Assembly: GCA_963989385.1 (NCBI GenBank)
Contig: OZ022498.1
Span: 7,075,501-7,139,500, forward strand
DNA from: Ctena decussata
Taxonomy: Eukaryota > Mollusca > Bivalvia > Lucinida > Lucinidae
Direction of reading: 5' to 3'
Length of the DNA stretch: 64,000 bases
A program made the translations under genes and the position numbers. Below are positions 1-64,000 of this stretch, one piece after another. Each line of letters begins with the position of its first letter. The first letter of the stretch is position 1. Below the pieces are notes generated by a model. It worked only from the letters and a program-made list of their open reading frames with translations. It searched no databases and was not told the origin of the DNA.

Positions 1-564
1 TTTTCTGCCAAGCCATTGCAGATATGTTGATAAAACTTTTATAGAAATGTTCCTTGAGATGTCTTCTATCAGGTTTATGTTTTTTTGGCCCACTGCTCCT
101 TTTATTGGTTGCCATGGAAACGGAAATGTAAAAAAAAAATGAAAAAAAAATACTTAAAAATTATCTCCTCTGAAGCCACTGGGCTGACAAGGCCAAGATT
201 TTAACTGTAGTGTCTTTACGCTGGAGGAAATTAAAAATTTATGCGTTTTCTTGTAAAATCAGCTCTTTAGTTTGGCTGCTATGGCAGCTTAGAGTTGCAT
301 TGACTTATAATGGGGAAAATTGAAAAATGGCATTTACTGCCAAGCCATTGCAGATATGTTGACAAAACTTTTATTGATTGTTCCTCGGGAAGTCTCTTAT
401 TAGCTATGTTTTTTTTGCCCACTGCTCCTTTTATTGGTTGCCATGAAAAAATGCAAAAAGGCGGAAAAAATACTTAAAAAAATATCATCTCAGAAGCCAT
501 TGGGCTGACAAGGCCAAGAGTTCAACTGTAGTGTCCTTAGGCTGGGGGATTAAAAATTTATGTT

Positions 565-597
<33 letters not shown>

Positions 598-690
598 TCG
601 GCTCTTTAGTTTGGCTGCTATGGCAACTTAAGAGTTACGTGTACATTGACTTGTAATGGGGAAAATTAAAAAAGGGCATTTACTGCAATT
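1..690 (+). repeat. Two-copy tandem repeat, period about 335-350 bp
   Basis: The segment starting CTGCCAAGCCATTGCAGATA near position 5 recurs near 339, and the two units stay alignable throughout (GGGCTGACAAGGCCAAGA, GCTCTTTAGTTTGGCTGCTA and AATGGGGAAAATT occur in both). Unit 2 carries a run of 27 T at 563-589. The left edge is cut by the window, so the array may be longer. No coding potential was seen. Confidence 0.85.
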
Positions 691-1305
691 AATATATGGA
701 AAATAGTTATATATTTTGTTATCAACTCTACAGACTGTCAGTCTGAGACTTTGTAGTTGTATATTTTGTATTAGCCTTTACAAATGTGACAACAATTTTG
801 AGCCTGTACAAATTTGATAGCAATTTTGAGCTAGAGATCTGGTGAGCTTTGTGGCCCGTGGGTCTCTTGTTTTTCAATGCCAGATCATGTAATTATCAAT
901 ATCAGATGACACTTTACAGATTTTTAGTGGCGAGCGATAACAGAAGTTTCTAAAACATAGGACGAACATCACTCTGTAGTTTTTATGTTGTTTTTTTTTT
1001 TTGTGCAGAAAAAACTTTAAGTCCCTATTTTGTACTACGAATTACTGTTTATAGTATTATTATTCACAGTTTATGTATCAGATTATAACGGTTGCGTATA
1101 CCTTTAAATAAATTATTACGGGCGTTTCTTTTGATATTCAGTATAAATATCTTGGAGAAGCCCGAGTAATACCTTGGTACAGCTCGGCTTACACAAGTAA
1201 TTATGTCGAACGTGACGATAGTTATCAGAGATCTGAAAGGCCGAGCTTTTTCAGTCAGATGCTCATACTGTCTGCCCGAAGAATTAATATCCATCCTCAT
1301 TATAT

Positions 1306-1540
1306 GAGCCACGACACGAGAAAACCAACAAAGTGGTTGCGCACCCAGCGCACTCAGATTAGCCTGGACATCCACCCAATCTGTTCAAACTCTTTCTCAA
1401 GTGCCTATAGGGTACCTTAGGGCCTAAACTACCTCCATGCGGAAAGCGAAGGCTCTAATCAGACTGGGCAGATGCCCAGGCTGATCTGAGTCTTCGCTGG
1501 GCGCACATGCCACTTCGTTGGTTTTCTCGTGTCGCGGCTC
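1306..1540. mobile_element. Fold-back inverted-repeat element, copy 1 of 4
   Basis: The 235-bp element begins GAGCCACGACACGAGAAAAC and ends in the near-complement GTTTTCTCGTGTCGCGGCTC. Inner arms also pair (GGTTGCGCACCCAGCG with CGCTGGGCGCACATGCC), so the whole unit can fold into one long hairpin. It has no coding capacity. Related copies lie at 14772-14985, 41167-41403 and 55761-55983. ATTATAT occurs on both sides of this copy and could be a target duplication offset by one base. It is a MITE-like non-autonomous DNA element; I cannot name the superfamily. Confidence 0.8.
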
Positions 1541-2465
1541 AATTATATAAAATAAAACTAATCAAAATTTTCCCTGTTAGGTCATTTGCTTGATTATGGT
1601 ACTTGCTTATTTTACCGCTTGATGATTAGTTCGATTTTTAATTTGTAATATGACGACAATAATCGAACTCGGATTTACAATACTCTAAACCGTTACCAGC
1701 GCAATTCTGTCGCAGCTCAATATTTACCTCAGTAACAGCAAAACCTCGTCACCGGCGACAGACAATTAATTATCTTAAAGACCGGAAAATCGTGACATCT
1801 TTTCTATAAAATTGTCTTTGGACCTACAGGTAGATTATTGCTAGAACACTGAGATTCAAAGGAAGAAAATAAAACAAAACAAAAAAGCTTTGCCATAAAA
1901 GTTTCTTTGGACTTACGGATAGAATATAGGTGATTTGATTGTTCTGGAATGTTCAAGGAAAGAAGTAGCTTTGGATTATTCGATCTTGTGTGTTGCATAA
2001 TAATTCGTATTAATGTACTGTTAAAAAATCGTATAGAAATGTATATATGCAAGGATATAGAGATTTTTTGCAAATGCTTGATTCGTGAGAAATTCTTGGA
2101 TGTATATGGAAAGTGTTAAATCTGAGTAATTGGGGGCGTATACAAAAGTACCCCGAAATGTAAAACTGAGAACATTGGTTCATTACATAATAACTATGAT
2201 AATAATAATAAAGCACTACTACTATTTTTTCTACTACTGCTACCAATAACAGAACATTAAAGGACAAAGATATAAAAAAAAAAAACGGTTATTCTAAGAA
2301 AAAAATGTTCTCTAAGGCATGTTTGAACAGCGGTGACTATGATCAGCCCATGTGTACACACGGACTGAGCTATGCCTCCATAGTCGCTGTTCGTTTCAGG
2401 GGTTCACCAATAGCTGCTCCATTATATATTTCGTCGTTGCAATACCATACCATGAACCTTGCATA

Positions 2466-2671
2466 TACAGTCAACTCCAGATATGTCATCTCAAACTACT
2501 GATATCTCAAAGTAAATTTTCTGGTCCCAGAAAATTTACTTAAAAAAATCATTAGTTTGATCTAACAGTAGTTGAAATATAAAGAAAAATAGAAATTTGT
2601 GTCCAAATTATATTCTTTGAAATAAGAGATCACTTTGAGGTATCAGTGTTTGAGATTTCTAGAGTCAACGT
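2466..2671. mobile_element. Divergent pogo/Tigger-like MITE, copy 1 of 2
   Basis: The left end ACAGTCAACTCCAGATATG and the right end CTAGAGTCAACGTA are imperfect inverted repeats. The core holds a complementary pair (AAGTAAATTTTCTGG and CCAGAAAATTTACTT) that is shared with the better-preserved copy at 24347-24566. The assignment depends on that second copy. Non-coding. Confidence 0.6.
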
Positions 2672-2879
2672 AGACAAGGTGTTGTTTTAACGTTGCGTGG
2701 CTGTTTTTAAATTGTCTTGGTGCACGTCCATGTTTCTGCGGCCATTTAAATAAAGAAGACACCTTATATAACTTCCTCTCAGCTATCATAGACAACTAAA
2801 CCCTTCAAAATAAGGTCTACTCATAAAGGAAAGAATTTGCAAACGGAGCAGATTGTTTTTTTTTCATTGTTGACTTCCA

Positions 2880-3101
2880 GGGCTGTATTCATAAAGCCAC
2901 TTAAGTTGTTGCTATGCTGTTGCTAAGGCTAAATATCTATAAAGGAGATTCCCTTCAACTATGAAATTTGGTCTGGAGGAGCAGTCTTTGTAAGACTGTT
3001 CCACCAGAGCAAATTTCATAGTTGTAGGGAATCTCCTTCAAAGAAATTTAGCCTTAGCAACAGCATAGCAACGACTTAAGTCGTTTTATGAATACGGCCC
3101 C
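2880..3101. mobile_element. Hairpin MITE with GGGCCGTATTCATAAA-type ends
   Basis: The left end GGGCTGTATTCATAAAG mirrors the right end TTTATGAATACGGCCCC. Pairing continues inward: GTTGCTATGCTGTTGCTAA with TTAGCAACAGCATAGCAAC, and AAGGAGATTCCCTTCAACTA with TAGTTGTAGGGAATCTCCTT. The 222-bp unit is therefore almost one continuous fold-back with a short loop near 2990. It has no ORF and is a non-autonomous DNA element. Confidence 0.8.
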
Positions 3102-3522
3102 TGAAGGCAAAATATAGAAAAAATTATAATAAATAAAAAAAAGATAGTAATTATAAGAAACACGACAGGGTTTCTTTCCCTGAAAGCCAGGCCAATTGCC
3201 TTAAATGGATTTTTGAACCGTTGAAAGAAGACTCGATAAATGCATATGCTATGAGGTGTATTTTCTCTTTGCGAATCTCATTAGTATACACGTCAGAAAA
3301 ATATACGACCTTTTTTTAACGGAGCAGACACCGTTGAAACAAAACCCATGCAATATCAAACATCGTTGTTTCAACGTGACGATGCTGCAACGACGCCTTG
3401 CACCTTTATTATTTCCTTGTTCATTCATTTAATCCCAAAGGAAAAAGATAAAATAATACTGTAAAAGCGGAGCGCCTTTGTTTCTGGAAAACGCCGTCTT
3501 CAATTATCTTAAATTTGTAGTG

Positions 3523-3530
3523 TATAAATA
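3523..3530 (+). promoter_or_regulatory. Candidate TATA box of the cadherin gene
   Basis: TATAAATA lies 172 bp upstream of the start codon at 3695. A start site about 30 bp downstream (near 3553) would give a 5' leader of roughly 140 nt. The motif is common by chance in AT-rich DNA, and an upstream non-coding exon cannot be excluded. Confidence 0.35.
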
Positions 3531-3568
3531 CAGCATATATTGTCGGGAAAAATATATTTTGAAAGTGA

Positions 3569-3623
3569 ATGCTGGATAATTAACTCTAATTTTATGAAGT
3601 TTTATCAGTTTGAAATAGTGTAG
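3569..3623 (+). other. Two short upstream ORFs in the presumed 5' leader
   Basis: An ATG at 3569 opens a 4-codon ORF ending at 3583, and an ATG at 3594 opens a 9-codon ORF ending at 3623. Both lie between the candidate TATA box and the main ATG at 3695. If transcription starts near 3553, both would be scanned first and could reduce translation of the main frame. This depends on an unproven start site. Confidence 0.3.
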
Positions 3624-3694
3624 GAAAATAAACATACTACTGGATAGCCTTAATTGGAAGCTAACTGGAGTACGTTCTTGTGTGTCACGTAATC

Positions 3695-3755
3695 ATGGAA
3701 ATTGTGATCTTGACCTTGGTGCTATTCTGTGTTGCCGGCCTTGTTGATGCTGCTG
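3695..3755 (+). CDS. Cadherin-family protein, exon 1 (signal peptide)
   Basis: The ATG at 3695 opens 20 codons plus one base. The residues read MEIVILTLVLF, then CVAGLVDAA: a short acidic N-end, a hydrophobic core and small residues at the expected signal-peptidase site. The exon ends at a consensus donor (G|GTAGGT, GT at 3756). An in-frame TAA at 3662-3664 lies upstream with no other in-frame ATG between, which supports this start. The one leftover base (phase 1) fits the two bases needed by the exon at 11486, giving an Asp codon at the junction. The signal peptide and the exons that follow imply a secreted or type I membrane adhesion protein. The exon is too short for ORF callers. Transcript data have not been seen. 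Confidence 0.8.
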
Positions 3756-4315
3756 GTAGGTTTCTTAAGATTCAATGAACTGTAGCTACCCTAATACTGG
3801 CACACCATCTTACAATTTGAAATTGTTTAATACCTTGCAATGTGTAAGAATTGCTGTCGGAATGACCAACAGTGAAGAGTCTGATCAGACTGATGTTTGC
3901 TCAAGAAACTTAGTCCCAATACTTAGGGTCAGAACGGTACACTGATTTCTCTTGAAAGCCATCATATTTCTTTAAGGTCTGAGCTTTATACATTAACAAG
4001 TAGTTTCTTAGAAAGGAGTTTTCAATTTTCCTTATCAAAACCATCAAAGGATCTCATCTTTGCTTTCTTCGTTTAGAATAAATATGTGAGGCAATACTCA
4101 ACGGAATCAAATAAGATATACCCATCCATGACGTGCACTTGTGCGTCTAGCGCACTTGTCAGTGCATGTATTTTCGAGTACGTTACAAGTATGAGTATAC
4201 TTTCTGGATCAGAACTAAATAAGGGGTCTTGCATTACTAACTCTGAGATGTTTTTATTGTTTTACGTCCATTGTAAACAGCTATGGTCATCTCGGGATGA
4301 TCAGTTTATCTAACC

Positions 4316-4488
4316 ACACTATTCCTGGACGGTTAACCAGTACTACGTGCACATACTTTCGCCTGTAACTGACAACTGCCCTTCTTCAATCAGCGGAAGG
4401 AGAAACGAAAGAAAGTGGCCGGACCGGGTATCAAACCCGTGACCTCTGGCTCTTGAGTCAGACGCTCTACCGACTGCGCCACGCGGCC
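4316..4488 (-). mobile_element. tRNA-derived SINE, minus strand
   Basis: On the minus strand 4488-4417 reads as a tRNA-like head. The A-box region is TGGCGCAGTCGGTAGAGCG and the B-box region is GGGTTTGATACCC, with an acceptor stem GGCCGCG / TCCGGCC that has one mismatch. The anticodon arm is one nucleotide too long and carries a mismatch, and no CCA follows, so it is not a working tRNA gene. About 100 bp of non-tRNA body follows toward 4316. The structure fits a tRNA-headed SINE. It belongs to a different family from the SINEs at 11061, 44611 and 45040. Confidence 0.65.
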
Positions 4489-4509
4489 CGGCTCCGAGAT
4501 GTTTTTATT

Positions 4510-5410
4510 GTCCCCCGCCTTTTCGAAGAAAAGCGGAGGGACATAGTTTTCGACATTCCGTCCTTCCGTCCTTCCGTCCGTCCTTCCGCCCTTCCGTCCC
4601 CCTAAAGTAGTAGGTACCTTGTGTGCGCAACTCCTCCTACAGTTTTATGCCGATTCTTTCGAAACTTTACAGATGTTTTTGTCATGGTCTGAAGATACGC
4701 ATGTGGTTTGGATGTAATCCTGAGGTTATTTTTTATCACTTTTTCCACAAGTTGAACTTAGTCATTTTTAGGTGTTTTTTCATATCAAAGTGGGTACCTT
4801 GTGTGCGCAACTCCCCCTACAGTTTTATGCCGATTCCTTCGAACCTTCACAGGTGTTTTGGTCATGGTCTGAAGATATGCATGTGGTTTGAATATAATCC
4901 TCACATTATTTTTGTCACTTTTTCCACAAGTTGAACTTAGTCATTTTTTAGGCGTTTTCACTATCATAGTGAGTAGATAGTGGGTACCTTGTGTGCGCAA
5001 CTCCTCCTACAGTTTTATGCCGATTCCTTTAAAACTTCACAGGTATTTTGGTCATGGTCTGAAGATATGCATGTGGTTTGGATATAATCCTCACATTATC
5101 TTTTATCACTTTTTTGCCAATTGAACTTAGCCGTTTTTCATACATTTTTACTATCAAAGTGGATAGAAAGTGGGTACCTTGTATGTTCAACTTCTCCTAC
5201 AGTTTTATGCCCATTCCTTTGAAACTTCACATGTGTTTTGATCATGGTCTGAAGATATGCATGTTGTTTGGATATAATCCTCACATTATTTTTTTATTAC
5301 TGTTTTCACATTTTTAACTTAGCCGCTTTTCCAGCTCAAACACTAAGTGTATATTCAGTGGAGACCTAGTTTCCAAGGCGGGGGACATAAATTCGTCGAA
5401 TTTGCTTGTT
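4510..5410 (+). mobile_element. GTCCCCCGCC-ended element with four internal 180-190-bp units, copy A
   Basis: The left end GTCCCCCGCCTTTTCG and the right end CCAAGGCGGGGGACATAA are inverted repeats. Inside, four tandem units start near 4614, 4793, 4983 and 5172, each with GGTACCTTGTGTGCGCAAC, CAGTTTTATGCC, CATGGTCTGAAGATA and GTTTGGATATAATCC (with variants). A CCGTCCTT microsatellite lies at 4558-4600. Open frames here are repeat-driven and lack a recognisable domain. Copy B, in opposite orientation, lies at 8321-9268. It is probably a non-autonomous DNA transposon carrying an internal minisatellite. Confidence 0.75.
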
Positions 5411-5946
5411 AATTTTGTTTCTGATTTTGTGCATAAATGAGCTTTCCATAGAATAACTTATTATGGACTTCATTAAAAATCTCCTCTGTTAGGAGGTTCT
5501 AATGTTACTTACTTCTAAGGTTACTTTGAAGAGAAACATGTTTTGATCTAAGTTGATTGTTTGACCTGCTGAAGTTACGAAGAGCTGTACTATGCTCACA
5601 GAGCTTTGCATATAGCATGGCTGTTAAATCACAATATTACTGTGTAATGGTCATCGCCATGATTTTATGCTATTTTAACACAAGGGAACACCTTTTATAA
5701 CTTCCGCTTTGCTTCCCCAGACAAGGGAATGTTTCCAAAATATGTTTTACACGCAAATGAAGGACTTTGCTCATACAAGCTTGAGAGTAAATACTTGCTT
5801 ACTCCTCCTATAACAGAGTTTTACCCATCATGAAGTAGGAATAATACGGACAGAGAATTAAATTATTTGCTAATAAATTATAGGTTTGAGAAAAAACACA
5901 ATTTTCTTTTGTTTGTATTTCACGCAGCATCACATTTATAATTTAA

Positions 5947-6209
5947 GAGGGGCATGGCAAACACTGTTTGCCATGCTTCTCTGGAATTTTAAGAGAATTG
6001 ACGTCATAGATCGGTTACCATAGCAACTATGGCTTTACCCACTGTTGTGCTTAGTACCTTGGCAGAATGACGTTCGAAGGGGCATGACAAACACTCTATG
6101 CCATGCTACTCTCGAATTTTAAGAGAATTGACGTCATAGATTGGTTACCATAGCAACTATGGCTTTACCAACTGTTGTGCTTAGTACCTTGGCAGAATGA
6201 CGTTCGATG
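5947..6209 (+). repeat. Two-unit tandem repeat of about 132 bp
   Basis: Two near-identical units (5947-6077 and 6078-6209) each contain GGGGCATG(G/A)CAAACAC, GAGAATTGACGTCATAGAT, GGTTACCATAGCAACTATGG and ACCTTGGCAGAATGACGTTC. Unit 1 holds the palindrome around GGCAAACACTGTTTGCCATG. A diverged relative continues to about 6300. Non-coding. Confidence 0.8.
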
Positions 6210-6304
6210 ACGTCACTTATGAACTCACATTTGCTATGGCAACAAATATATGGCGTCATTGGTTCCGTAGCATGGTAAACAGTGTATGCCATGCTACACC
6301 AATT

Positions 6305-7275
6305 TTATACGCCCGTTTGAAAAACCGGACGTATATTGTTATGGCGCTGGCGTCAGTCCGTCCGTCCGTCCGGCCAGCGTAAACTTTTCGTTTCCGGATC
6401 GTTTCCGGATAACTCCTCCTACAGTTTACATCCGATCGATCTGAAACTTGGTATATAGTAAGACTATGAGGTGGACCAGCGCATATTGTTTCGAGGTTAT
6501 GCTCCAATGATTTTTATCGGAGTTACAGCCCTTTACTTAGAATAGTTTTTATCCAATTAAGCTGAAACTTTGTAAATAGTAAAACTACAACATGGAGTAG
6601 CGCATATTGTTTGGAGGTTACGCTCCGATGACTTTTTGCAAAGTTACAGCCCTTTGAAAAAACTCGACTATGGCAGTTTGTATAGCAATTATTTAGCATT
6701 CCATAACTTGGTTACTCTTAGGAATATCATAATGAAACTTTATACCAATATTTATGAGGTTAAGACAACGTGTATCATACAAGAATGGTTACTCCCCTTG
6801 ACTTAGATTTTGAGTTACCTCCCTTTGATTATTTTGTCAGACTATATTTGTACACCTCATACCTAACTAGCCCTTTGGACTATTGTGATGAAACTTGATA
6901 GTGATGTATATTAGGTTGACACAATATGTCACATATAAGCACGATTGCATCCCCTACTTATTTTTGGAGTAACCTCCCTTTGAATATTTTCTAAGGCTAT
7001 TTTATGCAAGCGATAAGTAGGCAACCGTATGGAATATCTTGATGAAAATTTACAGCAATGTGTATTAGGTTGAGGCTGTGTGTCTTATATAAGAATAATT
7101 GCTCCTCCTTCCTTATTTATGGAGTTACATCCCTTTGATTAATTTCTACGGCTGTTCTTGGCCAAGTCACTACTAGGTAACCGAATAGAATATCTTGACG
7201 AAACTCTGTAGCAATGTGTGTTAGGTTGAGACAGTATGTCTAATAAAAGAACAATTGCTTCCCTTTCCTTATTGT
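6305..7275 (+). repeat. Degenerate tandem array, about six units of 130-165 bp
   Basis: The array opens with a GTCCGTCC microsatellite (6355-6372). Units start near 6408, 6546, 6690, 6851, 7011 and 7171, each with a version of GATGAAACTT, GGTTGAGACA and GGAGTTACCTCCCTTTGA. The lead unit resembles that of the element at 4510 (CTCCTCCTACAGTTT) although the families differ. Divergence rises along the array. No coding function was seen. Confidence 0.65.
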
Positions 7276-7708
7276 GAACTCGCTTTATGAATAAACATAA
7301 GAACCTCGGTTGTGATGAGGGATAGCGACAATTGTACTTTTAAGGCGATAAGTGAAATATCGGATATGTGTTGTCCTACGTGTATCAAAATTCTATGGTA
7401 TGGCTTTTATTCTGCGCTTTCTCTTGCTCTTCCATCCGTTTGACAGGCAATATTGACATTCCCGTTGCAACTTATGAATTACCCTGATCAGGTATAAAAC
7501 TCCCATAGCTCCCTAGAGGATGAGTCTGGTTTAGAAAATTAATCCTTGTGCAATGTCATGACAAATCATTGTTGTGTGTAACAATCTCCGATCACCACGG
7601 TGATGTCCTTTATATTTTGTGACTAGTACTGTCCGATCTACACACGTCATGACAAGAGCTACATGCACGCTAGCCAACTTTAAGAAATGTTCAAACATAG
7701 AACTGGAG

Positions 7709-7930
7709 GTAGGGGAGAGTCGGGTAACTTCGGACAGCGAGAAAATTTGGACAGTGACATTTTTTCCTTTATATGTCAGTTGTCTGGAACTAAAACAAAA
7801 CAATAATTGGCCAAACAGTGAAAATCCTGATGAGACGGCTCATTATGAGCCGTCTCATCTGGATTGTCACTGTTTGCAATGATATGTCCGAATTTACCCG
7901 CCTGTCCGAAGTTACCCGACTCTCCCCTAC
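7709..7930. mobile_element. MITE with 29-bp perfect terminal inverted repeats
   Basis: The left end reads GTAGGGGAGAGTCGGGTAAC then TTCGGACAG, and the right end is its exact complement. The interior holds a second perfect palindrome, GAGACGGCTCATTATGAGCC followed by GTCTC. Flanking GGAG on both sides could be a 4-bp target duplication. The unit is 222 bp with no transposase. The intact terminal repeats suggest fairly recent insertion. Confidence 0.8.
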
Positions 7931-8163
7931 GGGAGACACCAGATAAATGAAAATAGCAGACTTCGTTTTTGTCGCCCCAGCTTTAGCAAGGTATGATACA
8001 GGAGTTAATTTTCCGTACGTCACTCTGCTTACCTGACCTTTTCGACAAGAATTGCATCGACCTTGCGATTAAGTCCATTTCACTCAATCTGTATGATCTG
8101 GTCGGGTCGGGCGATGGTGCTGGGAACAACAGTTAGTGCCGGGGCGTCCTACTAAATTGAATA

Positions 8164-8320
8164 CTACTGTGCTTGCAGTAGCAGCAGGGGGGGGGGGGGG
8201 GGGGGGGGGGTTGGTAGGATAATTTTTTCTCTCGTCTATCGTAGCACTTTTCTTTCTCCCTGTGCTCTGGGAGACGGCTCATTATACACTGAAATACTGT
8301 CTCAAGGAGCCGTTAAACTA
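8164..8320 (+). repeat. Retroelement-tail-like repeat (TGTGCTTGCAGTAG family), with poly-G
   Basis: It begins TACTGTGCTTGCAGTAG and ends CTGTCTCAAGGAGCCGTTAAA. Related copies lie at 28757-28874 (minus), 29459-29617 and 30096-30222. Those copies end in ACC/AACC-rich simple sequence, which suggests the 3' tail of a SINE or LINE. A 24-bp G run occupies 8187-8210. It abuts the element at 8321 directly. Confidence 0.6.
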
Positions 8321-9268
8321 AACAAGCAAATTCGACGAATTTATGTCCCCCGCCTTGGAAACTAGGTCTCCACTGTATATACACTTAAGTGTTTGAGCTG
8401 GAAAAGCGGCTAAGTTAAAAATGTGAAAAAAGTAATAAAAAAAATAATGTGAGGATTATATCCAAACCACATGCATATCTTCAGACCATGATCAAAACGC
8501 CTCTGAAGTTTCAAAGGAATTGGCATAAAACTGTAGGAGGAGTTGCACACACAAGGTACCAACTATCTATTCACTTTGATAGTAAAAATGTATGAAAACT
8601 GGCTAAGTTCAATTTGCGAAAAAAGTAATAAAAAATAATCTCAGGATTATATCCAAACCACATGCACATCTTCAGACAATGATCAAAACACCTGCGAAGT
8701 TTCAAAGGAATCGGCATAAACCTGTATGAGGAGTTGCGCACACAAGGTACCCACTGTCTAGTCACTATGATAGTAAAAACGCCTAAAAAATCACTAAGTT
8801 CAACTTGTGGAAAAAGTGACAAAAAAATCTCAGGATTATATCCAAACCACATGCGTATTTTCAGACCATGACCAAAACACCTGTGAAGTTTCAAAGGCAT
8901 CGGCATAAAACTGTTGGAGGAGTTGCGCACACAAGGTACCCACTAAGGTAGTCACTTTGATAGTAAAAATGCCTAAAAAATTACTAAGTTCAACTTGTGG
9001 AAAAAGTGACAAAAAATAATCTCAGAATTATATCCAAACCACATGCGTATCTTCAGACCATGACAAAAACATCTGTAAAGTTTCAAAAGAATCGGCATAA
9101 AACTGTAGGAGGAGTTGCGCACACAAGGTACCTACTACATTAGGGGGACGGAAGGACGGAAATAAGGACGGAAGGACGGATGGACGGAAGGACGGACGGA
9201 CGGAAGGACGGACGGACGGAATGCCGAAAACTATGTCCCTCCGCTTTTCTTCGAAAAGGCGGGGGACA
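8321..9268 (-). mobile_element. GTCCCCCGCC-ended element, copy B, inverted relative to copy A
   Basis: Reading on the minus strand gives the structure of copy A. The end AACAAGCAAATTCGACGAAT and the CCCCCGCCTTGG block open at 8321-8360, four units follow, and then GGAC/GGAA microsatellite sequence (9147-9225) and AAGGCGGGGGACA close it. With copy A it forms an inverted pair separated by about 2.9 kb. No coding function was seen. Confidence 0.75.
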
Positions 9269-9289
9269 AAAACAACCAACCAACCAACC

Positions 9290-9900
9290 AACTATGATAT
9301 CTACATTTATCAAACCTGGCATGAAGTTTTTTTTCCTTAGAATGTACTCGTGTCATGTTACATTATACTTTTGTTCTTGACCTTTACTCAGGGCTCTGCT
9401 GACCTCGAAAATGTGTGCGTCAAAAGTTACTCGTACGTTGACACTCGAGCTTAAGTCCATTTCTCTCAAATTGTAATACTTACAATCATCAAACTTGGCA
9501 CACTATTTTATCTCAGAATGGTATCCAGATATGCACTTATTTTCACCCTTGACTAATGATCCACGCTCTGCTGACTACATCATATTTTACGTCCAAAATT
9601 ACGTTGCCCCTAGCATTTAAATTCTTCTATAATTACAATGCATACAGTCATCAAGCCTGGCATTAAGTTGCTCCTTTGATCTCCTTCTGGGATGCTGCAA
9701 TCATCTGTACCCTTAACCTAATGTTTACGCTCAGTTGGCTCTTGAAAATTTTACGTCAACCTTGAATCCACAATTTTATGGGCACTAGCATTTAGGGCCA
9801 TTTTCTAACAACTACCACCATGCAATCATCAGATGTATCATTAAATTTGTTCTTTCACCGGTTTCCGAGATTTTCAGACTACTGTATACCCTTAACCAGA
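9290..9900 (+). repeat. Very degenerate tandem units of about 150 bp
   Basis: Recurring blocks resemble ATCATCAAACTTGGCA, then a TTGACCTTTACTCA-like stretch, then GCTCTGCTGACC, near 9297, 9488, 9650 and 9826. The units are badly eroded, so boundaries are approximate. No gene is seen. Confidence 0.45.
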
Positions 9901-11060
9901 TTAGCTTAGAGGCTTAAGACTCATGTTTTGAAATGAAGTTCCTCGAAATTCTTGTTTTTGAATTGAGTTCCTCGAAATTCTGATCAAGTGATATGTAGGC
10001 TCCGATTGACAGTAAAGTAACTTTCTTATACAGATTTTACAAAAGAATTCCGCATAATGCTATGACTTACTTGTCTTGCGCTTCCACACAAGTAGAGCTC
10101 ATTGGGAGAAGAAAGTCTATACAAGGCTTGATGAATTTCTGTTGAAAACCTTGAGAGATTATCAGTTAGGAAGGATGCAATTTATGATGTAAAACCCCTA
10201 AGTCAACCTGAAATATATACATTATTTGCAAATGTCAGAAAAAAATCAATATGAAGGTGCTACAGTGTCCTCAAGAATATTTCTTTTATGTGTCTACGAG
10301 GACTGTCGGTTACCATAGCAACAAAGGTTTTGAAACAAAATATGTATAAAAGGAATGACGTTTCAGTGTCCCACGGATGCTAAAAATATTTGTTTTGTTA
10401 TCATGGACGTTATTGTGGACAGCTTCGACAGGTGGTCAGAACGGACCATATACATGTACACTGTTCACTGAAATTACCTTCCATTGCTCACCAGAAAGAG
10501 TCCATACAAGACCATATGAACAGTAGAGGGTCTTTATTTGAATTATCTGGGGATGCTAATGACAATATTGTTTTAAACTTTGTTTCATTAGTATAACATT
10601 ATTCTTGTACGCACATCACAAACATCATGCCCAGTTCCCCCAGTCCCTGTTTGTACATATCGAGTATACTCCGGCATGCGCCGGAAATTACGCATGTTAA
10701 CACCGACTACGATAATTCTTTCATGATGCATCAGAGAAAATCGAGTCTGCCAGGGCCTTGCAGAGGGCTTTGTAGATACAAAATTATAATAGGAAGGTCA
10801 TAGGTAGTCATATACACTAAATCAGCATGGGCAGCTGGCGCGTCTGGTTTGAGCTGTGGCTCTTCGCGAGTCCTAATTCATATTTTGTAAAGGCATTACT
10901 TAAAATGAAGGATACACTTCCTTTTTCTTCAGCCTATTATACAAAAGGGGTCAACTTTTGCGACTTGCTATCTGTTTCCCTGGCGACGTACCTCATCCAA
11001 GATATGGTCTTCTCTTAAAGAAAAAATGCTCATCAAGTGAGCAAATTCTTTCTTTTGAGG

Positions 11061-11326
11061 TAAAGGTTTCCCATAGCCTTGTGGCCGTTTAGGACAGTGG
11101 GATAAGCGGTCCACTGTAACTTAGGCACAGCATATGTAAGACAGAGCCTATCCCTCGCCTTTCGCTGCCTTTAACGTTTCCTGATTAGAAAAAGTTCTCC
11201 AATAACTGCTGGGTTGACATAGATAGTTTTCAAGTCGCCGGCTTGCCCAACCCGGATTCGAACCCGCGACCTTCTTCCCCATAACCGAATCACTTTAACC
11301 TGTGTGGTTAGAGTTCATGGTGCCGC
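11061..11326 (-). mobile_element. tRNA-derived SINE (common family), copy 1, minus strand
   Basis: On the minus strand the unit starts GCGGCACCATGAACTC. It has an intact B box (GGGTTCGAATCCGGG, plus-strand 11250-11264), a conserved centre (CAACCCAGCAGTTATTGGAG, GGCAGCGAAAGGCGAGGGAT) and ends CTATGGGAAACCTTTACC. Copies lie at 44611-44880 (plus) and 45040-45325 (minus). The conserved central block recalls the molluscan SINE families described as V-SINE/RUDI-like; that name is from memory and unverified. Confidence 0.75.
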
Positions 11327-11485
11327 AATTCCTTTAAGAGTTGACACTGATTAAGAAGGGAAGCAAAATAACAAGCGAAGCGTTTTTTTCCCCCTTTAAA
11401 AGGTACTCATTGAGCATAAAAAACGTTCTTATTCCATGCTCGCAGTATTTGCTTACAAGGAACATTAAATTTTGATATCTTTCAG

Positions 11486-11729
11486 ACCCTGTATGGACAG
11501 CCCCAGTTGCTGGTAGTGCCTCAGTCAGTATTGACGAGAACAGTGCCACCGGTACGACAGTAATCGAACTAGCGGCAACTGATGCCGATCAAGGCGATAC
11601 ACTGCAGTACTCTATCACGTCACCTGCAGATAGTGCTAATTTCGAAATTACAGATACGAATAAAGTCACGGTCAAAGCGGGAGCTGAACTTGACTATGAG
11701 TCACAAACATCTTATGACCTAGGTTTTAG
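11486..11729 (+). CDS. Cadherin-family protein, exon 2 (most of first cadherin repeat)
   Basis: This 244-nt exon lies between a TTTCAG acceptor and a GTAAGT donor (GT at 11730). Joined to the single base from exon 1, it reads without stops. Cadherin hallmarks are visible: SVSIDENSATGTTVIELAA (the calcium-binding Glu in the ENxxxGT context), ATDADQGDTLQYSI (the DxD element), then FEIT and AELDYESQTSYDL (the LDYE-type motif). It ends with two bases of a codon, completed by exon 3. The Glu and Asp calcium ligands expected of a functional repeat are present. With exon 3 the repeat is about 100 residues, the usual length. Homophilic or heterophilic adhesion is family knowledge; the specific subfamily cannot be told from this N-terminal piece. 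Confidence 0.88.
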
Positions 11730-12582
11730 GTAAGTTATATTATTCAGTTCTTAAATTCATTAATGCCTAGTGGACTCACCTGTCGTTTTAAATAAGATTA
11801 GTCCATTTGTCATTTAAGGCGTATCTGGTTTAGTTTATTTTTTTATACTTTGTATACCCATCTTAGTGTAGATCCTGATCAGATGCCGCGTTGCGGCGTC
11901 TGATTTAGATCTGCACTGTTTGCCAATATCCCTTTCATGGAGCATTATGCATAAATTGGTGAAAGGGAGATCACCCTGAATTGAATGGATTTGTCTTCCT
12001 TCTTAAAGCTCCTTTAAAGGTTTAAATTCCAAGTAACAACTATTTACCGCCAACAAATAGTGTTCTCTTTAGATCCCAGTCTTTCATGAGTAAGCATGAT
12101 ATGCAAACTGAATGCCAGTATACACGTATTCATACCAAATTTAATGCAACAGACGCGCGTTTCTGTATTTAACTTCTTCAGTGTTGCTAAACCCCAATAG
12201 CTTGAAAGAAAAATATGATGACAGGTCTCGGAAGGCAACGAGCATCCCAGTCCGAGCCACACTTGCGGGACACATTAGCTGCAGACACCAGGTAAGAGAC
12301 GCCTACGTATTAAACCGCGAGCGCAGGCGACCCCACCGAGCCACCTAAACCCCTGTGTCTCGAGAAAGGCGACAGAAAAGAGCATCAGACAGAGATAGAT
12401 GTCCGATGCAGCAAGAACCCGCAAAAAGCCGAAACAACTCGAAAGAATGGAAGCCAAACACCGCTAAGATTCATAAGCTATGACACGTTAGTCTTAGTTT
12501 TAGAATAATTTCGAAATTTTACCAGATGTATATCAAATTGAATAAAGAATTTAATCCCAATGCCTGAGAATCAGGGTTCGAG

Positions 12583-12712
12583 GTTATAAAACTTGAGAAT
12601 AATCTAAAACTCAAAATAAAGCACACTGATTGGCTGCTTCCGAGCATGTGCTCGGAAGCAGCCAATCAGTGTGCTTTATTTTGAGTTTTTAGAATGTACT
12701 CAAGTTTGATAA
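12583..12712. repeat. Long hairpin with a perfect 39-bp stem
   Basis: Positions 12608-12646 are the exact reverse complement of 12649-12687, leaving a 2-nt centre. The inner arm contains CTGATTGGCTGCTTCCGAGC. Weaker pairing extends outward (AAACTTGAG on the left, CTCAAGTTT on the right) to about 12583-12712. It is probably a very compact MITE; transcribed, it would form a near-perfect RNA hairpin within the cadherin intron. Confidence 0.8.
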
Positions 12713-14771
12713 CTTCCGGGCCAGGACTTACTTCACTCACACCCTCGTAAATGAAAGCTGTAGCTAGACTGTGCGGAATCACAGACTGGTAAACACTTAA
12801 AATATCTGCGGTATCTGCGGTATCAAAATTTCAAGCTTTAATAAAAATGGTATACGTATTGGCGCAGATTAATTTTGGCGTTAAAATATACCATGGATCC
12901 AGATACATGTAATAAAAAAGTTGATATTAATTAATTACAATTTTTCTCACTTGTCTGTCAAATGTGTATTGTGGCGTCTATTAGAATCCCTCAGAAAGTG
13001 AGTCTTGTAGGATTCAACAATGTGTACATGTATTTTAATGGGACGGTATAGAAAATATCTCAAATACTTATCAAGTACTCCTGGATTATACTGCACGTAA
13101 ATTTGTTTAAAATCAAGAATTTGCATATTTGGCGTTCTTTGTCTTAACCGCCAAAATTGCCAAAATAAGTTACCGCTGAATAAATGTTCTACAAAGTTTT
13201 GCAGGCACGGCAAGCACTTGTTTTACGTGTTACTATTTTGTGAATGAAAACAGACCCTTTATTTTTGCTAACATGTATCCAAGTATTTCTGAATCTATAT
13301 ACAGTTGCATGGTAAGTCATGAAAATTTAATGTATATTAATTCTGCTATGACACGGCTGCTTGGGTACATCCGTTATAAAATCAAAATAGATTCGAAATT
13401 TTGAAATAAAATAAAATATTAACCCGAAGTGACATTTGATGCAGTTTTCAATTAACATATGTCATGATAACAGGTAACCCTCTCGAGGGGCACACGGCAT
13501 TAAAATAAAACAACGTGGATATCGACTGAATGCAACTTCAGCGACAGAATAAATTTTCTGATAAACTTACAACAGTCTTATATTTTTTTTTTCTATTCTT
13601 TATAGTCCGTTTGCTCCCGAATGCCAACCGGGTTTAGCCTATTTTCTCGAACGCCACGCCATGCATCTATAGGTCTTATACAAATTTTAAGAACAGGTCT
13701 GATGCGTAACCGACAAGTCCACTTTTTGCTAAGGTTGACTGCCCATTTTAGCACAATTTAAACTTATTCTGCTACAGCCGACTGCTTACTGATATAATAC
13801 CTTATCATGGCAGCTTTAATATTGACAGAAACTATCTCTGCAGCAGATGCCATTGTAGACCTCAATTAAGTTGATTTTACCTTCACTGATTTGACTGTCA
13901 TCAATTTGGCACAAAGGTGCTTGCAGAATGGGAAGTACTACGGCAGTCCCTGAACAGTCTGGCCTTGGTTTACAGTGTTTGCCAGACATTCCTGTCCCAA
14001 TATTTAGTGAGTTGGTGCAAGTTTTAAAGATCATTTTTGAACATTTATTTGCTTGTAAGACCAAATTCATACCTGATTTTACATACCTCCAAGTATATGC
14101 ATGTACATGGTAAACAGTAAACTAAATAAGATGAGGAGGCAAAAATATAAATCATAATCCAATTAAGTATATCAATTGCAAAGAGATATATTAATGAGCA
14201 TCAGTTCTGGAAAGCCTAAACTGCCATGCTGAAAGCCAGTCAACAAGTTCTTATAGTTTGAAAACTGTTTCTCAAGACCTTGTATTGCTTATATTCCGTT
14301 TATTCAAGGTCTTCTGAATAGCTGTTTTGGGTCCAGTTTTCACAAAATTCTAGTTTTAGTTAAGAAACCAGTTCAAATATTTCAACAGCAGACTATTAGC
14401 ATTCGAATCATGAAGTTCAGAATTTGGCCCCTTTTGCATGCTTTCATTTTAAGGAGTCATAGGATGGCTTCTAAGCATGTATTTACGCACAACTAGCCAG
14501 GTGAGAGATTTTGGACAGTGCACTGATTGCACATGCATAGTATGCTAAATCATACAGATGTGACATCCCTTATTCAGTGAATAAACCTTACCACCACTGA
14601 ACAGTTTTTAAAATTCGTAGAAGAGCTGTACCATTGAATGTTGTAATGTTCTAATGATTCTAATTCCATACATAATAGGATTTTTTCGGATAATTGATCT
14701 TTTTCCATTAATGCAAAAAGTGAGCAATTTCTCTGGAGGTTGTCGTATGCATGTTAGTATTGCCAATATAT

Positions 14772-14985
14772 GAGCCGCGACGCGACAAAACCAACAATGT
14801 GGTTGTGCGCCCAGCATCCGCCCAGTCTGATCAGAGTCCTCACTATCCGCATGAAGGTAGCTTAGACCCTTACCTACCTTTTAAGCGCATAGGAAAGACT
14901 CTGATCAGACTGAGCGGATGCCTAGGCTGATCTGAGTCTGCGCTGGGCGCACAACCACGTTGTTGGTTTTCTCGTGTCGCGGCTC
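14772..14985. mobile_element. Fold-back inverted-repeat element, copy 2 of 4
   Basis: It starts GAGCCGCGACGCGACAAAAC and ends GTTTTCTCGTGTCGCGGCTC, 214 bp. It shares the inner blocks GTGGTTGTGCGCCCAGC and GCTGGGCGCACAACCAC with the copies at 1306, 41167 and 55761. AT-rich flanks (AATATAT and ATATTATA) give no clean target duplication. Confidence 0.8.
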
Positions 14986-15254
14986 ATATTATAAGTAAAC
15001 AACGGCGTGAAATCATTATTTGCTTCGGTTGTGGGCAAATACATGTTATGTTATGAATGAAACAGAACAAATGTGTTAAAGTATTCGTAAGCCTGACGCA
15101 TGGTGTTACATGTAACAACTGGTCAGGTGATTTTGTTTGTAAATAAACAGATAAACATTGAAATGGTGTTTACTTTTCTCAGTAAAAGGGTTAGTTTTCA
15201 AAATCTGATAAAACATGGATAAACAAACGTCCAGTAAACGGGAGTTCCAACAGC

Positions 15255-16920
15255 CTTTTAATTAATACCAAATCTCTGGAAGCACCAGACTTTTCAGGAA
15301 ACGCAAGGTCGGAAGTTCTTCTTCAGACTTTCTCACTTTGTGTGTAGTCAGACAAAAACAAATAATTGGCACTTCATTCTTCCTTTGCCATCTCGTTGCC
15401 ATGGTAACCGCATTTTTCTGTTTTTTGCAGAAAAATTCAATAGAAATTTGTGTTTTTCGCTCTCGTATATCACCGAAAATAGACAAGGCTTGATCAAAAA
15501 CTCTTTAAATCTACAAAGTAGGGACTAATGTTATTAACATGAAGCATCAAAAAAACTTTGTTCGAATGTTTTGGCATATCTACTAGTCCTCAAAGGTGGG
15601 TGGGGTAACCAGGTATCGCAAAACACAGTTTTTAGGCATTTTTAGGCATCACTTTTAAAAAACGCACACTTCTACATGACACATTTGCATACTTTAACAT
15701 AAAAGAGGAGACTTTCAATTTTTGGAAAATGAAAAAACCAGAGTGGGGCAAAGCTGACTTCAGACCGTAACCATGGCAACAAACCATACCCCATGCAAAA
15801 AGTGAAAACAGAAGCTTATACTGAAACCACATCATTATAATCAAGTTAATTGCATTGCAGCAATAACTACTGGTCCAAATGCTGTAGAAATATTAATTCT
15901 ATATGATATGGTGAGGGTTCGACACCTTAAGGGTTGGAATCCCATTTATATTCATTTAAAAGGCCCAAAAAGGGGCAAAACATGGTCAAAATTAACGTAC
16001 CTCATTCATTGTCTCTAGGAATCAACAAAAAGACAACATGGGTTTCTTTTAAATTTGTTATGAAATTATAAGTTTGACATAAACTGATAGAAAATATGGC
16101 ATTGAGGAACCCTACATCTCTAGGTATGGAGTCTATAGGGGCCCAAAAAGGGGTAAATTTGAAAATGTTCATCCAAAATAATAATCATTCTTCACAGTGG
16201 AACACACTACAGCATTTGCCAAGATAAAATAGGTTGAAAAACACACACACAAAAAACAGCTTTATGTATGCCACCAGTAAACTTGCACTCAAGGGGCTGG
16301 GAGCCCTATTTATGAAAATTTAAGGGGCTCGAAAAGGGAAAAAATGGTCAAAATTACCACATATCACTCATTCTCCTTATCAATACGCAAAAGACAGCAC
16401 TGGCTGCTTTTAAATTTGATATGACAAATAAGTTAGATATATTCTGATAGACAATATGGCAAAAAGGAGCCCAACATCCGCAGGTATGGAGATTATAGGG
16501 GCCGAAAAGGGGATAATTTGAAAATAAACACCCAAAATAAAGGTCGTTTTTCATAATAAAGCAAACTATAGCCTTTGTCAAGATGAAATAGGTTGAAAAA
16601 AGCCTTATACATGTATATGCCACAAGTAAACTTGCAATCAAGCGGCTGGGAGCCCTATTTACAATGATTTAAGGGGCTCAAAAAGGGGCAAAAATGGTCA
16701 AAATTACCACATATCACTCGTTTTCTCTATAAAAAAACAAAAGACAACACTGGTTACGTTTCATTTTGTTATGAAATGTTAGATTGACATATATTGATAG
16801 AAAATATGGCAATAGGGAGCCCTAAATCCCTGGGTAGGAAGTATATAGGGTCCCAGAAAGGGGTAAATTTGATATTCGCTAAAAAATGAACAAAAATTAT
16901 AGTAGATTTTTAATTTCTAC
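15255..16920 (+). repeat. Left arm of a long inverted pair
   Basis: It consists of about 650 bp of leader (landmarks GGAAGCACCAGACTTTT, CCATGGTAACCGC, GGTGGGTGGGGTAACCAGGT, AAAAAACGCACACTTCT) followed by about three tandem units of 340-355 bp (starting near 15930, 16290 and 16640) marked by GGGGCAAAAATGGTCAAAAT and ATAGAAAATATGGCA. The reverse complement of this arrangement occurs at 21800-24220. No coding region was seen; open frames here are incidental. Confidence 0.75.
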
Positions 16921-17959
16921 ACACTGAAACAAAGTACTGCATCTGCGATGTTGACACTGGTTTTTAAACTACAAGCCTAGTATATATTTATATCAAATGC
17001 CATACTTAAATTCATTAAAGGGGCCTAACGGAGGCTACTTATGTGAAAATGTAAAAGAAATAAACAAAAACGAAAAAAATGGGTGCATTTTTTTTCTGAT
17101 AGAAACAAATCGAGATGTTGGTATTAATAGTAAGTATTTTATACAGACAATTACACATTATTTGCTTTTCAAAAATGTGTAAAGCTGGTTTTCCATAGAT
17201 CTTATTCTTTAGCCATTTCTATGCCTATGTTTAACATGACTGTTACAAAAGCATGGCACAAATAGCGTGTATAACGAATTTCGATTCTAAATATGCTTCA
17301 TTCCAGAGAACTTATTTCAGTGACAAACAAGTTCTTAGCCACTATATTTTTCCCATAGTCTTATAATGGACAAATACAAAGCCTGAGCTGAAAGAAACAG
17401 TCATATAATACGCTCCATGTAAATCCTTCTATACAATATAGTTTGTACGCCAGCTGCAAACATGAGAACTATTGGACCACATACTCTTGCTCTCATCATT
17501 CATTTAGCGATGGCGTTTATTTAGAAGACTATAAATCTCAAATAGAAAGGATTACACAGATCTGAGCTTTTTCTTCTTTTTTCAATTTTTTTTTTAATCT
17601 TTATTTTTTTATCTTTATTTATTTACTTTTTTATCTTTATTTTTTATTTTTGTTTTTTGCCACTCACTGGAGAAAGTCATTATTTCAAAACATGCAATTA
17701 TTCAGATACAAATTTTCAATGAATCAGTAAAAAAATCAAATGTGATTATGAAGAAAAGCAATCCCCAAAATAGAATATCCAAATAAGGAGGTATAGTTTC
17801 ACATAGGTCAAATTTTTCGGCTGTCCTTAAAACATGAGGGGTTACGTCATGTTTGCAAGCATGGGGTGTGAGTTCTGTTTGAATGTCCATGAAATGAATC
17901 ATGAATATCCAGGATATTGGATATGAAGGAGGCAGATTAGGGCTATCTGTGGGTCAAAG

Positions 17960-18990
17960 AACTGTGTCATGTGTCTTTGTGGTGGAAGTTTTGATGCAGA
18001 TACAATAATTGAGGGTGAATTGATGAACATCTAGGTTTTTTCAGTCATTTTACAAAAGGGGGGCAACTTTTGAGACAGACTTCCGGTTTACTTCCCTGGC
18101 CTTATAGGACTTCCGTTTGCTTCCCTGCTGTTGTAGGATTGGACTTTGCCCCAAAGAAGGCAAGTTCTTTCCTTCAGGAGTTGATCCCAATTGAGAATGG
18201 AGGAAAGACAGAAAATGGCACAGTTGCCACCCCCTGCCAGTGTATTTTGTAGCCTTGAGTTTTCAGTCTTGGTCTGTTAGATATATTTGTTACGTGTTAT
18301 GTGTCTGTGGCGAGGAAGTTTTGATGCAGATACAATGTTTGAGGGTGAATGGATAAAACATCCATGTTTTTGGCCATTTTACAAAGGGGAATAGCTTTTG
18401 GGACTTTCTGTTTACTTCCCCTGTCTTATGAGACTTCTTGTTTGGTTCCCTTCCATTATAGGATTCGCTCTTGGAGGTTGGGCTTTGCCCCAAGGAAGGC
18501 AAATTCTTTCCATCAGGAGTTGATTCCCACTGAGAATGGATGCAAGACAGAAAATGGCAGAGTTGCCTCCCCTGCCAGTGTATCTAATCACCTCGAGTTT
18601 TCAGTCTTGATCTGTTCTAATAAACTTGTGACGTGTTAGGTGTCTGTGTCGAAGAAGTTTTCATACAGATACAATTTTTGTTTTGAGGATGAATGGATGC
18701 ACATCCATGTTTTCCAGCAATTTTACAACGGGGAGCAACTTTTGATATTTCCAAGTCACTTCCCTGGCTTCATGGGACTTCCTGTTTGCTTCCCTTCCAG
18801 TGTGGGATTCGCTTTTGGAGGCTGAGCTTAGCCAAACGGAGAGCAAATATTTTCCTTCAGGAGTCGGTCCCCATTGAGATGGCGGCAAGACGCAAATTGG
18901 CAGAGTTTCCGCCCCTGCAAGTGTATCTAGTCACCTTGAGTTTTCGGTTTTGGTCTGTTCTAACATATTCATTTTATGCTGTCTGATACT
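17960..18990 (+). repeat. Tandem array of three units, about 335-345 bp each
   Basis: Units start near 17970, 18300 and 18640, each with GAAGTTTTGATGCAGATACA (or a variant), TGCCCCAAAGAAGGCAA, TTCAGGAGTTGATCCCA and GAGTTTTCAGTCTTG(G/A)TCTG. A degraded relative appears near 19800-19890 and another at 10915-11000. The GC-richer sequence makes incidental open frames in both strands; none shows a domain. Confidence 0.75.
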
Positions 18991-19103
18991 GCACTTGTAT
19001 ACATTATAGAAATGTACATCTCAAATAAGGACCCCAGGGAAAATTGGCTGTACATCCAGCTTGGCCCCCCCTATTGAATAAAGTCATTATTGTTATAATT
19101 ATT

Positions 19104-19190
19104 ACTACCTCCTCTTCCTCTCCCCCCCTCCCCACCACACACACGCTCCCCCCCCCCCCCCCCCCCCACCACCACCACCACCACCACCAA
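19104..19190. repeat. Low-complexity C-rich and (ACC)n tract
   Basis: Pyrimidine-rich sequence passes into a run of about 20 C (near 19149-19168) and then ACC trinucleotides. Reading frames across it give the Pro/His or Trp/Gly homopolymers expected of simple sequence. Confidence 0.9.
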
Positions 19191-19559
19191 AAAAGAAAGC
19201 CAGTTAATAAAGATTGTATAGGCTGCAAGTTTTGGCTTTACTCTCCATTTATGTATTTACGGGGTAAATGTGGTTCAAATTTGGGATATCTACGTTCAAT
19301 TTATAGATACCTAATATTCATCTTGATTTTACGCAAATTTCGAATAATATTGTAAATTTAGTGTGTAACTGTACTCAAAATTTTCATTTTCGGAGGTAAA
19401 TTGTAGGTTTGTAGGTTTCATGGTCGAAATTTCAATACAAGGCAGAAGGTAAAAAAACGGCTTGACTATTTACCTCCCTCAAATCAGCTGTTGCAGCTAT
19501 GCACGGCCCACTCAGTCTGTTTTCAGTCTGGACGGTTAATTTGTCAGAGCGGGAAAAAG

Positions 19560-20140
19560 TTCATTATTTATCCATATATCCAAGGGGTAACGAGGATAAT
19601 TCAAAGATATTTCTTCATATTTCTCAATGAAAGCACATGATTTGAACCCTCATTAGAAAACGCCTCAGCGAGACGGATGAAATGAGGGTGTTCTAACGAG
19701 GGGTAACAATGAATTTTTATGGAAACATAGGGAAAATAATCCCTAATTTATCCCTGTTACCCCCTTCTTATCTGGAACAGTGTTTAATTATCCTAAATAC
19801 AGTGTATGGATACATAGGCATGTTTTTCTGCCAATTTTTCAAAGTGAGACAAATTTTGTGACTTCCCCTTTGATTCCCTGGACAATAAAATTAGTTAAGG
19901 TATTTCAATATTAATAACAATTAATTAAATTCAGAGCTCCAGCTAAGGTGGGGCTTTAAAGATAATTCTACGATATTTTTCTTATTTCAGAATAAACATA
20001 TGTTACGACCCCTCATTAGAACTGTCTCAGCTAGAGAGTTTTAATGAGGGGTCACAACGTATGTTTTTATGGAAAAATAAGGAAAATATTTCCCTTAATT
20101 ATATTTGTTACCGCTTCTTAGCAAGTGAGCAGGGGCTCAT
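19560..20140. repeat. Two hairpin-bearing repeat units (CCCTCATTAGAA family)
   Basis: At 19638-19707 and 20010-20056 the sequence folds back on itself: CCCTCATTAGAA pairs with TTCTAACGAGGG, and CCCCTCATTAGAACT with AGTTTTAATGAGGGG. Each hairpin is preceded by a TATTTCTTCATATTT-like block and followed by TTTTTATGGAAA. A related weaker hairpin lies at 26025-26075. Non-coding. Confidence 0.6.
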
Positions 20141-20410
20141 ATATGCCCCCGACCAGTGCCATCGCCTAATGGCGGCCGTAAAAAGTCTCCCCGCACTCAT
20201 CTATAGTGCAGGTTATATTTTCCTTTTGGTCCTTTGAGATCATGGAATATATTCTGAGAAGTCAGAAATGATCATACGTTTAGATTCATTTTCTAAACAA
20301 ATTTGAAATATTTTGGTATTTTTCGACTTATATCAGTCTTTGAGACGACTGCCATGTTAAACCTGCAAATTTACTGTTTTTTTCCTCTGGCTCATTGTAC
20401 CATATTTAAA

Positions 20411-20454
20411 GGGTCACTGATGAGGCTTGAATAGCCGAAACCGCGGTATGGCCC
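20411..20454 (+). ncRNA. Type I hammerhead self-cleaving ribozyme, copy 1
   Basis: All parts of the fold are present in order. Stem I 5' strand is GGGTCA (20411-20416), the core CTGATGA (20417-20423), stem II GGCT-TGAAT-AGCC (20424-20436) and the core GAAA (20437-20440). Stem III is the palindrome ACCGCGGT (20440-20447), the cleavage site GTA ends at A20448, and the stem I 3' strand is TGGCCC (20449-20454), which pairs fully with GGGTCA including one G-U. A stem III this short leaves almost no loop within one molecule. Palindromic stem III is known from Penelope-associated hammerheads that cleave as dimers. The predicted cut is after 20448. Confidence 0.85.
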
Positions 20455-20785
20455 AACTTCTTACTTATGAATGTTTTCTTTGCTCTTAAAGGATCTAAAC
20501 TTTTATCATTATTTACTATCACTGCAGCTGGATGTTGTGCCGTGTGGCGGCCGTAAAAAGTCTCCCCGCACTCATCTATAGTGCAGATTATATTTTCCTT
20601 TTGGTCCTTTGAGATCATGGAATATATTCTGAGAAGTCAGAAATGATCATACGTTTAGATTCATTTTCTAAACAAATTTGAAATATTTTGGTATTTTTCG
20701 ACTTATATCAGTCTTTGAGACGACTGCCATGTTAAACCTGCAAATTTACTGTTTTTTTCCTCTGGCTCCTTGTACCATATTTAAA

Positions 20786-20829
20786 GGGTCACTGATGAGG
20801 CTTGAATAGCCGAAACCGCGGTATGGCCC
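20786..20829 (+). ncRNA. Type I hammerhead self-cleaving ribozyme, copy 2
   Basis: This copy is identical over the core to copy 1, offset by 375: GGGTCA at 20786-20791, CTGATGA at 20792-20798, the stem II hairpin, GAAA, palindromic stem III, the cut after A20823 and TGGCCC to 20829. Cleavage at both sites would release a 375-nt RNA from 20449 to 20823. Confidence 0.85.
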
Positions 20830-21309
20830 AACTTCTTACTTATGAATGTTTTCTTTGCTCTTAAAGGATCTAAACTTTTATCATTATTCAACATAATACT
20901 ACACTGCAAATGTTATACGTATATAAAATTCAAAGTCCTTGACCTTGACATTTAGTAATCAGCACCATCCATATGATGTAAACTAGTATGAAATTAACCT
21001 AGTCAAGTATCATTAGACTCCATTCAAGTATATTAGATGTACAACACAAAACTATACAACAAACGGCTAAGTCCTACCCATGAGCCTAACCCTGAATCTT
21101 AGGTTGTCCTGATCAAAAGTAATGCAATAGAGATATCATGAACCAACTATATGGAATAATTATAGCCAGATCGCTTTTCGAACATGATGTACTCATATTC
21201 CGGTATAAGACGGTGAAATGTAGGTCAAGATCAGGTTTTCCCTCCAATAAGATGTGGTAGGTCTAGATCTTTGGGATTGTAAGGGAAACCCACGTCTTAT
21301 AGCACAATG

Positions 21310-21575
21310 TTTTTTCTGCTGTGTGGAGGGGTGGTGGTGTGTCGTGTCGCGGTGACCAATGAAAAACAGAGATTCGAGGTGTGGGGGTGTGGTTGGGTGT
21401 TGTGTCGCGTGAGCAATGAAGAACAGAGATTTGTCCCAGTGACTAATGAAAAACAGGGTTCAAAGACCTAAAGAACAGAGATTTCTTTTGTTGGAGGGGT
21501 GTGGTTGCGTGTCGTGACGCGGTGACCAATGAAAAATAGACATTTGTCGCAGTGACCAATGAAAAATCAGAGATT
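21310..21575 (+). repeat. Irregular minisatellite (GTGACCAATGAAAAACAGAG)
   Basis: The blocks GTGTCG(C/T)GGTGACCAATG and AAAAACAGAGATT repeat about five or six times with GTGTGG-rich spacers. Units vary between about 30 and 90 bp. No coding function is evident. Confidence 0.75.
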
Positions 21576-21799
21576 CAATATAGCTGTTCAATAACTAGAT
21601 GTTTCCAAACTTGGCTTGATTATACAGCACTAAGCAAAATTGGCCCATTGCCCAACATTGGTCGTGCAATGAAATTTTCAATATAGTGTCTCCCATTCTA
21701 ATGGAGTTAGATATTTTTACTTTACAAAGTGCACACCTTTGCTTCGACGGCAAGCAACTTCAGCAATGATGACGTTTGTTACAGTAAGAAAACAATGTT

Positions 21800-24220
21800 T
21801 TTGTCAAGTTTTTAATTAAGCCCTTTTCGGCCCCATTTAACCCATTCGTGAAGCTGTTGAACGCCTCATCGCCATGTTCAATATCAGTATCTGTAAAACA
21901 AATATTTCCATAACAAATTTAAAAATAACCAGTGTTAACTTTTGTTAATTCGTGTAAAGAAATAATGATGAGTGGTAATTTTGACCATTTTGCCTCTGTT
22001 TGGGACCCTTAAAAAGGAATTAATATGATTTCTTATCCCTTATTCCATATATAAGATTCTTTTTTTTTTTTGGCTACTGATTCTAACATAATCTTACAAA
22101 TGCTTTAGTGTGCCCCTCTGTGAAGAATAATCATTATTTTGGGCAAATATTTTCGAATTTTCCCCTTTTGGGCCCCTTAGACTCCAAACCTATAGATGTA
22201 AGGCACCCAATTGCCATGTTTTTTTTTTATCAACATGTGTCAAACTTATTTTCATAATACACTTAAAAATAACCAGTATTGTCTGTTGTTAGTCTGTGGA
22301 AAGAAATATTGATTTTTGTTTTTAAATTTTGACCATCTTTGCTTTTTTAGCCCCTTACATTAATAAAACCAGGGCTCACAGTCCCATGATTGCAACTTTA
22401 CCAACGGTATATATAAGACTGTGCTGAGGCTGTGCTTTTTTCAACCTATTTCAATATGACATGCTGTAGTGTGTACCAATAAGAATAATGATCTCTATGT
22501 TGGGTGAATATTATTAAATATACCCCTTTTTGGCCCCTATAGACTTAGTCAGGAGAAATCGGGCTGCCCATTGCTATGTTTGCTATTACTATATGTCAAA
22601 CCAATATTTTCATAACAATTTAAAAAGAAAAAGTGTTGCATTCTCTTCATTCGTAGAGAGATTAAGTGATATGAGGTAATTTTTTGACGAGTTTTGCCCC
22701 TATTTGGGACCCTAAAATGGGTATAAAGTTGGTTTTGCATCCCTTATTGCAAATTCGCTAGTAGCATATATATATATAAGTCTATATTTTTCCTACTTAT
22801 TTTAACTTGACAAATGCTGTAGTGTGTTTCTCTGAGAGGCATGATCATTATTTATGGCAAATGGTTTCCATTTTTCCCTTTTTGGGCTCCTTGGGACTCC
22901 TTTTGGACCCTTTGGGACTCCAAACCTAGAGGTGTAAGGCACCCATTGCCATATTTTTATGTCTGTGTCAAACTTAAATTTTCATTTCAAATTTGAAAGT
23001 AAACTGTTTTGTTTTATGTTGGTCAGGATTAGTGATTTGTGTTAATTTTGACCATTTTTGTCCCTTTTAGAGCCCCTTAAAACAATAGGGAATGGGCTAC
23101 TCCCCCCCCCCCCCCCACCCCCGTTTCAAATTTACCTGCAGCATATATAAGCCTGCTCTTTTTTGCAACCAATTTCATCAGTTTAAATGGTGTAATGTGT
23201 TCCATTGTGAAAAACGGTCATTTTATTGGTAAACTATAAGCCTCAAACATACCCCCTTTGGGCCCCTATAGACGCAATCCCTGGAAATTTAGGGCCCGCC
23301 ATCGTCATGCTTTCTATCAGTATATGTCAAACTAGTATTTTCCTTACAAATATAAAAGTAATAAGTGTTGTCTTTTGTTGATTCGCAGTGAGAATAAGTG
23401 ATTTATATGGTAATTTTGACCATTTTTGCCCCTTTTTGGGCCCTTTTAATGGATATAAATAGCCTTTCCGACCCTTAAAATGTCAAACTTTCATCAAATT
23501 AAGTAGAATACATACTTCAATAGCAGAAGGATCACAAGTTAGAGCTGCAATACATTTAATATGGTTGCAAATCTGTGGTAATAGTATAACCTTCCGTTTT
23601 ATTTTTTTGCATAAGGTATGTCTTGTTCCCATGGTTACCGTCTAAAATCAGCTTTGCCCCACTCAGTGTTTTCATTTTCTAAAAGTGGAAAGCCTCCTGT
23701 TTGACATTAAAGTATGCATAAGTGTCACAGAAGTGTGCGTTTTTTAAACATGATGATTAAAAATGCCTAAAAATAGGGTTTTGCAATACCTGGTTACCCC
23801 ACCCACATTTGCAGTACAGTAGGTATAGAAAGACATTGGAACAATATTGGTTTAATGTTTCACATTAATAACATAAGTCCCTAGTTTTTAGATTTAAAGA
23901 GTTTTTGATGAAACCTAGCCTATTCTAGGAGATATTGAAGTGCAGAAAGTGTGAATTTCTGTTGAATATTTTGGCGTTTTTCTGCAAAAACAGAAAAACG
24001 CGGTTACCATGGCAACGGGATGGTAAATGAACAAACGAAGTGCGAATTACTTGTTTTTGTGTGACAACAAAAAAAGGGAGAAAGTTTGAAAAAGAACTGC
24101 CGACCTTGCGTTTCCGGCCCTCTATACAAAAAGTCTGGTGCTTACAGAGAATTGGTATTAAGAGGCGAAATCGAAACTTTTTGGACCCTTTTTGTATAGA
24201 AACTCTTTTTATACAAAGCC
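21800..24220 (-). repeat. Right arm of the long inverted pair
   Basis: Its reverse complement matches 15255-16920. The outer end (TTGGTATTA near 24213) corresponds to TAATACCAA near 15262, with AAAAGTCTGGTGCTT, CGGTTACCATGGCAACGG and CTGGTTACCCCACCCAC all in mirrored order. The inner part has about five of the 340-bp units rather than three. Identity is visibly below that of recent repeats here, roughly three quarters by eye. Confidence 0.75.
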
Positions 24221-24346
24221 TCACATTTCTGAAAAATTATGATTTGGATATGAATAAAATAAAATAACCCTAAAAGGAAGCAATTCGAAAATCTGCTATC
24301 TCTGGCCGATATGGGGGTTGCCTTTTGCAGTTAGGAGCAAACGGAC

Positions 24347-24566
24347 TACAGTCAGCTCTCGATATCGCGAACACTGATAACTCAAAATACCCTCAAATGT
24401 CCAAGAAAATTGTCAGAACACATTTCATAAATTTCTTTACATTTCAACACCTGTTATCTCAAACTACTGCTATCTCAAAGTAAATTTTCTGGGACCAGAA
24501 AATTTACTTTGAAATATCAGTAGTTTCAGGTAAAGTTTGACTTCGAGATATCGAGAGTTAAGTGTA
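24347..24566. mobile_element. pogo/Tigger-like MITE, copy 2 of 2
   Basis: The terminal inverted repeats TACAGTCAGCTCTCGATATC and GATATCGAGAGTTAAGTGTA are flanked by TA-type ends. The centre contains AAGTAAATTTTCTGG and its complement. TIRs of the CAGTC...CTCTCGATATC type with a TA target are a family trait of pogo/Tigger elements in the Tc1-mariner superfamily, as I recall it. Non-coding. Confidence 0.7.
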
Positions 24567-26386
24567 TATGAGTCTACGTTTACAGATTTCTGTTTGCGTC
24601 TTTATTAGCGAAACAAAAATTATGACCTTCTGTCTGCTTCCCTGACCAAGGAAACCCTGCCGCAAAGAGATCTACTCTCTTTTGTTCCCAACAGATCAAC
24701 CTGGCGGGAATATTCATATAATAGTACTTTGAAAATGTATTTATGGGAAGCTAGAAAATCGGACTCGTTCTTTCAGCGCCTGCAACAGGGATAAAATGGC
24801 ACATATTTATTGACTTATTATCATTTGTTGTTCTTCTTTTCCCCCCTTTTAATTCATTTTTTCCTGGGTTTTTATTTCATCTAGGGTTGGTCTGTGTCAA
24901 ACCCGAAATACTTTGTTTCAGGTTAATCTCGTTTGCTTTTATGCTGCCCATGAAATGTTTCATCTAAATGAATTCATAAATTCACCTATCTAATCTGATG
25001 TCCTTTTGTACTAAAGCATACATGTAGTTGAAAGTAGACTTTGTCCTGTTTCTATCATACGCATCACTTGCCGACATGATGCTAGCTCGATAATGCGTCT
25101 TCCCTGTTTGAAACATCTGCGTTACAGTCGGGTCAATACGTTTGATGGGGCAGCTGCCTGAAAGCATAGCCTTTGGGCATATGCGATCTGCGAAGACTTA
25201 AATTATACTGCCAATTCATTCAGTTTGACAACAGCGTGAATTATTCGTTTTTAAACGGTTTAATCTATGTACATGAACTATCAGCGAAGAATGTACAGTT
25301 TGATCGGACTCTTCACTGATACCCCATATATCCTAAATCTCTTTTCACTTGTCCGGGGTACACATTCTAAAACAAGATATTGGCTAAATACAAGGCACGC
25401 AATGGACATATTGAAAAAAAACCTTTTATGATTAAACAACATTAGAAAAACAATGATCATATTACACAGGAATACCAGGTATCTATCCTAAACATTGGGA
25501 CTCGATTATCTATGAAAAGAATTATCAATAAATATAATAACAGCAGATTAACTTTACTACCCGGCAAATTAAAAAAATGAATAAAAATATGATTGGCGGT
25601 ATAACAAATAGGGCATGGCTTCACTGGGTCTGCTGGTCTCAGCTGGTTCTGATATTTTTAAAGCATATTTCTATACACCAATGTTTAGGTGAATGCCGAA
25701 ATGTCCGATCTTTCTTTGAATCAGTCAGTTGAGCGTAACATCTTGCACAGCTGTTAGAATGTCTCCAATTACGTTATATGAATATAACCTTGTACATGTC
25801 ATGTACATGAACATGTCTCCATAAAATAACGCTCATGTTTCTGTAGTTCTGACAGAGCTTTGAGTTACACAGCCCCGGATCCAGGGGGTGGGCTTTTGGG
25901 CTTCAGCCCCAACATCTGGGCCTTTGCGTTATATATAATATGTAGGGATCCAGATGATAAGGAGTATTTGATGACAGTTTGAGGTAATTTATCCATGTGG
26001 CTAGATTAAAATATATGTTGTGACATCTCATTAGAATCGCCTGGGCGAGGCGAGTCTATGGTGATGTAACGACATACATTTAAAGGCAAAATGACATTGA
26101 TCCTTAATTATGTCATATATTTTCAAGCTCCTTCCTCCTGCTCCCCCCCCCACACACACACACATACAACTGGGCAGCTCCCAAGCTCCCAGCCCCACCA
26201 GTTATCCAGAGCCCCACCAGGGCATCGACTTGCTAGTTTCTTTGCATTCCTTGTCTACTTCTGCTTCATTCCTTTCTTCAAATCCTTCTAATCACAGAGG
26301 CCAAGAACAGTCCTGCTGACCAAGTCTTTTTTCCTTCGATTTTCCTTCCTAGCTGTCCCACTGTCTGTGTCAGTCACTGCTGCCTT

Positions 26387-27668
26387 ATACCGTATACACG
26401 GTAATTTTCGCGGGTTCAAATTTTCGCGGTAAAGGGTCGAAAACATAAACAAAAAATTTCGCGGTTTTTTTTATTTTCGCGGTTAGCAACATGCGCGAAA
26501 GGGAAAACTATTTCTTTTTCACTTGAGACAGTTCGTTCGTGAACCTGCGGCAGGGCCAGCGCAGGTTAATGAAAGAACTGGCTCAAGTGAAAAATACCAG
26601 CAACTACCAAAGCAAACAGAAACAAAATATATGAACTCTTTGTCTACAGAAGACACTTTGTAAGAAACTGAAAATTATTCGCGATTTTAATATTTGCGGT
26701 TTCTAAGTCACCGCGAAATACAGCGAAAAATGGAAGTAAAAAGTATGCAAAGACCAGGAACTGAAACAATCAAAATCCAAATCCAGCCCACAAACCATAG
26801 TTGGAAACAACTAAGATTACAAAAAATCAAGATACAGAAAACATATGGCCAACCGAGTGAGCAGCTTGTTCCCAAAAGGTGGCCACTCAGCAACCCAAAC
26901 CGAACCAAAAATAATAAGAACAAACATAAGGTAAAACATCACAGAAACTCTGACACCAAAAGCAGGCAACAGAGAACCACAACAGAACTACCGCCTTGGA
27001 ACGGTCAGTAGTGAATTACTGGGGTGCTTAAATCGATTTTACAGGCCCAACCTCACCCTCAGTATCTGAAGTGGTACAAAACATTTAGTTGGTTGTTCGG
27101 TTCGCATGATAACCCTCTAACTCGTCAATGAATCATCACGGTAAACACATAAATCAAATTTCAACACCATGAAGAAGCAAAGACGAGGACTCAACAGATA
27201 CAACGGGCCGTCTGACAGGTGGAGATCCCTGTCCTGCCAAACAACCCCACTGGAAATCTGAAGCAAAAGAAGGTCACCAGTTGAGCCCGGTGGACCAAGC
27301 AACAGACAAAAAGGCTCCGGTCCCAACCAACTAAAATATATAGCTTTAGGTCGGGGCCATCATAGAGTCTGACGCCCGATCCCCCGGTGTGCAATTAAAG
27401 AGTGCAGCAAAGTTATCAACCGTGATTGGGTTAATCACTAAGTATGCAGACTGTCGCATAACATTTAAATTATAGCCAATACGTTTGTGACGTATTATAA
27501 TTTTTCGGAATTGATCAGAAAAATCAGTCCTACCCTTAATCTTTTTGAATTTGTATACTAAGTCACCATAAAATTCTGGTTCCGATAGGCCTTGGTGTAA
27601 AAGAAATTTTAACCCAACATCAAATTTAATTTAATAAATACACCGCAAAAATTATCTTACATACGGTA
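26387..27668. mobile_element. TACCGTA-ended MITE split by a Penelope-like insertion
   Basis: The left end TACCGTATACACGGTAATTT followed by TCGCGGG is mirrored by CACCGCAAAAATTATC and CATACGGTA at the right. TTTCGCGGT-type blocks recur inside. The retroelement fragment at 26731-27627 sits near the right end, so the MITE is older than that insertion. Without the insert it is about 385 bp. Confidence 0.65.
26731..27627 (-). pseudogene. 5'-truncated Penelope-like retroelement, copy 1
   Basis: The minus-strand sequence matches the last 230 or so bases of the RT ORF of the copy at 49622-51240 and the whole non-coding tail. It ends at the same 3' terminus (plus-strand AGTAAAAAGTATGCAAAGAC at 26735). 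The 5' break is at about 27627, where similarity stops. The RT catalytic part is absent, so it is a dead copy. Confidence 0.75.
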
Positions 27669-28756
27669 GGTGATAATCATTGTATTTATGTCCATGTCAT
27701 CATACCTCAGGCCGATGAGAGATACCAATTTCTCACCTAGTGTTGTTTGCTGCTACATCTCGATTCATAAACTTCTCAAGGTCAAATCTCTGTCTAGGGT
27801 GGAATGGCTTTCCGGTCGTCTTCAGATAAACTCAAAAGGACGTAATCACGAGCTCATGACCTATTTCCATGAGAAATGTAGCGTTAAATCAATGTTGCTT
27901 CAACGTTGTTACAAATTGTTTCAACACCATGACGTTAAATCCACGTTTATTCAAAGGTTGTTTGCCCGCATGGTTACTGTACATGGTTCATGTTACTTGC
28001 GCTTTGTATAAATCGAAATATGCTAGTAGCCGGTTGTGTTTGACGATGTCTTGCACAATGGATAATCAAACTGCTCAATTCGTATTATCGTTAAAAGTGC
28101 ATTTACAATCTGCTTCGAAAAAGGTATACCCTTACAATACTGGCATAACTTGCAGATGGCCCATTTGAAAGGTGCAGCAATCCCTTCATAAACAACGCCA
28201 AGTATTGTAGGTCGGTGCCTATAATTCTCCAGGCACTGATACACATAGCACAAAAATCCAAGAGTCATTCGAAGCATTTATGATGTTTCCAGTAGAGTTC
28301 TTTCGAATAAGACGCAGCTGTATAAGTAGCTGTATCGGGACGCATCGGAGAGGGAGAAATCATTAATGCAATTTTGAAACACATCTATATAATACCGTCA
28401 AATGTTAGTTTGCAGAAGATAGATTAATTTGTTTTACATACGATTATGGCTTTTAGTTTTTGTTAAAGAGTTCTGGTGTATGTCTGCCCAGTACTTCATT
28501 GTCCTCAGCCGCTTAATATTTTGGTGATTTTGAAAATAGTGCTATCCGTCCGTCTTTCCGTTCGACTGTCATACTTTCGTTCCCATACTCTTTGAAGTGG
28601 TTGTAATAAGCCCAAATTTGGCGAACAATGCTATCCTCCCTTGTCAACAATAATATCCTCCCTTGTTCTCAGTTATATTGAAAAGCTTTAACAGGCAATG
28701 TCCTAATGTTTAGTTTAGTATCTCGTCGGCTGGTTGGTTACTTTTGGATGTAAAGG

Positions 28757-28874
28757 GCCTTTAAGGTAGTATTTCAGTCTATAACGAGTTGCCTGTTAGA
28801 GATAGGGGACAGGACAGACGAGAGAAAAAACAGCCAAAACAGTCCTCACCCGCACCTACTGCAAGCACGGTAGA
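28757..28874 (-). repeat. TGTGCTTGCAGTAG-family repeat, minus strand
   Basis: The reverse complement carries ACCGTGCTTGCAGTAG, then TTTTCTCTCGTCTGTC, then TATAGACTGAAATACT, matching the copies at 8164, 29459 and 30096. It is truncated at the 3' side. Confidence 0.55.
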
Positions 28875-29179
28875 CCTTGTCCCGCTTTAAGCCAGTTTAC
28901 CAATGAGTTCTTTTTTACCGTTTGGAGTTTTGAAAGTCTCCATAGTCCTATAAGTGGTAAAAACGTCTAAACTCAAATAATTGTAAAATGCGGTTCAACT
29001 GTCGCGTTTGGTAATAAAATGTGGGCTGATGTTCATATATTGAGTCATATAACTGGCAAAAAAAGGACAGAAAACAAGTTTTTAAAAAATAACAATTCGC
29101 TTCACAAAATACAATCTCCTGGTCTGGTTTCCTGTCTATCAATTCTACATGAACATAGGTGGGATAGTGATTAGGGCTC

Positions 29180-30700
29180 CGCGCCTGTACATTGTATTTT
29201 TACCATTTTATTCAACATATTGGAATCAAAAGTAGGGCATTAAAATGACCCAAATAGGTCAAACCCTATCTATGTGAAACTCAGGGACGTTTTATTTGTT
29301 TGAGGCTGGCTTATCACGGTTATTTACAACGACGGAACTATACTGAGAAGCTTGCAGCGGTACAGTGGACTCGACAGTATCGGATCATCGACAGAAAGAA
29401 AAAAACAATGACTATTGGGTAACTCTCAGTGCAACGGCGTACTACTTATTTGGATAGCCCTACTGTGCTTGCAGTAGCTGCGGGTCGGGGTTGTTTGACT
29501 ATTTTGTTCTCTCGTCTATCTCTATTTTCTATCGTCCTCTCTGTGGGAGAAGAAGGCTCGACATAGTCTGAAATAATGTCTCAAAGAGCCAATAAACCCA
29601 AACCAAGCCAACCAACCTGATTCCCCTTCGACAGATGCAAAAGCGATGGGTCCCATGCCTGTACATTGTAATTTTATCATTTAAATCGGGCTCATTATAT
29701 CGAAAGTTAGACCAAAATAAATTTTCAAATCCGTTCTATGTGGAACTCAAGCTTGTTTTATTTGTTTAAAGTTGGCAGTGAGAACCTTGCAGCGATACCT
29801 CATGATAAAATAGTTCATGAATGTTTACCATGATACAGCAATGGGGCCTTGAAGCTTTAAAAGTTTCATGGTGTAGTTTAAACAAGAATAACAGTGCCTT
29901 GCTTACATGTATCAGTTTTAGAACAGCATGACATGCAAAATATGGTACTAGAGCCCATATGTAAAACAAGAGTTCCGCGAAACACTATGTCGCACCTGCT
30001 TTGCACCTTTACATTAAAAACTCAATTAAAGCATCATTATGTCACACATGCAAATTTGGTCAAAATCCCTTCAGTAGTTTATGAGATAGCTTGACTTGTT
30101 TGACTATTTTGTTCTCTCGTCTATCTCTATTTTCTAGCGTCCTCTCTGTGGGAGAAGAAGGCTCGACATAGTCTGAAATAATGTCTCAAAGAGCCAATAA
30201 ACACAAACCAAACCAACCAACCTGATTCCCCTTCGACAGATGCAAAAGCGGTGGGTCCCATGCCTGTACATTGTAATTTTATCATTTAAATCGGGCTCAT
30301 TATATCGAAAGTTAGACCAAAATAAATTTTCAAATCCGTTCTATGTGGAACTCAAGCTTGTTTTATTTGTTTAAAGTTGGCAGTGAGAACCTTGCAGCGA
30401 TACCTCATGATAAAATAGTTCATGAATGTTTACCATAATACAGCAATGGGGCCTTGAAGCTTTAAAAGTTTCATGGTGTAGTTTAAACAAGAATAACAGT
30501 GCCTTGCTTACATGTATCAGTTTTAGAACAGCATGACATGCAAAATAGGGTACTAGAGCCCATATGTAAAACAAGAGTTCCGCGAAACACTATGTCGCAC
30601 CTGCTTTGCACCTTTACATTAAAAACTCAATTAAAGCATCATTATGTCACACATGCAAATTTGGTCAAAATCCCTTCAGTAGTTTATGAGATAGCTTAAC
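29180..30700 (+). repeat. Exact 605-bp tandem duplication plus an older diverged unit
   Basis: 29491-30095 and 30096-30700 align end to end with about six substitutions and no indels seen, i.e. near 99% identity. Examples are GCGATGGG versus GCGGTGGG, and ATATGGTAC versus ATAGGGTAC. Both units start with the TGTTTGACTATTTTGTTCTC part of the 8164-family repeat. The stretch 29180-29490 is a much more diverged relative, with GCCTGTACATTGTA and GTTTTATTTGTTT shared. The incidental 67-codon frames are duplicated with it. Confidence 0.9.
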
Positions 30701-30986
30701 AGTTTTTTTTTTCGCTATTTTCAGTAACGGTGGATGGCGGCTGTAATGGATGGTCAATTTGAAACACTTGAAGTAGCTTCATGCAAGGATCATTCTGGAA
30801 CAAATTTGATGCAATTTCATTCAGGGGTTCTAGAAAAAAATGTCATTTTTATGTTTTTCTATAATTAATAACGGTGGCTGGCGGCCATCTTAGATAATTT
30901 CCAATCACTTAATTTGAAAGAACTTCATTAATGGACAATGCTGACCAAATCTGACCAAAATCCGTTCATGTTTACTTGAGATATTG

Positions 30987-31449
30987 GAAGTAAAAAGTAT
31001 GCAAAGACCAGGAACTGAAACAATCAAAATCCAAATCCAGCCCTCAAACCATAGTTGGAAACAACTAAGATTACAAATAATCAAGATACAGAGAACATAT
31101 GGCCAACCGAGTGAGCAGCTTGTTCCCAAAAGGTGGCCACTCAGCAACCCAAACCGAACCAAAAATAATAAGAACAAACATAAGGTAAAACATCACAGAA
31201 ACTCTGACACCAAAAGCAGGCAACAGAGAACCACAACAGAACTACCGCCTTGGAACGGTCAGTAATGAATTACTGGGGGGCTTAAATCGATTTTACAGGC
31301 CCAACCTCACCCTCAGTTTCTGAAGTGGTACAAAACATTTAGTTGGTTGTTCGGTTCGCATGATAACCCTCTAACTCGTCAATGAATCATCACGGTTAAC
31401 ACATAAATCAAATTTCAACACCATGAAGAAGCAAAGACGAGGACTCAGT
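30987..31449 (-). pseudogene. 5'-truncated Penelope-like retroelement, copy 2
   Basis: Only the non-coding tail remains. It shares the 3' terminus AGTAAAAAGTATGCAAAG at 30989 with the other copies and stops abruptly at about 31449 after GCAAAGACGAGGACTCA. No RT sequence is left. The common 3' end with variable 5' breaks is the pattern of target-primed reverse transcription. Confidence 0.8.
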
Positions 31450-31806
31450 TTAGCAAAATAAGGCTTGTAAACAGAAAGTAGGTCACTGTGACCTTATGCC
31501 GCTACATTTTTTTATTTTAAAGATTTACTCCCTTGATAATAATAGCAAAAAATATTTGATAAAATGTTTCATGCAATACCTCCGACATGGTCTAACTATA
31601 CATTTGAAATAGAGTTTAGATAATAATATATAATAATAAGTGACTTTAAACAAAAACTAAGATAATTATTAAAACTTTCGCGGACCGCACTCGAAATCGC
31701 ATTATTGGACAAAAATAATTTATTCATACGCCACAATCATATGCACAAATAAGAAAAATACCTGTACAAGATCATATGACACGTGGTCAAAATCGATACT
31801 CTTACA

Positions 31807-32320
31807 CACACCGGGTAGGCGGCAATCCTGAACACTCGCGGCAATCCTGAACGCGGGTCAAAACTTTACGCGATTGTTTAGGTAACTCAGTTTATTATGT
31901 TTTATTTCATTTAATCTAAAGATTTTTGGTAAAATATTTATTACGGATCTAAAGCAGTATGTCTGAAAATTTCCCTCAAAAAGAATTTACTTCACAAGGT
32001 CTTTACTAAATGTCGCAATGCCTACTTATATTTTAACCATGCACTTTTAGACTGGCAATTCGGTTTTCTGACTCATATTCTAAATCATTCAAGGTCAAAT
32101 TGAATAAAGCATAGTCTTCTGATATACTTGAATGTCTTCCCTAAACACATGTAAAAGTTCTAGGGTCTAAGTTAAATTTTGACCGTACTGGGAGGGGGGT
32201 AAAAATGCAAGGGTGAAAATTTCTGGCAATCGAAAACGTCTTTTCCTAAACTCGGTTGCAATCGACTAACACAGGGCATGGCAATCGATGACGAAAATGA
32301 TGTAAAAACAAACTGTTTCT
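31807..32320 (+). repeat. Left long terminal inverted repeat of the 9.2-kb element
   Basis: The first 28 bp are perfect against the right end. GGCAATC occurs at 31821, 31840, 32225 and 32280, that is 14, 33, 418 and 473 bp from the terminus. The first two sit in a direct repeat CGGCAATCCTGAAC. Such repeated subterminal motifs are usual binding sites for transposases; the binding role here is inferred. Confidence 0.75.
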
Positions 32321-32759
32321 AGATTAAAATAGGCTGCATTATTTTGCATTTAATGACATGCACCCTCAAGATTGAGTGATTCTGCTAACAGACATGAGAT
32401 TGCATTGAAATCCATGTATGTCTTGAAGAAGATTTATGCCTGGAAACATTCAAATACATTTTATATGGGTAAAAGCCTTTTGCTTGTTTTTGTCGCTGAA
32501 ATTGTTGTTCTTGATATCGACTTATTGTAAAGGCCGTTGTAATTATTGCTGTCTTTGTTTACGGTATTTGTCTAAACCAGACTCTCGAAAAACACAACGA
32601 AGCGCAGTACATGTATTATTGCTGTAAATACCCATCTTTCTCCTATATCAAATAGATTCTACTATGGTTGCTGTTGTGATTATTGTTATAGCTGTTGTCA
32701 GGCTCTCTCCCAAAACAAAACACAAAGTGATCAATATTCTAATTCCCTGCAACAGTTTG

Positions 32760-33690
32760 CTAGCATGGGATTTGCCATTTAACGACGAATCTCATGAATG
32801 GTATTATCAAGCTTGGTATCGAATACCATAAGGTTTGCCAGTCGACAAATCTCATGCATACCAGTATTCAAATCCCATGCGTAGTATTGCTTAGCAAGGT
32901 ATTGACTAGCTTGGGATTCGTCATTCGATGAAATCCATGCATGGAATTTGAATGAACAGCATGACATTGGGTCGTGTGTTTGCTTTTTGACATTTGATGA
33001 ATCCCAGGCATGATACGTGTACTAGAATTCCGCAATGGAATTGTTTAATACCTTATTGGGAAGCACGTGTTGGCTATTCGACGAATCTCATATATGGTAT
33101 CTAAATCTCAGGCAAAGTATTGCCAAGCATGAAGCATGGTATTGGCTAGCATGGTATTAGCCAGTTGATTAAACCTATGCATGGTATTCGAACCCGATAC
33201 CATACTGGGCATAACACATACATGTATGCTATTCGGATACCATGCATGACATTCCTCGAATGGCGAACCCCAGGCTACCCACAATTCTGCTGGGCAGTAC
33301 TGCCCATGGGATTGGGTTCTGTGCATGGGATTTGTCAACTGACAAATAATCCTATGCTAGTCATACCATGCTTGGCAATTCCGTGCATAGACTAGCCTGA
33401 AGATAGCAGTTTGACGAGTTCGACGCATGATATCCGAAGCATTTACATGATATTGTCCATCATGGTATTGGCTAGCATGGAATTTGCCTCTCTACGAATT
33501 CCAGGTATGTTATTCAAGTCCTATTGGTGAGTTTGCCAACTATGGTATTGTCTTGCATTTGGTTTGCCTTTCGACGAATCCCATATATGGTATTCGAATG
33601 CCATATATAACATTGCCCAGTTTGATACTGGCTAGCACGGAATTGGCAATCGACGAATCCCGTGCATATATAGTGTTCGAATCCCATTCA
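32760..33690. repeat. CATGCATGGTATT-rich cryptic repeat, left block
   Basis: Short words (GCATGGTATTGGCTAGCATG, CGACGAATCCCATGCATGG, TATTCGAATCCCATGCA) recur every 20-70 bp without a fixed period. Many are self-complementary around CATG or TCGA, so the tract reads similarly on both strands. A sister block lies at 39200-39960, giving rough mirror symmetry inside the element. Confidence 0.7.
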
Positions 33691-34000
33691 TGTTTTTTTT
33701 CTGGGCGTAGAAGTTAAGAAAAACAGAAGTCATGAATAGTTTCTAAGCCTAGAAGTTCTATTATAGAGTTAGTCTAACTAGTAGTTAATGAGTTCCACTG
33801 AATTCAGAAATCGACGTTACGAGTTGTTACGTCAATATTGACCCAGTTAATATTATGGTTCCCCTCTTCATTTAAATGTAAGTAGACCTGGAACCAAGTT
33901 TTATGCTGGCCGGTTTACATCGCGGAATGATTATGTACAAAGTAGTTAGGTATTTTGTCAACGTATATAAGAAGTTTAAGACCTGAGTATCTCCATGTAA

Positions 34001-34620
34001 TACACTGCTCAAAATATTTAAAGGAACAGCAAGTATTTTACCATAGATGTTACTACAACATATGCCCAGTTTAACGGCCCATAAATTTGACCGTCAGTGA
34101 GCAAGAATTTCTATCTTTTTGCAGCACTTTTAAGAACAATCGAAGTTTCAGACGATCAAAATTTAAACACAACAGATGCCCTGCTCATTTCCATGGTACA
34201 AGTTTTGCAATTTTCTTATTTTCTGAGAATGAGTAATTTTGTTGAAGTCTATAAAATCTGATAAACTTCAGTTCAAAGGGATCTTCTCATTAAGGTTCAT
34301 CTTGAAAGACATTCATTTTCATAGACAAAATGGTTCTTTTGATTTTGGTTGAAATTTTTACGCTTTTTACCTGTTCTGAAACTTTGCAAATTTTTAGCAA
34401 AATTCCAGTTGAACTTAAACCTGTGCATGGATAAGGGCAGGACAAATATCGGATCGAAAATTGTGCAGTCAGTAACTTCGCCCCTCTTTGAAATATGGCA
34501 AAATAAATGGAAATTCCGTGTCTTTATCGATCGAAAGTATATAACCTCAAAGTGGGGATGCGTTGCACTGTCGTCTATGGAAAAATATCAGGTGTTCCTT
34601 TAAATATTTTTAGCAGTGTA
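34001..34620. mobile_element. TA-flanked MITE (CACTGCTCAAAATATTTAAA ends) inside the 9.2-kb element
   Basis: TACACTGCTCAAAATATTTA at 34001 is mirrored by TAAATATTTTTAGCAGTGTA ending at 34620. The 30-bp repeats have few mismatches and are flanked by TA, which suggests a Tc1/mariner-type target. The 620-bp interior has an 84-codon frame with no recognisable domain. It inserted into the larger element and so is younger. Confidence 0.75.
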
Positions 34621-35384
34621 CATAAATTTATATAAAAGACGATAACAGATATTTCTAGACTAATATGCACAGTGGAAGGAAAGTCAACGACGATTATTTG
34701 AGCGTATGTGTATTCCGATTATTGGATGAGTACTTCGGTCGAGGTCGACCACCTAGCTGATAAAGTATCTCCGTATTTTCCAAGTGAGCATCGTTACGAG
34801 ATTTGAACAACAACGTTATCTCCATATTCAATCGAACACTAAATTATTAATGATCAAAAATAATAATTCAGTCCATGAAAGATGAATTCAATTGTTGAAT
34901 TTTTAGCTCGCATAACAAAATTGAAGCCGTGACCTAGATATTCGAGACATCACCGTATCAAAACGAAAGAACGAAGCTGAATACAAAATCCACTGACAAA
35001 ATCCAATACATAAGACTGTACACTCGTGATTCTCACTGGCGTTAACTATAATGTTTAGTTCGTGAATTTATTGAAATTCAAAAGATTTCTCAGCCTAAAA
35101 AAAAACGAAACCCAAGGATTTGTCAATGTAAGCGGAAGTAAATGTCACCAATACTGCGGTTTGAGCTAAGTCCTCGAGGATAATCCTTAGAAAAGTATAC
35201 CTAATATTGTATTCATATTTACAGGCATAGTTACTATATTGTACCGTTTGAAACAAGAGTAAAAGCTCTTTCAGTATGAAACTATAAGTTGCAATCCACC
35301 CACACTTGGTTCAAAACTTCATTATTTACAGAATGGGGTACAATAGTAAATATTATATAAAGGTCTCATCTGGCCAAACTAGCT

Positions 35385-36880
35385 ACACTTTTGACTCATC
35401 CTGATGATCATCGGTCTGATTCCTACGTGCTTAGAGATGCATCCTGCACTACCCAGAAACTTATCGATGAATACCAGTCTGCTCAGACACACTCACCGCA
35501 CTACCTAGAAACATGTCAATGAACACCGGTCTGATTCCTTATCTTACCTGCTTTGACACACTCACTGCATTAACTAGAACTATTTGGATGAACACTTGTC
35601 TGAAACCTATCTTCTCAGACACACTGACCCCAGTACTTAGAAACATACTGATGAACACCGGTCTAATAACTTCACCGTCCTACCTTAAAACACGTTGATG
35701 AACATCGGTCTGTTTCCTACCTGCTTAGACAAATTCACCGCATTACCTAGAAACATGTCGATGAACACCAGTCATCGACATGTTCCTACGTAGTGCAGTG
35801 AATTGTCTAAAGAGGGTAAAATCAGACTGGTGTTTATTGACATGTTTCTACTTAATGCGGTGATTATGTATAAGCAGGTAGGAATCAGACCGGTGTTCCT
35901 CGACATGTTTTCTAGGTAGTGGGATGATTGTGTCCGAGCATGTCAGTATCAGACAATTGTTCTTCGAAATGTTTCTAGGTAGTGTGGTGAGTGTATCTGA
36001 GCAAGTACATATCAGACATATATTAACTGACAGATTCCTACCTGCTTTGACAAACTAAGCGCACTACCTAGAAACATGTTGATGAACACCAGTCATCGAC
36101 ATGTTTCTAAGAAGTGCAGTGAATTGTCTAAACAGGTAAAATAAAACTGGTATTTCATGGACATGTTTCTTGGTTGTGAAGTGATCATGTCTAAGCAAGT
36201 AGGAATCAAACCATTCTTCTTCGACATGTTTTAAGATAGCGGAGTGATTGTGTTGGAGCAGGTCGGTATCAGACAAGTGTTCTTCAAAATGTTTCAAGGA
36301 AGTGCGGTGGGTGTATCTGAGCAAGTACGTATCAGACATATATTAATTGACTGATTCCTACCTGCTTTGACAAACTCAGCGTACTACCTAGAAACATGTT
36401 GATGAACACCAGTCATTGACATGTTTCTAAGTAGTGCAGTGAATGGTCTAAAGAGGTTAAATTCAGACCGGTGTACATCAAAATTTTTCTTGGTAGTGAA
36501 GTGATCATGTCTAACCAAGTAGGACTCAGACCGGTGTTCATCAACATGTTTCTAGGTAGTGGGGTGATTGTGTTTGAGCAGGCTACTATCAGACAAGTGT
36601 TTCTTCAAAATGTTTCTAGGCAGTGCGGCTAGCAGTGCGGTTAGTGTATCTGAGCAAGTACGTATAACAGACATATATTAATTATTAATTGACATGTTTA
36701 ATTTTTGACGGTATAGTGATTTGACTGGTTTTCATCGATGTGTTTCCAGGTGGTGAGATGAATGTGTCTGAGTGGGTACGTATTAGACAAATGTTCAACC
36801 AAATGGTTCTAGGTAGTGCAGTGAATGTATTTAAGCCGGTAGATATCAGACTGATGTTCATTGACATGTTTCTAGATACC
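35385..36880. repeat. Satellite of about 60 bp with internal orientation switches
   Basis: Units such as CCTAGAAACATGTCGATGAA, CACCGGTCTGATTCCTACC and TGCTTAGACACACTCACCGC run forward from 35385. At about 35775 the array flips (GAACACCAGTCATCGACATG) and continues mostly in reverse complement to 36880. Further short flips occur at 36020-36105 and 36340-36430. Frames in this tract are periodic by-products of the repeat. Confidence 0.85.
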
Positions 36881-36884
36881 ATAA

Positions 36885-37465
36885 AGTCGAAAAAGTGATA
36901 TCACAAAATATGTTCGATTGAGTGATATCACAAAATTCCAATTAGTGATACCACAAAATAGAATAAGTGATATCACAAAATTGATTTTACGATGACACGA
37001 GATCACAGCTACTTTGTGATATCACTAATTCGATTTTGTATATCACAAAATCTATAAAGTGATGTCACATTCGATTTTGTGATATCACTTAATCGATTTT
37101 ATGATGTCACTATATCTTATCGAGTTTGTGATCAGTAATTCGTTCCTAACTAGTGATATCAAGAAATCGATAGTACAAAATCGATTTTGTGATTTCACTA
37201 AATCGATTTAGTAAACATAACATAACACATCCTTTATAACACTCAGGTCAGTCAGCGATAGCACATAATAGTTAGTGAAATCAGAAAATAAGATGTGATA
37301 TCACATACTTGAAATAGTGGAATCACAAAATCAGCATTGTGATATCACGAATTCGATTTTGTTGAACGAATTAGTGATATCACAAACTCGGATTACTGAT
37401 TTCGCTTAATCAAATAATGATACCACATAAGAATCGAATTTGTGATATCGAAAATTATATTCACT
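36885..37465. repeat. GTGATATCAC palindromic satellite
   Basis: The palindrome GTGATATCAC alternates with AAAATCGATT or AATCGATTTT about every 22-30 bp, with point variants. The whole tract can pair with itself locally in either strand. It directly follows the 60-bp satellite. Confidence 0.85.
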
Positions 37466-37539
37466 TTACTTTTTGAGGTATCCAAATCTGTTTAGTCATA
37501 TCTATGGCAAGCCATTTTACTAATTATAATGCATAGTAG

Positions 37540-38060
37540 ATATCTTATATAGTATATTAGATATCTAATATGCCAATTAAGTTATCTAATATAACACATA
37601 AGATATCTTATATAACATATAAGAAATCTTATATCCTCTATAAGATATCTGATACAGGATATATCTTATATAGAAAATAATATATCTTATTTAGGATATG
37701 AGTTATCTTATTTCATTTTTCATATAACATATCTTATATAATTTATCAAATATCTTATATAATATATTAGATATCTTATATAGCATGTAGATATCTCATA
37801 TAATAATTCAGATATCTGATATATCAGATATGTTGTATATTTAAGTAAGATATCTCACATCCTATATAAGATAACTTATATCTGATATCGATATCTGATT
37901 TACAAAATATGATATCTTATATGTGATATAAGACATCTTAAATGCTATATCAGATAACATATATTGTGTTGTATCTTATGAAAAAGTCAAATTAGATATC
38001 TTATATACCTATACTAGATATCTTATAATAGTATATAATATATTCTATATGATATCTTAT
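37540..38060. repeat. AGATATCTTATATA palindromic satellite
   Basis: AGATATCT, TATATAAGATATC and related words repeat at about 18-25 bp. The tract is over 75% A+T by eye. It follows the previous satellite after about 75 bp. Confidence 0.85.
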
Positions 38061-38350
38061 ATACCTATACAAGATATAGAAGGTCCCTTTGCACGCGACA
38101 ATGATCAGCACATTCACATAGTTCATTGTTTTTTTCTAGTGAAATTATTTTATTCAGATTTTATTTACTAAGGCCCGATTTCACATACTAGATATCTTAT
38201 AATAGTATATAAGATATTTTATATGATATCTTATATACCTATACAAGATATAGAAGGTCCCTTTGCACGCGACAATGATCAGGATAGTTCATTGTTTTTT
38301 CTAGTGAAATTATTTTATTCAGATTTTTATTTACTAAGGCCCGATTTCAC
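38008..38350 (+). repeat. Tandem duplication of about 180 bp, with satellite end
   Basis: TATAGAAGGTCCCTTTGCAC, GCGACAATGATCAG, AGTTCATTGTTTTTT and TTACTAAGGCCCGATTTCAC occur at 38085-38180 and again at 38250-38350, each preceded by the TACTAGATATCTTATAATAG satellite end. Copy 1 contains an extra 11 bp or so (CACATTCACAT). Confidence 0.8.
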
Positions 38351-38468
38351 GTCAAACTTAGTACATGGATTAGCATTCGGAACACCAAAATTTTACATTG
38401 CGCCTTACGGTAAAATAGACCACGGACTAGTTAATACGAGTTATAACTGTGACGTGAAATCGGGCCTA
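38336..38468. mobile_element. Short hairpin MITE with AGGCCCGATTTCACGTCA ends
   Basis: AGGCCCGATTTCACGTCA near 38337 is mirrored by TGACGTGAAATCGGGCCT ending at 38467. It is about 130 bp. The first bases of its left end also appear at the end of the upstream duplicate (38165-38182), so the duplication may have involved this element. Confidence 0.75.
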
Positions 38469-39199
38469 AACCAATTGTTATTTGTATTGCAACTAACATA
38501 AATCTCATTCAACCTAATTTATCACTCAGTTTGTACTACGAATTTCGGAATTCAGAATTCGAAATTCAGAATTGTGAAATAAGACAGGTAATCTGGTAAT
38601 TGGGCTATCGTAGGACATCGATACTTTTCGATTTTTATTGCCTTCCTTTAATTCAAATTAAAAATGCTGTGTTAGGTCTATATCAACTTTTTAGCTGCAC
38701 TAATGTCTTTCTACAGATCTTTTAGTCTACATTTAAACGCGGTCAATATTGTTCTGATTTACATGACCATGCATCATTCTTTAATAGTATATAGAGAAAA
38801 TAGAGAAAAAAAAACAAAAGGTTACTCAGTTTTATTTATTATTCTTTTTCCTTAAAATGCAAGTCTTAAGTCAAAAATTGTGTTAGCCTAGTATTCTGCA
38901 CTAGCTTACAAATCTTCTGATCAAAGATACGTTAGTGTGGTCATTTTTAACAAAATTAATACATCCAAAAACTAAATTTTTTGCGTGGCTATATCGAAGT
39001 AAGGAAATTTGTTGGGGTCGAAAACAACACGGAATAAGCCTCATCAGTCTGCAATGAGATTCAAGTTTCATTTCAACAATCATTGCGACATTTACTTCTA
39101 ACTGCATAAATCATTGCGACATTTACTTCTAACCTGCATAAAATGAGAAGTAAAATCAAACGCCCAATATAACCTGACATTTCATGTTATAGTTTTTCT

Positions 39200-39960
39200 T
39201 GTTCAGCATGGTATTGGAAGTACGGGATTTTCCATACGACGAATACCATGCATGGTGTTGCCCACCATCGTATTTGCTAGCCTACGATCAACATTTGACG
39301 ATTTACATGCATGGTATTGGCCAGCATCCTATGCATGATTATTCCACCATGGAACACATGCAAGCCAATAACGGGATTCATAAAATTGTGAGTGACTTCA
39401 TGCTAGCTAACACCATGCATAGCTATACCTAGAATTGGATTCAAAAATCACGCATGGAGTTCGCTGAACTTTAAACCCCATGCTAACCGATACCATGTTA
39501 GGCAGTGTCATGCATGGATCGAATAACATGCATGGTATTATTTACCGAATGAAGAACCACATGCCACTGAATACCATGGATGGTAATTGCATGCATGGGA
39601 TTTGACTACCATGCATGGGATTCGTCGAATGACAAACCTAATGCTAGCCAATACGATGCTGACCAATACTATGCACTGAAGTAGTCAAATGGTGATCATA
39701 GGCTAGCAAATACGATTGTGGGCAATACCATGCATATGATTCGAATATTTTAGGGAGAAAAACACAAAAAAATCATGCAAGCCAGTAACATGCTTGGCAA
39801 TACCATGATTGAATTTAGAATATCATGCCTTGGAATGACACATTTACATATGTAGGAATCGTATACCATGCATGGGACTCATCAATGGCAAACCACATAC
39901 TAGCCAGTACTACACTGGGCGACATCATAAACGTTAAATGGCAAATTCTATGCTATTCAC
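39200..39960. repeat. CATGCATGGTATT-rich cryptic repeat, right block
   Basis: It shares its vocabulary with 32760-33690: CATGCATGGTATTGGCCAGC, ACGACGAATACCATGCATGG and AATGCTAGCCAATAC. Units are irregular. It is the right-hand counterpart within the 9.2-kb element. Confidence 0.7.
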
Positions 39961-40489
39961 TGGTACCTGATACGTGTCTCTTAAGTTTGAATTTCAAACG
40001 AGAACACAAATGAATTGATTATCCTACAAAACAAACAGTACATTACATTAATGACTAGCCCATGTTTTCCTGAAACGTACAGAGAAAGTAGGGGTTTGCA
40101 GATTTGAATATTATTTTCTATAATTTACACTCAAAGCATACATGTTGGCCCTCATTAAACGTCTCAATGGGACATTTATGATGAGTACCACAGCTTATGT
40201 TTTGAGAGAAAATTTACAAGGGCCATTTATCAGGAGTACAGGAGTATTAGCGAAATGAGTCAAAATATTGATGGTTGAATAAGTTTGGTGTTTTATTGTG
40301 TTGATTCCAGAGGTTAATCAGTTTTGGAAACAACATTTACCATGATAGTAGGACATTTGACGTATTTATCCCAAGTGTACATGTGTTGCATGTTTAATGC
40401 CAGGAGCATTTTGTATAAATAAATAAAAAAATAAATATATAAACTCATTCTACTGATTCTTGGTTACGTTTGTATGAAAAGAGACGAAT

Positions 40490-41001
40490 CAAAACTGCTG
40501 AAGGTATAAATGTTCATCGATTGTCTGTCAAATGGTTGTCTGACGTTAGGCGATTGCCATGAACATCGTTTTCGATTGCCACATTTTTCTACCCTGTCAT
40601 TTTCAAATCGATGTAACTTCGTTTGTGCACAAGACAGAGTCAGTTGAATACGCACAGTCTATCCAGAATACATTCAATTTTATCTGACTATCGCGAAAAC
40701 GATCACAACATGTATCAGACTTGAGGATTTTGGTCTATTTTGTTGTTTGTGGGGTTTAAAAGTCACAAATTTTGCATTTACACCTAAACTACATGCAAAT
40801 TAATAAGGATTCAACGACCAAAATTCGTGAGGCATATCTTTGAATATATCTAAAAATCGTGAAATAGTTACCCTTTAGTTTTAACACATTCTTCTAGCTC
40901 AAAAGAGGTGTTTTGTCAGCCTTCACTAAACAGCCGCTTAAGTTTTTTTGAACCGCGTTCTGGATTGCCGTGATGTTCAGGATTGCCGCCTACCCGGTGT
41001 G
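40490..41001 (-). repeat. Right long terminal inverted repeat of the 9.2-kb element
   Basis: Read on the minus strand it mirrors 31807-32320. GATTGCC (the complement of GGCAATC) occurs at 40981, 40963, 40574 and 40552, about 14, 32, 421 and 443 bp from the terminus, close to the left-end spacing. The outer 28 bp are identical to the left end. Confidence 0.75.
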
Positions 41002-41166
41002 TTACAGGCCGTGGGGAAGTATGTTATTTGCATTTTAATTTGAACATTATTTTTCATTCCACATTTTTCGAAAAAAAAACATGCATTTTCCCAAAGCACG
41101 GTACGGTTAATTTTGAGACTTTTACATATTGTTTGACGAAATTTTGTTAAAATATTAAATATAAAT

Positions 41167-41403
41167 GAGCCGCGACACGAGAAAACCAGCAATGTGGTTG
41201 TGCGCCCAGCGCAGACTCAAGGTCAGCCTGGGCATCCACACAGTCTGATCAGAGTCTTTGCTGTCCGCATGTAGGTAGCTTAGACCCTTAGCTACCTTCA
41301 AAGCGCTTAGCAAGGAATATGAAAGGACTGGGCGGATGCCCAGACTGATCTGAGTCTGCGCTGGTCGCACAATCACATTGTTGATTTTCTCGTGTCGCGG
41401 CTC
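41167..41403. mobile_element. Fold-back inverted-repeat element, copy 3 of 4
   Basis: The 237-bp unit has GAGCCGCGACACGAGAAAAC at one end and TTTTCTCGTGTCGCGGCTC at the other. It lies 164 bp outside the 9.2-kb element. The inner arms (GTTGTGCGCCCAGCGCAGAC) pair with CTGCGCTGGTCGCACAATC. Confidence 0.8.
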
Positions 41404-42989
41404 TTTTGTTTCTGAAAACATGAAATAAACGAAGGAAACAATCTTAACTAAAAGCAAGGCCGAACTGATTCATTGGTTTTGGAGAAAATGTCATTTGTAT
41501 AGACTTTTAAAAGCTAGGGCCGACGTAAATGTGAACGGACGGACGAACGGTCGGACGGACGGAAAACCGGACACCTATATCGCACATTGCTAAAGCAGGT
41601 GCGACAATTATCCCCGTGACCCCTCACCCACCCAAAATAGCCACCTATCACCCCCATGGCCACGGGTCATTCCCCAAAAATACCAAAAAAGGTATTTTGT
41701 TCAAGCTACTTCTTGTAAGAGCACACCATGAACATTGTTACTTCCCTTGAATAAAGTTGTAATGAATAAAGAAATGCATCGTTTCATTTGCTTATTCTTC
41801 CTGTTAGCTGAAATCATCAAAAATATGTATATTGTAAAACATATGAGGTATTGTGAGAAAATGATTTGTAATCGGGAGGTTTTTAAAATAGTTTCTCTTT
41901 ATCAATTTATTTCATATGCAAACTCAGTTAGTCAACTGTCTGTGAAATTGATTTATTATTGGAACGGAAACTCAGAAAATTGAGAACAAACATACAAAAG
42001 AAACAACAGTCTAGCAGCTTGGTTACAGAATTGCAACAACAACAATTCTCCTCTTCGAATTGGAACGGGGACAGACAGACTCGGTGCCAGGAGTGTGCAC
42101 TTATGGAATTGTTCCGCTGAGCCTCCTGGGGAACATTGGTATGAGACTTCTACAAAAAAAGCGGAATTTAGAAGTTACAGCAAAACGGAATAAATTCCCA
42201 AAGAATAAATAAACCAACGGCTGAGACGTTAGAAGAATCCCTTTGCGACGATACAAGTGGGCTCGAGTACCAACGGATCCACTAGCGCATCGACGACCCA
42301 AGTGTAGCTATGACGTAATAGGAATCGTTACACAACCAGCGGCTGATTATCCATCCTCGGGATGGCTACCCAAGGTCGGATGGGGAAGAAATTGAGAGGC
42401 CGCGGACCACCATGCTCACTTACAAGTCAACCATCAGTACCCCCTGGGAACCTTGGCATATGGACCGTCGGCATGGGGGGGGGGGGGGGCTGAGGCACTG
42501 TGTCTCTGAAGAGGACCGCCGAAACTTCGTCATTAGCAGTCCACGAAACCAACTCGCAGACAGATAGTGGTAAGGAGGCAGGCTCTTTGCCTTTGACTCC
42601 TGACCCTTTTCAGGGCCTTCCAGCCAAGCACTGTTGCCTGGGACATTGTGCAATAGTTGGAATTGACTTAAACTATAGAAGACCATTGGCAGTTCACTTT
42701 ATGCCGTTATTCTAACTTACAACATCTTACTTAACTCACATCTTTCGTCCGGGCTTAAAGATTGGCCTAGAATTCAGGTCAGTTCTTCATCCTGATAGCC
42801 ACCTGTGAGTGAAACAACTAATCTGGATTGTCCTGGGTAGCCCCCATGTGCCTCTTGTGCCCAGCTACCTTAAAAATCCTCGAATGGAAATTGAATTTGA
42901 GACAACTGATCGATCCCTTTCCGATACGCCCCGATACGTCCAGATACGGCTACGTTTACCTATACGTTTAATCCGAAAGAACTCTGAAG

Positions 42990-43679
42990 ATAACTTTGCT
43001 GCACTCTTTAATTGCACACCGGGGGATCGGTCGTCAGACTCTATGATGGCCCCGACCTAAAGCTATATATTTTAGTTCGTTGGGACCGGAGCCTTTTTGT
43101 CTGTTGCTTGGTCCACAGGGGCTCAACTGGTGACCTTCTTTTGCTTCAGATTTCCAGTGGGGTCGTTTGGCAGGACAGGGATCTCCACCTGTCAGACGGC
43201 CCGTTGTATCTGTTGAGTCCTCGTCTTTGCTTCTTCATGGTGTTGAAATTTGATTTATGTGTTTACCGTGATGATTCATTGACGAGTTAGAGGGTTATCA
43301 TGCGAACCGAACAACCAACTAAATGTTTTGTACCACTTCAGAAACTGAGGGTGAGGTTGGGCCTGTAAAATCGATTTAAGCCCCCCAGTAATTCATTACT
43401 GACCGTTCCAAGGCGGTAGTTCTGTTGTGGTTCTCTGTTGCCTGTTTTTGGTGTCAGAGTTTCTGTGATGTTTTACCTTACGTTTGTTCTTATTATTTTT
43501 GGTTCGGTTTGGGTTGCTGAGTGGCCACCTTTTGGGAACAAGCTGCTCACTCGGTTGGCCATATGTTCTCTGTATCTTGATTATTTGTAATCTTAGTTGT
43601 TTCCAACTATGGTTTGAGGGCTGGATTTGGATTTTGATTGTTTCAGTTCCTGGTCTTTGCATACTTTTTACTTCTAGTA
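42990..43679 (+). pseudogene. 5'-truncated Penelope-like retroelement, copy 3
   Basis: Plus-strand orientation. It begins at the last codons of the RT frame (TTTGCTGCACTCTTTAATTG) and continues through the whole tail to TTTGCATACTTTTTACTT. It is highly similar to the copies at 26731, 30987 and 49622. The sequence 42000-42989 before it is not related to the RT ORF. Confidence 0.8.
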
Positions 43680-44319
43680 CTGTGTATGAAGACTGGATGC
43701 AGCCAGACGCTTAAACAAATAACTCAATTTATGTTCTAAGTGCCATATCTTGATAAATGGGTACCTTTTGAGCTTCTAAAATAAATATTTCTTGATGTAT
43801 ACTATTGACACTTATTCTTAATCCAAAGTTTTAAAAAGTACCCTAAAATGGCGCTACAGTGACTCCTTAAAGGTCACGTGGATAGTTCATGCAATGACAT
43901 CTTATATATCCCTCGTTTATGTTGCATGTAATCCATTTTTATCATTCATTTTTCTGTATGATTTCTTTGAATGTTACAGGCAACATCTCCGAAAACTTCA
44001 GTTACCTGTGATATGTAGATATTGAAATATACAGCATGATTACTCACAATCTGAAGGACAAAAAATATGCCAGTGTCTAAAACTAACATACATTGTATTA
44101 CATGAGCGCGTAACTCAGCCATCTTTTGAATCCATCGTGTGCTTGATATCATTGTAAAGAAAAACGACAACTCTTTCTTTTGATGTCCTCTAAGATAGCC
44201 TGTGCCTGTGAAAAAGTTATAAGTCCAGTGACAGAACCTTTTGGATGACCCTCGTATTTGTGAGCACTTGTGTCTAGCCATAAACATGGCTTCATCACGA
44301 TTGTTATGTTTTCTTTCAG

Positions 44320-44447
44320 CGTGACAGATGGCACAACTCCCGTTGCAAGCGTTACGTTTACTGTAAATTTAAATGACGTCAACGACGTCGCCCCAGTGTT
44401 TGATCCTAACACCTACGAGAAAGACGTTCATGAAAATACGGCAGCAG
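44320..44447 (+). CDS. Cadherin-family protein, exon 3 (end of repeat 1, start of repeat 2)
   Basis: The 128-nt exon lies between TTTCTTTCAG and a GTATAT donor. The first base completes a Ser codon with the two bases left by exon 2. The frame reads VTDGTTPVASVTFTVNLND, followed by VNDVAPVFDPNTY, EKDVHENTAA. DVNDVAPVF is the classic inter-repeat calcium-binding linker (DxNDNxPxF type, with Val-Ala where Asn-Ala or Asn-Pro is more usual), and HENTAA opens the second repeat with its ENxxxGT-type Glu. It leaves one base for exon 4. The match in phase and motif order shows that no coding exon is missing in the 32.6-kb intron before it. Confidence 0.88.
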
Positions 44448-44610
44448 GTATATATTATATTAAATTGATTGAGAACATTTAATTTTTACAAATAATAATT
44501 TCGTGACCCACTTCACTTGGGGTGTCTTCTCGTAGATAACATAATTTTCTTTACTTTATCTAGCATTAACGCTCTAACAGTTTATTTTGAAGAACGGAAA
44601 CATTTTTAGA

Positions 44611-44880
44611 GAGACGCCGTGGTCGAGTGGTTAAAGCGGCTCCGTTATGGTGCAGAAGGTATTAGGAAGTTCATGAGTTATAACCCGGGCTTCACCATCC
44701 GGTGACTGGAAAACTCTTTCTGTCAAATGGATACCAATTTCAAATCAGGGAATGATGAGGCAGCGAAAGGAGAAGGATGGCTTCCGCCTTTCATATGCTG
44801 TGCCCATGATACAGTGGGCTTAAGACACCCAACCCCTACGACTTCCAGGTTATGGGAAACCTTTAACTTTCACTTTTAGA
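44611..44880 (+). mobile_element. tRNA-derived SINE (common family), copy 2, plus strand
   Basis: The head GAGACGCCGTGGTCGAGTGG then TTAAAGCGGC carries a Ser/Leu-like A box. The B box is decayed (GAGTTATAACCCGGG). The central block (GGAATGATGAGGCAGCGAAA, CATATGCTGTGCCCATGATA) and the end GGTTATGGGAAACCTTTAAC match the copies at 11061 and 45040. Confidence 0.75.
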
Positions 44881-45039
44881 CAATTTAAATTTAGGTTCCG
44901 TGTTACAACATTCATTTAAATGTGCACTTAGTAGTATGATTCTTGTCGAGGAATGTGCATGGATGGTGCGTCTTGTTTGCATTTTCCCGCCTGTTTGGCC
45001 TATGTTGTATTTCCCTTACCCTTTAAAAAAGGCAAAAGG

Positions 45040-45325
45040 TAAATATTTCCAATAGCCTAATAGCCGTAGGGGCAGGGGGTTAGAGACCCACTGTATCTTG
45101 GGCACGGCTGATGAAAGGCAAAGCCTATCTCTCTCCTTTCGCTGCCTTATCCTTCCCTGATTCGAAAAAGGTACCCATTTACTGCTGGGTCGACAGAGAG
45201 AGAGAGAGTTTTCCGGTCGTAGGATTTTGACTATGATCCGCGAACTCAGGACCTTCCGCCGACTTTCGGCACCATAATCGAGCCACTCTTACCACTCGTA
45301 CCACGGCGCCTCTCACCCTTTGCAT
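45040..45325 (-). mobile_element. tRNA-derived SINE (common family), copy 3, minus strand
   Basis: Inverted relative to its neighbour at 44611, about 160 bp away. It has CTTTCGCTGCCTTATCCTTC and CATTTACTGCTGGGTCGACA in the centre and the head ACCACTCGTACCACGGCGCC at the right. An AG-dinucleotide run (45198-45210) interrupts the body. The opposed pair could form a long hairpin in the cadherin pre-mRNA. Confidence 0.75.
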
Positions 45326-45682
45326 GTTATGAAAAAGTTTTGTATATCATACGGCATATTTTTAATAACATGGACTATTTTTACTTTGAATTGTAGGAAT
45401 TTGATTCTGCTATATATGTTGACATAACGAATAATTATTGTTTCTTTTGCATTTTGTTACATTAATATATTACAAGTTTAGCTGTTGAGAAAGCTTGAGA
45501 AGTTATCCCTCAGCAATGAATCTATAGGATCCAAGTGGTACAGTAGAAAATTGGCAACAATACAAGTTAATTTTATTGTATTATTGGCCTTTGTTGAAAC
45601 TGTAGGTAAAGGGCGAGTTTGGCAGCTTTTTCTTTATGTCTAGCGATTGCTTGTAACAGACGAGCTTCAGTGCTATTAATAT

Positions 45683-46735
45683 CCCCCCACCATGGGGGTG
45701 GGGGGGGGGGGCGGGGACATATTGTTTTTGGTGTGGCTCCCGTCCCGTCGGCGTCCGCGTCCGCGTCCGCGTCGGCGTAGCTTCTTGTCTGCACTCTATC
45801 TCCTGAAGGGATGCATAGATTTTGATCAAACTGGCACAGATACATTACTGGGAGGGGGAAAACTGATAAGATTTTGGTGACTTTGACCTTATTTTCATTG
45901 TCACAGGAGGTAAAAGAAGTATGCAAAATAGCTTGTCTGCACCATATCTCCTGAAGGAATTGATGGATTTTTACCAAACTGGCACAGATATATAACTGGG
46001 AGATAGCAAAGTATTGATTAGATTTTGGTAACCTTGACCTGATTTTCAAGGTCACAGGAGGACAAAAAGTGTTGAAAAATGCCTTGTCTGCACCATATCA
46101 CCAAAAGGAATTGATGGATTTTTACCAAACTGGCACAGATATATCACTTGGAGATAGCAAAGTACTAATTAGATTTTGCTGACCTTGACCTCATTTTCAT
46201 GGTCACAGGAGGTCCAAGATTGTTGAAAAATGCCTTGTCTGCACCATATCTCCTTAATGAATGGGTGGATTGGAATCAAACTGCCATAGATACATCACTG
46301 GGAGATGGCAAAGAACCGATTAGATTTTGGTGACATTGAACTCATTTTCAAGGTCACAGGAGGTCAAAGAGTGTTGAAAAGTGCCTTGTCTGCACCATAT
46401 CTCCTGAATGGGAAGCTGGATTTGAACCAAACTTGCACAGATATATCACTGGGAGACGACAAAGAAGTGATTAGATTTTGGTGACCATGACATCATTTTC
46501 AATGTCACAGGCGGTCAAAGAGTGTGTCTGCACCATATCTCCCGAATGGATGGGCGGATTTGAACCAAATTGTCACAGATACATCACTGGGAGATGGAAA
46601 AGAAGTGATTAAATTTTGGTGACCTTGACCCTAGTTCAAGGTCAGAGGAGGTCTTAACTTGACAGCATTTAGGGAAAATGATACTGCTGGGAAAGCGCAG
46701 GTTGGGGGACATCTGTTTTTGTCAAAAAACATTTC
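45683..46735. mobile_element. G-rich-ended element with about seven internal 135-150-bp units
   Basis: After a poly-G start (45683-45720) and GTCCGCGTCCGCGTCCGCGT, units repeat near 45780, 45930, 46080, 46230, 46380, 46520 and onward. Each has CTTGTCTGCACCATATCTCC, ACTGGCACAGATA and TTTTGGTGACCTTGACCT-like blocks. It closes with GGTTGGGGGACATCTGTTTT. The design is the same as at 4510 although the internal unit differs. A 160-codon frame on the minus strand is an array artefact. Confidence 0.7.
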
Positions 46736-46765
46736 TAGTAACTTTTGTTAGTACACCTGTACTGT

Positions 46766-47195
46766 TTAGTGCCAGCTCTTTCTAAGTGGACTGTAATCTC
46801 TGGAAATCGCTTGTATTAGGCGAGATGCTTGTATTATGTGAGACGAAGTGTCAGGACAAGTTTTACAGCTCATGCCTCAGCGATGCTCGGAGGGACCCTG
46901 CGGCTGGGTGCGCAAAATTATGGGAACAAATACCGGGAAATAGTGGGACCCGCATTTCGCAAAACGAAACGGCGCATAATCGAGTACAATTTGTTATTGA
47001 TCTGTACCCTTAAGTGACAACTCTTGGAAGCTGTACCGAACTCTCGGGTAATTGCTTGTATAGGGCGAGATAACGTGTTCAAGATAAGCTATAAAGATTT
47101 GCGATGCTGGCGAGAGTCTTGCAGGAGGGTACACCAAATGTAAACATACCTTGAAATTCAGCAACAGAAAACGGCGTACAATCAAGTACAAATTC
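46766..47195 (+). repeat. Two diverged units of about 215 bp
   Basis: GTAATCTCTGGAAATCGCTTG, GGCGAGATGCTTG and ACGGCGCATAATCGAGTACA in unit 1 correspond to CTCTCGGGTAATTGCTTGTA, GGCGAGATAACG and ACGGCGTACAATCAAGTACA in unit 2. Incidental frames of 60-75 codons lie inside; no domain. Confidence 0.6.
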
Positions 47196-47543
47196 CTAAC
47201 TTAATATGGTTATCCCCCAGGGGATAACCAATTTTATAAATCTGTATGTTTATGGTATTCTGAGCAGGGTTGCTCACTATCATCTTCATCCTGTTTGGTG
47301 GATGAATTGCGATCTTACTTCCTATTCAACAGTATTTCAGTCAGAGGGTGATAAAGAAAGGCTGTGTGCAATGAAACCCTGTTTACGGTCGAAAAGATTT
47401 CCGCTTCCACACGGAATGGGACCCGGACCTCTAGCTTAGCGGGCCAGCACCGAGCACACTGAGCTTCCAGGGTTCCTTTTTTCCTGTATGGGAAACGACA
47501 AGAGCTGTGTAATATATTATAATGTAAATGTTCTAATTTTCAG

Positions 47544-47621
47544 ATACGTCTGTTGTAACGGTGGCGGCCGAAGACGGCGACACAACGGCAGGGTTTAAGA
47601 CGTTCACTTTCAGCATAAAAT
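47544..47621 (+). CDS. Cadherin-family protein, exon 4 (second repeat, partial)
   Basis: The 78-nt exon lies between TTTTCAG and a GTAAGT donor (GT at 47622). With the base from exon 3 it reads D then TSVVTVAAEDGDTTAGFKTF, then TFSIK, which is the DxD segment and following strand of a cadherin repeat. It leaves one base for the next exon. No continuation is visible up to 64000, so the rest of the protein, including any transmembrane and cytoplasmic part, is outside the window. Confidence 0.85.
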
Positions 47622-47994
47622 GTAAGTGATTTTGAATAATTTAAAATCAAAGATACACGGAAAGCCGCCTTAGCAACATGTATAGATCTAATCAGACTAG
47701 TCTTAAGTCTGCACTGCTGGAAAAAAATTGAAGAATATTCCTTGAAAAAAAAAAGAAACTATCTTATCATATGACGTCGCATCTAAGATTGTAATAAAGC
47801 CGTGCATTAAAAACGATAATCCACTAGTGGATTAAATATGCAAATTACGTCGTAACGTTATGCATTGACGTCCATAAAACGTCACATTTTCTAATGGCGA
47901 AATCATGACGTTTTAGTGCAACATTTGCTAATAAAATGCGATTTTAGTGTCATATGATAAATAGAATCTTGCATTTGTGCCCCTGTATTATTGA

Positions 47995-48088
47995 ATTTAT
48001 TAAACTCGTTGGAGAAAACCGATAAGATGCTCGGCAAAGCCTCGTATCTTATCGTTTTCCCCAACTCGTTTAATAAATTCAATAATAC
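47995..48088. repeat. 94-bp hairpin (GTATTATTGAATTTATTAAA ends)
   Basis: The left arm GTATTATTGAATTTATTAAA and AACGATAAGATACGAGG-type inner sequence pair with CTTATCG and TTTAATAAATTCAATAATAC across a short loop near 48040. There are a few mismatches (GAAAACCGATAAG versus CTTATCGTTTTCC). It is probably a compact MITE; non-coding. Confidence 0.7.
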
Positions 48089-49621
48089 ATGAGCACTCAT
48101 GTAAGATCCTATTTATGGCGAATTGGTATGCCTCATTTATGACCATCTTGTTTGCTTCTCTGGAAGAAGAATCCTTCCAGAATGGGTTCTACTCTTATTC
48201 TTAAAGAAAATAATTAGCTGTTAGAAGATCATTTTTTTCTGTAAGAGTTTACCCTCGTAGAATAAAAGTAAAGATGGCACACAAACCAAAAGAAGACTAA
48301 TGAAAAGTCAAGAGTTCAGCTTTATCCCCGACAGATGACCACAACACTATTCCAAATAATGGATAAAAAGAAATATCTTAAAAAAAGATAATCGGCTTAG
48401 ATTAGATACATGTAGAAGTGTGCATTGTAATATGTATGAGTCATATACATGTAAGATATCAAATGTGCTGATCAGATTGTATGGATGCGCATGTTGATAA
48501 GCAGGTTTTGGGGATTCGATTTCGAAAATGCTGTTGAATTTTGATTGGGGTCTGTCTATGTTGCACATAACAATGAGGATTGGTTGGCTGACCGCCCCAC
48601 ATATAACCTTAAAAGTGTCGCACTTCCAACACAACAACGAAGCCAGCAACAATTACTTACTTTCGTCCTCGATTTCTGTGTCAAGTTACCTTGTTGATTT
48701 TTAGCTCACCTGAGCGATATTTGTCCGTCATTCGTCCGTCCGTCCGTCGCCAACAATTTCTTCAAACGACATCTTCTCCTAGACCAGTAAGCCAATTTCA
48801 AAATAATTTCTCACAAATGTTTCTGTTATAGCCCTGAACCAAAATTGCTAAAATGGTTCCGCTCCGCTGAACTAAATGGCCGCCAGAGCTAAAAATTGAA
48901 AACCTATAAACGACATCTCTTCTGAACCCAATGGCTCAATTTCAAAATAATTTCACAGAAATGTTTAAATCATGGCCCTGAACAAAAATTGCTTAAACGG
49001 TTCCACTCCGCTGAACAAGATGGACACCAGCCTAAAAATGTAATAAATCTTAGAATGACACAGAGGGCACAGTTTTCATCAAATCTTCATGAAACTTTGT
49101 CAGAGGGGTTTATCGTAATAGAATCTAGACCAGGTTTGAAACTGTGTTATATGGAATCAAAAACTAGGTCACTAGGTCAAGTCTTCGAAAAAACTCTATG
49201 TACACCCTAGAGGGCACAGTTATAATCAAATCGTCATGAAATTTTGTCAGAATGTTTCTCCTTATAAAATCTAAGCCGAGTTTGAAACTGAGTCATGTGG
49301 AGTCAACAACTAGGTCACTAGGTCAAATCCTAGAAAAACCTCGTGTACACTCTAGAGGGAACATTTATGATACAATCTTCATGAATCTTTGTCAGAATGT
49401 TTATCTTTATAAAATCTAGATCAAATTTGAAAATCAGCCATGTACACTCTAGAGGGCACAGTTTTGATCCGATATTCATGAAACTTTGTCAGAATGTTTA
49501 CATCCATAAAATCTAGACCAGGTTTGATACTTGGTCATGTGGGGTCAAAACTAGGTAAAAGAACGTAGGTACACAATAAAGGGTTCATTTTCCATTTAAT
49601 CCTTATGAGAAAAAAAAAAGA

Positions 49622-51240
49622 AAGTAAAAAGTATGCAAACACCAGGAACTGAAACAATCAAAATCCAAATCCAGCCCTCAAACCATAGTTGGAAACAACT
49701 AAGATTACAAATAATCAAGATACAGAGAACATATGGCCAACCGAGTGAGCAGCTTGTTCCCAAAAGGTGGCCACTCAGCAACCCAAACCGAACCAAAAAT
49801 AATAATAACATACATAAGGTAAAACATCACAGAAACTCTGACACCAAAAACAGGCAACAAAGAACCACAACAGAACTACCGCCTTGGAACGGTCAGTAAT
49901 GAATTACTGGGGGGCTTAAATCGATTTTACAGGCCCAACCTCACCCTCAGTTTCTGAAGTGGTACAAAACATTTAGTTGGTTGTTCGGTTCGCATGATAA
50001 CCCTCTAACTCGTCAATGAATCATCACGGTAAACACATAAATCAAATTTCAACACCATGAAGAAGCAAAGACGAGGACTCAACAGATACAACGGGCCGTC
50101 TGACAGGTGGAGATCCCTGTCCTGCCAAACAACCCCACTGGAAATCTGAAGCAAAAGAAGGTCACCAGTTGAGCCCCGGTGGACCAAGCAACAGACAAAA
50201 AGGCTCCGGTCCCAACCAACTAAAATATATAGCTTTAGGTCGGGGTCATCATAGAGTCTGACGACCGATCCCCCGGTGTGCAATTAAAGAGTGCAGCAAA
50301 GCTATCAACCGTGATTGGGTTAATCACTAAGCATGCAGACTGTCGCATAACATTTAAATTATAGCCAATACGTTTGTGACGTATTATTATTTTTCGGAAT
50401 TGATCAGAAAAATCAGTCCTACCCTTAATCTTTTTGAATTTGTATACTAAGTCACCATAAAATTCTGGTTCCGATAGGCCTTGGTGTAAAAGAAATTTTA
50501 ATCCGACATCAAATTTTGAAACCAATTCATGGTGTCTGCGATAGAATTTAGAAAAAGCCTTTCTAAGCTTATGATACCGATAGCCCTGTTGAAGAAGTTT
50601 AGCAGTTAAACATTTATTACGAGCATTAAAGTCATCTACATGACTACACACTCTAGCAAATCTTATAAGTAGAGAAATATACACTCCATAAGAGGGACGA
50701 CGTGGAACGTCACCATCCAAAAATGGAAAATTAACTATATCAAAGTCAAAGTCATCACGTTTATCATAAATTTTAGAAGATACAAAACCGTTAGAAATAG
50801 ATAGATGTAAATCCAAAAAGGGGGCCTCGGTATCTGAAGTATTAGCTTTATTCAATTTAAGTTCAGGTGGGTAAATTTGGTTAACCATGCTTTCAAAATA
50901 AGGATTATCAATATTCAGAAGATCGTCTAAATATCTAGAGGTTGAGTTAAATGCCTCAATGATATCAGCTTGATTATCAACAGAAAGAGAAGTCATGAAA
51001 TCTCTTTCATAACAAAATAAAAACAAATCGGCCACAAGGGGAGCACAATTTGTACCCATCGGAATACCAACAATTTGTCTGTATAACTTATTACCAAATC
51101 TGATGTAAATATTATCTAAGAGATATGATAAGGCGTCACATACATTCCGACATGACCAAAGACTATATCCTCTATATATTTTACGGTCAGTAGAAGTGAA
51201 AAACGCTTTCTTATATAGAATCTGTCTGTCGTACATATGG
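49622..51240 (-). mobile_element. Penelope-like retroelement, copy 4 (longest, 5'-truncated)
   Basis: On the minus strand it runs from about 51240 through an RT ORF (51236-50235) and a tail of about 610 bp to the common 3' end near 49624. The 5' end stops at sequence belonging to the host array element, so it is truncated, and RT motifs upstream of the palm are missing. No GIY-YIG endonuclease is visible in the surviving part. Copies at 26731, 30987 and 42990 are shorter versions of the same family. Confidence 0.7.
50235..51236 (-). pseudogene. Reverse transcriptase fragment, Penelope-like type
   Basis: The 333-codon open frame has RT palm and thumb sequence. LYRQIVGIPMGTNCAPLVAD (residues 52-70) is the GxPxG-type motif B region with the catalytic-loop signature, and RYLDDLLNID (101-110) is motif C with both Asp residues. 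FLDLHLSI and the YDKRDDFDF segment follow, then a basic C-terminus rich in Lys and Arg. Motif A and the fingers, which should precede it, are lost with the 5' truncation, so it cannot be a complete polymerase even though the remaining frame is intact. The first Met is probably not the native start. PLE identity is from the motif wording and tail structure; another non-LTR-like lineage is possible. Confidence 0.7.
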
Positions 51241-51941
51241 ATGTCCCTGGGGTTAAGTTCACAGGATACTCAGGTGAGCGATCCAGGGCCATCATGGCAC
51301 CATTGTGTATTTAACATGAGCGACATAATATGCGAAATGTTTTTTGGCTTAAAGCGATTTGGACCTAAATATCTAGATTCAACTCGACCAGGGCTATAGG
51401 CCAACAGTCAAATGCAACTGAAAGTAGAAAATGAAAGAGACAGTAAGCTACTTACATCAAAATCCCGGATGTATTTATATTGGCCAATGAAATATAGGCC
51501 AATACTAAGGTTATACGGGTAAGGGCGGAAAAGCCAAAGGGTAATAGAAAGCTGACAAACAATGACAATACCAGTAATAAATCAACCAGAAGCAGTTCCT
51601 TTGAACGGTCATTAATGGGAGGACGGGGCTTAATCACTTTTATGTGATCACAAACCCTCGCCTTTGATTAGAGTATTCCATTTTCACACAGGTGACGCCA
51701 GTTATATGTTTCCAAGAAGCAGTTTTAAGCTATATTGTCTGTTATATATTTTACACCTCTGGCATACGCAGTTATCCCAAGTATGTTTGCGAATTTTCCA
51801 TTTTTTTTTCTGTCCATTTTGTCAGTCTGTTCTTTTGTTCATTCATTCGTGTGTCCATCCGTCCGTTTGAGTTGTCATTTAAAGTTTTGGGCCAAGTGCG
51901 TCTGTATTTATTTATTTTATGTACTGGTCGGAGATATACAT

Positions 51942-53201
51942 GAGGGTCTCAATGGGGTACCTCTGAAATCAGTAATCAGTAAAATTTCAGCCCCAAAATC
52001 AGTAATCAGTAAAATTTAAGGGCAAAAGTCAGTAATCAGTAAAAATTTTGGCCAAATCAGTAAAATTGCATACCGCAACCATTCTCTCTATCTCATGCCC
52101 ATGATGCATAGTTAAGGAGTAAGTACTCTTCAGGAACTGACTGAATCAGATCAAAAAACCCTATCCCAAACATCAAAGGGAAAGATTGACAAAGACATCC
52201 TAACAAACAATAAATTACAAGTGATAAGCCGAGTCAGCAGCTCTTTCCCAAATAGGTGACAACTCAGCTATCTTTACTGAGCTAAATAATTTAGACTAAC
52301 AGAAGGGTTTCAATAGACTAAGCAAATTAAACGAAAAGCATTTAAAAACTATTTAGGCCTACTTTGAAGACTACTGAATAGTATCATAATAGTCTTTTTT
52401 ATCCGAAATTTATGCTAAACACATAGAAAGACAGTTTTTCTATGAAAAAACGCATGCAGTATAACCTGAAAAAATCACCCTTTTTACATTTAAGACAGAG
52501 ACTGTGCATCAGTGAAGGTGAATCCCCCAAATCGTATGCAGTATTCAGCCCAAATTAGAGAGTATTTCGTACACAGAGTCATGGTACACAGTATTCAATA
52601 AAAAACAGCAACTCGTACGCGTACTCGCACAAAGATGTGCGAAGCCGCCTGGTTTGACAGGAGAGAACTAGCAAAAACGCCTCTTGGCGTCTTTAATAAC
52701 CTTGATGCTTCTTCTACGGATAAAAATATGAAACCCTGCATACTCAGTCTTCTTGTCGCATTCGGAAACATGATGTCAAATCCGTAAAGTTCATCCTCCC
52801 AAGAAATTGAAAACAAAATGTGAAATATGAAATTGTTTACATCTTTAACAACCTGAGAAAGTTTCATTTGAATAGGATCCTTAGTCGTAGAAGGAAATGG
52901 ACTTTTGTTCGAATGTGTGAAACCCTATAGGACTTAATAGAATCTTTCATCATATAATATTATATTCGAGTGGACTAACAACGATTTTTCTGCGATTCAG
53001 GTAACCGCTAACCGCATGTGACGCCGTTAACCGGTATTTTTTTTTCACTCTAATTTCGCTAATCAGTATATTTGTCGACCGATTCCGTTAATCACTTAGC
53101 ATAGGCAACGCCGCTTACCAATAAAATTTCCCCTCAAATTTTGCTAATCAGTAATTTTTGGAGCCAAAATTTGCTAATCAGTAAACCCCATTGAGACCCT
53201 C
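51942..53201. mobile_element. 1.26-kb TIR element with AATCAGTAA subterminal repeats
   Basis: The ends GAGGGTCTCAATGGGGT and ACCCCATTGAGACCCTC (with two bases of disagreement beyond) are flanked by ATACAT on each side (51936-51941 and 53202-53207), a 6-bp target duplication. Just inside, AATCAGTAATCAGTAAAATT repeats on the left and GCTAATCAGTAATTTTTGG on the right. A 90-codon frame at 52867-52595 (minus) has no recognisable domain. It is a non-autonomous DNA transposon of undetermined superfamily. Confidence 0.8.
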
Positions 53202-53540
53202 ATACATGTGTCTCAGCCAATCTGCTCCAGTGTTCCTCCGCCACAATGGAATTCTTACTATATATATATGTTTCCCTAAGACTTGCGGTACTTTCAGTTA
53301 ACTTATTTATGCCGCATACTGGAGAAATTGAGAATTGTAGAACAGTCGATATGAGCTGGAATTATAACTTTCCTTAAGATTCAGAAGCGTGCTTAGGACT
53401 TTAAAAGCAAGGAATATCACCCGGAAAGTGAGATATCTGCCCCATGCCCATCTAATTTGACGACTCTCAAATGAGACAAAAAACAAACAAAACATAATAT
53501 ACGTAATCAGGCGAAAAAAATTGATGTTGGAAAACTCTAA

Positions 53541-53640
53541 TAAGTAAGTAAGTAAGTAAGTAAAGACTTTATTTAAAGAGGGTGACAACATTTAGCATAA
53601 CTAGCTAATCTTTCATGAGGCCCTCTAATGCAATAAAGAT
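53541..53640 (-). repeat. (TAAG)n tail of a retroelement fragment
   Basis: Six or so TAAG units (53549-53573) adjoin AAAGACTTTATTTAAAGAGG. On the minus strand this reads as AATAAAGTCTTT followed by the tetramer run, the form of a SINE or LINE 3' end. No body could be defined with confidence. Confidence 0.45.
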
Positions 53641-54567
53641 CACTTGATTCAACAGTCATGACTTTGCAAAGAAAGTTTTAAATGTAAAACATGCAAAGGT
53701 AGACTGAGAAAAAACTAGTTCATAAGGTATAGTAATATATACTGAAAATATTTCAAAAGTTGCCACTTTTTATTTTAAATATCTAAGGAAAATGAGGCTA
53801 CATGCACAAAAAATTCACAACGTATATACTCTGCTATACCTGATTATGTCCATATCCAGAATTGAAAATTGTTCAAATGAATTAGTGAGGAACAAGCATG
53901 TGGTCTTTGTGTTCTTACATGTAGTACATTTAACATACAGTTGAATCACTTTACAGTTTTTTTTCAGGGAAACATCTCTCTTACAATATCAAATTGAATT
54001 TTAAAAGTTTGAAGTCGGTCTGTGGCTTATTTTAACATACCGCGCCTAAATGTCGCAAACAGGTGCAGTTTTTTTTAGGCCAGTTGAATGTTGTAATTTC
54101 AAATGATTGTGACGTCACAAAAGATTTATGAGTTACAAATCCACACGACGTGCGCGATTTACAGGAAGCTCCAAAGACCGTAAGGAAAGCAGCTGAGATT
54201 AAAAACCGATGATTATGACGTTAACTTACATCGACGCCGTCTCAGTAATAGGTTTTGCATGACAACATCGAGTGCAATGATGATTGGAAACCAACGCGGA
54301 TAACGCAACAATATTGAGACAGCAAGAAATCATCTAAAAGTGTTGCATAAGATAACGACTTGGTCGCCTTATGCGTTTCACAGGTGTAACGCTCTTTTAA
54401 GTAAATAATAAGAAAAAATGCATATTTTTTTAATTTGATAAGTTTCAAGCATTTTGTCGTAAAAAGGTAAACACTGTCAAGTGAATGAATCGCCAGCGAG
54501 CAATAAAAAGTGGAGTTTTTTTAAATCCCCTCAGTAAAGTCGCTTCGATGTAGGCCTATATATATTA

Positions 54568-55623
54568 TGACACAAAAAAGAAACGTCCGTTTTATAAGGT
54601 TCTGTATCTTATGAACCGGTAAAGTTGCTAACCAAAAGAAATAAAACAAAATGTTTTCCGAACGTCTGGCACACATGGAACTGCAACCGTTTTAATTTTT
54701 GTCCATAAACTCTAGGTTTATCGAACTTAATATGAAAACAGCTTTTTTCATCCTCAGCAGCATTTTATTCACTTAAACATGAAACGATTTACGTTAAACG
54801 AGTTCAAAAATTTCGTTAAACATAAAAACCCCATTTGAAAAACAAAAGCAGCTGATAAAATGAACGATAAAGCAGCCCAAAGTCTTCGATTAATGAAATT
54901 ATCTCCCTTTGAATTAAATTAATAACGGTTTTAGAACTTCCATATCTCCATAGCCGCTCATCATTTTGACGCCGCTTTTGTTTTAATTGACTATTCTTGT
55001 GTACGACAATGACAACATGCACCAGAAAATCAAAATTAAGGCTGAAATCGAAAATCGGAGTTCACTAAATCCCGGTTTTATCACCTAGTCTCTTACAGAA
55101 AAGTAATCAAGTAATTTTGTTATAAACCTTTTGCAAGCTGAATTATGCTAAATTCCAATGATACTGGTGGCTAGAAACGAAATGTGTAGTAGTTCTATGC
55201 CATTGGCTTCCAAACGGATGGACAAACAAGACAATGTCTACGTTTATCTAAGCAAAGTCATTATCGACGTTTTTTGACGTCACTTTACGTTACAGATTTA
55301 TGCCAGTAATGATGACACTAAGGAATGCATCTAGCACTGAGTCTCATAAAATCTCAACAGCGTGTCTGCTCAGTGACGCTGGGATGTGTTGAGATCGTTA
55401 AATTGTGAAGAACATACGAAATTTGATTTTGTTACTTTCGAAGTTTGGGTACTGGTGTTTGCGGCGTTGTCATAGGCGCAAATGTTTATCGAATGGACTT
55501 TTGTTTGGTGCATACCATAGCTAAATAATCGACGTTATTGAAACAAAACACTTGAATGACATGCCTGCATGTCTTTGCAATTAACATACAAAAAGGTCAA
55601 GCGGACGTTTCTTGTTTGTGCCA
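54568..55623. mobile_element. Candidate 1.06-kb TIR element
   Basis: TGACACAAAAAAGAAACGTC at 54568 is mirrored by GACGTTTCTTGTTTGTGCCA ending at 55623 (20 of 22 bp agree including the next two). Pairing fades further in. No target duplication is clear and no coding frame above 70 codons exists. Confidence rests on the terminal repeat alone. Confidence 0.5.
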
Positions 55624-55760
55624 GTATATGATTGACACATATCAAATCACTAGTGCATTTGAAGAAAACTTATAGGCCAGGTTGCTTCTTATGCAGATCA
55701 GCCTTCAATAAAGGAGACTTTATTTCCAGCTCGTTTGCCAATAGATTCTACAATCTATCT

Positions 55761-55983
55761 GAGCCGCGACATGAGAAAACTAACAAAGTGGTTGTGCGCC
55801 CAGCGCAGACAGATCAGCCTGGGCATCCGCCCGGTCTGATCAGAGTCTTCACTGTCCGCACGGAGGTAGCATAGGCTCTAAGCTACCCTTTAACCGCTTA
55901 GCGAAGAGTCTTATCGGACTGTGAGAATTCCGAGTCTGCGCTAGGCACAAAACCACTTTGTTAGTTTTCTCGTGTCGCGGCTC
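55761..55983. mobile_element. Fold-back inverted-repeat element, copy 4 of 4
   Basis: It spans GAGCCGCGACATGAGAAAAC to GTTTTCTCGTGTCGCGGCTC, 223 bp. The inner part is more diverged than in the other copies (CTAGGCACAAAACCACTTTG on the right). It lies 229 bp upstream of the BEL/Pao element. Confidence 0.8.
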
Positions 55984-56212
55984 AGTTCTGTATCTTCTGT
56001 ATGATCAAGTTATGCACACTATTCATCAGACATATGTTGCGCTTAGTCACTATCTGATGTATGATCGCATTTTATGTCTGTCTCATGGCTTGTTATTAGC
56101 TCACCTGAGCATCTGTACTCACTATAAGGGAAACTGCTATTTGGCTGCTATGTTTTGTAACGATATTATACAGTTTGAATAATCTCTGTTGAGGGTTTCT
56201 CAAGGACATTAT

Positions 56213-56722
56213 TGTCACGGATATTCCGTGATGTTATGTTTAAGTTCTCTTTCTATCCTTATGTTTATATTTTATTTTATTTTATAGTGTTGATAAGCTA
56301 CTTCCCACACTACAGTTTGTATGCAATTATAATACTTAAAGTTACTTTTGGTAACATGACATTAATTTAAGTAACGTTAGGGTTGATTAACAATTACTGG
56401 TATAACGTCATTAGACGTTGACGTCGTATCCAAGGCTAAGTAACGTCACGACAGAATTCAGGGACAGTAAGAAGAAACACAGTTGAAACATTTTCACAGA
56501 TTGAAGAAAACAAAGAGACTGATCGGGAAAGAAGTGTACAAAGAGAAAGAAGGAAAGTGTTTATAGAAATTTATCATATCAGGAACATTAGAAATATATC
56601 TTTAGTATATTTATTCAAATTCAAGAGGAAAATTCATATGTAACTGTATACCAATGTGGCTACTTTGTGGAATTATTAAATGTGTATGCTACATCATTCT
56701 TTAGTTAATATCATTCGCCACA
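56213..56722 (+). repeat. 5' LTR
   Basis: It begins TGTCACGGATATTCCGTGAT and ends CATTCGCCACA, with TG...CA termini. An inner palindrome-like segment (AACGTCATTAGACGTTGACG, 56406-56425) contains TGACGTC, which could act as a CREB/ATF-type site. The copy at 62402 is the same length. Confidence 0.93.
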
Positions 56723-56727
56723 TTGTT

Positions 56728-56745
56728 TGGTGCCGGAACCCGGGA
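56728..56745 (+). promoter_or_regulatory. Candidate primer-binding site
   Basis: TGGTGCCGGAACCCGGGA starts five bases after the 5' LTR. TGG is the complement of a tRNA CCA tail, and the rest fits the acceptor and T-arm of a tRNA; which tRNA is not decided here. Confidence 0.7.
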
Positions 56746-56810
56746 CGATTACAGATATACAGATATAAATATATGATTTAGGGGCCAAAAGCTGACTAAT
56801 TGATGTAAAA

Positions 56811-58871
56811 ATGTCGTTAAGTCATTTAAAATCAAACAGGACACGATACAAAAACATTCTTGACCGTGAACTTACGGCAGGACAAGGTCTTCTGACAGAT
56901 GAACAGGAAAAGGGGGACCCAAAGGACTTCGCCCTAAGAATTGAATCTTGCATTAACAGACTGACAACATTCTGCGATAAGTTGGAAATCACGAATGAAA
57001 AGATTTCACTGGCTGTTGCAGGAACAGACCAAGCGGAAAATATGGAAGAATTATTGACGGAAGACGGCTTATTTATGACCTCAGTTGTAGACTGCAGAGA
57101 TCAACTGGTTACCTTAGGTAAATCCCTAATTGATGACAAAACACCATCGTCAAATTCCTCTATGATAACAATCACAGAAGAAAGGAGTCGGATGGAACAA
57201 TTACAATTGCAGATGCAGCAAATGTTACTAGATCAGCAAATGATATTGATGCAACAAACCCAAACATGCCAAAGACAGCAGAATTCTAACGGAACGGTAA
57301 AATTACCAAAGCTTGACATACCTACATTTAATGGAGACAAGATGAAATGGACCGAGTTTTGGGACACATTTGAGACAACAATTGATAGAAATGACACTTT
57401 ATCCGGCGTAGAGAAATTAAAATATCTCAACAGCAAGCTTACCGGTGATGCCAAACAAGCAGTTTCAGGTATACTCCTGTCAAATGAAAATTATAAAGTT
57501 GCAACAGACCTACTTAGAGAAAGGTTTGGAAATCAACAAACAGTTATTAATTCTCACTATGCAGAACTAATCAATATAACCTCTGCCAACAACAACACAC
57601 GAAGTCTGAGATCTCTGTACGATCATATAGAAAAGAATTTAAGGAGCTTGGAAGCACTGAAACAAGATATTAACCAGGACATTTTTATTTCCATTGTTAC
57701 ATCTAAAATGCCAAGAGATGTCCTTATACAACTTGAATTACAAAAGGGCTCAAAGTGCAACTGGTCAGTTAGTAAGCTTAGAGATTTGTTCAATGAATAC
57801 ATATCTGCTAGAGAAAGAGCCGAACAGCAAGTAACAACAGAAAATAGGTATACACTTCCAAGAACCCCACGACCAACAACAGAGGCGTTGGTCTCGGGAT
57901 ATAAGTCACAAAGGTTACCTAGTTCACAGCAGCCAAGAACAGCATGTCAATACTGTAGTGGTGTACACTGGAGTGATGACTGTCCAGCATATCCCACACT
58001 TGAAGGAAGAAAGCAACGCATGAAAGGAAACTGTTTCATTTGCTTGAAACGAGATCATAGAACGAATGAATGTAACTTTACTCGATCATGTTATTACTGT
58101 GGCAAGTCGAATATTCACCACAGAAGTCTATGTCCCAAAAGATTTGGAGCAGTAAATGAGTCTGCGCATTTAGCTGAGGAACTAGCAGAACCAGATGCTG
58201 AAGGCAGCACAGAAACCGAGAACGTTCTAATTTCATCAGGAGAAATGGTGCTCATGCAAACAGCACAGACCACAATCAAGAATCCAAATGACGGAATACA
58301 AGAAACCGGTCGCATGCTATTCGATTCAGGAAGTCAAAGGACATACATAACCGAAAGTTTAGCAAGAAAACTAAATCTGAAATTTGGTGAAATGAATGAA
58401 ATTACTCTTCTCACTTTTGGATCAGAAAAGCCTAAAATTCATAAAACTCCCTCAACGGTTTTAGATATAGAGCTGAGAGATGGTAATGTTTTAAAAATAA
58501 CCGCTAATGTTATACCAAGTATAACCGGCTCCATCCAGAGGCGTCCATTTAACACGAGCTGTCTTAAGAACTGGGAGTATCTTTGGAAAGAAAATGCACT
58601 GGCAGATACTCTGCCTAGCGAAAGAGAAAGTACGACAATAGATCTGTTAATAGGTAATGACTATTATCTTGATCTCATCTTGCCACAAAAGATAGAAATT
58701 CAGTCAGGTCTGTATATGCTCAGTTCAAAACTTGGATGGATACTGACTGGAAGAACAGCAGACGTAGTAGATGAAACAGTAGAACAAAACATGCTAGTAT
58801 TCACTTGTGGTACAGACATTCAGAGAGAAACAAATTTATTCTCAAAAGTGGACAAATCTCTGCCTGTTTAA
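56811..58871 (+). CDS. BEL/Pao Gag and aspartic protease region
   Basis: This 686-codon frame starts 65 nt after the primer-binding site. The N-terminal half is helical and Gln-rich (QLQLQMQQ near residue 130), followed by the conserved Gag segment with LPKLDIPTFNGD and WTEFWDTF that is typical of this group. Three Cys/His zinc knuckles start at residues 379 (CQYC), 408 (CFIC) and 427 (CYYC), for nucleic-acid binding. The protease active site is LFDSGSQRTYI (Asp 505 in the DSG motif). The frame ends at TAA 58869-58871. The same frame continues downstream with RT-linker sequence, so the stop divides protease from RT. It is either a mutation or a readthrough site; I favour mutation because a second lesion exists. 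Confidence 0.9.
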   Translation: MSLSHLKSNRTRYKNILDRELTAGQGLLTDEQEKGDPKDFALRIESCINRLTTFCDKLEITNEKISLAVAGTDQAENMEELLTEDGLFMTSVVDCRDQLVTLGKSLIDDKTPSSNSSMITITEERSRMEQLQLQMQQMLLDQQMILMQQTQTCQRQQNSNGTVKLPKLDIPTFNGDKMKWTEFWDTFETTIDRNDTLSGVEKLKYLNSKLTGDAKQAVSGILLSNENYKVATDLLRERFGNQQTVINSHYAELINITSANNNTRSLRSLYDHIEKNLRSLEALKQDINQDIFISIVTSKMPRDVLIQLELQKGSKCNWSVSKLRDLFNEYISARERAEQQVTTENRYTLPRTPRPTTEALVSGYKSQRLPSSQQPRTACQYCSGVHWSDDCPAYPTLEGRKQRMKGNCFICLKRDHRTNECNFTRSCYYCGKSNIHHRSLCPKRFGAVNESAHLAEELAEPDAEGSTETENVLISSGEMVLMQTAQTTIKNPNDGIQETGRMLFDSGSQRTYITESLARKLNLKFGEMNEITLLTFGSEKPKIHKTPSTVLDIELRDGNVLKITANVIPSITGSIQRRPFNTSCLKNWEYLWKENALADTLPSERESTTIDLLIGNDYYLDLILPQKIEIQSGLYMLSSKLGWILTGRTADVVDETVEQNMLVFTCGTDIQRETNLFSKVDKSLPV

Positions 58872-59855
58872 CCAGACTTAGAGGACTTCTGGCGCCTAGA
58901 GTCAATAGGTATACAAGATACACCAACAGATTCAAATTCTAAGGAAGACAAAATATTAAAGAAATTCAATGAGACATTGCAATACAAAAATGGAAGGTAC
59001 AGTGTTTCTTGGCCTTGGAGACATGACAGATCAGACTTACCAGATAACCGTGCAATGGCAATAGGGAGGCTAAAATCATTGATACACAAACTGAAGACTA
59101 ATCCTGAACTTGTGAAACAATATGGAGACATTATAGATGATCAGCTTAAACAGGGAATCATTGAAAGAGTGTTTTATGATCCAAAACAGTCTACAAATCA
59201 CTATATTCCACACCATGCTGTAATAAATCCTACAAAGACAACCACAAAAGTGAGAATAGTATATGACGCATCGGCAAAGACAAAGAGAGAAAATAAAAGT
59301 CTAAATGAATGCTTATACAGAGGGCCCGTCATGCTGCAAGACTTAACTGGAATTTTATTACGCTTTCGTTTAAACAGAATTGCGTTAGTCGCTGACATCG
59401 AGAAGGCCTTTTTACAGGTGGGTCTCACAGAAAAATCTAGAGATGTCACAAGATTTGTCTGGCTGAAAAACAAAGGAAGACTATGTCTTGAAAACAACAT
59501 TCAGGAATACCGATTTTGTAGAGTTCCTTTTGGAATAATTTCAAGTCCTTTCCTACTAGCCGCCACTCTAGATTACCATCTGAAGACATTCAACAGTAAA
59601 ACAGCAGAGAAGATCAGAGAAAATATTTATGTTGATAATGTCATAACTGGAAGTCCGTCTCTTGAAAATGCATTAACATTCTACAGTGAAGCAAAACAGA
59701 TATTTAGTAAGGCTGGAATGAACTTGCGGGACTGGGCATCTAATTGCCAGGAGGTGCGTAATAGGCTACAAGAGCAAGACAAGTCACACACGGACAGAAT
59801 GAAAATTCTAGGTCTCTCGTGGGTAGTTACAAATGATGAATGTCTATCAATGTAA
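58872..59855 (+). pseudogene. BEL/Pao reverse transcriptase, N-terminal part
   Basis: It is in the same frame as the upstream Gag-protease but separated from it by the stop at 58869. Open sequence starts directly after the stop; the first Met is at 58977. Numbering from that Met, TKVRIVYDASAK is near 90, motif A is LVADIEKAFLQV (Asp 140), motif B is CRVPFGIISSPF, and motif C is YVDN (Asp 220, Asn 221) where YVDD is the general form. YVDN may be a normal variant in some BEL/Pao lineages. The frame stops at 59853-59855, before RNase H, because the continuation is in the minus-one frame. No slippery heptamer is evident at the overlap, so an indel is more likely than programmed frameshifting. Confidence 0.85.
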
Positions 59856-62380
59856 GCCTCACAAGTGATACGCAGTCAGATGTAACCAAAAGAAGAGTAT
59901 TACAACATATTGCATCGGCCTTTGACCCCCTTGGCTTATTTAGTCCCGTGATACTGCAAGGTAAAATTTTTCTAAAATCATTATGGAATCAAAACGTTTC
60001 ATGGGATGAAAAGTTATCGCCACAAAATATCTCAAAATGGAACGATATACAGAAAGAGCTACAAATGCTTCCACGCTCAACATTCCCAAGATATATTGGA
60101 TTTCCCAAGGAAGAAAAACGCAAATATCAGTTGTTAGCCTTTTGCGATGCATCTAAACATGCTTATGCTGCTACAGTTTATCTGCGTCAAGAGTGTGGAT
60201 CAATGTGTAGATCGGATCTAATTTTTTCAAAGACAAGACTAACACCAAATAAAGACATCAGCATTCCAAGATTAGAATTACTAGCCGCCATGATTGGAAA
60301 AAGATGTTTAAAGTTTGTAGAGTCAGAAATAAAATTAGAAATAACCCAAAGACATATGTGGTTGGACTCTCAATGCGTACTGTTCTGGATAGATACCAAC
60401 AAATCGCTGAGCACCTTTGTAGAAAATAGGGTGAAAGAAATCAAAGCACAAAACAACATTAGCTTTCACTATATTTCATCAAAAGAAAATCCAGCTGACA
60501 TTGCAAGTAGAGGTGTTTCAACTTCGGATCTTCAAAACAACTGTCTGTGGTGGAAAGGTCCTGGCTGGCTTATACAACCAATGAACAATTGGCCAGTCTG
60601 GAAATATGATAAAGAGACTAAAACTTTGCTATCAGAAGCAGAAACGGAATGTAGGAAAACAAACATAATGTACGAGGCAAAGCTCGTTGCTGGGGAGGGT
60701 CCTACCAGAAACAACAGAATAAGTAAAACAGTGGACAGCCCATTTGGAATGGACATAACAAGATTTTCTTCATTGACTAAACTTTTGAGAGTAACGGCCT
60801 TAGCAGCAAAGTTTATTTCAAAACTAAAGAAAGAAAGAAATGGTCCAATTGAAGCTTCGGAGTTGCTTAAAGCTGAGGAGAGATGGATATCATACAGTCA
60901 AAAGAAACACTACGGTGACATTCTTGAGTCAATCAGGAAAGGAAAGGTAAAAGGTCATAAGAACCACCTTGGTTTATATCTCGCTGAACAGGGTTTACTC
61001 AGGTGTGGTGGCAGATTAGGGAATGCTGACATAAGTGAAGGAGCTAGACATCCACTGCTGCTGCCAAAAAGTGACAAATTCACAGACTTGACAGTAGAAA
61101 ACTACCACAAAAAAGCACTGCATGCAGGAACATCGCAAACTTTAGGACTAGTGAGGCACAGATATTGGATACCTCATGGACGTTCAGTGGTTAAGAGAGT
61201 TATACAAAGTTGTGCTATTTGCCGTCGTCATGAAGGTGGCCCCTATAAGATGCCACTGATGCCACCATTACCAAACAAACGTGTAACAGAATCAGTTCCA
61301 TTTACTTACACTGGAGTAGATTATTTCGGACCTTTGTTTATCAAGATTAAGTCAGAAATTCAGAAGGTTTGGGTGTGCTTATTCACTTGCTTAGTTACAA
61401 GAGCAGTCCATCTTGAACTCATACAGAATATGTCCACCGAACAGTTCATCTTAGGTTTCAGAAGATTCTTAGCAAGACATGGTAAGCCCAAAGAAATCAT
61501 TTCAGATAATGCACCACAATTTAAAGTAGCTTCGGAAACATTTGATCGATTATGGGGACAGATATTGACACACGAAGACGTAATGTCATACGCTGCAAAT
61601 GAAGGCATAAAATGGAAATTCATTGTTGAGCTTGCCCCATGGATGGGCGGATTCTATGAACGATTGGTAGGACTAGTAAAGAGAACACTGAGAAAAGCTA
61701 TTGGAAGAGCAAGCTTGACAAATGAGCAACTTTTAACAATATTAAAAGAAGCAGAAGCAGTTGTTAACTCTAGACCTTTAATTTATGTTGGAGATGATAT
61801 TCAGTCTAACATAACTTTGACCCCAGCTCATTTTCTAACACTTAACCCAGATATAGGAATACCAGACATTGACAACAATGAAGCTGACGACTATAGTCCA
61901 AATAAGAATGCAGCAGAAAAGCTGCTAGATACTTGGAAAAAAGGACAAAAACTTTTAGAGAGATTTTGGCAGATATGGAGGAATGATTACCTTTTAAGCC
62001 TAAGAGAGAGAACACAGTCAAAGCTCAAAGAAACTCGCGTACGATCATCATTTCCCGCTCGAATCGGTGACATAGTACTCATCAGAGATGACTTGCCAAG
62101 AGGAAATTGGAGACTGGGTAGAATTCAAGAACTGATTCAAAGTGAGGACAGTGAAGTTCGCTCAGCAAAGATTTTACTACCTTCAGGAAAACTGTTAGGA
62201 CGTCCGCTTAATTTGTTATATCCGATTGAATGTCCAGAAAAGGAAAATTCTAATGACACAGATAAAAATGCGAGAGACAGTTTAAAGGAATCTGCACAAG
62301 ATAACCAACAAACAGAAAAACGACCGAGGCGAAAAGCAGCAGTAAGAGCTCTTGAAAAAATTCAGGAGCAATCTGAATGA
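59840..62380 (+). pseudogene. BEL/Pao RNase H, integrase and C-terminal domain
   Basis: The frame overlaps the previous one by 16 nt in the minus-one register, so the Met at 59840 is unlikely to be a native start. Early residues contain FDPLGLFSPVILQGK, the usual link after RT. RNase H acidic residues are visible (LAFCDASKHAYAA with Asp 103, SIPRLELLAAM, MWLDSQ). The integrase zinc domain has His 428, His 440, Cys 458 and Cys 461 (CAIC). The catalytic triad is Asp 494 (GVDYFGP), Asp 556 (ISDNAPQF) and Glu 607 (GGFYERLVG). The C-terminal domain with RIGDIVLIRDD and GNWRLGRI ends in a charged, Gln/Lys-rich tail. All catalytic residues are kept, consistent with recent loss of function. Confidence 0.88.
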
Positions 62381-62393
62381 CACTTAATCTTTT

Positions 62394-62401
62394 GTGGGGA
62401 G
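62394..62401 (+). promoter_or_regulatory. Candidate polypurine tract
   Basis: GTGGGGAG directly precedes the 3' LTR and follows the end of the integrase frame by 14 nt. It is short but purine-rich, in the correct place for plus-strand priming. Confidence 0.65.
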
Positions 62402-62911
62402 TGTCACGGATATTCCGTGATGTTATGTTTAAGTTCTCTTTCTATCCTTATGTTTGTATTTTATTTTATTTTATAGTGTTGATAAGCTACTTCCCACACT
62501 ACAGTTTGTATGCAATTATAATACTTAAAGTTACTTTTGGTAACATGACATTAATTTAAGTAACGTTAGGGTTGATTAACAATTACTGGTATAACGTCAT
62601 TAGACGTTGACGTCGTATCCAAGGCTAAGTAACGTCACGACAGAATTCAGGGACAGTAAGAAGAAACACAGTTGAAACATTTTCACAGATTGAAGAAAAC
62701 AAAGAGACTGATCGGGAAAGAAGTGTACAAAGAGAAAGAAGGAAAGTGTTTATAGAAATTTATCATATCAGGAACATTAGAAATATATCTTTAGTATATT
62801 TATTCAAATTCAAGAGGAAAATTCATATGTAACTGTATACCAATGTGGCTACTTTGTGGAATTATTAAATGTGTATGCTACATCATTCTTTAGTTAATAT
62901 CATTCGCCACA
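62402..62911 (+). repeat. 3' LTR
   Basis: Same length and termini as the 5' LTR, with a single difference noted (G at 62456). It is followed by the ATTAT target duplication. Confidence 0.93.
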
Positions 62912-63544
62912 ATTATCAGCTCGGCGATTTTTGGAAGAACATTTGAAAGTTTCCACTCTACAATGCACCTCTCTACGAAAACCATTTTGGGGAGGCTTAA
63001 AATTAGACGTTGTAAAGGTGTGTGGATGCATTTCCAAACATCGTTGAAATGGCCATTTACGGTCAGGTTTCTTGAAAATCCTCACTGTTGTACTCAGTTT
63101 CTAAACAATTGTCATTAAAACCGATAACAACCCCTAATTTCTTGTTGAAGAGACCACGTACCTAAAGGCCAAGTGTAGGCCTCCAGAGGCCTGAAACCCA
63201 AAATACAACAGCTGCTTGACTTACACAGTAAATATTTGACGGAATGGTTGCCATTTATGGATTGAATGCTATTTTTCAAGCCGATCTATTTTGAGGCTAG
63301 AAATAGCCATTTAACATGAAAAAAGCAATGAAAATATGGCGCATCTAGCGTCTTCCACACTTTCCAGCATTTGGTACATACAGAAAACACCCAAAAATCA
63401 GAAACACATTTAAATAGTTTATATCTAGAGATGAAATCTACAGCGTATAACGATATTGTTTTGGTTTATGGTTGTAATATTTGCCAAGTATTGAAGATCG
63501 TAAAAAATGTCAAATTTAACATACCTTGACAAGACTTCACTGCG

Positions 63545-64000
63545 GCTGGTCTTGTACCGTGTAGCGACAGTAAAACGTCTCCCCGTACATCATACAGAGT
63601 GCAGATAATACTTATATTTAGCCTTTGAGATCAGATGATATGTTCTGAAAATCAGTAATTTTAGATTGATTTGGACTCATATACCAGATCATCGTGTTTG
63701 TATTGTATTCATTGGACACTGTTTCATATTAATTTAGCCTTTGAGATCAGATGATAGGTTCTGAGAAATCAGTAATTTTAGATTGATTTGGACTCATATA
63801 CCAGATCACCGTGTTTGTATTGTATTCATTGGACACTGTTTCATATTAATCAGTCTTTGAATCGACTGTCCTATTAAAATTAAGAAATTGCAGTATAGTT
63901 TTCCCTGGCCTTTGTCGCCAGATCATGTCAGGGTCGCTGAAGAAGTTTGAATAGCCGAAACGTCAAAGTATGACCCATGTTCCGTCTTTTGAATGTGTTC
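63545..64000 (+). mobile_element. Hammerhead-bearing repeat, diverged copy 3, cut by the window edge
   Basis: GTACCGTGTAGCGACAGTAA, then ACGTCTCCCCGTAC, aligns with the start of the units at 20171 and 20546. An internal 117-bp segment is duplicated in tandem (63617-63733 and 63734-63851, shared words GATTTGGACTCATATACCAG and CATTGGACACTGTTTCATAT). The ribozyme lies at 63931-63976. Further tandem units may lie past 64000. Confidence 0.7.
63931..63976 (+). ncRNA. Hammerhead ribozyme-like sequence, probably impaired
   Basis: Stem I is GGGTCG / TGACCC, the core CTGAAGA (position 7 may vary in hammerheads) and GAAA are present, and the cleavage triplet GTA ends at 63970. Stem II is AGTT-TGAAT-AGCC, where the core-closing pair is A-C instead of the conserved G-C. 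Stem III is only AC / GT around a six-base loop and is not palindromic. Homologous to the pair at 20411 and 20786, but the two stem defects suggest weak or no activity. Confidence 0.55.

Follow-up and report, generated by a model that had tools for sequence, protein, structure and literature searches.

Retrozyme arrays in the bivalve Ctena decussata: a common 3' end, scattered 5' ends and a palindromic hammerhead helix

A long cadherin intron of Ctena decussata contains two head-to-tail units, each with a type I hammerhead ribozyme, which probably are a non-autonomous retrozyme of the non-LTR type, inserted as a dimer and copied from a circle by an autonomous element's enzyme. The element is a metazoan non-LTR retrozyme, i.e., of a known kind. 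What we observe is a family of dispersed arrays with fixed 3' ends and variable 5' ends, a conserved ribozyme and palindromes in one of its helices. The value of this family lies in the genomic record of copying that it keeps and in the conserved palindrome.

Results

The insertion and its host gene

We analysed a stretch of 64 kb, hereafter the window. The first retrozyme unit spans 20170–20544 (+; 375 bp), position 20170 being the 5' end of the insertion, and the second spans 20545–20888 (+; 344 bp) and closes on the fixed 3' terminus TTTATCATTATT. The units follow each other with a period of 375 bp and differ at 2 positions over the 344 bp common to both (99.4% identity), in agreement with the near-identical tandem units at this spacing in the original prediction; 31 bp (20514–20544) occur once, in unit 1. 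The insertion had been placed at 20171–20889, which was right as to its existence and off by one base in its coordinates. The unit has a GC content of 37%. The insertion is free of stop-to-stop frames of at least 110 aa, also of ones that overlap it in part; the longest of at least 50 aa are one of 76 aa inside it and one of 96 aa crossing its 5' edge.

The flanking exons, at 11486–11729 (+; donor GTAAGT) and 44320–44447 (+; acceptor TTTCAG), join in frame into a single cadherin domain (PF00028, E 2.6e-14, profile positions 2–90 of 93, versus 1.1e-11 for the frame of the first exon alone). The insertion therefore sits in sense within the intron at 11730–44319 (+; 32.6 kb); a location in a cadherin intron had been proposed.

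The hammerheads of the two units (20411–20454 and 20786–20829, both +) are identical in sequence, with every core letter intact. They read GGGTCA-CTGATGA-GGCT-TGAAT-AGCC-GAAA-CCGCGG-TA-TGGCCC, i.e., stem I GGGTCA/TGGCCC (six pairs, one of them G-U), core CTGATGA/GAAA, a 4-bp stem II GGCT/AGCC, loop II TGAAT and the cleavage site GUA. Stem I is the open helix, which makes this a type I hammerhead and not the type III of plant LTR retrozymes. When both strands of the window were scanned for the core together with its stems, exactly two matches appeared, both in the units, against a mean of 0.03 such motifs in 100 dinucleotide shuffles; the prediction of a complete type I hammerhead per unit, with 4-bp stem II and 6-bp stem I, was thus confirmed. 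The palindromic helix III, ACCGCGGT, occupies 20440–20447 and 20815–20822 (+), and the helix consists of ACCGCGGU alone, which looks too short to form a good hairpin by itself. The predicted cuts after A 20448 and A 20823 agree with those proposed before, and would release a circle-competent monomer of 375 nt (20449–20823, +). In folding calculations, a single copy of the ribozyme prefers a non-catalytic structure (-14.4 versus -10.7 kcal/mol for the catalytic one), and in a context of 71 nt it folds no better than shuffled sequences (z -1.0). The predicted 375-nt circle folds at -83.8 kcal/mol (z -1.8; 7 of 200 shuffles as low), with a paired fraction of 0.59 versus 0.58 in shuffles.

The window holds further repeats. 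A diverged relative of about one unit lies at 63537–64000 (+; 67–74% identity) and extends beyond the window to about 64018; it has an internal duplication of 117 bp (63616–63850) and a decayed hammerhead at 63929–63978. The same cadherin intron contains a second, antisense hammerhead-like motif at 12144–12189 (-), with six stem I pairs (GCAACA/TGTTGC), core CTGAAGA...GAAA, a palindromic ACGCGCGT and a weak stem II; the phage models described below score it at 33.4 and 34.2 bits. RT-like ORF fragments without Pfam match were found at 50235–51269 (-) and 27346–27630 (-). We call the former RT-like on account of its motifs and of one listed relative with PF00078; a search of solved structures with it returned nothing useful. 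It has at least 7998 relatives, two of them in MAGs named Candidatus Thiodiazotropha, a group of lucinid-clam symbionts. Frames of a Bel/Pao-type retrotransposon occupy 56796–62380 (+), with Peptidase_A17 and integrase domains in 59840–62380, and two stretches 605 bp apart at about 29522–30699 have nearly identical short frames on both strands.

A dispersed family of arrays

The ribozyme-core pattern has 8750 exact matches in the 1.66-Gb genome and none when reversed, and a relative was present in 3 of 20 ten-kilobase stretches sampled blindly. The ribozymes fall into at least three subfamilies. When the genome was searched with the window unit, the best 40 of 1167 candidate places were all arrays, of 1.9–10.8 units, on 16 contigs and with rows 95–100% identical (150 of 158 matches listed); being the best-scoring places, they are biased to young copies. 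The second subfamily, with a unit of about 380 bp, is about 73–76% identical to that of the window, and the best 40 of its 3067 candidate places were scored. Array lengths in the genome range from 1.3 to 10.8 units. The 22 arrays that we read, of up to 10.8 units and with flanks of 150–300 bp, consist of the unit alone, head to tail. The family shows several hallmarks of metazoan non-LTR retrozymes: dispersed multicopy tandem units of 150–450 bp with a type I hammerhead, GC content below 50% and no coding region. These dispersed arrays, with a hammerhead in almost every unit, support the earlier reading as a retrozyme-like tandem repeat.

Whole ribozymes are identical in 91 of 95 cases in 23 sequenced arrays. 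Four diverged copies have kept the ribozyme better than the rest of the unit, with identities (gaps omitted) of 39/44 versus 243/320, 36/44 versus 189/264, 41/44 versus 66/91 and 26/28 versus 156/210. Lower variability of the ribozyme is not evident within the young window subfamily (6 variants in its 44 columns versus 57 in the other 331). At two places (L020:3180–3400 and L274), a retrozyme 3' junction adjoins the second half of another retrozyme's hammerhead, which may reflect either an internal deletion or a new copy that landed in the hammerhead of one already present.

Array ends and target sites

The arrays differ in where they begin and agree in where they end. In the window subfamily, 40 of 40 arrays have their 3' end at unit positions 340–354, and 31 at 343–347 (150 of 158 matches listed). 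The 23 sequenced arrays (the window's and 22 others) all end at 342–348: at TTTATCATTATT, at most two bases short of it, or at most four matching bases past it, with one mismatch within it in L267. The end in the window was taken as 344, a longer alignment beyond it being attributed to chance matches. The second subfamily behaves alike. Its sequenced arrays end at 348–350 in eight of nine cases and at 336 in the ninth; among ten places fetched for it, L276 was excluded as a broken copy and L277 because it belongs to the window subfamily (it ends at 346). This subfamily has 39 listed rows that start at position 1 and stop short of 379; 33 of them end at 348–357, which is the homologous place, one ends at 336, and five, odd composite copies, end at 130 or 176.

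The 5' ends of the 23 sequenced arrays are scattered (Rayleigh p 0.23). An apparent preference for a start at unit position 1 (16 of 40 arrays) was rejected because position 1 is the edge of the query; one of these 16 is the window's array, and seven that were read start at 367, 328, 352, 353, 321, 356 and 348. Fixed 3' ends and scattered 5' ends would be expected if target-primed copying began at a single internal point and often broke off early. The predicted cut at 20823 and the fixed end, at unit position 344, are 65 nt apart, the end lying downstream, which indicates that copying does not start at the ribozyme's own 3' end.

No poly(A) tail was found at the array junctions examined. Of the 23 arrays, one (L247) has a candidate target-site duplication, which is 14 bp long, contains a single mismatch and lies 15 nt away from the junction; its score is 10, versus at most 9 in 506 pairings of unrelated flanks. 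Two arrays, L252 and L266, are inserted at an identical bond of a host tandem repeat but differ in their 5' ends. The repeat copy next to L252 represents the empty site, and comparison with it gives a deletion of 1–5 bp, the count depending on how the Ts at the junction are assigned.

Variants within and between arrays

The 105 units of the 23 arrays contain 63 variants, of which 54 occur in one unit, four in two arrays and two in some units of one array. The other three are each confined to one array, where all covered units have them: 193A in L249 (6/6 units), 141T in L247 (3/3) and 234T in the window (2/2), all absent from the other arrays of the 23. The chance that all cells of a variant fall in one array is 0 in 200,000 draws for six cells, 0.3% for three and 5% for two. 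Array-wide variants favour templates of one unit, of which a circle is an example; a possible alternative is a multimeric template read from a source array whose units were uniform. The argument for single-template copying is built on these three variants, and differences within and between arrays are close over the 23 arrays (0.39% versus 0.46%; 0.12% versus 0.39% in the first 13 arrays only). Since 54 of the 63 variants occur in single units, change must also go on in arrays once they are inserted, and array length could be determined by unequal crossing-over.

A palindromic helix III and a putative dimer

Of 40 hand-picked genomic copies, five were dropped and the 35 with at least five stem I pairs were kept. 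Helix III is perfectly palindromic in 26 of them (ACTACGTAGT in 16, ACTTCGAAGT in five and ACCGCGGT in five), and in the other nine it is one base away from one of these three palindromes. When two strands are folded together, the minimum is a dimeric hammerhead (-39.3 kcal/mol, versus 2 x -14.4 for separate strands). This holds for all three kinds of helix III (the third in an idealised form), and the single strand prefers the non-catalytic fold. Two subfamilies differ at two positions of the would-be tetraloop and keep the palindrome. Such a change, needless for a lone hairpin, is suggestive, as a single event. Dimers have been reported for the hammerheads of newt, axolotl and Penelope-like elements (PLEs), so the ribozyme likely acts as one too. 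Neither this palindrome nor the fixed array end away from the cut figures in the original prediction.

Covariance models and the hammerheads of phages

The Rfam search called for in the original prediction returned no hammerhead, and models built from phages matched both copies. Rfam gave no hammerhead in the whole window at the gathering threshold, nor at E up to 10 in the 901 bases around the units. With RF00008, nothing was found over the genome and 14 control genomes were equally silent; copies at locus L021 reach 18.4–18.6 bits, with a cut-off of 48.5. This absence of a match poses no problem for the hammerhead call. At E up to 1, Rfam also gave nothing at five of six phage hammerhead sites, each on its own contig, and a sub-threshold match at the sixth, so the lack of a covariance hit, which had been named among the grounds to abandon the prediction, would have misfired if judged by Rfam. 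Such ribozymes may be present even where Rfam reports none.

The phage hammerheads come from viral contigs (IMG/VR, loci L022–L245) scanned for the hammerhead core with the window's stem II. Exactly six stem I pairs were counted in 120 of the 121 phage matches listed with a scorable site, the site being picked by best pairing. To lessen the circularity, a second pattern was run without stem I or stem II letters; what it still fixed was the core, T-A-T in loop II and a portion of helix III. It gave at least 100 distinct phage matches; in the 100 listed, stem I always has six pairs with an A on both sides, stem II has four pairs in 99, and its most frequent sequence is GGCT/AGCC, that of the window (23/100).

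Two covariance models were built from these matches. Model R2 was made from 40 phage hammerheads, a random draw from the 77 with a stem II other than the window's; in a search of 267 kb its top two matches are the ribozymes of the two units (52 bits, E about 1e-11), with independence from the window only in stems I and II. Covariation in its 40 sequences is strong, with a score of 0.73 that none of 500 shuffles reached (0.155 in shuffles), and there are 31 pair types versus 27.1 (11 of 500 as high). Model R1, from phage hammerheads only, also finds both copies (55.1 bits); it carries less weight because its 27 matches have the window's own stem II and sites chosen by pairing.

The phage class is defined by the core, a 6-bp stem I flanked by A on each side, a 4-bp stem II and a loop II of the form UNANU, and the window ribozyme has this shape throughout. 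In the 35 hand-picked genomic copies, the 5' A is present in 35 and the 3' A in 33. The two groups differ in helix III, which in phages is a hairpin, mostly of 4–6 bp with a loop of its own, and in the window is a palindrome; among the phage matches listed, 0 of 91 distinct ones have a palindromic helix III. They also differ in setting: an ORF of at least 40 aa starts at most 60 nt downstream of the cut in 98 of 112 distinct phage hammerheads, among the matches listed. The likeness between phages and the window is likely a convergence on the same contacts. One phage contig (L103:5175–5264, -) also has a sub-threshold match to the Pistol ribozyme (30.4 bits, cut-off 34.5), about 500 bp from its hammerhead.

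Discussion

A model for the copying of the arrays

From the above we infer transcription, cleavage, a circle, its ligation and a helper enzyme. A multimeric transcript would be made from the promoter of the retrozyme or of its host gene. Adjacent hammerheads would pair with each other by means of their palindromic helix III, with cuts after 20448 and 20823, and the resulting 375-nt RNA would be closed by a host ligase. An enzyme supplied by a Penelope-like or LINE-like autonomous element would then begin to copy the circle at unit position 344, often continuing for more than one turn and stopping anywhere. The outcome would be head-to-tail arrays with a constant 3' end and variable 5' ends, usually without target duplication. 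On balance, we lean towards reading the arrays as fossils of rolling-circle, target-primed reverse transcription, with one fixed start conserved between subfamilies and one to ten turns, and with a ribozyme kept as a dimer by a changing palindrome.

A multimeric linear read-through transcript of the same element, primed at an internal site, would likewise yield a fixed 3' end and variable 5' ends, and initiation of reverse transcription at an internal site of unprocessed RNA is described in vitro for a Penelope-like element of Anolis (PMC11167929). We nevertheless regard a linear template as rather unlikely: with 91 of 95 ribozymes intact, long multimers should cut themselves, and the private array-wide variants fit one-unit templates better. 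The nature of the element is another matter. PLEs have tandem pseudo-LTRs with type I hammerheads (PMC11167929, PMC7761336), and the RT-like fragment at 50235–51269 (-) lies in the same window, so that the two units might be the pseudo-LTRs of an autonomous PLE that lost its ORF. This is improbable, as the 22 arrays read, with flanks of 150–300 bp, are the unit head to tail, with no long frame in or between units, and as a Pfam search with the RT-like fragment gave no match at E up to 0.01. Moreover, PLE hammerheads are described as minimal, without helix III or loop-loop contacts (PMC7761336), whereas that of the window has the signature of stem I, loop II and flanking A's.

It is very improbable that the arrays are plain satellite DNA that recombination has dispersed and lengthened, the ribozyme being a bystander. 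Their tandem structure would fit, and variant 144G of L263, common to adjacent units 4 and 5, points to local duplication or conversion; against this stand the 40 places on 16 contigs with one common 3' end, and the insertions L252 and L266, with their shared bond in the host repeat, different 5' ends and identifiable empty site. Given the sense orientation within the intron and the precedent of a conserved hammerhead in a RECK intron (PMC3088659), one could also think of a domesticated ribozyme that processes the cadherin intron. We give this almost no credence: nothing links the unit to the cadherin gene, and its 95–100% identity to the other copies listed makes the insertion look young.

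For the retrozyme model, the sequence by itself thus yields a defined start site, a template of circle or multimer type and a target footprint. This opens both the helper enzyme and the start to a direct search.

Comparison with known systems

The nearest known counterparts include the metazoan non-LTR retrozymes described by Cervera & de la Pena (2020), especially those of Mytilus galloprovincialis, with about 5000 ribozyme copies in two families and circular RNA detected in mussel tissues by northern blot (PMC7229834). By their description, these resemble the present element in having a type I hammerhead, repeats of 350–390 bp, low GC and no LTR (PMC7229834). Retrozymes of similar unit size and with northern-blot circles are thus already in print, and we do not claim the fixed 3' end as new. 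The Discussion of that paper proposes re-entry as tandem cDNA from a primed circle, with the start left unmapped (PMC7229834). A word search of its main text found no mention of truncation, boundaries or target site. Target-site duplications of metazoan retrozymes, if present, exceed 4 bp.

Plant LTR retrozymes are also non-autonomous, with hammerhead repeats and circular RNA (PMC4918200), but they have a type III hammerhead, an LTR, PBS/PPT and a 4-bp target-site duplication, with about 700 bp between ribozymes (PMC7229834, PMC7761336). The hammerheads in PLE pseudo-LTRs are type I and tandem, with dimeric cleavage reported (cited in PMC7761336); the window element differs from PLEs in having no ORF in or between units and in its stem I/loop II contact signature. 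A parallel for helix III is found in amphibians. Most invertebrate retrozymes are described as cleaving efficiently as single hammerheads, whereas the window's helix III is a short palindrome as in amphibians (PMC7229834). The retrozymes of newt and axolotl (the newt satellite repeats) have a weak helix III with a palindromic tetraloop, the dimer being favoured, in units that, likened here by description, measure 330–350 bp versus 375 bp in Ctena decussata (PMC7229834).
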